Origin: Pelagibacterales bacterium SAG-MED13
GTDB lineage: Bacteria > Pseudomonadota > Alphaproteobacteria > Pelagibacterales > Pelagibacteraceae
DNA length: 47,982 nt
Reading direction: 5' to 3'
NCBI GenBank assembly: GCA_014654165.1
Contig: JACWDK010000009.1
Coordinates: 1 to 47,982, forward strand
Numbering within the stretch: position 1 is the stretch's first letter; every line of letters starts with the position of its first letter. The notes beneath the pieces are model-generated. The model saw only the letters and a program-made list of their open reading frames with translations. It made no database searches and had not been told where the DNA came from. The translations under genes were made by a program, and so were the position numbers. This document shows, piece after piece, positions 1 to 47,982 of the stretch.

Positions 1-74
1 ATATTTTTTTTTAAATTAACTTGAATTTCTACTTCTCCACAATGACATGTTAATTTTTTCGTTATTCTCCCCAT
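1..74 (-). CDS. GFA-domain protein (DUF636 / glutathione-dependent formaldehyde-activating enzyme-like), 5' part only
   Basis: Reading leftward from an ATG at 72-74, the first 24 codons stay open to the window edge and encode a C-x-C-G-E-V motif (Cys10, Cys12, Gly13). This matches the first zinc-binding motif at the N terminus of GFA-fold proteins, which usually begin with a short stretch ending in CxCGxV. The start lies inside the last codons of the cupin gene (4-codon overlap), which suggests co-transcription and translational coupling. GFA-family proteins are small zinc proteins, mostly of unknown substrate despite the family name. The rest of the gene is outside the window, so the family call rests on one motif. 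Confidence 0.55.
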   Translation of the reverse strand, partial: MGRITKKLTCHCGEVEIQVNLKKN

Positions 75-412
75 TTTCCATGAAACTCATAAACTACTGC
101 TGGTTCATTGCCTACTACCCAGCCATCATGACCTGGATCTATTGAGTATGCATCACCAGCTTTATAAGTTAGTTCTGTTCCATCATCATGTTTGGCACAA
201 ACTGCTCCAGAAACTATTACTCCAAGATGTTTTGCTTTGCAGCTATCAGTGCCTACCGTTGGTTTAATGTCTTGTGACCATTTCCAACCTGGCTGTAAAA
301 CTAATCTCATTACTCTTTGATCGCCTACTTTTACAATATCTATTTTGGCATTTTTAAAACTCGTGTTACTTTCATCTGGATTATCAAAAGTTTTGACTTC
401 AATTGAGTTCAT
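62..412 (-). CDS. Small single-domain cupin protein
   Basis: 116 residues that read as one conserved beta-barrel: a W-K-W-S stretch near residue 45, the central H-L-G-V-I-V-S-G segment near 63-70, then G-D-A-Y-S-I-D-P-G-H-D near 86-96, the usual layout of the two cupin motifs. Metal-ligand candidates are His63, His75 and His95, but the classic HxH pair is not obvious, so metal binding is uncertain. The substrate cannot be told from sequence. A good Shine-Dalgarno site (AAGGAG at 419-424, six bases from the ATG) fixes the start. It is followed by an overlapping GFA-domain gene and transcribed away from umuDC. Confidence 0.75.
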   Translation of the reverse strand: MNSIEVKTFDNPDESNTSFKNAKIDIVKVGDQRVMRLVLQPGWKWSQDIKPTVGTDSCKAKHLGVIVSGAVCAKHDDGTELTYKAGDAYSIDPGHDGWVVGNEPAVVYEFHGKWGE

Positions 413-434
413 ATTTTTCTCCTTTTATAATTAA

Positions 435-463
435 ATTAGAATTTTAAACTATCTCTGGTTCAA
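435..463 (-). promoter_or_regulatory. Putative sigma70 promoter of the cupin gene
   Basis: On the minus strand a TTGAAC -35 hexamer (458-463) is followed after 17 bases by TCTAAT (435-440), four and five matches to consensus. It would give a leader of about 15-20 bases containing the AAGGAG ribosome site. Prediction from sequence only. Confidence 0.45.
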
Positions 464-496
464 GTTATCCACAAGTATACAAAATATAGTTTTGAT

Positions 497-545
497 GTTC
501 ACGTTTTGATTCACTTTTGATTCAATTACAGACTCAAAATACAAC
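497..545 (+). promoter_or_regulatory. LexA-like operator repeats and promoter of umuDC
   Basis: Three direct half-sites lie in a row: GTTC (497-500), ATTC (509-512) and ATTC (520-523). The last two are spaced as ATTC-N7-ATTC, one base per half-site away from the alphaproteobacterial LexA box GTTC-N7-GTTC. They overlap a candidate -35 (TTGATT, 517-522), which is 17 bases from a weak -10 (TACAAC, 540-545). A LexA dimer here would block RNA polymerase at umuD. The consensus is established knowledge; its use at this site is inference. Confidence 0.5.
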
Positions 546-565
546 CTCTTGCGTGTATTCTATAA

Positions 566-991
566 ATGGGCTATAAATTAGAACAAAACAAGAACATGAA
601 ACTAACTATACCATATTATCTGCATAAAGCTGGTGCTGGTTTTCCTTCACCTGCAACTGATTATATCGAAGAAGATATCGATCTAAACATGCATTTAATC
701 AGAAATGTCCCTGCCACCTTCATTATTAGAGTTCAGGGTAAATCAATGGTAGATGTCGGGATCAATGATGGAGATTTATTAGTTGTCGATAAAAGTTTAA
801 AACCAAAAAATTTTTCAACTGTTATTGCAAATGTTCATGATGAACTTGTGGTTAAAACCTTAGTTCAAGAAAGAGATAAAAAATTTCTAACCTCAGGTTC
901 TAAAGAGTTTTCTAATAGAATTTTAATTAACGATGAACAAGATATCTTTATTTGGGGGGTTGTGACTTATGTCATCCATTCAACATACTAG
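566..991 (+). CDS. umuD: UmuD, self-cleaving subunit of translesion polymerase V (S24 peptidase)
   Basis: 141 residues that align almost without gaps to E. coli UmuD. The cleavage region reads A-G-A-G-F-P-S-P-A-T-D-Y, placing the scissile Ala24-Gly25 bond exactly where E. coli has Cys24-Gly25. The catalytic dyad is Ser60 (G-K-S-M-V-D) and Lys97 (V-V-K-T-L), with the same numbering as E. coli, which supports the start at 566; an internal ATG at 596 is possible. RecA-stimulated autocleavage yields UmuD', which joins UmuC as polymerase V. The 3' end overlaps umuC by 23 bases. A LexA-like repeat lies just upstream. Confidence 0.95.
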   Translation: MGYKLEQNKNMKLTIPYYLHKAGAGFPSPATDYIEEDIDLNMHLIRNVPATFIIRVQGKSMVDVGINDGDLLVVDKSLKPKNFSTVIANVHDELVVKTLVQERDKKFLTSGSKEFSNRILINDEQDIFIWGVVTYVIHSTY

Positions 992-2249
992 AAAATTAGC
1001 TTTGGTTGATTGTAATTCTTTTTATGTTTCTTGTGAGAGATTATTCAATCCTAAAATAAGAAGAAAGCCTGTTGTTGTATTATCCAATAATGATGGTTGT
1101 ATTATATCAAGATCAAATGAAGCAAAAGCTTTGGGAATTAAAATGGGTGAACCTTATTTTAAAGCTAAAGATATCATTGTTAAAAATAAAGTTGAGGTCT
1201 TTTCTTCAAATTATTCTTTATATGGAGACTTATCTAGAAGAGTAATGAGAACACTTAAAAGGTTTAACTCAGAAATAGAGGTTTATTCAATTGATGAGGC
1301 TTTTTTAGATTTATCGAATTTTGCTGATAGTGAAGTAGAAAAAGTTGGAAAAGAAATTAGAGGAACTATTTTACAGTGGACCGGTATTCCGACTAGTATT
1401 GGTATTGCTAAAACAAAAACTTTGAGCAAAATTGCAAATCATATTGCAAAAAAGAAACAATCAGGTGTTACTAGTTTAATTGGTATAGAAAATTTAGATC
1501 CTATTCTCGAAAAAATTGAAATTAATGACGTATGGGGTGTTGGTAGACAGCTTACAAAGTTTTATCAAAAGAATGGAATTTATAATGCTAAACAACTTAA
1601 AAATAAATCTAATACGTGGATCAAAAAATCTTCTAATGTTTTGGGTTCAAGAACTGCAATGGAATTAAGAGGTATACCATGTATCAATTTAGAAACTACA
1701 CAAACAAAAAGAAAAAGTTGCGTTGTTTCAAGATCTTTTGGGAAAAGAATTGAAAAATTTCAAGAATTAAAAGAAGCAGTTGCAAATTATTGTTTAAACG
1801 CGTCTGAAAAAATTAGGTCAGAGTCTTTAGTTACAAAAGCTATTACCGTATTTGTTAGAACTAGCCCTTTTCAAAGAAACTTTAGTTATTATTCAAATGC
1901 AGAAACAATCGACTTCCCAATAGCAACAAACAATAGCATTGAAATTGTTAAGACTGCAATTAATATTTTAGAAAAGATTTTTAAAAATGGTTACCAATAT
2001 CAAAAAGCAGGTGTCATGCTTACAGGATTACATAATGATGATGGTAGAAAAAATTTATTTTCATCTGAAAAAGATGAAAAGATAAATAATTTAATGAGAT
2101 CAATTGATAATACTAATTATAGATACGGAAGATCAACTTTAAGTCTTGCTAGTGCAGGTGTGCAAAAAAAATGGAATATGAGAAGGCAATACTCTTCTAA
2201 AATAGATACTGCTGATTTTTATTGCCTGCCTAAAATAAAAGCTATTTAA
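969..2249 (+). CDS. umuC: UmuC, catalytic Y-family DNA polymerase V subunit
   Basis: 426 residues, the normal UmuC length. The first catalytic aspartate is in L-V-D-C-N-S-F-Y (Asp14) and the second motif is Y-S-I-D-E-A-F-L-D (Asp109, Glu110), both hallmarks of Y-family lesion-bypass polymerases. The palm/fingers signature S-N-N-D-G-C-I-I-S-R is present near residue 39. A helix-hairpin-helix thumb region follows, with a little-finger domain and the UmuC-type C terminus. It overlaps umuD in a different frame, so the two are translated from one message. It enables error-prone synthesis across damaged template, useful under surface-ocean UV. Confidence 0.96.
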   Translation: MSSIQHTRKLALVDCNSFYVSCERLFNPKIRRKPVVVLSNNDGCIISRSNEAKALGIKMGEPYFKAKDIIVKNKVEVFSSNYSLYGDLSRRVMRTLKRFNSEIEVYSIDEAFLDLSNFADSEVEKVGKEIRGTILQWTGIPTSIGIAKTKTLSKIANHIAKKKQSGVTSLIGIENLDPILEKIEINDVWGVGRQLTKFYQKNGIYNAKQLKNKSNTWIKKSSNVLGSRTAMELRGIPCINLETTQTKRKSCVVSRSFGKRIEKFQELKEAVANYCLNASEKIRSESLVTKAITVFVRTSPFQRNFSYYSNAETIDFPIATNNSIEIVKTAINILEKIFKNGYQYQKAGVMLTGLHNDDGRKNLFSSEKDEKINNLMRSIDNTNYRYGRSTLSLASAGVQKKWNMRRQYSSKIDTADFYCLPKIKAI

Positions 2250-2496
2250 TTTTTGTAATATCTAAAATATTCTTCAAGGAGTTATTAAATTCTTCCATAT
2301 TCTCCCTCAGTGCTAAATTTGAAATTAAATAAATCATTACTAATAATAATATTAATGGAATAGCAGTTATTACTGAGGCATTACTTTTAATCAGTAAAAT
2401 ATAAACAACTATAAACAATGCTGAACGGAACAAGACTGGCCGCTTAAATACACTAATAATAGAAAGTGAGTGTTTTAATAAACTTGAAAAGTTCAT
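2242..2496 (-). CDS. C-terminal membrane part of a frameshifted GT2 glycosyltransferase
   Basis: As an isolated ORF this would be an 84-residue protein with two transmembrane segments, but its frame stays open upstream to about 2559, and those 21 extra codons read like the natural continuation of the GT2 gene (including P-S-I-R-G-N-R-Y-H-G-P-S). Joining residue 188 of the upstream ORF to this frame gives a 293-residue protein, typical of DPM1-like GT2 enzymes with a catalytic domain followed by two membrane helices. I treat it as the C-terminal part of that gene, not an independent gene. Its stop codon region overlaps the end of umuC by 8 bases, tail to tail. Confidence 0.7.
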   Translation of the reverse strand: MNFSSLLKHSLSIISVFKRPVLFRSALFIVVYILLIKSNASVITAIPLILLLVMIYLISNLALRENMEEFNNSLKNILDITKIK

Positions 2497-2537
2497 TTGA
2501 GAAGGTCCATGATATCTATTTCCTCTAATGGAAGGTA

Positions 2538-3122
2538 TTAAAAATAAATCTTTTTCAATTTTTTTAATGAACCAGAAAAACTATTCCAGGTAGCTTTTTC
2601 ATTAATCATTTTTTCTACTGTAGTCTTTGGTAAGCAAGTAAAATTTCCATATTTGATAGACTTGCCAGTAAAAGTAAGCGTAATTAGCTTATGAATTTGA
2701 TAGCAACTTTTGAATAATAAATCCTCTGATCTTTTTATTCTTTCACCTACAATAGGCATGCCATTTGAATTTTCAATTTGCTTTAAAAACTCTTTTATTT
2801 CTTCAGGCCTATCTTCTCCATCACCATCCATAGGGATTACATAATCAAAATCCTCTTTTTCATAAATATATTTAAGTCCTGTAGCAATACATCTTGTGTG
2901 GCCTTGATTTATTTTCATATTTAATATTTTTACAGAATTAAGATTTTCCAGACTCTTTTCCTCTACAGGGCGATCATGGTTTGATCCATCATTAACAATT
3001 ATAATAGAAAGTTGAAATTCTGGATCTATCGATAAATTATTAATTTCATCTACGAGCTTAGAAACTGATTGCCAGTCATTATATACAGGTATCAATATTT
3101 TAATCTTACTCATGATTTTCAA
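2538..3122 (-). CDS. GT2 glycosyltransferase, catalytic domain, frame broken at residue 188
   Basis: GT-A fold family 2 glycosyltransferase resembling dolichyl/undecaprenyl-phosphate sugar transferases. It has the nucleotide-sugar-binding start I-P-V-Y-N-D-W near residue 11, I-V-N-D-G-S near 42, and the metal-binding M-D-G-D-G-E-D near 98. The frame ends after a run of seven A on the coding strand (2559-2565) read as xxA-AAA-AAA; a -1 shift there joins it to the membrane part at 2242-2559. The natural product is therefore probably 293 residues, made by slippage, or the gene is a recent pseudogene, or one A is missing from the assembly. It overlaps the GT-C gene upstream by 4 bases. Confidence 0.8.
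   Translation of the reverse strand: MKIMSKIKILIPVYNDWQSVSKLVDEINNLSIDPEFQLSIIIVNDGSNHDRPVEEKSLENLNSVKILNMKINQGHTRCIATGLKYIYEKEDFDYVIPMDGDGEDRPEEIKEFLKQIENSNGMPIVGERIKRSEDLLFKSCYQIHKLITLTFTGKSIKYGNFTCLPKTTVEKMINEKATWNSFSGSLKKLKKIYF
2559..2565 (-). other. A7 slippery run, site of a -1 frame change
   Basis: Seven T on the plus strand, hence A7 in the message, phased as TTA-AAA-AAA-TTG in the upstream frame. This is the canonical A-AAA-AAA heptamer for -1 ribosomal slippage and also a substrate for polymerase slippage. An eighth A would fuse the two GT2 reading frames exactly. I saw no strong stimulatory hairpin directly downstream. Confidence 0.6.
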
Positions 3123-4519
3123 TAATTTCTATACATTACAAAACAGTGCTTAGTATTGAAAGCAACAAATTTTATTGATTTAAAAATTGGCTCAAAAGAA
3201 ACATCACATTTAACCTTTGGATGATTTACTAAAATAAATCCACCTTTTAAATTTAATGTATCTTTTGAATAATCATACAACCTTGGTCTTGATTTTAAAT
3301 GATATACTAAATTTCCCCCTATCCACTCATCACCAACTATAGATACCAGTTCTGTGTCTGTGTATTTTTTCCATTCTGACTCAACTATACTTGCAATATT
3401 AGCTCCAAGATAATCTGTTCTTTTATCAGTTTTTGTAATTGAGATATAAGCATAAGTAAAAGGTGAAAGGATAAATAAAATTATAAAAGCTGAAATAAAT
3501 CCATTCAACTTTTTTAAATTTATTTTTGCTTGAAAGATATAAACAACCAATACACCAAAAAACAAATAAAATGGCGTCATCCACATTGTTCTTATTTTTG
3601 ATCCTGTAAGCATTGAGGTTAAAAACATTAAAGCTATTGGTGCTAAATTAACAAATATCAAAAATAGTAATTTTTTATCCTTAAAAGATATTTTTAACTT
3701 AAATTTTTTAATCAAAAAAAATGACATAATAAAAAATGGAATTAATATTCCTGCTTGTTTACCTAAAAATATTAACGGATAAACTATGTGATCTAGAAAA
3801 CTTGAATTTTCTAATCCAGTTCTAGCTAATCCATAAGTGATAGTTATGTAATCATTATTTGTTAACCAAATTAAATGGGGGACTAATAAAACAACAAAAA
3901 CCTCTAAGGATATCAAATATTTAAAATCAAATTTTTTATATTTTTTTATAAAAATTGCATAAAAAAATAACAAATCTATTGCTATTAAAAGATAAATAAA
4001 AAGGTATTTAGATAAAAAACCTAAAGCAGCAAACACTCCTAGCCAAAAACAATCTTTAAAAGCTATTTGTTGATTATCAAATAACTTCCAAGAATAATAA
4101 ACACATAATGCCCAAAAGGGTAATTGGCAAACATTCACGTTAAATTCTGGTGATGTAAAATTATAAAAATATATACCTTCTAATAAAAGGACTGAAATTA
4201 GGCATAATATTTTATTTTTGAATAAATTTTCCGCAAATTTAAAAACAACAAAAAAGGCTACTACTACAAATATTTGGCTTAATAGATAATAGGCCCAATC
4301 TTGAGCACCAAATATTTGATAAAATACCTCAGGAAAAAAAGCACTTACTGGAGGATGCTTATTGAATCCCCATTCTAGATTACTACCCCAGGCAAGAGCC
4401 TCGATGGTATCTAAAGGTAAATTATGATTTGTTAAATAAGGAACAATTGTCCAGGTAATTAAATGGGACAGTACAAAAATAAAAAAAATATTATTTATAT
4501 TTCTGTTAAGGACATTCAT
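3119..4519 (-). CDS. GT-C (GT39/GT83-like) polytopic membrane glycosyltransferase
   Basis: 466 residues from the chosen start, with about ten hydrophobic segments and a C-terminal soluble tail. The N-terminal periplasmic loop reads N-H-N-L-P-L-D-T-I-E-A, matching the acidic catalytic loop of PMT/ArnT-type enzymes, followed by W-G-F-N-K-H-P-P. Such enzymes move a sugar from a polyprenyl-phosphate carrier onto lipid, glycan or protein on the outer face of the membrane. The downstream GT2 gene (4-base overlap) probably makes the polyprenyl-phosphate sugar donor, a common pairing. A longer start at 4555 is unlikely because it would run through the dksA promoter. The acceptor is unknown. Confidence 0.85.
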   Translation of the reverse strand: MNVLNRNINNIFFIFVLSHLITWTIVPYLTNHNLPLDTIEALAWGSNLEWGFNKHPPVSAFFPEVFYQIFGAQDWAYYLLSQIFVVVAFFVVFKFAENLFKNKILCLISVLLLEGIYFYNFTSPEFNVNVCQLPFWALCVYYSWKLFDNQQIAFKDCFWLGVFAALGFLSKYLFIYLLIAIDLLFFYAIFIKKYKKFDFKYLISLEVFVVLLVPHLIWLTNNDYITITYGLARTGLENSSFLDHIVYPLIFLGKQAGILIPFFIMSFFLIKKFKLKISFKDKKLLFLIFVNLAPIALMFLTSMLTGSKIRTMWMTPFYLFFGVLVVYIFQAKINLKKLNGFISAFIILFILSPFTYAYISITKTDKRTDYLGANIASIVESEWKKYTDTELVSIVGDEWIGGNLVYHLKSRPRLYDYSKDTLNLKGGFILVNHPKVKCDVSFEPIFKSIKFVAFNTKHCFVMYRNY

Positions 4520-4536
4520 AAGTAAATATTTACAAT

Positions 4537-4563
4537 AATTAAGGTTGCTTGACACCCTTAATT
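4537..4563. promoter_or_regulatory. Perfect inverted repeat over the dksA -35 box
   Basis: AATTAAGG (4537-4544) and CCTTAATT (4556-4563) are perfect inverted arms separated by 11 bases. The dyad centre (4550) falls inside the TTGACA -35 hexamer of dksA, a classical repressor position, and lies about 30 bases upstream of the divergent GT-C start. Similar dyads do occur by chance in AT-rich DNA, so only the position makes this notable. Confidence 0.4.
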
Positions 4564-4576
4564 TGCTGAATATACT
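4549..4576 (+). promoter_or_regulatory. Strong sigma70 promoter of dksA
   Basis: Perfect TTGACA (4549-4554), a 16-base spacer, and TATACT (4571-4576). Transcription would begin near 4583, about 16 bases before the dksA ATG at 4599, so the longer reading frame starting at 4545 cannot be the protein start. Confidence 0.7.
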
Positions 4577-4598
4577 CCCACGAATTCAGTTTGAAATT

Positions 4599-5123
4599 AT
4601 GCCTAAAACCACCAAAGTAAAAAAAAAGATTTCTAAAGTTAAAAATAAAACTGTAATAAAGCCAAAATCAAAATTAGCTACTAAACCAAAAGTATTATCA
4701 AAAGGTCCAATTAAAATCTCTAAGAACTATACACCGAAAGATACAGAAAAATATATGTGTGAGAAACATAAAGTATTTTTTAGAGTTAAGTTACAGGAAT
4801 GGAAGAAAGAATTAGTCAGAGCAAACAATGAAGCTCTATATAATGGCAGTATGGACGATAATAGTATTTCTGCAGATATAGTTGATCAAGCAAGTTCATA
4901 CACTGACAAGAATGTTGAAATGAAAGCAATTAATAGACAAATAAAATTAATCTCAGAAATTGATAAAGCTTTGATTAGAATTAAAGATGATACTTATGGT
5001 TACTGTTTAGACACGGCTGAACCTATTGGATTAAAAAGACTAATGGCTAGACCTGTTGCAAAATTTACTATTGCAGCACAAGAAAAACATGAAAAAAATG
5101 AGAAAGTATACGCTGATGAATAA
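4599..5123 (+). CDS. dksA: DksA-type RNA polymerase-binding transcription factor
   Basis: 174 residues from ATG 4599. A Lys-rich, probably disordered tail (residues 1-45) precedes the DksA core. The coiled-coil tip keeps the D-x-x-D-x-A motif (Asp93, Asp96, Ala98) that reaches into the polymerase secondary channel, so the ppGpp-linked function is expected to be intact. The globular zinc-finger region has only one of the four cysteines (Cys136, as C-L-D-T) and then I-G-L-K-R-L-M-A-R-P. This zinc-free form is usual for alphaproteobacteria. No Shine-Dalgarno site is visible. Two tiny membrane ORFs follow with overlapping stop/start codons. Confidence 0.93.
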   Translation: MPKTTKVKKKISKVKNKTVIKPKSKLATKPKVLSKGPIKISKNYTPKDTEKYMCEKHKVFFRVKLQEWKKELVRANNEALYNGSMDDNSISADIVDQASSYTDKNVEMKAINRQIKLISEIDKALIRIKDDTYGYCLDTAEPIGLKRLMARPVAKFTIAAQEKHEKNEKVYADE

Positions 5124-5244
5124 AAAAAAGAGAAAAAATAAATCTCCTCATAACCCAATCACTTACAATTTCACAAAAAAATATATTTATTTTTACTATG
5201 CTTTTTTTTGGATACTATTGTTATTATTTGTATTTACTAGATGA
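5116..5244 (+). CDS. Predicted 42-residue single-pass membrane protein
   Basis: The ATG at 5116 overlaps the last codons of dksA, a usual translational-coupling arrangement. The product starts with a strongly basic stretch (M-N-K-K-K-R-K-N-K) and ends in a hydrophobic helix rich in Phe, Tyr, Leu and Ile, i.e. an N-in membrane micropeptide. I recognise no family. It could be a chance ORF, but coupling on both sides argues for translation. Confidence 0.45.
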   Translation: MNKKKRKNKSPHNPITYNFTKKYIYFYYAFFWILLLLFVFTR

Positions 5245-5345
5245 ATAAAAAATTTATTTTCATTATTATAATAATTTTGGCAATAGAGTTTTCTGGTCAT
5301 GGTATATTTGCTTCTTTGTTTAGACTACTTAACTCAATCAATTAA
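5241..5345 (+). CDS. Predicted 34-residue membrane micropeptide
   Basis: ATG at 5241 overlaps the TGA of the preceding small ORF (ATGA). The product is M-N-K-K-F followed by an isoleucine-rich hydrophobic helix and a short polar tail, so it is probably a membrane or exported peptide. It ends two bases before the convergent GST stop, thus filling the whole gap. No recognisable family. Confidence 0.4.
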   Translation: MNKKFIFIIIIILAIEFSGHGIFASLFRLLNSIN

Positions 5346-5347
5346 AG

Positions 5348-5974
5348 CTAAGGTTTGGGTGGGAATTCTTTTTGATCCATAAAAGCAAAACCTTTTATCA
5401 CTGCCTCTCTTTCAGCAACTTCATTGTACCATCTAGTTAAATTTTTATAATTAATCAAACCAATATCATGCCATTCATGTCGAGCAATCCACGGAAAAGT
5501 TCCAATATCTGAAATATTATAATTGTCACCTGATAAAAATTTTGAAGATGATAGTCTCTCATCTAGCTCTTCATAAATTCTTTTGGATATTTTAAAGTAT
5601 CTTTCTTCACCAAATGAACTTTTACCAGGATGATAATGATGAAATTGATGATGTTGTCCTAACATCGGACCTACATAACCCATTTGGGCCATTAACCATT
5701 GATTGATTTCTAATCTTTCTTTCAGGTCATAAAACTTACCACTTTGTTCAGCTAAGTAGATTAAAATTGCTCCAGACTCAAAAATAGTTTTATTATTCTT
5801 ATGATCGATAATTACTGGGATTTTGCTTAATGGGCTAATTTTTTTAAAATTTGGTTTGAATTGTTCACCCTTATCAAGATCTATTTTTGTGACTTTATAT
5901 TCGTATCCAATTTCTTCTAGCATTATACTAATTTTTTTTCCGTTTGGTGTATTTGCAGAAAAAAGTTCTATCAC
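5348..5974 (-). CDS. Glutathione S-transferase-like protein (YghU/YfcG, Ure2p-like group)
   Basis: 208 residues: an N-terminal thioredoxin-fold domain with F-S-A-N-T-P-N-G-K-K (residues 4-13), the cis-proline K-I-P-V-I and the glutathione-binding F-E-S-G-A-I, then an all-helical C-terminal domain. The segment M-G-Y-V-G-P-M-L-G-Q is characteristic of the Nu-class YfcG/YghU disulfide-bond oxidoreductases, which reduce small disulfides with glutathione. Its start overlaps the FNR stop by 4 bases, placing it last in the proteorhodopsin-ferredoxin-FNR unit and suggesting a thiol-redox role. Confidence 0.88.
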   Translation of the reverse strand: MIELFSANTPNGKKISIMLEEIGYEYKVTKIDLDKGEQFKPNFKKISPLSKIPVIIDHKNNKTIFESGAILIYLAEQSGKFYDLKERLEINQWLMAQMGYVGPMLGQHHQFHHYHPGKSSFGEERYFKISKRIYEELDERLSSSKFLSGDNYNISDIGTFPWIARHEWHDIGLINYKNLTRWYNEVAEREAVIKGFAFMDQKEFPPKP

Positions 5975-6987
5975 TCTTTTTTACCAAGTCTTTTGAGTAA
6001 ATTTGATGAGGTTGTAGTAAATTCAAATCTATATTTTTCATTAGGTCGTGCAAGTTTAAAGCACGCTCTAGCTGCTAAGGCTCCTTCATGGAATCCTGAT
6101 AAAATAAGTTTTAATTTTCCAGGATAAGAACAAATATCCCCAACTGCATAAATACCTTTTTGGTTAGTTTCAAATTTTTCAGTATCAACAGTAATAGTTT
6201 TTTTATCAATATTAAGTCCCCAATCTGCAATAGGACCAAGTTGCATAATTAATCCAAAAAAACCTAAAATATAATCGGTCTTTATATTTTTTGTTTTCCC
6301 ATCATCATGCTTTATTTCAATGTTTTGTATTTGATCAGAACCCATAACATTAGTTAATTGATATTTTGTTAATAGACTTATTTTACCAGATTTTACCAAT
6401 TCATTCATTTTATTAACGGTAGATTTTGCACCTCTAAACTCGTCCCTTCTGTGTATTAAGGTTACCCTAGAATTTTTTGATAATTCAATTGCCCAATCTA
6501 AAGCACTATCCCCACCACCAAATATTGTAACTATTTTACCTTCAAATATTTTTTTGTCTTTAATAGCATAAAATAAAGACTTGTTTTCATATTTTTCACA
6601 CTCCTTAGGAGAAAATCTTCTGGGCTCAAAAGAGCCTACCCCACCAGCTATTATAACATTGGGGGTTAAAAAAGTTTTACCATTATTTGTTTTAACAAAC
6701 CAATTATCATTATCTTTTTTAACTTCATCAACTCTTTGATTTAAATGAAATTTAATATCAAAGGGTTTAAGTTGATTAATTAAGTTGTTAGTTAATTCTT
6801 TACCAGTGCATTCAGGTACTGCAGGTATATCATAAATTGGCTTGTCAGGATAAAGCTCAATACATTGACCGCCTATTTTATTTAAATTATCAATTATTTC
6901 ACAATTAAGTCCAATTAAATTTAATTGATGAGCTGTAAATAATCCTGTTGGGCCAGCTCCAATTATAATAGCATCTGTTTTATTCAT
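5971..6987 (-). CDS. Ferredoxin--NADP+ reductase, thioredoxin-reductase-like type
   Basis: 338 residues with an FAD-binding G-A-G-P-T-G (residues 10-15), an NADP-binding G-G-G-D-S-A-L-D-W-A near 160, and the closing I-Y-A-V-G-D-I FAD motif near 280. The CxxC redox centre of true thioredoxin reductases is absent, which places it in the homodimeric FNR group (EC 1.18.1.2). It directly abuts the ferredoxin gene, its probable partner: NADPH to FAD to [2Fe-2S] or the reverse. It is co-directional with proteorhodopsin, and its start codon follows the ferredoxin stop with no gap. Confidence 0.9.
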   Translation of the reverse strand: MNKTDAIIIGAGPTGLFTAHQLNLIGLNCEIIDNLNKIGGQCIELYPDKPIYDIPAVPECTGKELTNNLINQLKPFDIKFHLNQRVDEVKKDNDNWFVKTNNGKTFLTPNVIIAGGVGSFEPRRFSPKECEKYENKSLFYAIKDKKIFEGKIVTIFGGGDSALDWAIELSKNSRVTLIHRRDEFRGAKSTVNKMNELVKSGKISLLTKYQLTNVMGSDQIQNIEIKHDDGKTKNIKTDYILGFFGLIMQLGPIADWGLNIDKKTITVDTEKFETNQKGIYAVGDICSYPGKLKLILSGFHEGALAARACFKLARPNEKYRFEFTTTSSNLLKRLGKKE

Positions 6988-7308
6988 TTATCCTTGCTTC
7001 GATGGAATGTTTACTATTAGACCATCTAAATCATCTGAGACTAAAAGTTGACAACTTAGTCTGCTATTTGATTTTGGTTCAAATGCCATGTCTAACATAT
7101 CTTCTTCACCATCCTCTTTTTTTGGAAGTTTATTTAACCAGTCTTCTTTGACATAAACATGGCAAGTAGCACATGCCATTCCACCTCCACAATCTGCATC
7201 TATTCCAGGGATATCATTTTGAACTGCACCTTCCATAACAGTTAAACCATTATCAACATCTATGGTGTGTTTATTATTATCATGAGTAATGTAAGTAATT
7301 TTAGGCAT
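6988..7308 (-). CDS. [2Fe-2S] adrenodoxin-type ferredoxin
   Basis: 106 residues from the ATG at 7306-7308. The iron-sulfur ligands are in [12 protein letters not shown] (C-x5-C-x2-C) plus a later C in R-L-S-C-Q-L-L, the isc/adrenodoxin-type pattern. An upstream in-frame ATG (7344) would lie inside the terminator hairpin downstream of proteorhodopsin and is rejected. It carries single electrons between FNR and unidentified acceptors. No Shine-Dalgarno site is visible, and the U-tract of the hairpin ends about 20 bases before the start, so expression depends on read-through or an internal promoter. Confidence 0.93.
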
Positions 7309-7327
7309 GGGATATATATATAAGCTT

Positions 7328-7369
7328 AAAAAAAAATAGGGCAAGTATGCAAAAACATACTCGCCCTAT
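7328..7369 (-). terminator. Rho-independent terminator-like hairpin after proteorhodopsin
   Basis: Arms 7336-7349 and 7356-7369 form a 14-bp stem on the minus strand (one G-U pair, core with GGGC/GCCC) with a 6-base loop. It is followed by nine U (7328-7336 read leftward). It sits between the proteorhodopsin stop and the ferredoxin start. Confidence 0.85.
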
Positions 7370-7389
7370 AAATTTAATTTAAACAGTTA

Positions 7390-8163
7390 TTATCTGCTTC
7401 TTGCGCCAGCTCCTGAACTAACTGCAGCAGCCCAGATTACTAGACCGAATGCAATTTTGTTTATAAAGTCAGCTAAGTTGTAAACAACGTTAAGTGAGTT
7501 AGCATCTACACCACCAGTTAGGTAACCAAATACGTAACCTAATGGGTAAATTGCCCAACCTACTGTAACAATCATTCTCATTGCACCAAACGCGGTAACA
7601 AGAGCTTTGTTTCCACTTTTTGAAGCAGCTTTTCCAGCTTCACCTGAGAATATTTCATAAAGAATGTATACCCAACCTGCCATACCGATAATGAAACCAA
7701 GCGTAGCGTTGATGTATCCAGCTTCCCCTAGATATCCTCCAATTAACATTACTAATGAACCGATTAACAATCTCCAGAAAATTCCAGAGTTTGCTTTTCT
7801 TACAGCTACTAGAATTAAATAAAATTCTATCATCTGTAGTGGCACAGTAATTAACCAATCAATATATCTGTATACTGTTGGTGAATCGCCAGTACTTACC
7901 CATACATCTCTCATGTACATGTAGTGGATAAAAGCAATACCAGTTACAAGACCTGCTACTGTTACAGATGTTTTCCATGCTGGATTAACAGTACTTCTTT
8001 CCATGAAGAAGAACGCTGTTGCAGCCAACATACCCATTGAAATTACCCAAAAGGAAATTCCAACAAAGTCATCTTGTGCTAACATAGCGGTCTCTGCGTT
8101 TGCAACACCTGTAACACCTAATAGTGATACAACTGTAAGAGCAAACAGTTTAAGTTTTTTCAT
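7390..8163 (-). CDS. Proteorhodopsin, blue-tuned light-driven proton pump
   Basis: 257 residues with an N-terminal signal peptide (residues 1-23, cut after V-A-N-A) and seven transmembrane helices. Key residues, with green-proteorhodopsin equivalents: His80 (H75), proton acceptor Asp102 (D97), Gln110 (L/Q105 tuning site), proton donor Glu113 (E108), retinal Schiff-base Lys236 (K231). Gln at the tuning site indicates blue absorption. The acceptor/donor pair shows an outward proton pump. A strong Shine-Dalgarno site (GAGGGA, 8171-8176) sits 7 bases from the ATG. A terminator follows, then ferredoxin, FNR and GST. Confidence 0.97.
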   Translation of the reverse strand: MKKLKLFALTVVSLLGVTGVANAETAMLAQDDFVGISFWVISMGMLAATAFFFMERSTVNPAWKTSVTVAGLVTGIAFIHYMYMRDVWVSTGDSPTVYRYIDWLITVPLQMIEFYLILVAVRKANSGIFWRLLIGSLVMLIGGYLGEAGYINATLGFIIGMAGWVYILYEIFSGEAGKAASKSGNKALVTAFGAMRMIVTVGWAIYPLGYVFGYLTGGVDANSLNVVYNLADFINKIAFGLVIWAAAVSSGAGARSR

Positions 8164-8170
8164 AAAAAAC

Positions 8171-8176
8171 TCCCTC
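8171..8176 (-). promoter_or_regulatory. Strong ribosome binding site of proteorhodopsin
   Basis: GAGGGA on the minus strand, seven bases from the ATG. It is unusual here because several genes in this window (dksA, ftsH, ferredoxin) show no Shine-Dalgarno site; it fits high expression of the pump. Confidence 0.75.
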
Positions 8177-8195
8177 TTTAGTTAGTTTTTACTTG

Positions 8196-8223
8196 TTAGT
8201 TTATATAAACTAAGCTTAAGCTT
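8196..8223. repeat. Two adjoining perfect palindromes in the proteorhodopsin leader
   Basis: TTAGTTTATATAAACTAA (8196-8213) is an 18-bp perfect palindrome, and AAGCTTAAGCTT (8212-8223) is a 12-bp perfect palindrome sharing two bases with it. They lie 33-60 bases upstream of the proteorhodopsin start, where an operator or a leader hairpin could act. Function unknown. The rest of the 217-bp gap to prpE shows only the weak promoter noted at 8284. Confidence 0.6.
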
Positions 8224-8283
8224 CTCGTCCTAAGCAAAGATTTCGGTTAAATACCAAATTAAACGACTTATTAGAAGACTAAA

Positions 8284-8312
8284 TTGACATTAATAAGCAT
8301 TGATTTTATTGG
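8284..8312 (+). promoter_or_regulatory. Possible prpE promoter
   Basis: A perfect TTGACA (8284-8289) is followed after 17 bases by TATTGG (8307-8312), a poor -10. It is correctly placed for a leader of about 60 bases before prpE. Low certainty. Confidence 0.25.
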
Positions 8313-8380
8313 TTTTTTAAAATTAAATACAATTTTAAAGTTAAAAATCAAAAAAAGACCAATATCGAATCGAATATTAA

Positions 8381-10288
8381 ATGTCTGACAAATTTAAAAA
8401 AATATACGAAGAGTCTATAAATAATCCAGAAAAATTTTGGCAAGAAGCCTCAAATGATATCTTTTGGTTTAAAAAGCCTACAAAAATTTTAAATAAAATT
8501 AATCCACCTTTTTATAAATGGTTTGAAGATGGTGTAACAAATACATGCTACAACGCCTTAGATATTCACATCGATAATGGTAATGGCAAAAGAACTGCTT
8601 TAATTTACGATAGTCCAATCACCGGAAACAAAAGTAAATTGACTTACGAGGAATTGAGATCGAAGGTTGCAAAATTTGCTGGAGCTCTTAAAGAGCAGGG
8701 TGCCAATAAGGGTGATAGAATAATAATTTACATGCCTATGATACGAGAGGCAGTGATAGCAATGCTAGCGTGTGCCAGAATAGGAGCAATTCATTCTGTT
8801 GTGTTTGGTGGTTTTGCCTCAAGTGAGTTAGCAAGTAGGATAGATGACAGTAAAGCAAAAATATTGGTAACTGCTTCTTGTGGATTTGAGCCTGGAAGAA
8901 CAGTTGAATATAAGCCACTAGTAGATGAAGCAGTAAAATTAGCCAGTCATAAAATTGACAAGATGATTTTGTTTCAACGAATAGGACATGACGTAAAATT
9001 AAATTCTCCAATGGAAGTTGATTGGGAAGAAATTACTTCAAATGCAAAAGAAGTGGATTGTGTTGAAATGAGTTCAAATGAATTTGCTTATATTCTTTAT
9101 ACATCCGGAACAACTGGAACTCCAAAAGGGATTGTGAGAGATGTAGGTGGCCATATTGTAGCTTTAAAATGGACTATGAAAAATATTTACAACATGGATG
9201 AAGGTGATATTTGGTGGTCTGCTAGTGATATTGGTTGGATTGTTGGTCATTCTTATATTGTTTACGCGCCTTTGTTTAAAGGATGTACAACAGTATTGTT
9301 TGAAGGTAAGCCTGTTGGCACCCCTGATGCTGGAGCTTTTTGGAAAATAATATCTGATTATAAAGTAAAATCTTTATTTACAGCTCCTACAGCTTTTAGA
9401 GCAATTAAGAAAGAAGACCCTGAAGGCAAATTTTTTTCTAAATACGATCTTTCAAAATTTGAAAGTCTTTTTCTTGCAGGTGAAAGAGCAGACCCTGATA
9501 CGATTAAATGGGCTGAAAATTTATTAAAAGTACCAGTGATCGATCATTGGTGGCAAACAGAGACTAGTTGGGCGATTAGTTCTAATTGTACTGGAATTGA
9601 AATGATGAAAACTAAATATGGTTCAGCATGTAAAGCAGTTCCTGGTTATGATGTAAAAATTATAAAATCAGATAAAACTTTAGCTAAACCAAACGAGATG
9701 GGTGATATAGTTGTAAAGCTTCCATTGCCCCCTGGTACTTTTCCAACTCTTTGGAATGCTGATGAAAGATATGCAAAAAATTATATGAGTAACTACGAGG
9801 GGTATTATCAAACTTATGATGCAGGCCACATAGATGATGATGGCTATATATGGATAATGTCTAGGACAGACGATATTATTAATGTTGCAGGTCATAGATT
9901 ATCTACTGGAGCAATAGAAGAAGTCTTATCTGAACATCAATCAGTTGCTGAATGTGCGGTTCTTGGTATAGCGGATAAATTGAAAGGTCAACTACCAATA
10001 GGTTTATTAGTTCTAAAAGCAGGTGTTGAAAAAGATAATGATACAATTTCTAAGGAATGTATTAAAATGGTTAGAGACAAAATAGGACCAGTCGCAGCTT
10101 TTAAAGTAGCTATAGTAATTAAAAGACTTCCCAAAACTAGATCAGGTAAAATATTAAGAGGAACTATAAGAAAAATTGCTGACAAAGAAGAATTTAAAAT
10201 GCCTCCAACAATAGATGATCCAGCAATTTTAGATGAGATTAAAGAAGATCTGATTAAAAATAATATCTTAAAAACTTTTAAGAATTAG
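8381..10288 (+). CDS. prpE: Propionate--CoA ligase (PrpE-type acyl-CoA synthetase)
   Basis: 635 residues of the AMP-forming acyl-CoA synthetase family. The adenylate motif Y-T-S-G-T-T-G-T-P-K-G is near residue 240, the W-W-Q-T-E-T motif near 390, and the C-terminal P-K-T-R-S-G-K-I-L-R loop holds the catalytic, often acetylated, lysine near 590. The segments A-L-I-Y-D-S-P-I-T-G and T-I-D-D-P are typical of PrpE rather than Acs, so propionate is the best-guess substrate, with acetate possible. Makes acyl-CoA with ATP to AMP. Divergent from proteorhodopsin; its end overlaps pyrC by 4 bases, tail to tail. Confidence 0.88.
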   Translation: MSDKFKKIYEESINNPEKFWQEASNDIFWFKKPTKILNKINPPFYKWFEDGVTNTCYNALDIHIDNGNGKRTALIYDSPITGNKSKLTYEELRSKVAKFAGALKEQGANKGDRIIIYMPMIREAVIAMLACARIGAIHSVVFGGFASSELASRIDDSKAKILVTASCGFEPGRTVEYKPLVDEAVKLASHKIDKMILFQRIGHDVKLNSPMEVDWEEITSNAKEVDCVEMSSNEFAYILYTSGTTGTPKGIVRDVGGHIVALKWTMKNIYNMDEGDIWWSASDIGWIVGHSYIVYAPLFKGCTTVLFEGKPVGTPDAGAFWKIISDYKVKSLFTAPTAFRAIKKEDPEGKFFSKYDLSKFESLFLAGERADPDTIKWAENLLKVPVIDHWWQTETSWAISSNCTGIEMMKTKYGSACKAVPGYDVKIIKSDKTLAKPNEMGDIVVKLPLPPGTFPTLWNADERYAKNYMSNYEGYYQTYDAGHIDDDGYIWIMSRTDDIINVAGHRLSTGAIEEVLSEHQSVAECAVLGIADKLKGQLPIGLLVLKAGVEKDNDTISKECIKMVRDKIGPVAAFKVAIVIKRLPKTRSGKILRGTIRKIADKEEFKMPPTIDDPAILDEIKEDLIKNNILKTFKN

Positions 10289-11592
10289 CTGAATTTTAAA
10301 GGAGTACCTTCTGGATCTCCTATAATCTTACCATCTTGCATTTTTATTTTTCCAGCAATTATAGTTAAAACTGGATTTCCTTTAAATTCAAACCCATTAA
10401 AAGGAGACCAGCCACACTTACTCTCTATATTTTCATTTTTTATAACAATTTTTTTATTCATATCCACAATTGTAAAATCTGCATCAAAACCCTCTTTAAT
10501 AAAGCCTTTGTTTTTAATTCCAAAAATTTTAACTGGATTTTCACAAACAAAATTTATCAATTGATTAAGAGATAATTTCCCATCATTTATATGATTCAAC
10601 ATAACTGGCATAAGAGTTTGGACTCCTGGCATACCAGAAGGTGAATTTGGATATTCTTTTTCTTTATTTATTTTTAAATGAGGTGCGTGGTCTGAACCTA
10701 TAGTGTCATTAAAATTATTTTTAACTGCATACCATAATCTGTCATAATGAGATTTGTCTCTAATAGGAGGATTCATCTGGGCGAATGTACCAAGTTTATC
10801 GTAACAACCTGGTGCGTAAATTGTTAGATGTTGAGGAGTAATCTCAAAAGTAATATTTCCTTTGTGTTGAGATAAGAAATCAATTTCTTGTTTTGTTGTT
10901 ATATGTAATACGTGAGCTTTTTTATTATAGCGCTCAGCAATTTTGACAATTCTTCTTGTAGAAGAAATTGCACATTCATCACTTCTCCAAATAGGATGAG
11001 AATGAACGTCACCTTTTTTTATTAATTTCTTATTTACATTAAGAATAGCCTCATCCTCAGAATGAACAGCTACAACTTTAGAACTATTTTTAAATACTTT
11101 GTCTATATCATTTTCTTCAGCAACTAAAAGATTTCCAGTAGAAGACCCTGCAAAAAGTTTTATACCACAACAACCCTCTAAATTTTGTAAATCAGCTAAT
11201 TCTTCAGCATTATCAGCAGTCGCACCAAAATAAAAAGCGTAATTGCAATACATTCTATTTTTAGCTAAATCTAATTTTCTTTGAAATTCTTTTTTTGTTG
11301 AAGTTGGAGGATTTGTATTCGGCATTTCAAATACTGCGGTAATCCCTCCTGCAATTGCTGCTCTACTCCCAGAATTAAGATCTTCTGTATCAGTTGATCC
11401 TGGTTCTCTAAAATGTGTTTGAGTATCTATGCACCCTGGCAGAACTGTCAGGCCTTTGGCATCTATAGTACCTTGGGCTTTTTCTGTAATTTGACCTATG
11501 CTCTTAATTTTTCCATCTTTGACCGAAACATCTACATCTTTAAGCTCCCCATCGATATAGCATTGGCCATTTTTGATTATAAGATCTAACAT
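10285..11592 (-). CDS. pyrC: Dihydroorotase, class I
   Basis: 435 residues of the amidohydrolase superfamily. The first metal-binding motif appears as T-H-F-R-E-P-G near residue 60 and the carboxylated-lysine motif as G-I-K-L-F-A-G-S-S-T-G near 143. Metal histidines follow in A-V-H-S-E-D (~175) and V-L-H-I-T-T (~229), with the catalytic G-S-D-H-A-P near 300. It interconverts carbamoyl-aspartate and dihydroorotate in pyrimidine synthesis. The length fits class I enzymes, clearly longer than E. coli PyrC. Related hydantoinase-type functions cannot be excluded, but the G-S-D-H-A-P motif and length fit dihydroorotase. Confidence 0.88.
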   Translation of the reverse strand: MLDLIIKNGQCYIDGELKDVDVSVKDGKIKSIGQITEKAQGTIDAKGLTVLPGCIDTQTHFREPGSTDTEDLNSGSRAAIAGGITAVFEMPNTNPPTSTKKEFQRKLDLAKNRMYCNYAFYFGATADNAEELADLQNLEGCCGIKLFAGSSTGNLLVAEENDIDKVFKNSSKVVAVHSEDEAILNVNKKLIKKGDVHSHPIWRSDECAISSTRRIVKIAERYNKKAHVLHITTKQEIDFLSQHKGNITFEITPQHLTIYAPGCYDKLGTFAQMNPPIRDKSHYDRLWYAVKNNFNDTIGSDHAPHLKINKEKEYPNSPSGMPGVQTLMPVMLNHINDGKLSLNQLINFVCENPVKIFGIKNKGFIKEGFDADFTIVDMNKKIVIKNENIESKCGWSPFNGFEFKGNPVLTIIAGKIKMQDGKIIGDPEGTPLKFS

Positions 11593-11635
11593 TTTTAAAA
11601 AAAGTAATTATATTAAAAATACAAATGATGCAAAT

Positions 11636-12523
11636 ATGAATAATAAGGTTTTTATACTTCAGGATAGATCCATAATCTATATTAATGGACCAGATTGTGA
11701 GGATTTTTTACAAAATCTTATAAGTAATGACATTAATAAAGTAACTAATAATTCAAGTTGCTTTGCATCTTTACTGACTCCTCAAGGTAAATTTTTATTC
11801 GAATTTATAATAGTAAAACATAAATCAGGATTCTTTATTGATTGTGAAAAAGCTCAATCTGAAGAAATATTTAGGCAATTAAATCTTTATAAAATTAGAT
11901 CAAAAGTAGAAATTTTAAATTTGAGCAATGAATTTGTTGTTGCAAGTTTCGGATATGAAAAATACTTATCAATTGAGGGGTCAAAAGATATTTTAGGTTT
12001 TACCTTTAAGTATAGAGAGGATCCAATTATTTTAGATCCAAGAAACAAAAATTTAGGTGCAAGGTTAATTATTAACTTGGAAAAACTATATTTATCACTA
12101 AAAAAACTAAATTTAAAGGATGATAAAGTAGAAAATTATTATATTAAAAGTCATAAACTTGGAATTGTGCCAAAAAACTTAAATCAACTACAAAACAAAT
12201 TATTTGGTATTGAGTGTAATTATGAGGAACTTAATGGCATTGACTTTAAGAAAGGGTGTTATGTTGGTCAAGAAAATACTGCAAGAATTAAATTAAAAAA
12301 CAAACTTTCAAAAAGATTACTACCAATAAACATAATCGAGGGAAATCTAACTGAAAACGAAAAAATTTATAACAATGATGTCGAGATAGGAAAAATTATA
12401 ATAACTGATGATTACCCTTTTGGACTAATTAAATATCAAGATAAACATTTTGATAAAGATCAAATTTTTAAAAGTAAAAATGGTTCTTTTAAAATTTTTA
12501 TACCTCAATGGCTTAAAATCTAA
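11636..12523 (+). CDS. ygfZ: YgfZ/GcvT-like folate-binding protein
   Basis: 295 residues from ATG 11636. The signature K-G-C-Y-V-G-Q-E near residue 226 is the invariant YgfZ motif, whose cysteine is needed for function, and the N terminus reads F-L-Q-N-L-I-S-N-D, like GcvT-fold proteins. YgfZ binds tetrahydrofolate and helps assemble or repair certain Fe-S clusters. An upstream ATG at 11573 in the same frame overlaps the start of pyrC and has no homology support. Followed 5 bases later by the CCA end of an antisense tRNA-Leu. Confidence 0.88.
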   Translation: MNNKVFILQDRSIIYINGPDCEDFLQNLISNDINKVTNNSSCFASLLTPQGKFLFEFIIVKHKSGFFIDCEKAQSEEIFRQLNLYKIRSKVEILNLSNEFVVASFGYEKYLSIEGSKDILGFTFKYREDPIILDPRNKNLGARLIINLEKLYLSLKKLNLKDDKVENYYIKSHKLGIVPKNLNQLQNKLFGIECNYEELNGIDFKKGCYVGQENTARIKLKNKLSKRLLPINIIEGNLTENEKIYNNDVEIGKIIITDDYPFGLIKYQDKHFDKDQIFKSKNGSFKIFIPQWLKI

Positions 12524-12528
12524 GTTTT

Positions 12529-12614
12529 TGGTGCGGCCAGAGAGAATCGAACTCTCATGGACTAGGTCCACACGGCCCTCAACCGTGCCTGTCTACCAAT
12601 TTCAGCATGGCCGC
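12529..12614 (-). tRNA. tRNA-Leu (anticodon GAG)
   Basis: Full cloverleaf on the minus strand: acceptor stem GCGGCCA/TGGCCGC, anticodon stem CACGG/CCGTG with loop TTGAGGG giving GAG, a long class II variable arm typical of Leu, T arm with TTCGATT loop, discriminator A and encoded CCA (12529-12531). It lies antisense between two plus-strand genes. Confidence 0.96.
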
Positions 12615-12655
12615 AAATATGCCCCATATTAAATCAATGACAAGAAGGTTTCAAA

Positions 12656-13660
12656 TTGATAAATTTTGATATGGAATTTAATCAAGAGGTAAAAAAAGCC
12701 ACTGACTCTATTTATCAGAAGATATCAAAAGTGATGCCTGAAATAGAATGGTCTGTACATGCTCCCTATATACATAAAATTAATAAATTGAAAAAAGAAA
12801 AAAATGCTGTAATTCTTGCGCATAATTATCAAACTCCAGAAATTTATCACGGCATTGCAGATTTTTCCGCTGACTCTTTAGCGCTTGCAGTAGAAGCATC
12901 AAAAACTTCAGCTGATATAATTGTAATGGCTGGGGTTCACTTTATGGCTGAAACTGCAAAATTAATGAGTCCAAATAAAAAGGTTTTATTACCAGACATG
13001 AAAGCAGGCTGTTCCTTATCTTCTTCGATTACTGGTAAAGATGTAAGATTATTAAAGGAAAAATATCCAGGTGTTCCAGTTGTTTCTTATGTAAATACAT
13101 CTGCAGATGTTAAAGCTGAAACAGATGTATGTTGCACTTCAGCAAATGCCGTAAAAATAGTTAAATCCTTAGGTGTAAAAAAAGTAATTTTTTTACCAGA
13201 TGATTATCTAGCAAAATATGTTGCCTCACAAACTGATGTTGAGATTATTTCATGGAAAGGAATTTGTATTGTTCATGACCAATTTAATGAAAATGAAATA
13301 CGTAATATTAGAAAAAATAATCCTGGAATTAAAATAATTGCTCACCCAGAATGTCCGCCTGAAGTCATTAAAGCAAGTGACTTTGCTGGCTCAACTTCTG
13401 GAATGATTAATTATGTAAAGAATAATCAGCCAAAAAAAGTTATGATGGTTACAGAGTGCTCAATGAGTGATAATATTCAAGTAGAAAATCCAAACGTTGA
13501 ATTTATAAGACCATGCAATATGTGCCCACATATGAAAAAAATAACTTTACCAAAAATATTAGAATGCTTGGAGAATGAAACTGGTGAAATTATTATGGAT
13601 CAGGAAATAATCAACAAAGCAAGATTGTCAGTAGAAAAAATGGTTGCTATCGGTAGATAA
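12656..13660 (+). CDS. nadA: Quinolinate synthase A
   Basis: 334 residues. The three [4Fe-4S] ligands are visible: Cys in K-A-G-C-S-L, Cys in K-G-I-C-I-V-H, and the C-terminal R-P-C-N-M-C-P-H-M-K motif. The substrate-binding A-H-N-Y-Q-T-P-E near residue 51 is also typical. It condenses iminoaspartate with dihydroxyacetone phosphate to quinolinate. The start is a TTG at 12656 because AGAAGG (12643-12648) is 7 bases upstream; the ATG at 12671 is too far from it. It forms a two-gene unit with nadC; nadB or an aspartate dehydrogenase is not in this window. Confidence 0.95.
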   Translation: MINFDMEFNQEVKKATDSIYQKISKVMPEIEWSVHAPYIHKINKLKKEKNAVILAHNYQTPEIYHGIADFSADSLALAVEASKTSADIIVMAGVHFMAETAKLMSPNKKVLLPDMKAGCSLSSSITGKDVRLLKEKYPGVPVVSYVNTSADVKAETDVCCTSANAVKIVKSLGVKKVIFLPDDYLAKYVASQTDVEIISWKGICIVHDQFNENEIRNIRKNNPGIKIIAHPECPPEVIKASDFAGSTSGMINYVKNNQPKKVMMVTECSMSDNIQVENPNVEFIRPCNMCPHMKKITLPKILECLENETGEIIMDQEIINKARLSVEKMVAIGR

Positions 13661-13666
13661 TCTTTT

Positions 13667-14500
13667 GTGTCAAAAATTAAACTAAGCGAAAATTTTATAA
13701 AAAATACAGTTAAGCTTGCTCTTAATGAAGATCTTTACCCTTCTGGAGACATAACTTCAGATTTAGTCCGGAATGATACAAATATCAAAACAAAATTAAT
13801 ATCAAATCAAAACGCAATTATTGGTGGACTATTATTTGTGAAACATGCTTTTAGATTAATTGATAAAAAAATAAAAATTATTATTAAAAATAAAGATGGT
13901 TCCAAAGTTAAAAAAGGATCTCTGATAGCCATTATAGAAGGTAAAGCAAAGAATATTCTTATAGCTGAAAGAGTAGCTTTAAATTTTTTATCTCATATCT
14001 CTGGAATTGCTACCAAGACAAATCAATTTGTAAAATTAGCTGGTAAAAAATGTAAGATTTGTTGTACACGCAAAACAATTCCTAACTTAAGAGTAATTCA
14101 AAAATATGCAGTTAAATTAGGTGGTGGCACAAATCATAGATTTAATTTAAGTGATGAATATTTGATTAAAGATAATCACGTCGCTAGTTCAAATATAAAA
14201 GAATTAGTTTTATTGGCTATTAAAAATAAAAAAGGTAAAAAGATTACTGTTGAGATAGATAATTTGAATCAACTTAAAGAAATAATTGGTTTAAAATTCA
14301 ATACAGTTTTATTTGACAATATGAATGTTAAAAATTTAACAACAGGTGTTAAAATTGCTAGAAAGCATTATGAAACAGAGGCATCTGGAAATATTAATTT
14401 AAAAACAGTAAAATTAGTAGCGGCGACTGGTGTGGACAGAATTTCTGTTGGCAGCATCACTCATAGTGCTCCTGGCATAGATTTTAAATTAGAATTTTAA
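13667..14500 (+). CDS. nadC: Nicotinate-nucleotide pyrophosphorylase (quinolinate phosphoribosyltransferase)
   Basis: 277 residues, normal for NadC. The N terminus has A-L-N-E-D-L-Y-P-S-G-D-I-T-S-D, the middle has A-E-R-V-A-L-N-F-L-S-H-I-S-G-I-A-T, and C-C-T-R-K-T-I-P-N-L-R is the PRPP/quinolinate binding core. V-E-I-D-N-L and L-F-D-N-M-N line the barrel. It turns quinolinate and PRPP into nicotinate mononucleotide. It begins with GTG six bases after nadA and ends 13 bases before the convergent ppdK. Confidence 0.95.
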   Translation: MSKIKLSENFIKNTVKLALNEDLYPSGDITSDLVRNDTNIKTKLISNQNAIIGGLLFVKHAFRLIDKKIKIIIKNKDGSKVKKGSLIAIIEGKAKNILIAERVALNFLSHISGIATKTNQFVKLAGKKCKICCTRKTIPNLRVIQKYAVKLGGGTNHRFNLSDEYLIKDNHVASSNIKELVLLAIKNKKGKKITVEIDNLNQLKEIIGLKFNTVLFDNMNVKNLTTGVKIARKHYETEASGNINLKTVKLVAATGVDRISVGSITHSAPGIDFKLEF

Positions 14501-14513
14501 ATATTTAAGTAGA

Positions 14514-17183
14514 TTAATTTTTATTTTTTTTTATTAATTCTGCTTGAGCTGCAGCTAATCTTGCGATTGGAACTCTGTAAGGAGAACAAGATACATAATT
14601 TAATCCAGCTTTTGAGCAAAAAAATATGCTTTTAGGATCACCTCCGTGCTCACCACAAATTCCTAATTTAATATTTTTATTTTGTCTTTTTCCTTTCTCT
14701 ACAGCTATTTCTACTAAATCTTTAACACCGTCATCTATAGATACAAAAGGATCTATAGTAAAAATTTTATTATCAATATAATCATTTAAAAATTTACCAC
14801 TATCGTCTCTGCTAATTCCAAAAGTAGTTTGGGTTAAGTCATTAGTGCCAAAACTAAAAAACTCAGCGTGTTTTGCAATATCATTTGCTTTAATTGCTGC
14901 CCTTGGTAATTCAATCATAGTTCCAACCAAAAAATCAATTTTTATTTTACTTTCTTTTTGAACTTTTTTGGCAGTATTAATTACCAACTCCTTCATAATT
15001 TTGATCTCAGTTTCAGTAGAGACTAAAGGTATCATAATTTCTGGCAAAGCTGATTTTTGTTTATTCCTTTTGAGATCCGATAGAGCTTCAAAGATTGCTC
15101 GGCACTGCATTTCATAAATTTCAGGAAAAGAAATCCCCAATCTACAACCCCTGTGACCTAACATTGGATTCTGCTCATGAAGTTCATCAATTCGAGTCTC
15201 CACCTCTTTTTTGTCAGCACCAACAACTTTTGCAACTTCAGAAATTTCTTTGTCAGATTTAGGTAAAAATTCATGTAAAGGTGGATCTAATAATCTCACA
15301 GTTACAGGTAGGCCCTGCATAATCTTAAATATTTCTACAAAATCTTTTTTTTGATGTGGTAAAAGCTTTTTTAAAGCTTTAGCTCTATCCTCTTGAGTTT
15401 TTGATAAAATCATTTCTCTAACAGATAAAATTCTCTCTTCATCAAAAAACATATGTTCAGTTCTGCAAAGACCAATCCCTTCTGCTCCAAAATCTCTTGC
15501 AGTTTTAGTATCAAGAGGCGTTTCTGAATTTGTTCTAACTTTCAATTTTCTAATACTATCAGCCCAACCCATTAATTTTGAGAAATCACCAGAAATTTCA
15601 GGTTTTACAGTTGGAACATTTCCTAAAATAATTCTTCCTGTTGAACCATCAATAGTAATTATATCTCCCTCTTTAACTTCTCCAGAGATAGTCTTGAAAA
15701 TTTTTTTTTCGTAATTGATATCAATTTCACTAGAACCTGAAACACAAGGTCTTCCCATTCCTCTTGCAACGACGGCAGCATGACTAGTCATACCTCCTCT
15801 TGCGGTTAAAATTCCTTTCGCAGCATGCATCCCTTGAATATCTTCTGGAGAAGTCTCTACTCTTACTAAGATAGTATCTTGCATCATATCATTTAATCTT
15901 TCAGCCTCTTCAGAAGTAAAAACAACTTTTCCACTTGCTGCACCAGGTGAAGCGGGTAAACCATTTGCAATTACTTCTATTGAACTTTTTTCGTCTAAAG
16001 TCGGATGCAACAAAGTATCTAAAGAATTCGGATCAACTCTCAAAACTGCATCATTTTTTGAAATCAATTTTTCTTTGACCATATTAACTGCAATCTTCAC
16101 AGCAGATTTTGAAGTTCTTTTACCTGAGCGGGTTTGCAATATCCAAAGTTTATTATTTTCAACTGTAAACTCAACATCCTGCATATCCTTGTAATGTTTT
16201 TCTAATTTTTTTAGGATTTTATATAATTCTTTATAAACTTTGGGCATAGACTCTTCCATCGATAACTCTTTAACCTTTGCCTCCTTTTTTGCTTTTTTTG
16301 TTATGTATTGTGGTGTTCTGGTTCCAGCAACAACGTCCTCTCCTTGAGCATTAATTAAATATTCACCATAAATTTCATTTGAACCATCTGATGGATTTCT
16401 TGTAAAAACTACCCCTGTAGCACAATCATTTCCCATATTTCCAAATACCATAGATTGGACATTGACTGCAGTACCCCATTCTGCAGGTATTTGATTTAAT
16501 TTTCTATAAACTTTTGCACGATTGCTTTCCCAAGATAGAAATACAGCGCTAATCGCACCTAGTAATTGCTCATAAACATCTTGAGGAAAATTTTTATTTG
16601 ATTTTTCTTTGACAGTATTTTTAAAATCATTAATTAATCCATCCCAATCGTCTTCATCTAGATCAGTATCCAGTAAAACACCTTTTGTTAATTTGTAATT
16701 TTCGATTAACTCTTCAAAATGATAGCCCTCAACACCCATTACAACATTCCCATACATTTGAATAAATCTTCTATAACTATCTTTTGCAAATCTACCATTT
16801 GAAGTTTTATTGGCTAAAGCAACTACAGTTCTATCATTTAATCCAAGATTTAAAATTGTATCCATCATACCAGGCATAGAAACCCTTGCACCAGATCTAA
16901 CAGATAATAATAAAGGGTTCTTTAAATCGCCAAATTTTTTAGATACACTTCTTTCAATAATTTTTAATTCCTTCTTAATTTGATTAATCAATTTTAAATT
17001 TAATTTCTGTTTATTTTTATAAAAAATATCGCAAACTTGTGTTGAAATAGTAAATCCTGGTGGCACAGGAAGACCTATTCTACCCATTTCAGATAAATTT
17101 GCTCCCTTTCCACCTAAAAAATTTTTAGGATTTTTAATTTTTTTCGATACTTTTGATTTAAAATTTAAGATTAATTTATTCAT
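14514..17183 (-). CDS. ppdK: Pyruvate, phosphate dikinase
   Basis: 889 residues: N-terminal ATP-grasp nucleotide domain (F-L-G-G-K-G-A-N-L-S-E-M near 22; S-V-R-S-G-A near 94), central phosphohistidine domain with G-M-T-S-H-A-A-V-V-A-R-G (catalytic His468), and a C-terminal PEP/pyruvate TIM barrel with the C-G-E-H-G-G motif. It reversibly converts ATP, phosphate and pyruvate to AMP, PPi and PEP, so it can serve gluconeogenesis. Its start overlaps the glyS stop by one base; last gene of the S49 peptidase-glyQ-glyS-ppdK unit. Confidence 0.96.
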   Translation of the reverse strand: MNKLILNFKSKVSKKIKNPKNFLGGKGANLSEMGRIGLPVPPGFTISTQVCDIFYKNKQKLNLKLINQIKKELKIIERSVSKKFGDLKNPLLLSVRSGARVSMPGMMDTILNLGLNDRTVVALANKTSNGRFAKDSYRRFIQMYGNVVMGVEGYHFEELIENYKLTKGVLLDTDLDEDDWDGLINDFKNTVKEKSNKNFPQDVYEQLLGAISAVFLSWESNRAKVYRKLNQIPAEWGTAVNVQSMVFGNMGNDCATGVVFTRNPSDGSNEIYGEYLINAQGEDVVAGTRTPQYITKKAKKEAKVKELSMEESMPKVYKELYKILKKLEKHYKDMQDVEFTVENNKLWILQTRSGKRTSKSAVKIAVNMVKEKLISKNDAVLRVDPNSLDTLLHPTLDEKSSIEVIANGLPASPGAASGKVVFTSEEAERLNDMMQDTILVRVETSPEDIQGMHAAKGILTARGGMTSHAAVVARGMGRPCVSGSSEIDINYEKKIFKTISGEVKEGDIITIDGSTGRIILGNVPTVKPEISGDFSKLMGWADSIRKLKVRTNSETPLDTKTARDFGAEGIGLCRTEHMFFDEERILSVREMILSKTQEDRAKALKKLLPHQKKDFVEIFKIMQGLPVTVRLLDPPLHEFLPKSDKEISEVAKVVGADKKEVETRIDELHEQNPMLGHRGCRLGISFPEIYEMQCRAIFEALSDLKRNKQKSALPEIMIPLVSTETEIKIMKELVINTAKKVQKESKIKIDFLVGTMIELPRAAIKANDIAKHAEFFSFGTNDLTQTTFGISRDDSGKFLNDYIDNKIFTIDPFVSIDDGVKDLVEIAVEKGKRQNKNIKLGICGEHGGDPKSIFFCSKAGLNYVSCSPYRVPIARLAAAQAELIKKNKN

Positions 17184-19249
17184 TATTCACTTTTTAATAA
17201 TTGAAAGTTTATAAAATTTTGAAAGGTTTTACATAACATATTGATAAGTTCCAATCTGTTTTTTCTTAAGGTTTCATTATCTTCATTTACTTGAACATTA
17301 TCAAAAAACTCAAAAACTTCTTTTTTAGCTCCCGCTAGAATTGATAAAGTTTGTTCAAAATTTTCATCATTATTTATACTTGAATAATATTTTTTAATTT
17401 CGCCAATTTTTTTAAATAAACTAAGCTCATAGTCAGTTTTAAAAATACCAGGATCAGTTGTATTGGATATTTCAATTTCATAATTTTTCACTTCACTATC
17501 AAGTATATTTGCAGCTCTTTTAAATATTGAATAAATATCCATACCCATTTGAGTATTGATAATTTTATTCAAACTTTTTGCCTTTTCAAAAGATGAAAAT
17601 AAATTATTAAGAGAGAAAGATGAAAGTAATGCATCAATTATGTCAAATCGAATTTGTTTTTCTTTTAAATAATACCTAAATCTATCTTTTAAAAAATTAT
17701 TTAATTCTTTTTGTAAATTTTTATTTGTAAAACTATAACCTTGACCTTGATATAAATTTGAGGAATAAATTAATAAATCATTTACCTTTAAATCTTTTTT
17801 ATTTTCAATAGCTATTCTAATTATACCAAGAGCAAGTCTTCTAAGAGCAAATGGATCTTTAGAGCTAGAAGGTTTTTCATCTACTCCAAAAAAAACTACC
17901 AATGTATCAATTTTATCTGAAGCTGATAAAGCTACACTATATGGTTTTTTAGGAGTTTTAGACTCTAATCCTATAGGTAAGTACTGTTCTGATATTGCTA
18001 ATGATATATCTTTATCAAAGCCTTGATGTGCAGCAAAATAACCACCCATAACACCCTGAAGTTCTGGAAATTCTCCTACTAGGTCAGAGGTCAGGTCTGT
18101 TTTAGAAATTGATGCTGATAATTCGACTTTTTCTTTACTTATTAATAATTCATCAGAAACTATTCCCGCTAATTTTCTCATTCTTTGAACTTTATCAAAA
18201 TAAGTACCCAATCCATTGAAAAAGTTCATCAACTTTAATTCTGATACTTTCTTAACTAAATTTTGAGATTTATCTTTATTCCAAAAAAACTCAGCATCAC
18301 TCAGTCTAGCACCCACTACTCTCTCATTTCCTATTTTGATTAATCCTTTCTGATCTTTTTTATTTGCAACAATCAAAAACTCATTTGTAATTTCATTTTT
18401 AATATTAAAAGTTGGAAAATATTTCTGATGTGACTGCATAGTTAAAATTAGTATTTCTTTCGGGATAGATAAAAACTTTTTGTCAAAACTGCATAATAGA
18501 ATATTTGGATTATCTACTAAATTTACTACTTCATCTAATAGTTTTAAATTGTCACTAATTCGCAACTTTTTTTTATCTAATATTTTTAAAAATTCTTGGT
18601 TTATCTTTTTCCGTCTTTTATTTTGATCTATAATTGTTCCAATTTTTTTTAGAAATTTTTCATATGATTTAAAATCTTTAAATATCTTTTTTTTATCTTC
18701 ATAGTCTTTATCTATGAAAGTTGAGTTTGAGGATGTTAAATGGTGAAATTTGAAATCAATCATTTTTTTATCAAATACTGATAAAATCGACTTCAATGGT
18801 CTTCCCCAATTTAGATTGTATTCTCCCCATTTCATTGACTTTTTCCATTGATAGCTTTCAAGTAATTTAGGAATAAACTCAACTAATAAGTCATGAGTTT
18901 TTAATGATTCAGATTTTGTTTTAAAGAAATAAAATTCACCTTTTTCAATAGTTTTCTTAAATAAATCTTTTTTTTCTATCCTATTTGAACGTATAAACCC
19001 TTCAATTGCTTGCTCTGGTGAGCCAGTTTTAGGCCCTCTTATTTCTGTAGAAAGAGTTTTTATTTCTTTTTCTAAACCTTGAAAGACTATGACTAACCTA
19101 TTAGGTGTAGAGAGAGAAAAACTTTTTTTTGATTTAATAGTTTTTTTTAAGAAAAATTCTTGAAATTCATCCAAAAGTTTTTCTCGTAAATTTCTTTGAA
19201 GGCTTGCAGGAATTTCTTCACTAAATAACTCTAAAAAAAATTCTGCCAT
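17183..19249 (-). CDS. glyS: Glycyl-tRNA synthetase beta subunit
   Basis: 688 residues from the ATG at 19247-19249, beginning M-A-E-F-F-L-E-L-F-S-E-E-I-P, the conserved GlyS N terminus; the longer frame start at 19282 lies inside glyQ and is rejected. The HD-domain-like region and C-terminal anticodon-binding DALR-like domain are of usual length. It partners with GlyQ in an alpha2beta2 enzyme that charges tRNA-Gly. It starts one base after the glyQ stop. Confidence 0.95.
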   Translation of the reverse strand: MAEFFLELFSEEIPASLQRNLREKLLDEFQEFFLKKTIKSKKSFSLSTPNRLVIVFQGLEKEIKTLSTEIRGPKTGSPEQAIEGFIRSNRIEKKDLFKKTIEKGEFYFFKTKSESLKTHDLLVEFIPKLLESYQWKKSMKWGEYNLNWGRPLKSILSVFDKKMIDFKFHHLTSSNSTFIDKDYEDKKKIFKDFKSYEKFLKKIGTIIDQNKRRKKINQEFLKILDKKKLRISDNLKLLDEVVNLVDNPNILLCSFDKKFLSIPKEILILTMQSHQKYFPTFNIKNEITNEFLIVANKKDQKGLIKIGNERVVGARLSDAEFFWNKDKSQNLVKKVSELKLMNFFNGLGTYFDKVQRMRKLAGIVSDELLISKEKVELSASISKTDLTSDLVGEFPELQGVMGGYFAAHQGFDKDISLAISEQYLPIGLESKTPKKPYSVALSASDKIDTLVVFFGVDEKPSSSKDPFALRRLALGIIRIAIENKKDLKVNDLLIYSSNLYQGQGYSFTNKNLQKELNNFLKDRFRYYLKEKQIRFDIIDALLSSFSLNNLFSSFEKAKSLNKIINTQMGMDIYSIFKRAANILDSEVKNYEIEISNTTDPGIFKTDYELSLFKKIGEIKKYYSSINNDENFEQTLSILAGAKKEVFEFFDNVQVNEDNETLRKNRLELINMLCKTFQNFINFQLLKSE

Positions 19250-19250
19250 C

Positions 19251-20156
19251 TTAAATTTGGGTATCAATCCAGATTGCTGCAACTAACTTTGTAATTTCTC
19301 TTATTCTTCCAATATACTCTGCTCTTTGAGCAACACTAATTGCACCCCGAGCATCTAAAATATTGAAGACATGACTGGCCTTTAAACATTGATCATAAGC
19401 TGGTAAGGATACTTTCTTTTCAATTAAAGATTTTGCTTCATTTTCAAACATATCAAACATTTTGAAAAGATTTTCTGCATTGGCATAATCAAAATTGTAT
19501 GAAGAAAATTCTTTTTCAGCTTGGTGGAAAACTTCTTGATACTTAACTTCTTCATTATTCCAAATTAAGTCATAAACATTTTTTTTTTGTTGGGTAAACA
19601 TACAAATTCTTTCTAAACCATAAGTAATTTCCACAGATACAGGTTTGCATTCAAACCCAGCCATTTGTTGAAAATATGTAAATTGAGTTATTTCCATACC
19701 ATCACACCATACCTCCCAACCAAGTCCAGCAGCTCCCAAAGTTGGGCTTTCCCAATCATCTTCTACAAATCTAATGTCATGATTTTTATGATCAATTCCA
19801 ATTACAGACAAACTATTTAAATAAAGTTTTTTTATATTAGAAGGAGAGGGTTTTATTATAACTTGAAACTGATAATAATGTTGAAGTCTATTTGGATTAT
19901 CTCCATATCTTCCATCTGTTGGTCTTCTTGAGGGTTGTACATAAGCAGCCTTCCATGATTTAGGTCCGAGAGATCGCAGGGTAGTTGCGGGATGAAAAGT
20001 TCCAGCTCCGACTTCCATATCATAAGGTTGTAAAATTATGCACCCATGTTTACTCCAATACTTTTGAAGATTAAAAATTGTATCCTGAAAAGTTTGAAAT
20101 TTTAATTTTTTTTTTATTTTTTTAGAGGCCATATCTTTGCCAGACTGATTTTTCAT
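19251..20156 (-). CDS. glyQ: Glycyl-tRNA synthetase alpha subunit
   Basis: 301 residues. Class II catalytic core: [12 protein letters not shown] near residue 22, [12 protein letters not shown], the motif around [14 protein letters not shown], and V-S-V-A-Q-R near the end. It performs glycine activation. Start is either 20156 or the second ATG at 20132; neither has a clear ribosome site, and both overlap or lie close to the S49 peptidase stop. Confidence 0.95.
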
Positions 20157-20928
20157 CTAATATATTTGCAAGCTGGTCTACATGATCGTTTGAAGACGAT
20201 AATTTTTTACTTAACCATCCTTTTGATTTTTCAAATTTTTTAATTATTACATCTTCCCCATATTTTTCTCTTAGTATTTGATTAGCATCACCAATTTCGT
20301 CTATCAAACCTAAGTCCTTAGCTTTACTGCCAGACCAAAATTCTCCAGAGAATAATTCAACTTCAGTTTTTTTAAGTTTAGTAGCTCTACTTTTTTCAAC
20401 TACTCCTATAAAATCTTTATGCAAATCTAATTGAATATTTTTTAATCTTTCTATGTCTTCTTTTTTTTCAGCAAGAAAGGGGTCTAGAGTACTTTTATTT
20501 TTTCCGGCTGTGTGAACCCTTCTTTCAACTCCAATTTTTTTTATTAATTCTGTAAAACCAAAAGAAGAATAGATAACTCCTATTGAACCAATAATAGAAC
20601 TTGAATTTGCGTATATCTCATCACCAGCACATGCAATTAAATAACCTCCTGAAGCAGCAACATCTTCAGCAAAGACTATTACTTTTTTTTTATTTTTTTT
20701 TGCCTGTTGTCTTATAAAATTGTAAATAAGATGTGACTGAACTGGAGAACCTCCTGGAGAATTAATAGTGATTGCTATACATGGAGCTTTTTTAACAGAA
20801 AAGGCCTTTAAAATAATCTCTTCTTGACCAGAAAAATCTATACCTTGCTTAAATTTTCCAACATTTCCAATTACTCCACTTAATTTAATATGAGGGATAA
20901 TTTTTTTCTTTTTTAAAAAAGAGAACAT
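20122..20928 (-). CDS. S49-family signal-peptide-peptidase-like protease (SohB/SppA type)
   Basis: 268 residues of the ClpP-like S49 fold. The nucleophile serine is in [12 protein letters not shown] near residue 92, and the general-base lysine is probably in A-G-K-N-K-S-T near 145. N-S-P-G-G-S near 60 forms the oxyanion strand. There is no clear N-terminal membrane anchor, so it may be cytoplasmic or peripheral, unlike E. coli SohB. Such enzymes clear signal peptides or membrane protein fragments. It overlaps glyQ by up to 35 bases. Confidence 0.88.
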
Positions 20929-20996
20929 TTTTAACCTTTATAGAATTTTTAATAGAATATAAAGACACCTTATAATTGAAGATTCGGGTGCGTCAA

Positions 20997-21025
20997 TTGA
21001 TAAGTAATAAATATAATCTTATTAT
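20997..21025 (+). promoter_or_regulatory. Putative sigma70 promoter of ispB
   Basis: TTGATA (20997-21002), 17-base spacer, TATTAT (21020-21025), each five of six matches. It predicts a leader of about 12 bases before the ATG at 21044. No ribosome site is seen in that leader. Confidence 0.5.
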
Positions 21026-21043
21026 ACTAGTTTGTTCACATAA

Positions 21044-22057
21044 ATGGGAACTGTAGTTCAATTAAAAAACCAAATTAATAATTCATATTTTCAACTTAAA
21101 GACTCAGTTGAAGATAAGTTGTTATTAGTTGAAGAAAAAATTAAATCAAAATTAACAAGCGATGTTGACCTGGTCCAGAAAATGACTGATTATCACTTAG
21201 AAACTGGGGGTAAAAGACTAAGAGCTTTACTGACTTTGGGGTCTGCAAAATTGTGTGGGTATTCAAAAGGAACTAGAGATATAAATTTAGCAGCCTGCGT
21301 GGAATTAATCCATGCTGCTACATTAATGCATGATGATGTGATTGATAATGGTTCCGTGAGAAGAGGTAAAAAAACATTAAATAAAATTTGGGATAACCAC
21401 TCTTCAGTTTTAGTTGGTGACTATTTACTTAGTAGATGTTTTGAGATGATGGTGGAAGATGGAAATATAGAAGTTTTAAAATTACTTTCTTCAACTTCTT
21501 CAAAAATTGCTCAGGGTGAAATACTGCAACTTCAACATCAAGGTGAGGTTGATATGCTAGAAGAAACTTATCTCAAAATTATTTCTGCAAAAACAGCTGA
21601 GCTTTTTGCTGCTGCAACAAAAGTAGGAGCAATTTTATCTAATGTAAAAAATAAAGAAAAGGAAGCTCTAGAATTTTATGGAAGAAATCTTGGTTTAACA
21701 TTTCAAATAGCTGATGATACGCTTGATTATAATTCTGAATTAAAAATATTTGGTAAAAAAATTGGTCAAGATTTTTATGAGGGAAAAATTACTTTACCAA
21801 TAATTTTACTGTTTCAACAAGCCGAGGAAAAAGAAAAAGAAAAACTTAAAAATATATTTGTAAAAGAAAAAAAAACTGAGGATGAATTAAATTATACGCT
21901 TTCATTAATTAAAAATTACAACATTATTAAGGCTTGTTACCAAAAGGCACAACATTACATAAATTTAGCATCTAATTCTTTATCTGTATTCAGTAATTCA
22001 GAAGAAAAGAATATTCTTGAAAATTTAACTTCTTTTAGTTTGTCTAGAAATTTTTAA
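21044..22057 (+). CDS. ispB: Long-chain polyprenyl diphosphate synthase (octaprenyl-type)
   Basis: 337 residues of the trans-prenyltransferase family with both aspartate-rich motifs: first M-H-D-D-V-I-D-N near residue 97, second Q-I-A-D-D-T-L-D-Y near 225. G-G-K-R-L-R-A-L near 54 binds IPP. The residues before the first motif (A-A-T-L-M) are small, as in enzymes that let long chains pass, so it probably makes the ubiquinone side chain. Product length is inferred only. It stands alone, divergent from the S49 gene, and ends overlapping pdxH by 4 bases. Confidence 0.88.
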   Translation: MGTVVQLKNQINNSYFQLKDSVEDKLLLVEEKIKSKLTSDVDLVQKMTDYHLETGGKRLRALLTLGSAKLCGYSKGTRDINLAACVELIHAATLMHDDVIDNGSVRRGKKTLNKIWDNHSSVLVGDYLLSRCFEMMVEDGNIEVLKLLSSTSSKIAQGEILQLQHQGEVDMLEETYLKIISAKTAELFAAATKVGAILSNVKNKEKEALEFYGRNLGLTFQIADDTLDYNSELKIFGKKIGQDFYEGKITLPIILLFQQAEEKEKEKLKNIFVKEKKTEDELNYTLSLIKNYNIIKACYQKAQHYINLASNSLSVFSNSEEKNILENLTSFSLSRNF

Positions 22058-22677
22058 GGGCTTAAAAGATTTTTAACCCATTTTTTCTTTTCTAAAGAAT
22101 ATTTTAATCTTTCATGTATTCGATTTTCACCATCTAACCAAAATTCAATACTTGTGGGTTTCAAATTCCAGCCAGACCAATTACTAGGACGAGGTACATT
22201 GTTGACGTCATTATATTTTTTTTTATAATCCTCTATTGAATTTAAAAGTTGATCTCTATTTTTTAAGATGCTGCTTTGTTTAGATGCCCAAGCTCCTATT
22301 CGACTTTCATAGGCTCGAGTGTCGTAATAATCATCTGCAATTTTATCACTCACTTGTTTTAAAGTTCCAACAATTCTTATTTGTCTTAACAAACTTTTCC
22401 AATGAAAACACATTGAGGCTTTAGGGTTTTCTTTTATTTCATTTCCTTTTTGACTATTCAAATTGGTGTAAAAAATAAATCCATTTGCATCAAAACCTTT
22501 AAGTAGAACCATTCTTACTGAAGGAATACCATTTTTATTTGCAGTTCCTAAGGCTAAAGCATTGGGATCATTTATTTCTTTATTTTTTGCCTCTTCGAAC
22601 CATTTTTCAAATAATTCAAATGGATCATCCAGATCTAAAAAGCATTTATTGAGCCCTAATGAGTTTTTTTGATTCAT
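22054..22677 (-). CDS. pdxH: Pyridoxamine/pyridoxine 5'-phosphate oxidase
   Basis: 207 residues of the FMN-binding split-barrel family. Conserved blocks: D-P-N-A-L-A-L-G-T-A near 37, R-M-V-L-L-K-G-F near 55, Y-E-S-R-I-G-A-W-A-S near 128, and the C-terminal signature beginning W-S-G-W-N-L-K-P near 168 through R-I-H-E-R. It produces pyridoxal phosphate. Head-to-head with aroC across 33 bases. Confidence 0.95.
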   Translation of the reverse strand: MNQKNSLGLNKCFLDLDDPFELFEKWFEEAKNKEINDPNALALGTANKNGIPSVRMVLLKGFDANGFIFYTNLNSQKGNEIKENPKASMCFHWKSLLRQIRIVGTLKQVSDKIADDYYDTRAYESRIGAWASKQSSILKNRDQLLNSIEDYKKKYNDVNNVPRPSNWSGWNLKPTSIEFWLDGENRIHERLKYSLEKKKWVKNLLSP

Positions 22678-22710
22678 AATTTAAACAAAATAATCTATAT
22701 AATATAAATA

Positions 22711-23793
22711 ATGTCATTTAATACTTTTGGAAAGGTTTTTCGTTTCACTACCTGGGGTGAGTCTCATGGCCCTGCTATTGGGTGTATAATTGATGGTTGT
22801 CCCCCTCTAATTCAACTAAAAGAACAAGATATTCAAAAAGAATTAGACAAAAGAAAGCCAGGTCAATCTAAATTTACTACTCAAAGAAAGGAAAGTGATA
22901 AAGTCCAAATACTTTCTGGAGTGTTCGAAGGAAAAACGACTGGGACACCTATATCTTTAATAATTTACAATGAGGATATGAGATCAAAGGATTACAATGA
23001 TATTAAGGATAAATTCAGGCCTGGTCATGCAGATTTTACATATTTTAAAAAATATGGAATTAGAGATTACAGAGGAGGAGGAAGATCTTCTGCAAGAGAG
23101 ACGGCTTCAAGAGTTGCTGCAGGTGCAATTGCTAAAAAAGTTTTGGAAAAAAAGTTAGGTAAAAAATTTAAAATTTCAGCAGCTGTAACACAATTAGGTA
23201 TTTTAGGTTGTGATACTAAAAAATGGAATGATAAGATAATTTATAAAAATCCTTTTTTTTGCCCCGATAAATCAATGTTAAAAATATGGGAAAATTATCT
23301 TTTAAGTATTAGAAAAGCTGGGTCTTCCTGTGGAGCTATAATTGAAGTAAGAGCAAATGGAATTCCAGCAGGTTTAGGTGCCCCAATTTATTCAAAATTA
23401 GACTCGGATATTGCTTCAGCAATGATGAGTATTAATGCAGTCAAAGGAGTTAATATTGGCTCAGGAATGAATTCAGCTCAACTTTCTGGTGAAGAAAATT
23501 CAGATGAAATTTCGCAAAACAAAAAAAAATTAAGATTTAATACAAATAATGCTGGGGGAATACTTGGGGGTATATCTTCTGGACAAGAAATAATTGTATC
23601 TTTTGCTGTAAAACCTACTTCTTCAATTTTGAAAAGCAGAAAGACTGTCAATAAATTTGGGGGGAATACTACTATTTCTGTAAAAGGTAGACATGATCCT
23701 TGTGTTGGGATAAGAGCTGTTCCAGTAGGTGAAGCTATGCTTTCATGTGTTTTATTAGATCATTACCTAATGCATAAAGCGCAGTGTAATTAA
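22711..23793 (+). CDS. aroC: Chorismate synthase
   Basis: 360 residues. Signatures: [11 protein letters not shown] near residue 17 (catalytic His), R-P-G-H-A-D-F-T near 106, and [11 protein letters not shown] near 122, with a later [12 protein letters not shown]. It performs the FMN-dependent last step of the shikimate pathway. A perfect TATAAT lies at 22698-22703, only 7 bases before the ATG, so a nearly leaderless message is possible, though no -35 is visible. Confidence 0.96.
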
Positions 23794-23798
23794 TAAAA

Positions 23799-25712
23799 TT
23801 ATTTTTGTTTTTGTAAAATAATATTTGAATTTAAAACATCCAAAACTTTTTCTTCAATTGAACTACTATCTAAATTTGCTTTTTTATACATATTTTCAGG
23901 TGTATCTTGATCTATGAAAGTATCTGGAAGTGTCATAGATCTAAATTTAAGTTTAGAGTCTATCAGACCCTTTTTTGATAAGAAATCAACCACATGAGAA
24001 CCAAAACCTCCTATAGACCCCTCTTCAATTGTAATTATTGCTTCATGCGTAGTAGCTAATTGCCAAATTAGATTTTCATCTAATGGTTTAGCAAATCTTG
24101 CATCTACTATTGTTATATTCACTCCCTTTTTTTTTAAATTTTCTGCTGCTTTTAATGTTTCATTTAATCTTGCTCCAAAATTTAATATAACTAATTTATT
24201 TCCTTCTTTAATGATTTTAGATTTTCCTATCTCTAATTTTTCATTAATCGATGGTAAAAGAGAACCAGTTCCAGTGCCTCTGGGATATCTAAATGCACAA
24301 GGTTTATCGTTAATTTCTGTTGATGTATTAATCATTCTTACTAGCTCAGCTTCATCACTAGCAGCCATTACAACAAAATTTGGTAATGTTGATAAATAAG
24401 TAGTATCAAAACTTCCAGCATGTGTGGGCCCATCCGCACCAACTAATCCTGCTCTATCTATTGCAAACCTTACAGGTAAACTTTGAATTGCCACATCATG
24501 AACTACTTGATCGTATGCTCTTTGTAAAAACGTTGAATAAATTGCTGCATAAGGTTTAAAATTTTCGGTCGCAAGACCTGCAGCAAATGTAACAGCATGT
24601 TGCTCTGCGATACCAACATCAAAAGTTCTTTCTGGAAATTCTTTTCGAAAAATGTCCAGACCTGTTCCATCTGGCATTGCGGCAGTTATAGCAACTATCT
24701 TGCTATCTTTTTTTGCATGATGAACTAAAGTATTTGCGAACACTTTAGTGTATGATGGTAATTTATTAGAACTTTTTGATTGTTCACCTGTCTTAACGTT
24801 AAATTTAGATACACCATGGTAATTATCCTTTGCTTTCTCCGCAAAAGAATATCCTTTGCCCTTTTTTGTTTTTATGTGAATTAAAATTGGCCCCGCATAT
24901 TTAGAATCTCTTGCATTTTTTAAAATTGGAATTAAAGAATTTAAATCATGTCCATCGATTGGGCCTATGTAATAAAATCCTAATGAACTAAACAAGGTTC
25001 CCCCTGTTACTGCTGACCTGAGTAAATCCTCAGCTTTTCCTGCTTTTACACTAAATCTTTTAGAAAATGCCGACGTTATAAGTTTAATAGTTTCTCTTAA
25101 ACTAAAATAAATTTTACCAGAAAAAATTTTAGCTAGGTATGTTCCCATTGCTCCTACAGGTCTAGCAATTGACATGTCATTATCATTTAAAATGACAATC
25201 ATTTTTGTTTTTGAGGCTCCCGCATTATTCATTGCCTCATAAGCCATACCAGCACTAATTGCTCCATCACCAATAACCGCAATTACATTATCAGATTTAT
25301 TTGAAAGTTTATTAGCTTCCGCAATACCCAGAGCTGAAGAAATTGATGTTGAGCTATGAGCTGCTCCAAAAGTATCATATTCACTTTCAACTCTTTTTGT
25401 GAAACCTGAAAGACCTCCTCCTTGTCTTAAAGTTCTAATTTTATCTTTTCTTCCTGTTAAAATTTTATGTGGATAACATTGATGTCCTACATCCCAAATT
25501 AATTTATCATTAGGAGTATTAAAAATATAATGGATCGCAACACTTAATTCGACAACCCCTAGACTAGCACCTAAGTGACCACCAGTAACTGAAACTACAT
25601 CAATCATTTCCTCTCTCAATTCATCAGCTACTTTTTGTAATTTTGATTCAGATATTTTTTTTAAATCTGATGGAAAGTTTATTTGATTTAAAAATTCGTA
25701 TTCTTTTTTCAT
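23799..25712 (-). CDS. dxs: 1-deoxy-D-xylulose-5-phosphate synthase
   Basis: 637 residues. Thiamine-diphosphate binding motif G-D-G-A-I-S-A-G-M near 147 with N-D-N-D-M-S-I near 176, the transketolase-like pyrimidine domain with V-G-I-A-E-Q-H-A-V near 368 (catalytic Glu), and a C-terminal transketolase domain. It makes DXP from pyruvate and glyceraldehyde 3-phosphate, the first step of the MEP isoprenoid path. Its start overlaps the ispA stop by 4 bases in the classical xseB-ispA-dxs order. Confidence 0.96.
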
Positions 25713-26581
25713 TTGTTTCTATACAAAATATAATTTAATGTTTCAGATAAATTTTTTGATCTTGAGCCATATTTTTCTAATTTAGTATTTATCCTAAAAA
25801 TTAATTCACTAGCATATTTAATAGTATTTTCATGTCCTAGTAAACTAATAAGAGTTGCTTTGCCTCTCTTTTTGTCTTTTCCTGTTTTTTTACCTGCAGT
25901 AAACGAATTTCCTTTATGGTCAATCAAATCATCAGCAACCTGAAATAATAATCCAATATCTGCACCTATACTTTCAAATTTCTTAATTTCATTTTTATTT
26001 TTACCTTTTAAGATTAAAGGAGCTACACAGCAAAAACTAAATAGTTTACCAGTTTTTTTAATTTCCATTTCTATTATTCTTTTTTTTGAAACTTTTTTAT
26101 GCTCAAAACTTAAATCTAAATATTGACCTCCTGCAATTCCTAAGTGACCTGAGCATTCTGAAATTTTATTAATTAAATCGATTTTAATCTTTGGACTTAA
26201 ATCTAAATCTTTATGACTTAAAATTTCAAAAGCCATTGTTAAAAGAGAATTTCCTGCAAGCACTGCTGTTGACTCTCCATATTTAATGTGGGTGGAAGGT
26301 TTTCCTCTCCTAATTAAATCATTGTCCATACAGGGTAAATCATCATGAATTAAAGAGTAAGCGTGAATACATTCAACTGCTGAACCAATTATGAGTAATT
26401 TTTTATAACCTATCTTAAAAATTGAACCAATATCAATTAATACTTTTGATCTTATTTTTTTTCCTCCAGAAAATAAACCATATTGCATTGGAATAATTAA
26501 ATCAGATTTATTCTGTTTTTTTATAAATTTTTTTAAAAATAAATTTGTATCTTTGGCAATTTTAATTAGTTTTCTTTTCAT
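25709..26581 (-). CDS. ispA: Farnesyl diphosphate synthase
   Basis: 290 residues; first aspartate-rich motif [12 protein letters not shown] near residue 93, G-G-K-K-I-R near 35, second motif Q-V-A-D-D-L-I-D near 215. The first motif is the DDxxxxD type of bacterial short-chain FPP synthases, matching IspA. It supplies FPP for ubiquinone and carotenoid/retinal precursors. It overlaps xseB and dxs by 4 bases each. Confidence 0.94.
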
Positions 26582-26814
26582 TTTTTTAGGGTAATTGCTT
26601 GAATTTTTTCTTTAGTTTTTTGACCAATATTTTTGGTATTTGCTTGAAATTTCTTTTCTATAATATTATTTAGTTTCAATAATTTTTGATAATTTTCTAT
26701 TGAATTTTGCAGATCTTTTTGATTTTCCAAATCTTCAATCATCTTATTCGCCTCTAGAGTAAGTTCCTCTAGTGATAATAAATCATAATTATTTGGTAAA
26801 TTTTTATCTTTCAT
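26578..26814 (-). CDS. xseB: Exonuclease VII small subunit
   Basis: 78 residues, the usual size, with the XseB pattern S-L-E-E-L-x-x-E-A-N-K-M-I-E-D-L-E and a helical N-Y-Q-K-L-L-K-L segment. It binds XseA to degrade single-stranded DNA. XseA is not in this window. Only 20 bases separate its start from the divergent tsaC start. Confidence 0.88.
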   Translation of the reverse strand: MKDKNLPNNYDLLSLEELTLEANKMIEDLENQKDLQNSIENYQKLLKLNNIIEKKFQANTKNIGQKTKEKIQAITLKK

Positions 26815-26819
26815 ATAAT
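26814..26819 (+). promoter_or_regulatory. Perfect -10 hexamer upstream of tsaC
   Basis: TATAAT at 26814-26819, 15 bases before the tsaC ATG, with no convincing -35. It touches the xseB start codon, so the two divergent promoters must overlap each other's genes. Confidence 0.35.
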
Positions 26820-26834
26820 ACTCTCAGATAATAC

Positions 26835-27767
26835 ATGAAAATTAATCTTGCAAATATTAAAAAGGCTAAAAAACTCTTAGATAAGAGAGAATGTGTGGCT
26901 GTTCCAACAGAAACAGTTTATGGATTGGCTGGAAATGCTTATTCTGACCAAGCATGTAAAAAAATATTCAAATTAAAAAAAAGACCTAAAAATAATCCAC
27001 TAATTGTTCATTATTTTAATATCAAAAAATTAATGAACGATTGTAAATTAAATAGTGTCTTTTTAAAATTATACGATCAATTTTGCCCTGGCCCAATTAC
27101 ATTTATTTTAAAGTTAAAAAAGAATTCAAAGATTTCCAAAGTTGCAACTAACAAAAAGGGGAATTTAGCAATTAGATTTCCTAAACATCCAATTATAAGA
27201 AACTTGCTTAAACAAATTGAATATCCTCTGGCCGCACCTAGTGCTAATATATCTTCCAAGGTAAGTGCTGTCAGCTCGGCAGATGTTAAAGAAGATTTTG
27301 GTAAAAAGATAAAATATATACTTGAAGGTGGAAAATCTTCTATAGGAGTAGAGTCAACAATTATAGATTTGAAAAATAAACCAACAATATTAAGATTGGG
27401 TGGTATAGAAATAGCCAGTATCGAAAAAGTATTAAAAAAAAAAATTATAATTAATGATAATCCTAAAAAAATTTCTGCACCTGGGCAATCGAAATTACAT
27501 TATTCCCCAGGTATTCCGGTTAGACTAAATGTTGAAAAAATTAAAAATGATGAAGCTTATTTGCTTATAAAAAATACTAATAAAGTTAAACCTAATTATT
27601 ATTTTCTATCCAAAAAAGGAGATTTAAAAGAGGCTGCAAGAAATTTATATAGTACTTTAAGAAAAATAAAAAAAGCAAAATATAAATCAATAGCAGTTCA
27701 AAAAATTCCTAATAAGGGTTTGGGTAAAACAATCAATGATAGATTGTTAAGGGCATCAAAATATTAA
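26835..27767 (+). CDS. Threonylcarbamoyl-AMP synthase, Sua5 type
   Basis: 310 residues: an N-terminal YrdC domain (P-T-E-T-V-Y-G-L-A-G-N-A near residue 22; K-R-P-K-N-N-P-L-I-V-H near 48; the S-x-N core A-P-S-A-N-I-S-S near 135), then the linker P-G-Q-S-K-L-H-Y-S-P-G near 217 and a C-terminal Sua5 domain. This two-domain form distinguishes Sua5 from the short TsaC. It makes threonylcarbamoyl-adenylate for t6A37 of tRNAs reading ANN codons. The next gene starts directly after its stop. Confidence 0.92.
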   Translation: MKINLANIKKAKKLLDKRECVAVPTETVYGLAGNAYSDQACKKIFKLKKRPKNNPLIVHYFNIKKLMNDCKLNSVFLKLYDQFCPGPITFILKLKKNSKISKVATNKKGNLAIRFPKHPIIRNLLKQIEYPLAAPSANISSKVSAVSSADVKEDFGKKIKYILEGGKSSIGVESTIIDLKNKPTILRLGGIEIASIEKVLKKKIIINDNPKKISAPGQSKLHYSPGIPVRLNVEKIKNDEAYLLIKNTNKVKPNYYFLSKKGDLKEAARNLYSTLRKIKKAKYKSIAVQKIPNKGLGKTINDRLLRASKY

Positions 27768-28505
27768 ATGAAAAACTCAATTGAAGTAATCAGCTTATCA
27801 AAAACTTATAAAAATAAAATTGCTGTTAATAATATAAATTTTAAAGTTAATGAAAATGAAATAATTGGTCTACTAGGACCAAATGGATGTGGGAAAACGA
27901 CTACTATTGGAATGATACTTGGTTTATTAAAACCGACTAGTGGAAAAGTCTTAATCAATGGATTGAATATTGAAAAAAATAAGATTGATCTCTTGCACAA
28001 AATAAATTTTATATCACCATATATTGAATTGCCAAAAAAACTTAAAGTTAAACAAAATTTAATAGTTTATGGAAAATTATATAATATTAAAAATTTGAAT
28101 GATCGAATTGACTATCTTTCAAATGAATTAAGATTAAATGATTTGCTAAATAAAGTAACAGGTGAACTTTCATCAGGACAAAAAAACAGGGTTAGCTTGG
28201 CAAAAGCTTTGATTAATGATCCCGTTGTACTTTTGCTGGATGAGCCTACTGCTTCTTTAGATCCTGAAACAGGAGATTTCGTGAGAACATTCTTAGAAAA
28301 TTACAAAAAAGAGAAAAAAATATCTGTATTATTGGCCTCTCATAATATGGATGAAGTTAAAAGATTGTGTGACTCTATTTTAATGATGAAAGATGGTATA
28401 ATTATAGATAAAGGCAGTCCAAATAATCTGATTGCAAAACATGGTAGAAAAAATCTGGAAGAAGTTTTTTTAGAATTGATAAGGAATAAAAATGAGTTTA
28501 ACTAG
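27768..28505 (+). CDS. ABC transporter ATP-binding protein, ABC-2 exporter type
   Basis: 245 residues with Walker A G-P-N-G-C-G-K-T-T near 36-44, signature L-S-S-G-Q-K-N-R near 132, Walker B V-V-L-L-L-D-E-P near 152, and the switch histidine in A-S-H-N-M. It resembles the CcmA/NodI group of exporters. The next gene overlaps it by 14 bases and supplies the membrane part, so the two form one transporter. Substrate unknown. Confidence 0.88.
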   Translation: MKNSIEVISLSKTYKNKIAVNNINFKVNENEIIGLLGPNGCGKTTTIGMILGLLKPTSGKVLINGLNIEKNKIDLLHKINFISPYIELPKKLKVKQNLIVYGKLYNIKNLNDRIDYLSNELRLNDLLNKVTGELSSGQKNRVSLAKALINDPVVLLLDEPTASLDPETGDFVRTFLENYKKEKKISVLLASHNMDEVKRLCDSILMMKDGIIIDKGSPNNLIAKHGRKNLEEVFLELIRNKNEFN

Positions 28506-29283
28506 AATCTATGGTCTTTTTTTAAGACATTTTTTTCTTATAACTAGATCTTTTCCAAGAATATTAGATTTGATTTATTGGCCATCAATTCAAATTACTC
28601 TTTGGGGCTTTATCTCAAATTTTTTTTCAACTCATAGCACTTATTATAGTGGTGCAGTAGGGGTAATACTCTCTTGTGCAATTCTATATGATTTTTTATT
28701 TCGAACTAGTATTGGCTTTAATATGTTATTTTTGGAAGAAATATGGAGTAGAAATTTTACAAATCTTTTTATAGCACCTATGAAAATTAGTGAGATTATA
28801 GTTTCCTTAGTTTTTACAGCACTAATTAGAGCATTGATAGGCCTTGTACCAGCTATATTACTAACGTCTCCTTTGTTCGGTATTTCTTTATTAGATTTAG
28901 GGATACCTTTAGCTTTTCTATTTCTAAGCCTATACATTTTTGGAATTACCCTTGGTATTTTTGTTTCAGCAGGCCTATTAAGGTTTGGTCCTTCTTTTGA
29001 AAACATTGCGTGGTCCACCATGTTTTTGCTTGCTCCTTTTGGATGTATTTATTATCCAGTAGAAATTTTACCCGAAATCTTTCAAACTATAGCTTATGCT
29101 CTTCCATTAGTTTACATTTTTGAAGAGACTAGAAATATATTAGTTAATCAATTTGTAAATTATGAAAATATTATGCAGGCATTATATTTGAATGTATTAT
29201 ATCTTGTGATAGCAATATCAGTATTCTATTATTCTTTTGATAAAGCTAGAGATAAAGGTACTCTAATCAATATTGGAGAATAA
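28492..29283 (+). CDS. ABC-2 type membrane permease
   Basis: 263 residues with six predicted membrane helices and the ABC-2 pattern: an amphipathic N terminus (F-L-R-H-F-F-L-I-T-R), F-L-E-E-I-W-S-R-N-F near residue 80, and a C-terminal half with A-P-F-G-C-I-Y-Y-P-V-E-I-L-P, like the NodJ/LPS-exporter signature. It pairs with the overlapping ATPase gene. Substrate unknown; a lipid or glycan export role is only a guess. Confidence 0.85.
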   Translation: MSLTRIYGLFLRHFFLITRSFPRILDLIYWPSIQITLWGFISNFFSTHSTYYSGAVGVILSCAILYDFLFRTSIGFNMLFLEEIWSRNFTNLFIAPMKISEIIVSLVFTALIRALIGLVPAILLTSPLFGISLLDLGIPLAFLFLSLYIFGITLGIFVSAGLLRFGPSFENIAWSTMFLLAPFGCIYYPVEILPEIFQTIAYALPLVYIFEETRNILVNQFVNYENIMQALYLNVLYLVIAISVFYYSFDKARDKGTLINIGE

Positions 29284-29284
29284 T

Positions 29285-29361
29285 TGGTGCGCCTGCTAGG
29301 AGTTGAACCCAGAACCTCCTGATCCGAAGTCAGGCGCTCTATCCAATTGAGCTACAAGCGC
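29285..29361 (-). tRNA. tRNA-Arg (anticodon TCG)
   Basis: Cloverleaf on the minus strand: acceptor GCGCTTG/CAGGCGC with one G-U pair, anticodon stem CCTGA/TCAGG and loop CTTCGGA giving TCG, T loop GTTCAAC, discriminator A, encoded CCA (29285-29287). The CCA end lies two bases after the permease stop, antisense to the surrounding genes. Confidence 0.96.
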
Positions 29362-29384
29362 ATATGATATTAATATAACATTTT

Positions 29385-30365
29385 ATGAAAAAAAAAATAA
29401 ATTTGATTGTAAAAGACAATGAAAAAAACCTAAGAGTAGACGTTTTTATTAATAAAAGAGAAAACAACATCAGTAGAACTAGGATTAAAAATTTAATTTT
29501 AGAAAAACATTTAGAAATAAATAATGAAATAATAAATGATCCCTCAAAAAAAATTTCGTTTGGAGATACTTTAAATTTGACTATCCCTATACCTAAAAAA
29601 GCTTCATTAAAACCTTACAAATATAACTTAAATATAATATACGAAGATGATGATTTAATTGTTTTAAATAAACCAGCTGGAATTGTCATGCACCCTGGTG
29701 CAGGAAATTATGACAACACTATAGTTAATGCATTGATAAACTACGATAAGAATTCTTTATCAAATATTGGTGATGAGCTTAGGCCAGGAATAGTTCATAG
29801 AATTGATAAAAATACCTCTGGCTTAGTTGTGATCGCAAAAAATAATGAAACTCATGAACATTTATCAAATCAGTTCAGTAAACATACAATTTCAAGAATT
29901 TATCAACTATTAATTTGGGGCAAGATAAGACCTTCTAAAGGGAAAATTGAAACTTTAATAACTAGAAGTTCAAAAAATAGACAAATGATGGAAGTTAGTA
30001 ATTCAAAAGGTAAAAATGCAATTACGAATTATGAAACAATTGAAACTTTTGAAAATAAAAATACTCCAACTTTAAGCTTATTAGAATGTAAATTAGAAAC
30101 TGGTAGAACTCATCAAATTAGAGTTCACATGAACTATAAAGGTAATAGTATTGTAGGAGATGATAAATATAAAAAAAAATTTAAAAAAATTAAAAACATC
30201 GACCCATTATTAGAAAAAAATCTTTTAAATCTTGACAGACAATTTCTTCATGCAAAAACTATAGGTTTTATTCATCCAAGAAAAAATCAAAAAATGATAT
30301 TTAACTCAATTTTGCCTCCTGATCTAAAAATAATCTTAAAAATGCTAAGAAATACTGGTAAATAA
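29385..30365 (+). CDS. rluD: Ribosomal large-subunit pseudouridine synthase, RluD type
   Basis: 326 residues: an N-terminal S4 RNA-binding domain (R-V-D-V-F-I-N-K near 18) and an RsuA/RluA catalytic domain with H-R-I-D-K-N-T-S-G-L near residue 138 (catalytic Asp) and L-E-T-G-R-T-H-Q-I-R near 238. RluD modifies helix 69 of 23S rRNA (1911/1915/1917). RluC is the alternative; the M-H-P-G-A-G motif near 105 and S4 domain favour RluD. It is followed by rpoH after 41 bases. Confidence 0.87.
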   Translation: MKKKINLIVKDNEKNLRVDVFINKRENNISRTRIKNLILEKHLEINNEIINDPSKKISFGDTLNLTIPIPKKASLKPYKYNLNIIYEDDDLIVLNKPAGIVMHPGAGNYDNTIVNALINYDKNSLSNIGDELRPGIVHRIDKNTSGLVVIAKNNETHEHLSNQFSKHTISRIYQLLIWGKIRPSKGKIETLITRSSKNRQMMEVSNSKGKNAITNYETIETFENKNTPTLSLLECKLETGRTHQIRVHMNYKGNSIVGDDKYKKKFKKIKNIDPLLEKNLLNLDRQFLHAKTIGFIHPRKNQKMIFNSILPPDLKIILKMLRNTGK

Positions 30366-30406
30366 AATATTGAAAAAATTAAAAAATTAACTAGATAAAC
30401 TTAATT

Positions 30407-31300
30407 ATGAATACGGCAATTAAGAATAATCTTCCAACATTAAGTAACGAAGGAGGATTGTCAGCATACTTAGACCAAATTAAGAAATTTCCAATGTTAG
30501 AAGCAGAGGAAGAATATATGCTTGCTAAAAATTGGAAAACAACTGGAAATATTAAATCAGCAGAAAAACTTGTAACAAGCCATCTTAGATTAGTTGCTAA
30601 AATTGCAATGGGATATAAAGGTTATGGTTTGCCAGTTAATGAGATGATATCAGAGGGAAATGTTGGGCTCATGCAAGCGGTAAAAAAATTTGAACCAGAA
30701 AAAGGTTTTAGATTGGCTACATATGCAATGTGGTGGATAAAAGCATCTATTCAGGAATATATTTTAAGATCTTGGAGCTTAGTTAAAATAGGAACTACAA
30801 CTGCACAAAAAAAATTATTTTTCAATCTCAAAAAACTAAAAAATCAAATAGCACCTCAGTCTGAGGGAGATCTTAGAAATGAACATGTAAATGAAATTGC
30901 TAATAAACTAGATGTAAGTAAAGAAGAAGTGGTTTCGATGAATCGAAGATTATCAGGAAAAGAATTTTCTCTCAATGCTCCTGTGGGAGAAGACGGAGAC
31001 GAGTGGCAAGATTGGTTAGTGGATAAAGAATTAGATCATGATCTTAAATTTGCTCATCAAGAAGAAATGGAGCAGAGAAAAGATTTATTAAAAAATTCTA
31101 TTAAAGTATTAAATGATAGAGAAAGACAGATTCTATATTCAAGAAGGCTTAATGATAATCCAACCACCCTTGAAGATTTAAGTAAGAAATATAAAATTAG
31201 TAGAGAAAGAGTTAGACAGATTGAAAATAAAGCTTTTGAAAAATTGCAAAAACATATGTTGCTATTAGCAAAATCAAAAAATTTACTACCTGTAAATTAA
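30407..31300 (+). CDS. rpoH: RNA polymerase heat-shock sigma factor (sigma32)
   Basis: 297 residues. Region 2 has L-R-L-V-A-K-I-A near 61, I-S-E-G-N-V-G-L-M near 83 and [10 protein letters not shown] near 106; the RpoH box Q-K-K-L-F-F-N-L-K (near 133) separates it from RpoD. Region 4.2 ends with [10 protein letters not shown]. It directs transcription of chaperone and protease genes; FtsH, which degrades RpoH in E. coli, is encoded 5 kb away. Upstream TTGAAA with a poor -10 (TAGATA) is only a weak promoter candidate. Confidence 0.96.
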
Positions 31301-32589
31301 ATATCAAAAGGATTTTCAATTAATATAGTATCCTCTCGTTCGGGGCTTGTTGAGATACTTGATATATTAGTACCTATAAAGTCTTCTAAAGCATATATAT
31401 AGTTCTTAGCATTGGCTGGCAATTCATCAATATTCTTAATTCCACTCGTTGAGGTTTTCCAGCCTGGAAAAGTTCTATAAATGGGTTTGATCTTTAATTG
31501 ATCTTCAACAGCTGCTGGTAAGTAATCTAATTTTTTTCCATTTAAATCATATTCAACACACATTTTTATCTCACTTAATTCATCTAGTACGTCTAATTTT
31601 GTTAAAGCAATTCCATCAATGCCTGAAATTTTAATAGTCTGTCTAACTAAAACACCATCAAACCAACCACATCTTCTTTTACGGCTAGTAACAGTTCCAA
31701 ATTCTTTCCCTCGAGTTCCTAATAATTTTCCAATATCATCAACAAGTTCTGTTGGGAATGGTCCTTCGCCTACTCTTGTAGTATAGGCTTTTGTAATACC
31801 TAATACATAATTAATTGAGTTAGGTCCACAACCTGTACCGGTAGCTGCACTAGAAGCTACTGTGTTAGATGATGTAACGAAAGGGTAAGTTCCATGGTCT
31901 ACATCTAGTAAGATACCCTGAGCCCCTTCAAATAATATTTTTTTTTTCTTTTTTTTATATTCATCAATTTTTAACCATACAGGTTGTGAAAATTTAAGAA
32001 TTTTAGGAGCAATTTCTAGTAAATCTTTTTTTAATTGTTTTTTTTCGAAAATTTTTTTCCCTAATCCTTTTCGAATTGCATTGTGATGTGTTAAAACTGA
32101 CTCTAATCTTTGATCTAAATTTTTTTCTGATCTTAGGTCCATTACTCTTATAGACCTTCGTCCAACTTTATCTTCATATGCAGGACCTATTCCTCTTCTT
32201 GTTGTTCCTATTTTATCTTTACCAGCAGAGTCCTCCCTAATTTCATCCATTTCTTTATGGAATGGCAAAATTAAATTTGCAGACTCTGAAATGATAAAGT
32301 TTTCAACATTAACATCAACTCCTTTTGATTTAATTTCATCAATCTCTTCTAATAATGACCAAGGATCGACTACAACACCATTACCAATTATAGAAATTTT
32401 GTTTTTTCTAACTATTCCAGAGGGCAACAATCTAAGTTTATATACAACGCCATCTATTACCAAAGTATGTCCCGCATTATGTCCTCCTTGAAATCTAATT
32501 ACAACATCTGCTTGCTCAGATAGCCAATCAACTATTTTTCCCTTTCCCTCGTCCCCCCATTGAGAACCAACAACAACAATATTTTTCAT
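31297..32589 (-). CDS. purA: Adenylosuccinate synthetase
   Basis: 430 residues, standard length. The start has [13 protein letters not shown] (P-loop with catalytic Asp), [10 protein letters not shown] near 34, and [14 protein letters not shown] near 128; the GTP-binding K-L-D is near the C terminus. It joins IMP and aspartate with GTP on the way to AMP. It begins on the last base of the thiD stop and overlaps the rpoH end by 4 bases. Confidence 0.96.
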
Positions 32590-33401
32590 TATTTAAATTT
32601 CTTTTTTAATTCCATTGAATTTAGATGATTAATTGGACCGTGACCCTTTCCATATTTTGGATTAGTTAATATAGCAGAATTTACATATTTAATTCCTAGC
32701 TCACAAGCTTTCTTAATACTTTTTCCACATGAATAAAAAGTTGTTACTGCACTAGATAAAGTACATCCTGTTCCATGAGTGTTTTTTGTGTTGTGTCTAA
32801 AGCTTTCAAAAACACAAAGTTCTGATTTATTCAAAAAAATATCTTTCACTTTTTTTGAATTTAAATGTCCACCTTTAATTAAAACATTTTTAGCTCCTAA
32901 ATTTATTAATATGTTTGCAGCAAAAATCATATCTTCTTTATTTTTGATTTTTGTTTTTGTCAAAATTTCTGCCTCTGGGATATTGGGTGTAACTAAAGTA
33001 ACTTGTTTAAGTAGTTTTTCTTTTAAAGTTTGAATTGCTTCATTATTAATTAATTTGGCACCCCCTTTTGCAATCATTACCGGGTCTAGTATTATTTTAT
33101 TTACTTTAATTTTTTTAAGAGAACCTACAACTTTTTTAATTACTTCTGATGAATGAAGCATTCCAATTTTTATAGCATCAGGTTTTATATCATTTGAAGT
33201 ATAAATTATTTGATCTCTTATTTCTTCAGGGAGTAGTGGTGTTACAGATTTAACACCTTTGGTATTTTGAACTGTAATAGCTGTGATAGCAGTCATTGCG
33301 TATGATCCTAAACTGGTTACAGTTTTTATATCTGCTTGAATACCAGCTCCACCAGAAGAATCTGATCCAGCAATAATTAAAATTTTAGATTTTGGTTTCA
33401 A
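32589..33401 (-). CDS. thiD: Hydroxymethylpyrimidine (phosphate) kinase
   Basis: 270 residues of the ribokinase-like family, with the signature [15 protein letters not shown] near residue 10 and the anion-hole G-T-G-C-T-L-S-S-A near 212. It phosphorylates HMP and HMP-phosphate to HMP-PP for thiamine synthesis. It is embedded between glmM and purA, without thiC, thiE or a TPP riboswitch around it. SAR11 is known to need external HMP because it lacks ThiC, so here it would act as a salvage kinase. Confidence 0.94.
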
Positions 33402-33402
33402 T

Positions 33403-34728
33403 TCAATTAATAGTTTTAGTAATAATCTTAATACATTTCTTTAATAAAGTTATATTGTTACTTTCACTCATTATTCTAATTTTTGGTTCTGTTCCAGATT
33501 TTCTTACAAGAATTCTACCTTGACCTTTTATTAATCTATTTGCAACTTTAATTGAATTTTTAACTTTTTTTGTCTTTAGTATATTGTCGTCTTTAATTTT
33601 AATATTTTTTAATATTTGTGGTGTTTTCTCAAACACATTAAAAAAATTACTAGCTTTTGCCTTATTATTTAAAGCTTGAATTACTTCTAATGCAACTAAA
33701 AGACCATCACCTGTTGTAGCAAATTTTCCTAAAATTATATGTCCAGATTGCTCTCCTCCTAAATTAAATTTTTTCTTTTGCATTATTTCCTTTACATATC
33801 TATCTCCAACATTCGCTCTAATAAATTTTATCTTTTCCTTTTTAAAAAATTTTTCTAGTCCATAATTAGTCATTAAAGTTCCTACAACGCCTCCTTTCAA
33901 AATTTTTTTCTTTTTCCATTGAATTGCTAACGCAGCAATAATTTGATCTCCATCAATTATAGAACCTTTTTCATCACACATTATTATTCTATCAGCATCT
34001 CCGTCTAGTGAGATGCCTAAATTTGCTTTATATTTTTTAACATTTTTTTGAAGCTTGTTAGGAAAAGTTGAGCCACAATTTTTGTTAATATTAAAACCAT
34101 TAGGTTTTCCCCCAATGACTATTAATTTGGCTCCCAAAGATTTAATCATTTTAGGGGCTGCTTTATATCCAGCACCGTTAGCACAATCTAGAACTATTTT
34201 CATATTCCTTAATTTAAAATTTCTAGGAATTTTTTTTTTTAGAATCTTAACATAATCATTTGTTCCAGTTTCTAATCTTTTAACGCGACCAAGAAGTTTA
34301 GGTTTAGAAAAATGTTTTTCTACATTTCTATCAATTAAGTTTTCAATTTTTTTTTGAATTTTATCAGATAATTTTAACCCATCTGGACCAAATAATTTTA
34401 GCCCATTATCGTAAAATAAATTATGTGAGGCAGTAATCATTATACCTAAATTGGCATTCATTGATTTTGTTAACATTGCTAATCCATTAGTCGGTAAAGG
34501 TCCCAAGGTATAAACATGCATTCCTGATGAAGCTAAACCTGAAACAAGAGCTGGCTCAAGTGCATAACCTGAAAGTCTAGTATCTTTTGCTATTATAGCT
34601 ATTTGTTTTTTTTTTTTTAAATTTGTAAAATATTTACCTACGGCTAAACCAAATTTAAAAAACATGTCACCATTAATATTTTTGCTATTAACATGCCCTC
34701 TAATTCCGTCTGTACCAAAATATTTCAT
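33403..34728 (-). CDS. glmM: Phosphoglucosamine mutase
   Basis: 441 residues of the alpha-D-phosphohexomutase family. It starts Y-F-G-T-D-G-I-R-G; the phosphoserine loop reads T-A-S-H-N near residue 99, the metal loop D-G-D-A-D-R near 240, the sugar loop G-E-Q-S-G-H near 322, and the phosphate loop R-K-S-G-T-E-P-K-I-R near 417. It converts glucosamine-6-P to glucosamine-1-P for UDP-GlcNAc. It follows folP by one base, as in many bacteria. Confidence 0.96.
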   Translation of the reverse strand: MKYFGTDGIRGHVNSKNINGDMFFKFGLAVGKYFTNLKKKKQIAIIAKDTRLSGYALEPALVSGLASSGMHVYTLGPLPTNGLAMLTKSMNANLGIMITASHNLFYDNGLKLFGPDGLKLSDKIQKKIENLIDRNVEKHFSKPKLLGRVKRLETGTNDYVKILKKKIPRNFKLRNMKIVLDCANGAGYKAAPKMIKSLGAKLIVIGGKPNGFNINKNCGSTFPNKLQKNVKKYKANLGISLDGDADRIIMCDEKGSIIDGDQIIAALAIQWKKKKILKGGVVGTLMTNYGLEKFFKKEKIKFIRANVGDRYVKEIMQKKKFNLGGEQSGHIILGKFATTGDGLLVALEVIQALNNKAKASNFFNVFEKTPQILKNIKIKDDNILKTKKVKNSIKVANRLIKGQGRILVRKSGTEPKIRIMSESNNITLLKKCIKIITKTIN

Positions 34729-34729
34729 C

Positions 34730-35779
34730 TTATTTGATTAACTCTTTGAAAACTTTAATACTTTGATTAATTTCATTAACATCATGGACTCTTAATATTT
34801 GGACTCCTTGCTTCATTGCATAAATACCCGAGCTTATTGTTCCACCTATTCTGAAGTAGCTATCGTTGATACCAGATAATTCTTTAATAAATCTTTTTCT
34901 GGATATTCCCAGTAGTATAGGCAATCCTAAGGAGTGGTAAATCGATATATTTCTAATTATTGTAATATTATGTTTCAAATTTTTTCCAAAACCAATACCT
35001 GGATCTAGAATAATATTATTATGTTTTATACCAACCTTTCTTAAAAACTTAATTTTTTCCTCAAAAAAATCGTAAATATCTAATAAAACATTTTTATATT
35101 TTGGGTTATTTTGCATTTTATCTGGATTTCCAAGCGAATGCTGGAGTACAAATGGTATCTTGTATTTCTTTAAAATATTAATTGAATTGTTGTCATAATT
35201 TAATCCTGAAACATCATTAATCAAACTAATTCCTAAATTAATTCCTTTTTCCATGATATCTGACTTTCTAGTATCTAGAGAAATTACTTTTTTTTTATCA
35301 ATTTTTTTTAGAATATCTTTAAGTCTATTCCATTCAATTTTTGAGCTTAAAGTTTTTGAGCCAGGCCTAGTAGACTCTCCTCCAATATCAACTAAATCAG
35401 CTCCACATTTAAAAAGGTAATCTAGTCTTTTTTTTGCTAATTTAATTTTATTATATTTTCCTCCATCAGAAAAACTATCTGGTGTAGTATTCAAAACACC
35501 CATAATATTTGGAATGTTTTCAAAACTTAAATTCTGAAATTTTTTTTTTTTACTTGTTATAATCTTAATGTCATTTTTTACGATTTTTTTTATACTATAA
35601 GGTAATTTATTTATTTTTTTTATTGATATTCTTTTTTTTGAATTTCTTGAAATTATTTCAATCTCATCAAAAGAAATTTCTTTACTACCATTCAACGGTA
35701 ATGTTTTTTTTTCTTCAATTAAGAGCCTTGATTGATAACCATAATAGAAATTACACACTTTTGTGTAATATCTAGGCAT
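34730..35779 (-). CDS. folP: Dihydropteroate synthase with N-terminal extension
   Basis: 349 residues. The catalytic barrel begins near residue 88 with I-M-G-V-L-N-T-T-P-D-S-F-S-D-G-G, then D-I-G-G-E-S-T-R-P-G near 135 and a late S-R-K-R-F near 300; together these are the two DHPS signatures. The first ~85 residues are an extra domain containing a Y-Y-x...L-P-L-N-G stretch, which resembles the N-terminal part of some alphaproteobacterial FolP proteins. It condenses pABA with pterin pyrophosphate. It lies between ftsH and glmM. Confidence 0.93.
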   Translation of the reverse strand: MPRYYTKVCNFYYGYQSRLLIEEKKTLPLNGSKEISFDEIEIISRNSKKRISIKKINKLPYSIKKIVKNDIKIITSKKKKFQNLSFENIPNIMGVLNTTPDSFSDGGKYNKIKLAKKRLDYLFKCGADLVDIGGESTRPGSKTLSSKIEWNRLKDILKKIDKKKVISLDTRKSDIMEKGINLGISLINDVSGLNYDNNSINILKKYKIPFVLQHSLGNPDKMQNNPKYKNVLLDIYDFFEEKIKFLRKVGIKHNNIILDPGIGFGKNLKHNITIIRNISIYHSLGLPILLGISRKRFIKELSGINDSYFRIGGTISSGIYAMKQGVQILRVHDVNEINQSIKVFKELIK

Positions 35780-35784
35780 TAATT

Positions 35785-37686
35785 TTAGTGAACAATTTTA
35801 GGTTTAAGTCCCATTGCACCCATTGCGGAACTTTTATCATCTTCGACTTTTAGATCTTGTTTATCTGCAGGATATATATTCTTATTAATTATATTCTCAA
35901 TCTCTTCACCAGTTAATGTTTCGTATGTTATAAGAGCTTTAGCAATTTTATGTAAATCATCTACTTTATCTGTTAAAATCTGTTTTGCTTTATTATAACC
36001 TTCATCTACAAGTTTTCTAATTTCCTTATCTATTTTTTGAGCAACTTCCTCTGAAACTGACTGTGTTTGAGTAACAGATCTACCTAAAAAAACTTCTTCT
36101 TGATTTTCTCCATATTCAACAGGTCCCATTTCTTCACTCATTCCATATTTTGTCACCATCGCTCTAGCGAGTTGTGTTGCTTGATTTATGTCTGATCCAC
36201 TACCTCCGCCTGCTCCTGTCGATATATTATCTTTTCCAAATATTACTTCCTCTGCAACTCTTCCTCCAAAACACACAGCTAATCTAGCTTTAAGATATTT
36301 AATAGAATGCCCATGTTGATCTCTCTCTGGTAAGTTCATAACCATACCTAATGCTCTTCCTCTTGGAATAATTGTTGCTTTATGAATTGGATCATAACTA
36401 GGCATATTAAAAGATACTAAAGCATGACCCCCCTCATGATATGCTGTTAATTTTTTTTCATCTTCAGTCATAACCATAGATCGCCTCTCGGCTCCCATCA
36501 TTACCTTATCTTTTGCATCTTCAAATTCGCTCAAAGTGACTATCCTTTTGTTTTTTCTTGCAGCTAAAAGGGCAGACTCATTAACTAAATTTGCTAAATC
36601 CGCTCCTGAAAATCCTGGAGTCCCTCTTGCAATAGTTCTCAAATTTACATCCGGCGCCATTTTAATTTTTTTAACATGAACTTTTAAAATTTTTTCTCTT
36701 CCAATGATGTCTGGGTTTGAAACCACAACTTGTCTATCAAACCTACCTGGTCTTAACAAAGCTGGATCTAAAACATCAGGTCTATTAGTTGCAGCAATTA
36801 TGATTACACCTTCATTTGTCTCAAAACCATCCATTTCAACAAGAAGCTGATTTAACGTTTGTTCTCTTTCATCATTACCACCTCCTAAACCTGCGCCTCT
36901 GCTTCTTCCAACAGCATCAATTTCATCTATAAAAATAATACAAGGAGAATTTTTTTTTCCTTGTTCAAACATATCTCTTACTCTCGAAGCTCCAACCCCT
37001 ACAAACATTTCTACAAAATCTGATCCTGAAATTGTAAAAAATGGAACACCAGCTTCACCTGCTATGGCTCTTGCAAGTAAAGTTTTTCCAGTACCAGGAG
37101 GTCCAACTAATAAGGCTCCTCTTGGAATTTTACCCCCAAGTCTACTAAATTTTTTTGGATCTTTTAAAAATTCTACAATTTCTTCAACTTCCTCTTTTGC
37201 TTCTTCAACTCCAGCAACATCATTAAAAGTCACTTTTCCTTTAAGCTCGTTCATCATTTTTGCTTTTGATCTACCAAAGCCCATTGCACCCCCTTTGCCA
37301 CCTTGCATTTGCCTCATAAAGAAAATCCAAACGGCAATTAACAGTAACATTGGAAACCAAGATAATAACACTCCAAATAACGAAGGCATTTTTTCATCAA
37401 TTGGTGCAGCAGATATACTTACACCTTTTTCAGAAAGTTTTTCAATCAAGTTCGGATCATTAGGTGAGTAAGTTGAAAAGCTATTACCATTTGAATATAC
37501 ACCTTTTATATTATTGCCCTGTATATCTACTTTTAAAACCTCTCCATTCTCTACTGATGTTAAAAAATCTGAAAATATAATTTGATTTCCACTTTTTAGA
37601 TTTGATTGAGGGCTTTTAAACATATTGTATAGACCTATAGTCAAAAATACAATAATTGCCCACATTGCTAAATTTTTAAGATTCAT
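35785..37686 (-). CDS. ftsH: ATP-dependent zinc metalloprotease FtsH
   Basis: 633 residues: two N-terminal membrane segments (about 7-24 and 105-125) around a small periplasmic domain, an AAA ATPase with Walker A G-P-P-G-T-G-K-T near 194, Walker B and second region of homology, and the zinc site H-E-G-G-H (His417, Glu418, His421). It degrades membrane proteins and, in E. coli, sigma32 and LpxC. No ribosome site precedes it, while a heat-shock-like promoter ends close to the start codon. It follows tilS, as in many alphaproteobacteria. Confidence 0.97.
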
Positions 37687-37693
37687 TCGTATA

Positions 37694-37721
37694 AGATAAG
37701 AATTATTCTAAATTAAACAAG
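37694..37721 (-). promoter_or_regulatory. Candidate RpoH-dependent promoter of ftsH
   Basis: On the minus strand CTTG (37718-37721), 17 bases, then CTTATCT (37694-37700). This fits the published alphaproteobacterial heat-shock consensus CTTG-N17/18-CYTATNTNNG except for the final G. The predicted start is almost at the ATG, implying a leaderless or nearly leaderless message. A TTGACA overlaps at 37722-37727 but has no matching -10. Confidence 0.45.
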
Positions 37722-37728
37722 TGTCAAA

Positions 37729-38757
37729 TTAGTGTTCTTTTGTCATAATCACTGTGTGATTTACCTTCTTAATGACGCATCCTCCTAAAGTTTCTTTAAT
37801 TAGAGTGTTATTAATTATTTTGTTTAAAACTTTATCAATTTTTTTCCCTCTAGCTAGATTATATTTCATTCCAACCAACTTAATCAGATCAGATAAAGAT
37901 CTAAATATTACCTCGTAAGAATTATTAAAAAAGTCCTCTTTTAGTATCAATTCTTTTTTTTCTAAATTGAAAAATGAGTTTTTATCTTTATTTTTTTCTA
38001 CGTAAAACTTCAAAGCTTTATCTGAATGTTTTAAATTTTCTAAAGTTAATAAAAACTTTTTATTATCTAACCCATTTTTTTGAAGCTCTTTGATAAAATT
38101 TCTTATTTTAGTTCTACGAAACTCAGTATTATAATTAGATGGATCATCTACATAAAAATTGAAAATATTTTTAGAAATAAATATTAAATCTTTTTTATTA
38201 AATCCCAGTAAAGGTCTGAGTAAATTAATTTTGTTAATCTTTGTTCTTTCATCTAAAGAAACAAGACCTCTTAAACCACTTCCTCGCATCATTCTTAAAA
38301 AGAAATTTTCTATCATGTCATCAATGTGATGACCAAGCACTAGATCTTTAATCTTCAATTTCTTACATTTTGAAAACAATAAGTCGTATCTTTTTCTTCT
38401 CGCAAATGACTGGATATTACCTAGCGGTTTTTTTCCTCTAATAGTCAATACCTGTGAATCTATTTTATTCTTTTTAAGAATTTTCTTAACCATTATTGCC
38501 TCTAAGGTCGACTCGTCTCTTAATTTATGATCTACGATATAATATTTTGGATGCAAGTTATATTTTAATGAATATATCTTAGTTAAAAACGCTAACGCTA
38601 AACTATCTGGTCCACCAGATACTGCTACTATAAAATTGGTATTTGGATTGAAAGAATTTTCAAACCTTCTAAATATTTGATTAATTCTTCTGTTTAAAAG
38701 TTTATCTTTAAATTGCTTAGGAATTTTGTTTACTACACTCAAATTTTTGAGACTCAT
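37729..38757 (-). CDS. tilS: tRNA(Ile) lysidine synthetase
   Basis: 342 residues of the PP-loop ATPase family: A-V-S-G-G-P-D-S-L-A near residue 45 binds ATP, D-H-K-L-R near 77 and L-G-H-H-I-D-D near 143 are TilS signatures. It makes lysidine at position 34 of tRNA-Ile(CAU). The enzyme is shorter than E. coli TilS, with only a reduced C-terminal domain. Its start lies 41 bases inside the ybgF gene. Confidence 0.93.
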   Translation of the reverse strand: MSLKNLSVVNKIPKQFKDKLLNRRINQIFRRFENSFNPNTNFIVAVSGGPDSLALAFLTKIYSLKYNLHPKYYIVDHKLRDESTLEAIMVKKILKKNKIDSQVLTIRGKKPLGNIQSFARRKRYDLLFSKCKKLKIKDLVLGHHIDDMIENFFLRMMRGSGLRGLVSLDERTKINKINLLRPLLGFNKKDLIFISKNIFNFYVDDPSNYNTEFRRTKIRNFIKELQKNGLDNKKFLLTLENLKHSDKALKFYVEKNKDKNSFFNLEKKELILKEDFFNNSYEVIFRSLSDLIKLVGMKYNLARGKKIDKVLNKIINNTLIKETLGGCVIKKVNHTVIMTKEH

Positions 38758-39703
38758 ATTTTGCTTTTTGAATTACAGATTGATTAGCTTTGGGATATTG
38801 TTTTTCCACTCCACTTATCATTTTACATCCTTGATCTTTTTCTCCTATTTGTATCATAGATACTCCAAGTTTTAATAAATTGATTGGTGCTTTTTCACCT
38901 TCAGGATATTTTTGATAACCTTCTAAGTATGCTGACGCAGCATCTGTATATAATTGTCTTATTCTGAATGTTTCAGCGTACCAATATTGAGCATTACCTG
39001 CTAATTCGTGATCAGGATTTGTTATCACAAATTCTCTGAATGCTCTTTCTGCAGTAGGATAATCCCCGACTTTTAAAAAGCTTGTTGCAAACTCATACTG
39101 TTTAGTAGCAGATACATCAGGTAATATTTTTTCTTCTGCTTGAAAAGTTTCAGTTACTATAGAAGCGGTAGTTTCTACAGACTCAATTCTTTGAGTAGTT
39201 TCACTTGTCTCAGTATCTTTATAAGATATTGAACCTAAGTCTTGAGGTTCAGATGAACCGGGTAGGAGATCTTTGTTTATCTCAGAATCATTTTTTGTTA
39301 TTCTCTTTGTACTTTCATCAAATGAAATAATGTTTTCAAGATCTTTAAATCTTAACTGATTATCTGCTTGAACTTTTGATAATCTATTTGAAAGTTTGTC
39401 TAATTTAAAATTAATTTCTTCAAACTTATTGGTAAGTTCTTGAAATTGATTTTCTATTTCTGAAAGTTTTAACAAATGTCTTGTTAATACATCTTCTGAA
39501 TTATTGTCAATGCTTGAGGAGGTTGGATTATTATTTATATCAACAGAATCTGAGTAAACTGCTTTTTCAAGTGTTTTTAAATCTTTTTGAATGTTTTCTA
39601 GAGTATCATAGATATTATGATTATCTGCAAATGAGGTAACACTGAATAAAAAGTTAAAAAAAATAATTATCTTTAAAATAGTTACATATTTTAAAATGTT
39701 CAT
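38717..39703 (-). CDS. ybgF: Tol-Pal accessory protein YbgF/CpoB
   Basis: 328 residues: signal peptide (1-26, ending S-F-A-D), a coiled-coil region (about 30-115, N-terminal trimerisation segment), a low-complexity linker, and a C-terminal TPR domain (about 205-328, starting Y-E-F-A-T-S-F-L-K-V-G-D-Y). It is periplasmic and links Tol-Pal to peptidoglycan synthesis at division. It is separated from pal by a terminator-like hairpin and runs into tilS. Confidence 0.9.
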   Translation of the reverse strand: MNILKYVTILKIIIFFNFLFSVTSFADNHNIYDTLENIQKDLKTLEKAVYSDSVDINNNPTSSSIDNNSEDVLTRHLLKLSEIENQFQELTNKFEEINFKLDKLSNRLSKVQADNQLRFKDLENIISFDESTKRITKNDSEINKDLLPGSSEPQDLGSISYKDTETSETTQRIESVETTASIVTETFQAEEKILPDVSATKQYEFATSFLKVGDYPTAERAFREFVITNPDHELAGNAQYWYAETFRIRQLYTDAASAYLEGYQKYPEGEKAPINLLKLGVSMIQIGEKDQGCKMISGVEKQYPKANQSVIQKAKYESQKFECSKQNS

Positions 39704-39731
39704 ATGCCTAGGTTATCTTTAAAATAGTGGC

Positions 39732-39770
39732 AAAAAAAAGACCTCTTAAACATTGCGCTTAAGAGGTCTT
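39732..39770 (-). terminator. Rho-independent terminator after pal
   Basis: Perfect 12-bp stem (39738-39749 with 39759-39770), 9-base loop, followed on the minus strand by a run of eight U. It lies between the pal stop and the ybgF start and would end the tol-pal transcript. Confidence 0.85.
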
Positions 39771-39785
39771 AATAATTTAAAAATA

Positions 39786-40265
39786 TTAATTAGCTTTGAC
39801 TGTAACAGATCTTCTGTTTTTCGACCAAGCTAGAGGATTAGATCCAGAGTCTACAGGTCTTTCTTTACCATAACTTAAAACTGAAATTCTATCTGAAGAA
39901 ATTCCATACGTCATTAAGTAATCTTTTGCAGCATTTGCTCTTCTTTCACCTAATGCTAAGTTATATTCTCTAGTACCCCTTTCATCTGCATGTCCTTCTA
40001 AAACAACTGTTATATTAGAATTTTTTCTTAGCCACGCAGCTTGTTTACGTAAAGTTTCTCTTGAAGCTGTAGTTAATACAGACTCATTAGTTGCGAAAAA
40101 TACTCTATCTGGAACTCCAGATGCTAAATATTCTATTGTATCAGTTCCAGTGTAAACATCTCCTTGCATTTGCCCAGTAGATACTTTCTGTGTAGCACAC
40201 GCACTAAGCACTAAACATGCTGCCAATGCTAGTAAGACATTTTTTAGAATTTTGTCTAATTTCAT
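39786..40265 (-). CDS. pal: Peptidoglycan-associated lipoprotein Pal
   Basis: 159 residues from the ATG at 40263-40265, chosen because AAGGAG lies 5 bases upstream (40271-40276). Lipobox L-V-L-S-A-C sets the acylated cysteine near residue 22. The OmpA-like domain contains L-E-G-H-A-D-E-R-G-T-R-E-Y-N-L-A-L-G-E-R-R-A near 95-116, which binds peptidoglycan. It anchors the outer membrane to the wall and to TolB. Confidence 0.95.
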   Translation of the reverse strand: MKLDKILKNVLLALAACLVLSACATQKVSTGQMQGDVYTGTDTIEYLASGVPDRVFFATNESVLTTASRETLRKQAAWLRKNSNITVVLEGHADERGTREYNLALGERRANAAKDYLMTYGISSDRISVLSYGKERPVDSGSNPLAWSKNRRSVTVKAN

Positions 40266-40351
40266 TATTGCTCCTTCGCTCAATAGTTCAAAATCTTAGT
40301 TTTTCACAACTAGATAGATGTTTCAAGTCTAAAAATCAAGTTAATATATGG

Positions 40352-41698
40352 TTAATTACTTAATAATGATGACCATGATGGGTCTGATCCATCAGTTGGT
40401 GTTTTAACTAATCTCTCATTGTAGCCTGTTAAGTCAATAGACCACAATTTAGCTGAAAAACCATCTCCATTTGCATCTGTTTTAGTTTCTCTATAAAATA
40501 TTAAAACCCTCCCATTAGGAGACCAAGAGGGAGCTTCTTGATAAAAATTTTCTGTCAATAATCTCTCTCCACTTCCATCAGTTCTCATAACTCCAATATA
40601 AAATTTGCCTTTATGTAGTTTTGTAAAAGCAATTAAGTCTCCTCTTGGTGACCAATTTGGAGTTCCGTATATTCCTTTTCCAAAAGAAATTCTTTTAACA
40701 TTGCTACCATCACTATTCATGATATAAATTTGTTGATAGCCACTTCTATCAGAATTAAACGAAATAAATTTTCCATCTGGTGAGTAAGAAGGTGAAGTAT
40801 CAATTGAGGGATGATTAGTAATTTTTTCTACTATTCTATTTTCAAGATCCATCGTATATATTTCAGAATTACCATCTTTTGCAAAACTCATAATTATTTT
40901 TTTTCCATCTGGAGAAAATCTTGGTGCAAAAGTCATTCCAGGAAAGTCTCCCACAACTTCTTGCGTGCCTGTTTCTATATCTAAAAGATAAACTCTTGGT
41001 AAATTTCTAAAATACGAAAGGTATGTTACCATTTGACTTGTTGGATTGAATCTAGGAGTTAGTACTAGTTCATTACCTAAAGTTAAAAATTTATTATTTG
41101 CACCATCTTGATCCATTATTGCTAATTTCTTAATTCTTTTAGTTTTTGGACCTTCTTCAGCAACATAAATAATTCTTGTATCAAAATAACCCTTTTCGCC
41201 TGTCAATCTTTCGTAAACTTTGTCAGTGATAATATGGCCAACTCTCCGCCAGTTATTTGGTACCGTTGTAAATGCTAATGCCATCATTTCTTTTCCTGCT
41301 AGAATATCCCATAATCTAAATTCTACTCTTAATTTTTCATCTTTAAAAGTTACCTTCCCTGTAATAAGTGCTTGAGCTTTAATCAAATTCCAATCTTCAA
41401 AACGAGGTTTTAAGTTTGCAATATCAGGAGCTTGTAAAAAAGCATTCTTATCTAGAGGGTTAAATAAACCTGAGGTTTTTAAGTTATTTTCTACTATGAT
41501 TGATATTTCTGAACCTAGATTGTCTTTTTGTAAAATTTTTTCAAAATTTTTTCTTGAATTTTCATCAATAGACAAAGGTGATACAGCTATTGGTAATGGA
41601 TTTAGATTACCTCTTGTAATATCAACTTCAATTAAAGCGAAAGATTTAAAAGGTATAAATAATAGTAATATATTAATAAATAAAAATTTTTTCATCAT
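40352..41698 (-). CDS. tolB: Tol-Pal translocation protein TolB
   Basis: 448 residues: signal peptide (1-21, ending S-F-A), an N-terminal alpha/beta domain, and a C-terminal six-bladed beta-propeller with repeated S-P-D-G-K and S-x-D-R-S-G blades (e.g. [22 protein letters not shown]). It is periplasmic and contacts Pal and TolA. It begins 6 bases after tolA; a 68-86 base gap precedes pal. Confidence 0.95.
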
Positions 41699-41704
41699 TA
41701 TGTT

Positions 41705-42514
41705 TTATCCCTCTAACATTTCCCTTGCATCAAAATTTAATTGTAATTCTTTCCATCTGTCATATCCAGTACTAGGAACTCTTAATGGTTGGCATAATTT
41801 AACTGCTCTAAGAGCACTTTCCGCTAAAACTTTATAGAAACCTTGACCAGGTTTATTCATTCTAGCATGATCTAAAATTTCTGATTTAATTACTGAACCA
41901 TCAGGTTTTAGTTGCAATTTAATTCTCACTAATAGATTTTCATTGTAAGGTAAACCTAAAGGAATGCTCCAGCATCCAAATATCTGTGCTTTTAAAGCAT
42001 CTTCTTCACTTAAAGATAAACCAGTATTTTCAAGATTTTTTTGTTGATCTTGGGTAACCTTGTCTGTTTTATTTATTGTTTCCGCATTTTCAATCTTAGA
42101 CTTGTCAATTAAGGCTGCTATATTATTTGGATCAAATAATTCTTTTTTTTCAAACTCAGAAACTTGTTTTACTTCGTTATCTATTTTTTCTGGATTTTGT
42201 TTATCTTCTTTTATTTTTTCAACTTTTTTAACTTTATCTTCAGGCATAGGAACTGAGTCTGGCTTAACCTTTTTAACTTTTTTAGGTGGTGCCTGTTCAG
42301 ATACAAGTTTTTTTTCTTTTTCTTTTATCTTTTCAATAGTTTTTTTTGCTTTTGGTGCAAAAGGGATGTTTGTTTTATCAGTAATTTGTATCAATTCTAC
42401 AGATACTATGGGAGGAAGATCTATAGGTTTTTTAGACAAAAATGGTAAACTCATAGCTGTAATCATAATTAATACCAAATGCAAAACAGAAGAGATAATT
42501 ATACTTCTATTCAC
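41705..42514 (-). CDS. tolA: TolA/TonB-like envelope-spanning protein
   Basis: 269 residues: one N-terminal membrane helix (about 4-24), a Lys/Glu/Pro-rich rod (about 50-150, with P-P-K-K-V-K-K-V-K-P), and a C-terminal globular domain (about 180-269) carrying the TolA/TonB-like pattern V-R-I-K-L-Q-L-K-P-D-G-S-V. It spans the periplasm between TolQR and TolB/Pal. It starts 7 bases after tolR. Confidence 0.9.
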   Translation of the reverse strand: MNRSIIISSVLHLVLIMITAMSLPFLSKKPIDLPPIVSVELIQITDKTNIPFAPKAKKTIEKIKEKEKKLVSEQAPPKKVKKVKPDSVPMPEDKVKKVEKIKEDKQNPEKIDNEVKQVSEFEKKELFDPNNIAALIDKSKIENAETINKTDKVTQDQQKNLENTGLSLSEEDALKAQIFGCWSIPLGLPYNENLLVRIKLQLKPDGSVIKSEILDHARMNKPGQGFYKVLAESALRAVKLCQPLRVPSTGYDRWKELQLNFDAREMLEG

Positions 42515-42521
42515 TTTAAGT

Positions 42522-42938
42522 TTACCTTTCCTTATAAGGCTCAGATATAAGTGCCACCTTTGTAAAGCCTGATCCAGATAGTAAACCCATAATTTCTAAA
42601 ACTCTTCCATAATTAATTGTTTTATCTCCCCTTACATATATTCTAGTATCTGTTCTATTTTTTGAAACTGCTAAAACTTTTGCAATAATTTTTTCATATT
42701 CAACTTTTGACTCTTGAATAAAAATCTCACCTTTAGAGTTTATCGTCAAGGTCAAAGGTTCTTGCTCTTCTGGTAAAGAGTCTGCTGAACTTTCTGGTAA
42801 ATCAACTTGAACTCCAACGGTTAACAGAGGAGCAGTAACCATAAAAATAATTAATAATACTAACATTACATCAACAAACGGTGTAACATTAATTTCGCTC
42901 ATAGGTTCTTTAGATGAACGATTAAATTTAAAAGCCAT
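42522..42938 (-). CDS. tolR: TolR proton-channel subunit (ExbD family)
   Basis: 138 residues with the single membrane helix V-D-V-M-L-V-L-L-I-I-F-M near 23-35, which includes the proton-relay aspartate (Asp24), preceded by I-N-V-T-P-F. The periplasmic domain ends in the usual G-D-K-T-I-N-Y-G-R-V motif. It works with TolQ to convert proton motive force into TolA movement. It abuts tolQ. Confidence 0.95.
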   Translation of the reverse strand: MAFKFNRSSKEPMSEINVTPFVDVMLVLLIIFMVTAPLLTVGVQVDLPESSADSLPEEQEPLTLTINSKGEIFIQESKVEYEKIIAKVLAVSKNRTDTRIYVRGDKTINYGRVLEIMGLLSGSGFTKVALISEPYKER

Positions 42939-42939
42939 T

Positions 42940-43614
42940 TTAAATAATTGTTAAAAATCTTTTTGAAAAATTTTCTAATTTTTGAGAATATTTAATAGAG
43001 TCGTTGTTAAATTTATTATAAGCTATAACAGCTGGTATTGCTGCTAGTAAGCCTAAAGCAGTTGCAAATAATGCCTCAGCAATTCCTGGTGCAACAATTG
43101 CTAGACTTGTGTTTCGAGAAATTGCAATAGATTGAAAAGAATTCATAATACCCCAAACAGTTCCAAATAATCCTATGAATGGTGCAGTAGAACCAACTGT
43201 AGCTAGAAATGTAAAACCTTTACTAATTTTATTCATTTGTTTTTCAATCCCTGTTTCCAACATTGTAGTCATTTTATTATGTAAATCTGTTTTAGATTTT
43301 CTCTTTAGTAAATTTTGCATTGCATCTTTAAATACAAGAGCCATCGGATCATTAATATTAGTTGGTAAATTATTATAAAATGACTCTGCAGATTTCGAGT
43401 TCCAAAACTTTGTTTCAAATTCCTCTGAAGTTTCATTAATCTTTTTGAACAATCTGTATTTTTCAATTATTACTGCCCACGAATAAATAGAGCACGCTAT
43501 TAAAAGAACAATTACCGTTTTAACTATAATATCTGCTCTAAAAAATAAATTTATTAAAGAAAAATCTGCACTAGATGCAAGGCCTATAGCTTGAGATGAA
43601 ATGTCAGCTTCCAT
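42940..43614 (-). CDS. tolQ: TolQ proton-channel subunit (MotA/TolQ/ExbB family)
   Basis: 224 residues with three membrane helices: near 30-50, and a conserved helical pair near 135-200 with A-T-V-G-S-T-A-P-F-I-G-L-F-G-T-V-W-G and G-I-A-E-A-L-F-A-T-A-L-G-L. It energises Tol-Pal. It is first of the tolQRAB-pal unit and is preceded by ruvC 51 bases away, with no ybgC between. Confidence 0.96.
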   Translation of the reverse strand: MEADISSQAIGLASSADFSLINLFFRADIIVKTVIVLLIACSIYSWAVIIEKYRLFKKINETSEEFETKFWNSKSAESFYNNLPTNINDPMALVFKDAMQNLLKRKSKTDLHNKMTTMLETGIEKQMNKISKGFTFLATVGSTAPFIGLFGTVWGIMNSFQSIAISRNTSLAIVAPGIAEALFATALGLLAAIPAVIAYNKFNNDSIKYSQKLENFSKRFLTII

Positions 43615-43665
43615 AAAGTCTTCTCACACTTAAATGTGTCATGATTTTGTCTTAATAAATTAGAT

Positions 43666-44160
43666 TTATTGCTCAATTTTGTAAGTTTCGTAATAAAAAC
43701 TCGCAATTAAAATAGCATCAGCTTTATTCGAATCTTTTTTTTTTGATAATTGAGATGAAAAATAAGGAAATATTTCAATAGCTCTTGTTCTACTAGCATC
43801 TTTTTCTGAATTTATTAAGTTGAAGTATTTTTTCCATTTAGCTGGTCTGACAAAATACATGGATAATTGCATTGCGGAACAAATACCTTTTAAAATCCCA
43901 AAAGATTGTCCAAAATTAAACATACTTGTAACACCCTGACCTGGCATTGCTGAAACTTGTTCTATTATAACTTTTATATTTTTTTTTTCACTTTTATGAA
44001 TTCTTTTTAAAATTTCATTATAAATTTGTGAACCATTCACCTGTCTTTTGTTCTTTTTTCCTTCAGTCATTGTGGGCATCTCAATAACATCAATAATTTT
44101 ACCATCATCTAAAAAACAAATTGATCCGGATATACCTGGGTCTATACCAATAATTAACAT
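43666..44160 (-). CDS. ruvC: RuvC-family Holliday-junction endonuclease, phage-like subtype
   Basis: 164 residues with an RNase H-like fold: Asp7 in G-I-D-P-G, Glu67 in I-I-E-Q-V, and C-terminal acids in K-K-D-S-N-K-A-D-A (Asp143, Asp148). The central segment M-P-G-Q-G-V-T-S-M-F-N-F-G and the later W-K-K-Y-F and K-D-A-S-R-T-R-A stretches are what I know from the phage/mobile branch of RuvC-like nucleases, not from E. coli RuvC. It sits next to yebC, where ruvC usually stands, but ruvA and ruvB are not nearby. Junction resolution is likely; dependence on RuvAB is uncertain. Confidence 0.8.
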   Translation of the reverse strand: MLIIGIDPGISGSICFLDDGKIIDVIEMPTMTEGKKNKRQVNGSQIYNEILKRIHKSEKKNIKVIIEQVSAMPGQGVTSMFNFGQSFGILKGICSAMQLSMYFVRPAKWKKYFNLINSEKDASRTRAIEIFPYFSSQLSKKKDSNKADAILIASFYYETYKIEQ

Positions 44161-44163
44161 ATA

Positions 44164-44886
44164 TTAATTTGAAAACTTAACATTTGAATAAATATTCTGT
44201 ATATCATCATCTTCTTCTAATGTTTCAAAAAAATTAATCAAATCCACTTTTTTTTCATTAGGTATCTGAACGCTAGTAAGTGGAATCCACTCAATCTCTG
44301 TAGATATAAAATTAGTAATTGATTTTTCTAACTCTTTTTTAACATTATAAATCTCATTCATTTGACATTGAACTTCATGAAAATCTTCATTAGATTTACA
44401 CTCCTCTGCACCTGCTTCTATAGCTAATGCAAAAATATCTTCTTCTGAAATTTCATTTTTATCGATTTTGATTAATCCTAATTGAGAAAAATTATGAGAT
44501 GCTGAGCCTTGTGTGCCCAGACTACCTCCTGCTTTTTGAAAAATAGTTCTTATATTAGATGCTGTCCTATTTTTGTTATCAGTTAAAGCTTCTACAATTA
44601 TTGCGACTTTTTCAGGTCCAAAACCTTCGTACCTTAAATTTTCAAAATTTGACTCTGTACTAATAGAAGATTTATTGATAGCTCGTTCGATATTATCTTT
44701 AGGCATATTAGCAGATCTTGCGGCTTGAATAGCTGAACGAAGTCTTGGATTCATTGCAGGATCTTTATCACCTAATTTTGCCGCAATAGTAATTTCTTTA
44801 GATATTTTTGAAAAAATTTTAGACCTTTGCTTATCTGCTTTACCTTTTTTATGTTTTATTCCTGCCCAATGAGAATGTCCTGCCAT
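44164..44886 (-). CDS. yebC: YebC/TACO1-family protein
   Basis: 240 residues with the invariant N terminus A-G-H-S-H-W-A-G-I-K-H-K-K-G and K-D-x-A-M-N-P-R-L-R near 50. YebC-family proteins have been described as transcription regulators and, more recently, as factors that relieve ribosome stalling at proline runs. The next gene, ruvC, begins three bases after its stop, the usual neighbour. Confidence 0.95.
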   Translation of the reverse strand: MAGHSHWAGIKHKKGKADKQRSKIFSKISKEITIAAKLGDKDPAMNPRLRSAIQAARSANMPKDNIERAINKSSISTESNFENLRYEGFGPEKVAIIVEALTDNKNRTASNIRTIFQKAGGSLGTQGSASHNFSQLGLIKIDKNEISEEDIFALAIEAGAEECKSNEDFHEVQCQMNEIYNVKKELEKSITNFISTEIEWIPLTSVQIPNEKKVDLINFFETLEEDDDIQNIYSNVKFSN

Positions 44887-44893
44887 AAATTAA

Positions 44894-45700
44894 TTATCTA
44901 TTATTATTTAATTGACCTCCAAAGATATAACTTTCAACTTTATCAGCCAATCCAGTTTCTACATTACAATCTACAATTACCCCACATAAAGTCGCTTCTC
45001 CTTTAGCGGGATAATGTTTGACTGAGTTTTTTTTCATAAACCTATTCAAGGAATTATCTTTATTCATACCTATCACAGAGTCATAATCTCCACACATGCC
45101 TGCATCTGTCTGATAAGCAGTTCCTTTTTTTAGAATTCTAGCATCATTAGTGGGGATATGTGTGTGAGTTCCAATTACCAGAGTAGCTTCACCATCAAAA
45201 TAATGACCTATAGCATTTTTTTCACTAGTGATCTCTCCATGGAAGTCAACAATTAAAAAATCATAATCCTTCTTCAATTTAAATGACTGCAAAAATTTTT
45301 CTGAGATTTTGAAAACATCATCACATTTTTTCATAAAAACATTTCCCATTAAATTAAGTACACCTATTTTTATGTTATGTTTTGTTGGGTATATTTCAAA
45401 TCCTCTACCAGGTGATGGTTCAAACAAATTTTTTGGTCTTAACAATCTATTATCTTGATCAATAAAATTCATTATATCTTTTTGATCCCAAATATGATTT
45501 CCTGTAGTAATAACATTTACACCACAGTTAAAAAAATCATAACAAATTTCTTTTGTTAAACCAACTCCAGACTCATCCGCATTTTCTCCATTTAAAATTA
45601 CAAAATCAATTTTATTTTTTTTTATTTGATCTAAAAGACTATTCATTATTTGAGAGCAGCCCGATATTCCAACAACATCTCCTAAAAATAATATTCTCAT
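44894..45700 (-). CDS. ymdB: YmdB-family metallophosphoesterase (TIGR00282 type)
   Basis: 268 residues. It starts R-I-L-F-L-G-D-V-V-G, the metal-binding first motif; N-G-E-N-A-D-E-S-G near 39, T-G-N-H-I-W-D near 67, and D-F-H-G-E near 150 with G-T-H-T-H-I-P-T near 177 complete the dinuclear metal site. Relatives hydrolyse 2',3'-cyclic nucleotides. The lack of a signal places it in the cytoplasm. It lies between fau and yebC. Confidence 0.9.
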   Translation of the reverse strand: MRILFLGDVVGISGCSQIMNSLLDQIKKNKIDFVILNGENADESGVGLTKEICYDFFNCGVNVITTGNHIWDQKDIMNFIDQDNRLLRPKNLFEPSPGRGFEIYPTKHNIKIGVLNLMGNVFMKKCDDVFKISEKFLQSFKLKKDYDFLIVDFHGEITSEKNAIGHYFDGEATLVIGTHTHIPTNDARILKKGTAYQTDAGMCGDYDSVIGMNKDNSLNRFMKKNSVKHYPAKGEATLCGVIVDCNVETGLADKVESYIFGGQLNNNR

Positions 45701-45707
45701 TTTTAAT

Positions 45708-46241
45708 CTATTCCTCTGTAATTATATAATCTAGCTTAATATCATATTTATTAGTTGGTATTTTTTTTACTCTTTGGTACGAAAAAGCTAACCCAATAGT
45801 AATTACTTTTTTTCTTTTTTTAATTTTCTGAATATATCTATCATAAAAACCACCACCATAACCAATTCTATTAAAATCTTTATCATAAGCTACAAGAGGA
45901 ACTAGTAATATATCTGGATATTTTAATTCATTTGAAACTGGCTCTGGAATTCCATATTTGTTTATATTAAGGGGATCTTTACTAGACCAATTAAAAAAAT
46001 CCATTTTATTATTTTTTTTTATTTTTGGTAAACAAATCTGATAATTTTTTTTTTCAAATTTTTTTAAAATTTGTACTCCATCGATTTCATAGTTATATGG
46101 ATAATAGCCACCCACTACTTTAGATTTAATTTTTTTTTTTTTTAAAATATTTAAGACTCTTTTAAAATTTATAGAAAAATTTTTGTATATTTTACTTTTC
46201 CTTAAAATTAATATTTTTTGTCTAATTTCTGATTTATTCAC
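45708..46241 (-). CDS. fau: 5-formyltetrahydrofolate cyclo-ligase
   Basis: 177 residues with the hallmark G-Y-G-G-G-F-Y-D-R-Y near residue 129 and P-L-V-A-Y-D near 115. It returns 5-formyl-THF to 5,10-methenyl-THF. It directly follows zapA (9 bases), as in many proteobacteria, but with no room for a 6S RNA gene between them. Confidence 0.9.
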   Translation of the reverse strand: MNKSEIRQKILILRKSKIYKNFSINFKRVLNILKKKKIKSKVVGGYYPYNYEIDGVQILKKFEKKNYQICLPKIKKNNKMDFFNWSSKDPLNINKYGIPEPVSNELKYPDILLVPLVAYDKDFNRIGYGGGFYDRYIQKIKKRKKVITIGLAFSYQRVKKIPTNKYDIKLDYIITEE

Positions 46242-46250
46242 AAATGATTA

Positions 46251-46694
46251 TTATGAAATTTTTTCTAAATTTGCTTTATCAACAAAGCTTGTAATTTCAT
46301 CTGTAGCATCTTCAATTAACTTTTCATAATGCTTCTGATTAATTTCAATTGAATTTTTTAGATCATAATGATTTTCATTTAATTTATAAATTTCTTGTTC
46401 CTTTTTATCTTTATATTCATAGACTAACGATTTTAATTCTTTAAATTTATTTGATAAATCTCTCAATTCATTTTTTTTTTGCTCAACTTTTTTTTTTGTT
46501 TCATGATATTCATCCATAACTTTTATAGCTGTAATTAATAAAAGCTTATTTTCACCAAGATTTCCTAAATTATTCTTTAACTCATTAAACTTTTGATTAA
46601 TTTGAATTAATAATTCCTCAAGATGCTCTTCTTGACCATCTTCACATGATAGTAAGAACTCTTTTCCATTAAATTTAATACTTACGTTTCCCAT
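46251..46694 (-). CDS. zapA: Cell division protein ZapA
   Basis: 147 residues: an N-terminal globular part (V-S-I-K-F-N-G-K-E-F-L-L-S-C near 4-17, then L-L-I-T-A-I-K-V-M-D-E near 50) followed by a long coiled coil (about 65-135). ZapA binds and bundles FtsZ filaments. It is longer than E. coli ZapA (109 residues) through the extended coil. It overlaps the upstream coiled-coil gene by 13 bases. Confidence 0.82.
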   Translation of the reverse strand: MGNVSIKFNGKEFLLSCEDGQEEHLEELLIQINQKFNELKNNLGNLGENKLLLITAIKVMDEYHETKKKVEQKKNELRDLSNKFKELKSLVYEYKDKKEQEIYKLNENHYDLKNSIEINQKHYEKLIEDATDEITSFVDKANLEKIS

Positions 46695-46996
46695 TTTTCT
46701 ATTTCATCTATTAAAGTATCTGTTTCTTGATTTAATTCATCAATTTTTTCTGAAAACTCAATTTTTTTTCTCTCCTCATTTTTTTGTAATTCATCAAGTT
46801 TTTTGCTAAGATTATTGTGTTCAATTACCAAATTTTTATATTTTTCCTCTATCTCTTGTTTTTCAATTTCTAATTGATTTTTTTGTGTATTTAAATTTTC
46901 TATATTTTTTTTTACATTAGGGTTTTGAATATTTAAATTTTTTAATTTTGTTAACGCTATAATTAACTTTTTTTCTTTTTCGATTTCAGAATTCAT
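46682..46996 (-). CDS. Small coiled-coil protein, unknown function
   Basis: 104 residues, almost wholly Lys/Glu-rich heptad-like coiled coil with no membrane segment or known motif. In alphaproteobacteria a short coiled-coil protein of the DUF4164 kind often precedes zapA, and this could be its counterpart, but sequence alone cannot show homology. The 13-base overlap with zapA suggests coupled translation and a possible role with ZapA at the division site. Confidence 0.6.
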   Translation of the reverse strand: MNSEIEKEKKLIIALTKLKNLNIQNPNVKKNIENLNTQKNQLEIEKQEIEEKYKNLVIEHNNLSKKLDELQKNEERKKIEFSEKIDELNQETDTLIDEIEKWET

Positions 46997-47049
46997 ATAT
47001 ATATAAACATATTATTAAATAGAATCTTCTTAGTCTAGACAGGATAAAT

Positions 47050-47982
47050 TTGAATAAACAATACAAAGAATTAGCCAATTGTATTAGGTTTTTGTCTATA
47101 GATGCTGTTCAAAAAGCAAACTCGGGACACCCTGGAATGCCTATGGGAATGGCTGATGTGGCAACTGTTCTATTTAAAGATTTTCTAAACTTTAATCCAA
47201 AAAATCCAAATTGGATTAACCGAGACCGATTTGTACTTTCTGCCGGTCACGGATCGATGTTACTTTACTCACTTTTGTATCTAACAGGTTATAAAAGTGT
47301 TTCCTTAAATGACATAAAAAATTTCAGACAGCTCGACTCAATTTGTGCTGGACATCCTGAATATCATCCAAATACTGGAATAGAAACAACCACTGGACCT
47401 TTGGGGCAAGGGATATCAAATGCTGTTGGTTTTGCCATTTCAGAAGAAATTTTAAAAAAACAAGTTGGAAAAAAAATAATTGATCATAAAACATATGTCT
47501 TAGCTGGCGATGGATGTTTGATGGAAGGGATTAGTCATGAGTCCTTGAGTCTTGCAGGACACCTGAAGTTAAAAAATCTTATTTTACTTTTTGACAATAA
47601 TTCTATTTCAATTGATGGCCCCACTAGCTTGGCAGTTTCAGATGATCATGAAAAAAGATTTAAAAGCTATGGATGGGATTATCTAAAGATAAACGGTCAT
47701 AACTTTAAAGAAATATCAAAAGCTCTTAAAAAAGCACAAAAATCAAAAAAACCTATAGCAATTTCTTGTAAAACAACAATCGGTTATGGATCTCCAAATA
47801 AAGGTGGCAAGGCCTCATCACATGGAAGTCCATTAGGTGATGAGGAAATAAAGTTAGTTAGAAAAAAATTAAATTGGAATTATGGCGCTTTTGAAATTCC
47901 AAAAAAATTAAATGAAGAATGGAAATCAATTGGTACTGAAGCATCAAAAAAAGCAGAAAAGCATGAAAAAATTTATATTAAT
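47050..47982 (+). CDS. tkt: Transketolase, N-terminal part (runs off the window)
   Basis: 311 codons open to the right edge. It starts at TTG 47050 with AGGA at 47041-47044. Motifs: [19 protein letters not shown] (residues 14-32), S-A-G-H-G-S-M-L near 76, T-T-G-P-L-G-Q-G near 115, and the thiamine-diphosphate motif G-D-G-C-L-M-E-G near 155 with [10 protein letters not shown] near 185. It moves two-carbon units between sugar phosphates. The thiamine cofactor links it to thiD in this window. It is divergent from the coiled-coil-zapA run. Confidence 0.96.

Follow-up and report, generated by a model that had tools for sequence, protein, structure and literature searches.

A putative phage-type Holliday junction resolvase occupies the ruv position of SAR11 bacteria that lack RuvABC

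RuvABC is the standard bacterial machine for completing DNA recombination, and the question raised by the locus described here is which enzyme resolves Holliday junctions in a SAR11 cell that holds a single gene where these would be expected. The window, meaning the whole stretch of 47,982 nucleotides that was analysed (G+C 29%), comes from a 1.01-Mb genome (G000) that is 86% complete and in 49 contigs. Between yebC and tolQ lies one open reading frame (Table 1), and none of ruvA, ruvB and ybgC fits between this frame and tolQ. The original prediction was that ruvA, ruvB and ybgC were missing from this site and that a phage-like RuvC had replaced the cellular one in place. On re-reading of the ORFs its coordinates for the frame and its spacing of 51 bases to tolQ are correct, and there is indeed no room for the three genes. 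The reading preferred here, with a probability of roughly 0.83, is that the gene encodes the SAR11 cell's Holliday junction resolvase, of the PHROG 1770/MOC1 branch, in place of the lost ruvC-ruvA-ruvB-ybgC. The gap of 3 bp to yebC indicates that the two genes share an operon. Elsewhere in the window (566-2246, plus strand), adjoining ORFs resemble UmuD and UmuC (DNA polymerase V), judged from the sequence alone; such a pair would be an error-prone repair operon retained in a streamlined genome without RuvABC.

Table 1. Features of the ruv position and its surroundings in the window.
Feature	Position	Strand	Basis
pal	39786..40283	-	ORF and gene order; assigned by sequence reading
tolB	40352..41698	-	ORF and gene order; assigned by sequence reading
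tolA	41705..42514	-	ORF and gene order; assigned by sequence reading
tolR	42522..42938	-	ORF and gene order; assigned by sequence reading
tolQ, right landmark	42940..43614	-	PF01618 5e-37
Resolvase-tolQ interval, 51 bp; holds ruvA-ruvB-ybgC in outgroups	43615..43665	.	
MOC1/phage-RuvC-type putative Holliday junction resolvase, 164 aa, ATG start	43666..44160	-	PHROG, fold, residue map
Gap between yebC stop and resolvase ATG, 3 bp	44161..44163	.	
yebC, left landmark of the ancestral ruv locus	44164..44886	-	PF01709 8.8e-53, PF20772 1.6e-31
YmdB-like metallophosphoesterase, upstream landmark, kept in outgroups too	44894..45700	-	Sequence reading
5-formyltetrahydrofolate cyclo-ligase-like (5FCL), upstream landmark, kept in outgroups too	45708..46241	-	Sequence reading

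The ancestral arrangement can be read from outgroup alphaproteobacteria. Three of these (G161, G153 and G307) display 5FCL-ymdB-yebC-ruvC-ruvA-ruvB-ybgC-tolQ-tolR-tolA-tolB, which from yebC to tolB is the alphaproteobacterial order expected beforehand. SAR11 thus differs in precisely one respect, a single gene in place of ruvC-ruvA-ruvB-ybgC. Since the outgroups keep yebC-ruvC-ruvA-ruvB-ybgC-tolQ, an exchange at the site itself is the most economical reading. Comparison of the yebC-tolQ interval gives yebC-resolvase-tolQ in 57 of 64 loci and yebC-PDDEXK-tolQ, with a different gene, in 78 of 83 loci of the sister family AG-422-B15, while the outgroups have the full ruv set. In one further outgroup (G163:C2; L221, L222) yebC and ruvC stand together and ruvA-ruvB lies about 280 kb off, which shows that the ruv genes may be separated in alphaproteobacteria other than SAR11.

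Searched against Pfam, the protein encoded in the window gives nothing above cut-off, and it reaches 14.4 bits with the NCBIfam RuvC equivalog, for which the cut-off is 163. In a PHROGs search residues 1-161 match positions 4-152 of the 158 in phrog_1770, 'Holliday junction resolvase', with an E value of 1.1e-37; similarity to the cellular RuvC profile is weak (E 2.5e-4, probability 43%). Plant chloroplast MOC1 proteins are the only strong sequence relatives among solved structures (1.7e-14 with the single sequence, 2.2e-18 with the SAR11 profile), and the best RuvC structure entry by sequence is that of phage 67RuvC (0.29 and 0.16, respectively). An AlphaFold2 model, using the window protein and 24 viral relatives as input (pLDDT 94, pTM 0.90), matches MOC1-junction complexes with Z 23.3 (rmsd 2.0 over 157 residues, TM 0.85), cellular RuvC with Z 17.2 and phage bIL67 RuvC (67RuvC) with Z 16. 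As judged from these matches, the window protein is a member of the phage PHROG 1770 family and is neither a cellular RuvC nor a strict MOC1. It is predicted from the model that it would work like MOC1 and phage RuvC, and the proposed resolvase step is well supported by the modelled structure.

Residues were mapped on an alignment that joins the SAR11 proteins to MOC1 and to viral and cellular RuvC, including 33 SAR11 and 33 viral rows, with MOC1 numbering taken from PMC7078210 and PMC11183143. The predicted active site consists of D7, E67, K120, D143 and D148 (MOC1 D115/116, E174/175, K229, H/D253 and E257/258, respectively) and is invariant in 33/33 SAR11 rows; the RuvC-type D-E-K-D site (D7, E67, K120, D148) is contained in it. 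The MOC1 catalytic set, D-P-D (D116, D118), E175 and E258, is incomplete, in that D7, E67 and D148 are present and Gly9 stands at the second Asp, D118, as Gly likewise does in RuvC and in phages. D118 is essential in NtMOC1 (PMC7078210), so the chemistry may differ in detail. In the predicted base-recognition loop, E67-QVSAMPGQG, the MOC1 residues Y/F180 and D183 are replaced by Met72 and Gln75, neither of which varies in SAR11 or across the 33 viral rows, and Met72 stands where MOC1 and RuvC have their intercalating aromatic residue. W109 and R124 are common to MOC1 and phages and are not found in cellular RuvC. The same distribution holds for the KDASR segment that had been picked out as phage-like. 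The cellular RuvC motifs TGWG and GHA.K are absent from the window protein, and N145 is SAR11-specific with respect to the PHROG 1770 phage proteins.

Homologues of the resolvase occur, as a rule in single copy, in 126 of 147 genomes of Pelagibacteraceae (the GTDB family). In an order-wide search, in which the hits were split by family from the result table, the gene was found in single copy in 96 of the 103 near-complete Pelagibacteraceae genomes and in none of AG-422-B15. In the seven near-complete exceptions yebC is either not there or interrupted by the end of a contig, which indicates gaps, and true absence of the resolvase from these genomes was rejected on this ground. Median dN/dS among relatives is 0.094 for the resolvase, 0.111 for yebC and 0.057 for tolQ; the resolvase is under strong purifying selection. 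A frameshifted copy in one genome (G524:C10, L225) was considered as a natural pseudogene and rejected, the N-terminus of the adjacent tolQ being equally broken by a frameshift, and is probably an assembly or sequencing error.

The yebC-tolQ interval of the sister family, which is called AG-422-B15 by inference from one genome among the PDDEXK loci, holds a gene for a protein of about 126 aa. This protein lies above the PF24608 (PDDEXK_15) cut-off of 27 with 32.7 and 32.0 bits, falls below the 21.1 gathering score of Hjc (PF01870) with 14.5 and 17.3 bits, and matches phrog_244 (RusA-like Holliday junction resolvase) at 2e-20. It carries the motif KGDGYEREL...GGSDL...VEAKR, and the eight best fold rows for its model (pLDDT 84) are archaeal Hjc/Hje, with modest Z of 6.2-7.3 and a Foldseek value of 0.016. 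A role as resolvase is presumed. The gene is present in 43 of 157 genomes of the order, all of them AG-422-B15 and including 12 of 12 near-complete ones, and a scan of GTDB species genomes returned 43 loci, all in cells named as Pelagibacteraceae or Pelagibacterales, AG-422-B15 included. It is never found together with the MOC1-type resolvase in one genome. Homology of the two occupants was rejected (hhalign probability 0.2%). Viral relatives of the PDDEXK protein show 46-58% identity, and a named relative, in Roseobacter phage CRP-810, shows 53%. One operon slot is occupied in sister families by two putative phage-type resolvases that are non-homologous by sequence comparison, both without RuvAB. 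That the slot of AG-422-B15 is filled by an unrelated resolvase suggests that selection keeps a stand-alone resolvase and not the RuvABC complex. It is quite likely, if somewhat less so than the main reading, that yebC-tolQ is a resolvase slot into which two unrelated phage resolvases were installed separately as sole substitutes for RuvC, after or with the loss of RuvAB.

These data also bear on a different use of the gene. A retained phage nuclease could be engaged in fork or flap debranching, anti-phage activity or plasmid processing, with junctions handled by RecG and YqgF or by replication. Promiscuity towards branched DNA substrates is frequent among phage resolvases (PMC3864405), and the loss of RecBCD, RecF and MutSL describes a recombination system that has been remodelled (PMC12374537), but another job is unlikely for a gene that is fixed as a single copy in the exact ruv slot family-wide, is under selection as strong as that on yebC and has a RuvC/MOC1-type active site. 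Moreover, the sister family swapped in another class of resolvase rather than losing the function.

Relatives of the window protein are abundant in viruses, with at least 588 confirmed loci and a best identity of 47% among the matches listed. Identity to viral proteins is 40-47%, with AMPGQGV[TS]SMF as a common motif. The MPGQGVTSMF motif named in the original prediction is therefore real, although the viral loci that share it were themselves found through it. Likewise, the 33 sampled viral rows, found through the loop, match SAR11 at most positions of the loop and of W...KDxSR...KKD/H..AD/E. Within the viral relatives at L138-L217 the loop AMPGQGV[TS]SMF is near-invariant. Pfam RuvC matches only 8 of 25 members and not the window protein, and standard annotation will thus overlook many of the viral relatives. 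Cellular relatives are rare outside Pelagibacteraceae (3 of 289 genomes of the class and 3 of 397 of the phylum). One of these genomes, that of an alphaproteobacterium with intact RuvABC, has a phage-type copy that scores 135 bits with the SAR11 profile (G430:C142, L226), which indicates that RuvABC and a phage-type resolvase can coexist, perhaps via a prophage.

All 33 SAR11 rows fall into a single clade of the tree (99/96) among the viral rows, and cellular RuvC is split off by a 100/100 branch of about 8 changes per column. With its root unfixed, the tree groups the protein with phage proteins and MOC1 and not inside alphaproteobacterial RuvC; the branch to cellular RuvC is so long, however, that a placement of cellular RuvC next to SAR11 is not rejected in an AU test (p 0.385). 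The root and the AU result mean that the tree fails as proof of phage origin. The earlier assignment of the protein to a phage or mobile branch of RuvC agrees with the PHROG 1770 match and with this branch, and replacement of cellular RuvC in place finds support in the branch together with the outgroup order. A phage origin of the SAR11 resolvase is suggested by its distribution, the shared motifs and the parallel case in the sister family. Very improbable, by comparison, is vertical descent, in which a fast-evolving alphaproteobacterial RuvC, once deprived of RuvAB, would have come to resemble the phage form. The slot is that of ruvC, the AU result allows a grouping with cellular RuvC and some profile similarity to it exists, yet the viral identity and shared loop motif stand against some 14 bits to NCBIfam RuvC, TGWG and GHA.K are missing, the branch to cellular RuvC is long and fully supported, and in AG-422-B15 the enzyme that took this slot is certainly of another, non-homologous kind.

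The loss of RuvABC extends beyond the locus. RuvB (TIGR00635, cut-off 299 bits) was found in 0 of 147 Pelagibacteraceae genomes, of which 53 are at least 90% complete and several consist of one contig, and in 0 of 13 AG-422-B15 genomes. G000 gives weak AAA+ matches alone, the best at 27.6 bits, and the best match in the family is 38 bits; most of these matches fall in ORFs whose lengths (about 420, 550, 640 and 800 aa) are typical of other AAA+ proteins. In five outgroup alphaproteobacteria of similar genome size RuvB reaches 419-467 bits. Profile searches for RuvA and for cellular RuvC (TIGR00228) were each negative in the 20 Pelagibacterales tested, and in G000, and each positive in 5/5 outgroups. 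G000 is itself 86% complete, but the absence of RuvB from all 147 genomes, near-complete and single-contig ones among them, argues that no assembly gap is involved, and a gap was rejected as the reason for the missing ruvAB on the 0 of 53 near-complete genomes. RuvA, RuvB and cellular RuvC are gone from the genome and from the order Pelagibacterales; intact ruvAB, which would have spoken against the original prediction, is found nowhere in either. The RuvABC-less state is ancient and order-wide. That RuvAB persists in a form so diverged that the profiles miss it, or on a stretch lacking from the assembly, is hardly credible: the 49 contigs and the existence of AAA+ matches to the RuvB profile leave some space for it, but not the family-wide zero at cut-off, the size of the matching ORFs, the absence of RuvA in 20/20 and the high scores of the outgroups.

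Under the preferred reading, a dimeric nuclease of RuvC fold would cut four-way junctions alone, by paired nicks at the crossover and without a RuvAB motor. RecG, perhaps with spontaneous or RecA-driven branch migration, would bring junctions to cleavable sequences. RecG is present in 25 of 25 genomes examined (in G000 at C48:37436-39286, 619 bits, a 683-aa frame) and is plausible as the replacement motor for RuvAB; the work could be divided with a further nuclease or motor. Precedents exist for the separate parts. In E. coli delta-ruv strains, phage RusA resolves junctions and releases DNA molecules that are still joined (PMC2716532). Of the RecA-bearing genomes among 117 bacterial species surveyed, all but two have RuvAB, and those two retain RecG (PMC1193525). 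Plant organelles use bacterial-type RECA and RECG (PMC8159992). The RecG profile also detects a second, Mfd-like helicase, whose frame is about 1133-1185 aa long in the five outgroups and only 789-804 aa long in all seven AG-422-B15 genomes (G432-G436, G440 and G441; e.g. G432:C2:177728-178909), where it lies beside recG on the opposite strand. None was found by this search in 13 Pelagibacteraceae, so that one SAR11 family seems to have a shortened Mfd and the other none.

Additional perspective can be gained from known systems. The phages of PHROG 1770, among them epsilon15 (gp24), Planktothrix phage PaV-LD (ORF119L) and Microcystis phage Mwe-JY08, are about 40-47% identical to the SAR11 protein (1e-37) and share the E-x-V-x-AMPGQGV loop, W109, KDxSR and KKD/H...AD/E, whereas the SAR11 gene sits in a fixed chromosomal housekeeping operon, yebC-tolQ, and its product has N145. 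MOC1, the closest solved structure by sequence and fold, has equivalents of W109, K120, R124, D143 and D148 and serves a bacterial-type genome in organelles with RecA and RecG homologues; it differs in being nuclear-encoded and not on a bacterial chromosome, in having D118 instead of Gly, and in having Y/F and D instead of Met72 and Gln75. Cellular RuvC has in common with the SAR11 protein the RNase-H/RuvC fold, the catalytic set of D7, E67, K120 and D148 and the chromosomal slot, but has RuvA and RuvB as partners and TGWG and GHA.K as motifs, where SAR11 has the phage/MOC1-like W109 and KDxSR. Phage bIL67 RuvC, also of RuvC fold, is active without RuvAB in an E. coli ruvABC mutant and alone restores UV resistance of E. 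coli delta-ruvABC (PMC3864405), although it is distant in sequence (E 0.29, 0.16) and a phage gene. RecU of Firmicutes is likewise a non-orthologous replacement of RuvC (PMC1193525), but still works with RuvAB, which SAR11 lacks. The AG-422-B15 slot protein, which has the PDDEXK_15 phage endonucleases and, at modest Z, archaeal Hjc as its nearest families, is unrelated to the window protein in fold and sequence.

Both enzyme families are known, and what is new is that ruvC gave way to them at its own site on two occasions, in an order that has lost RuvAB throughout. No earlier report of resolvase replacement in SAR11 or Pelagibacter was found in the openly readable literature, to which the search was confined. 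A 2025 paper on SAR11 recombination gives losses of RecBCD, RecF and MutS/MutL and leaves Ruv unmentioned (PMC12374537); the present locus adds the missing back end to that repertoire. RuvAB is missing from a whole order of bacteria that are free-living and recombine heavily, and SAR11 are the most abundant bacteria of the ocean. Two sister families with two unrelated phage-type enzymes at one operon position form a natural replicate, from which it may be asked what minimum is needed for resolving recombination. The system would be a free-living bacterial parallel to that of MOC1 in chloroplasts, and phages are indicated as donors of core genes for chromosome maintenance. If the preferred reading is true, abundant ocean cells finish recombination with stand-alone phage enzymes and RecG, and the remodelled back end could contribute to the unusually promiscuous recombination of SAR11.
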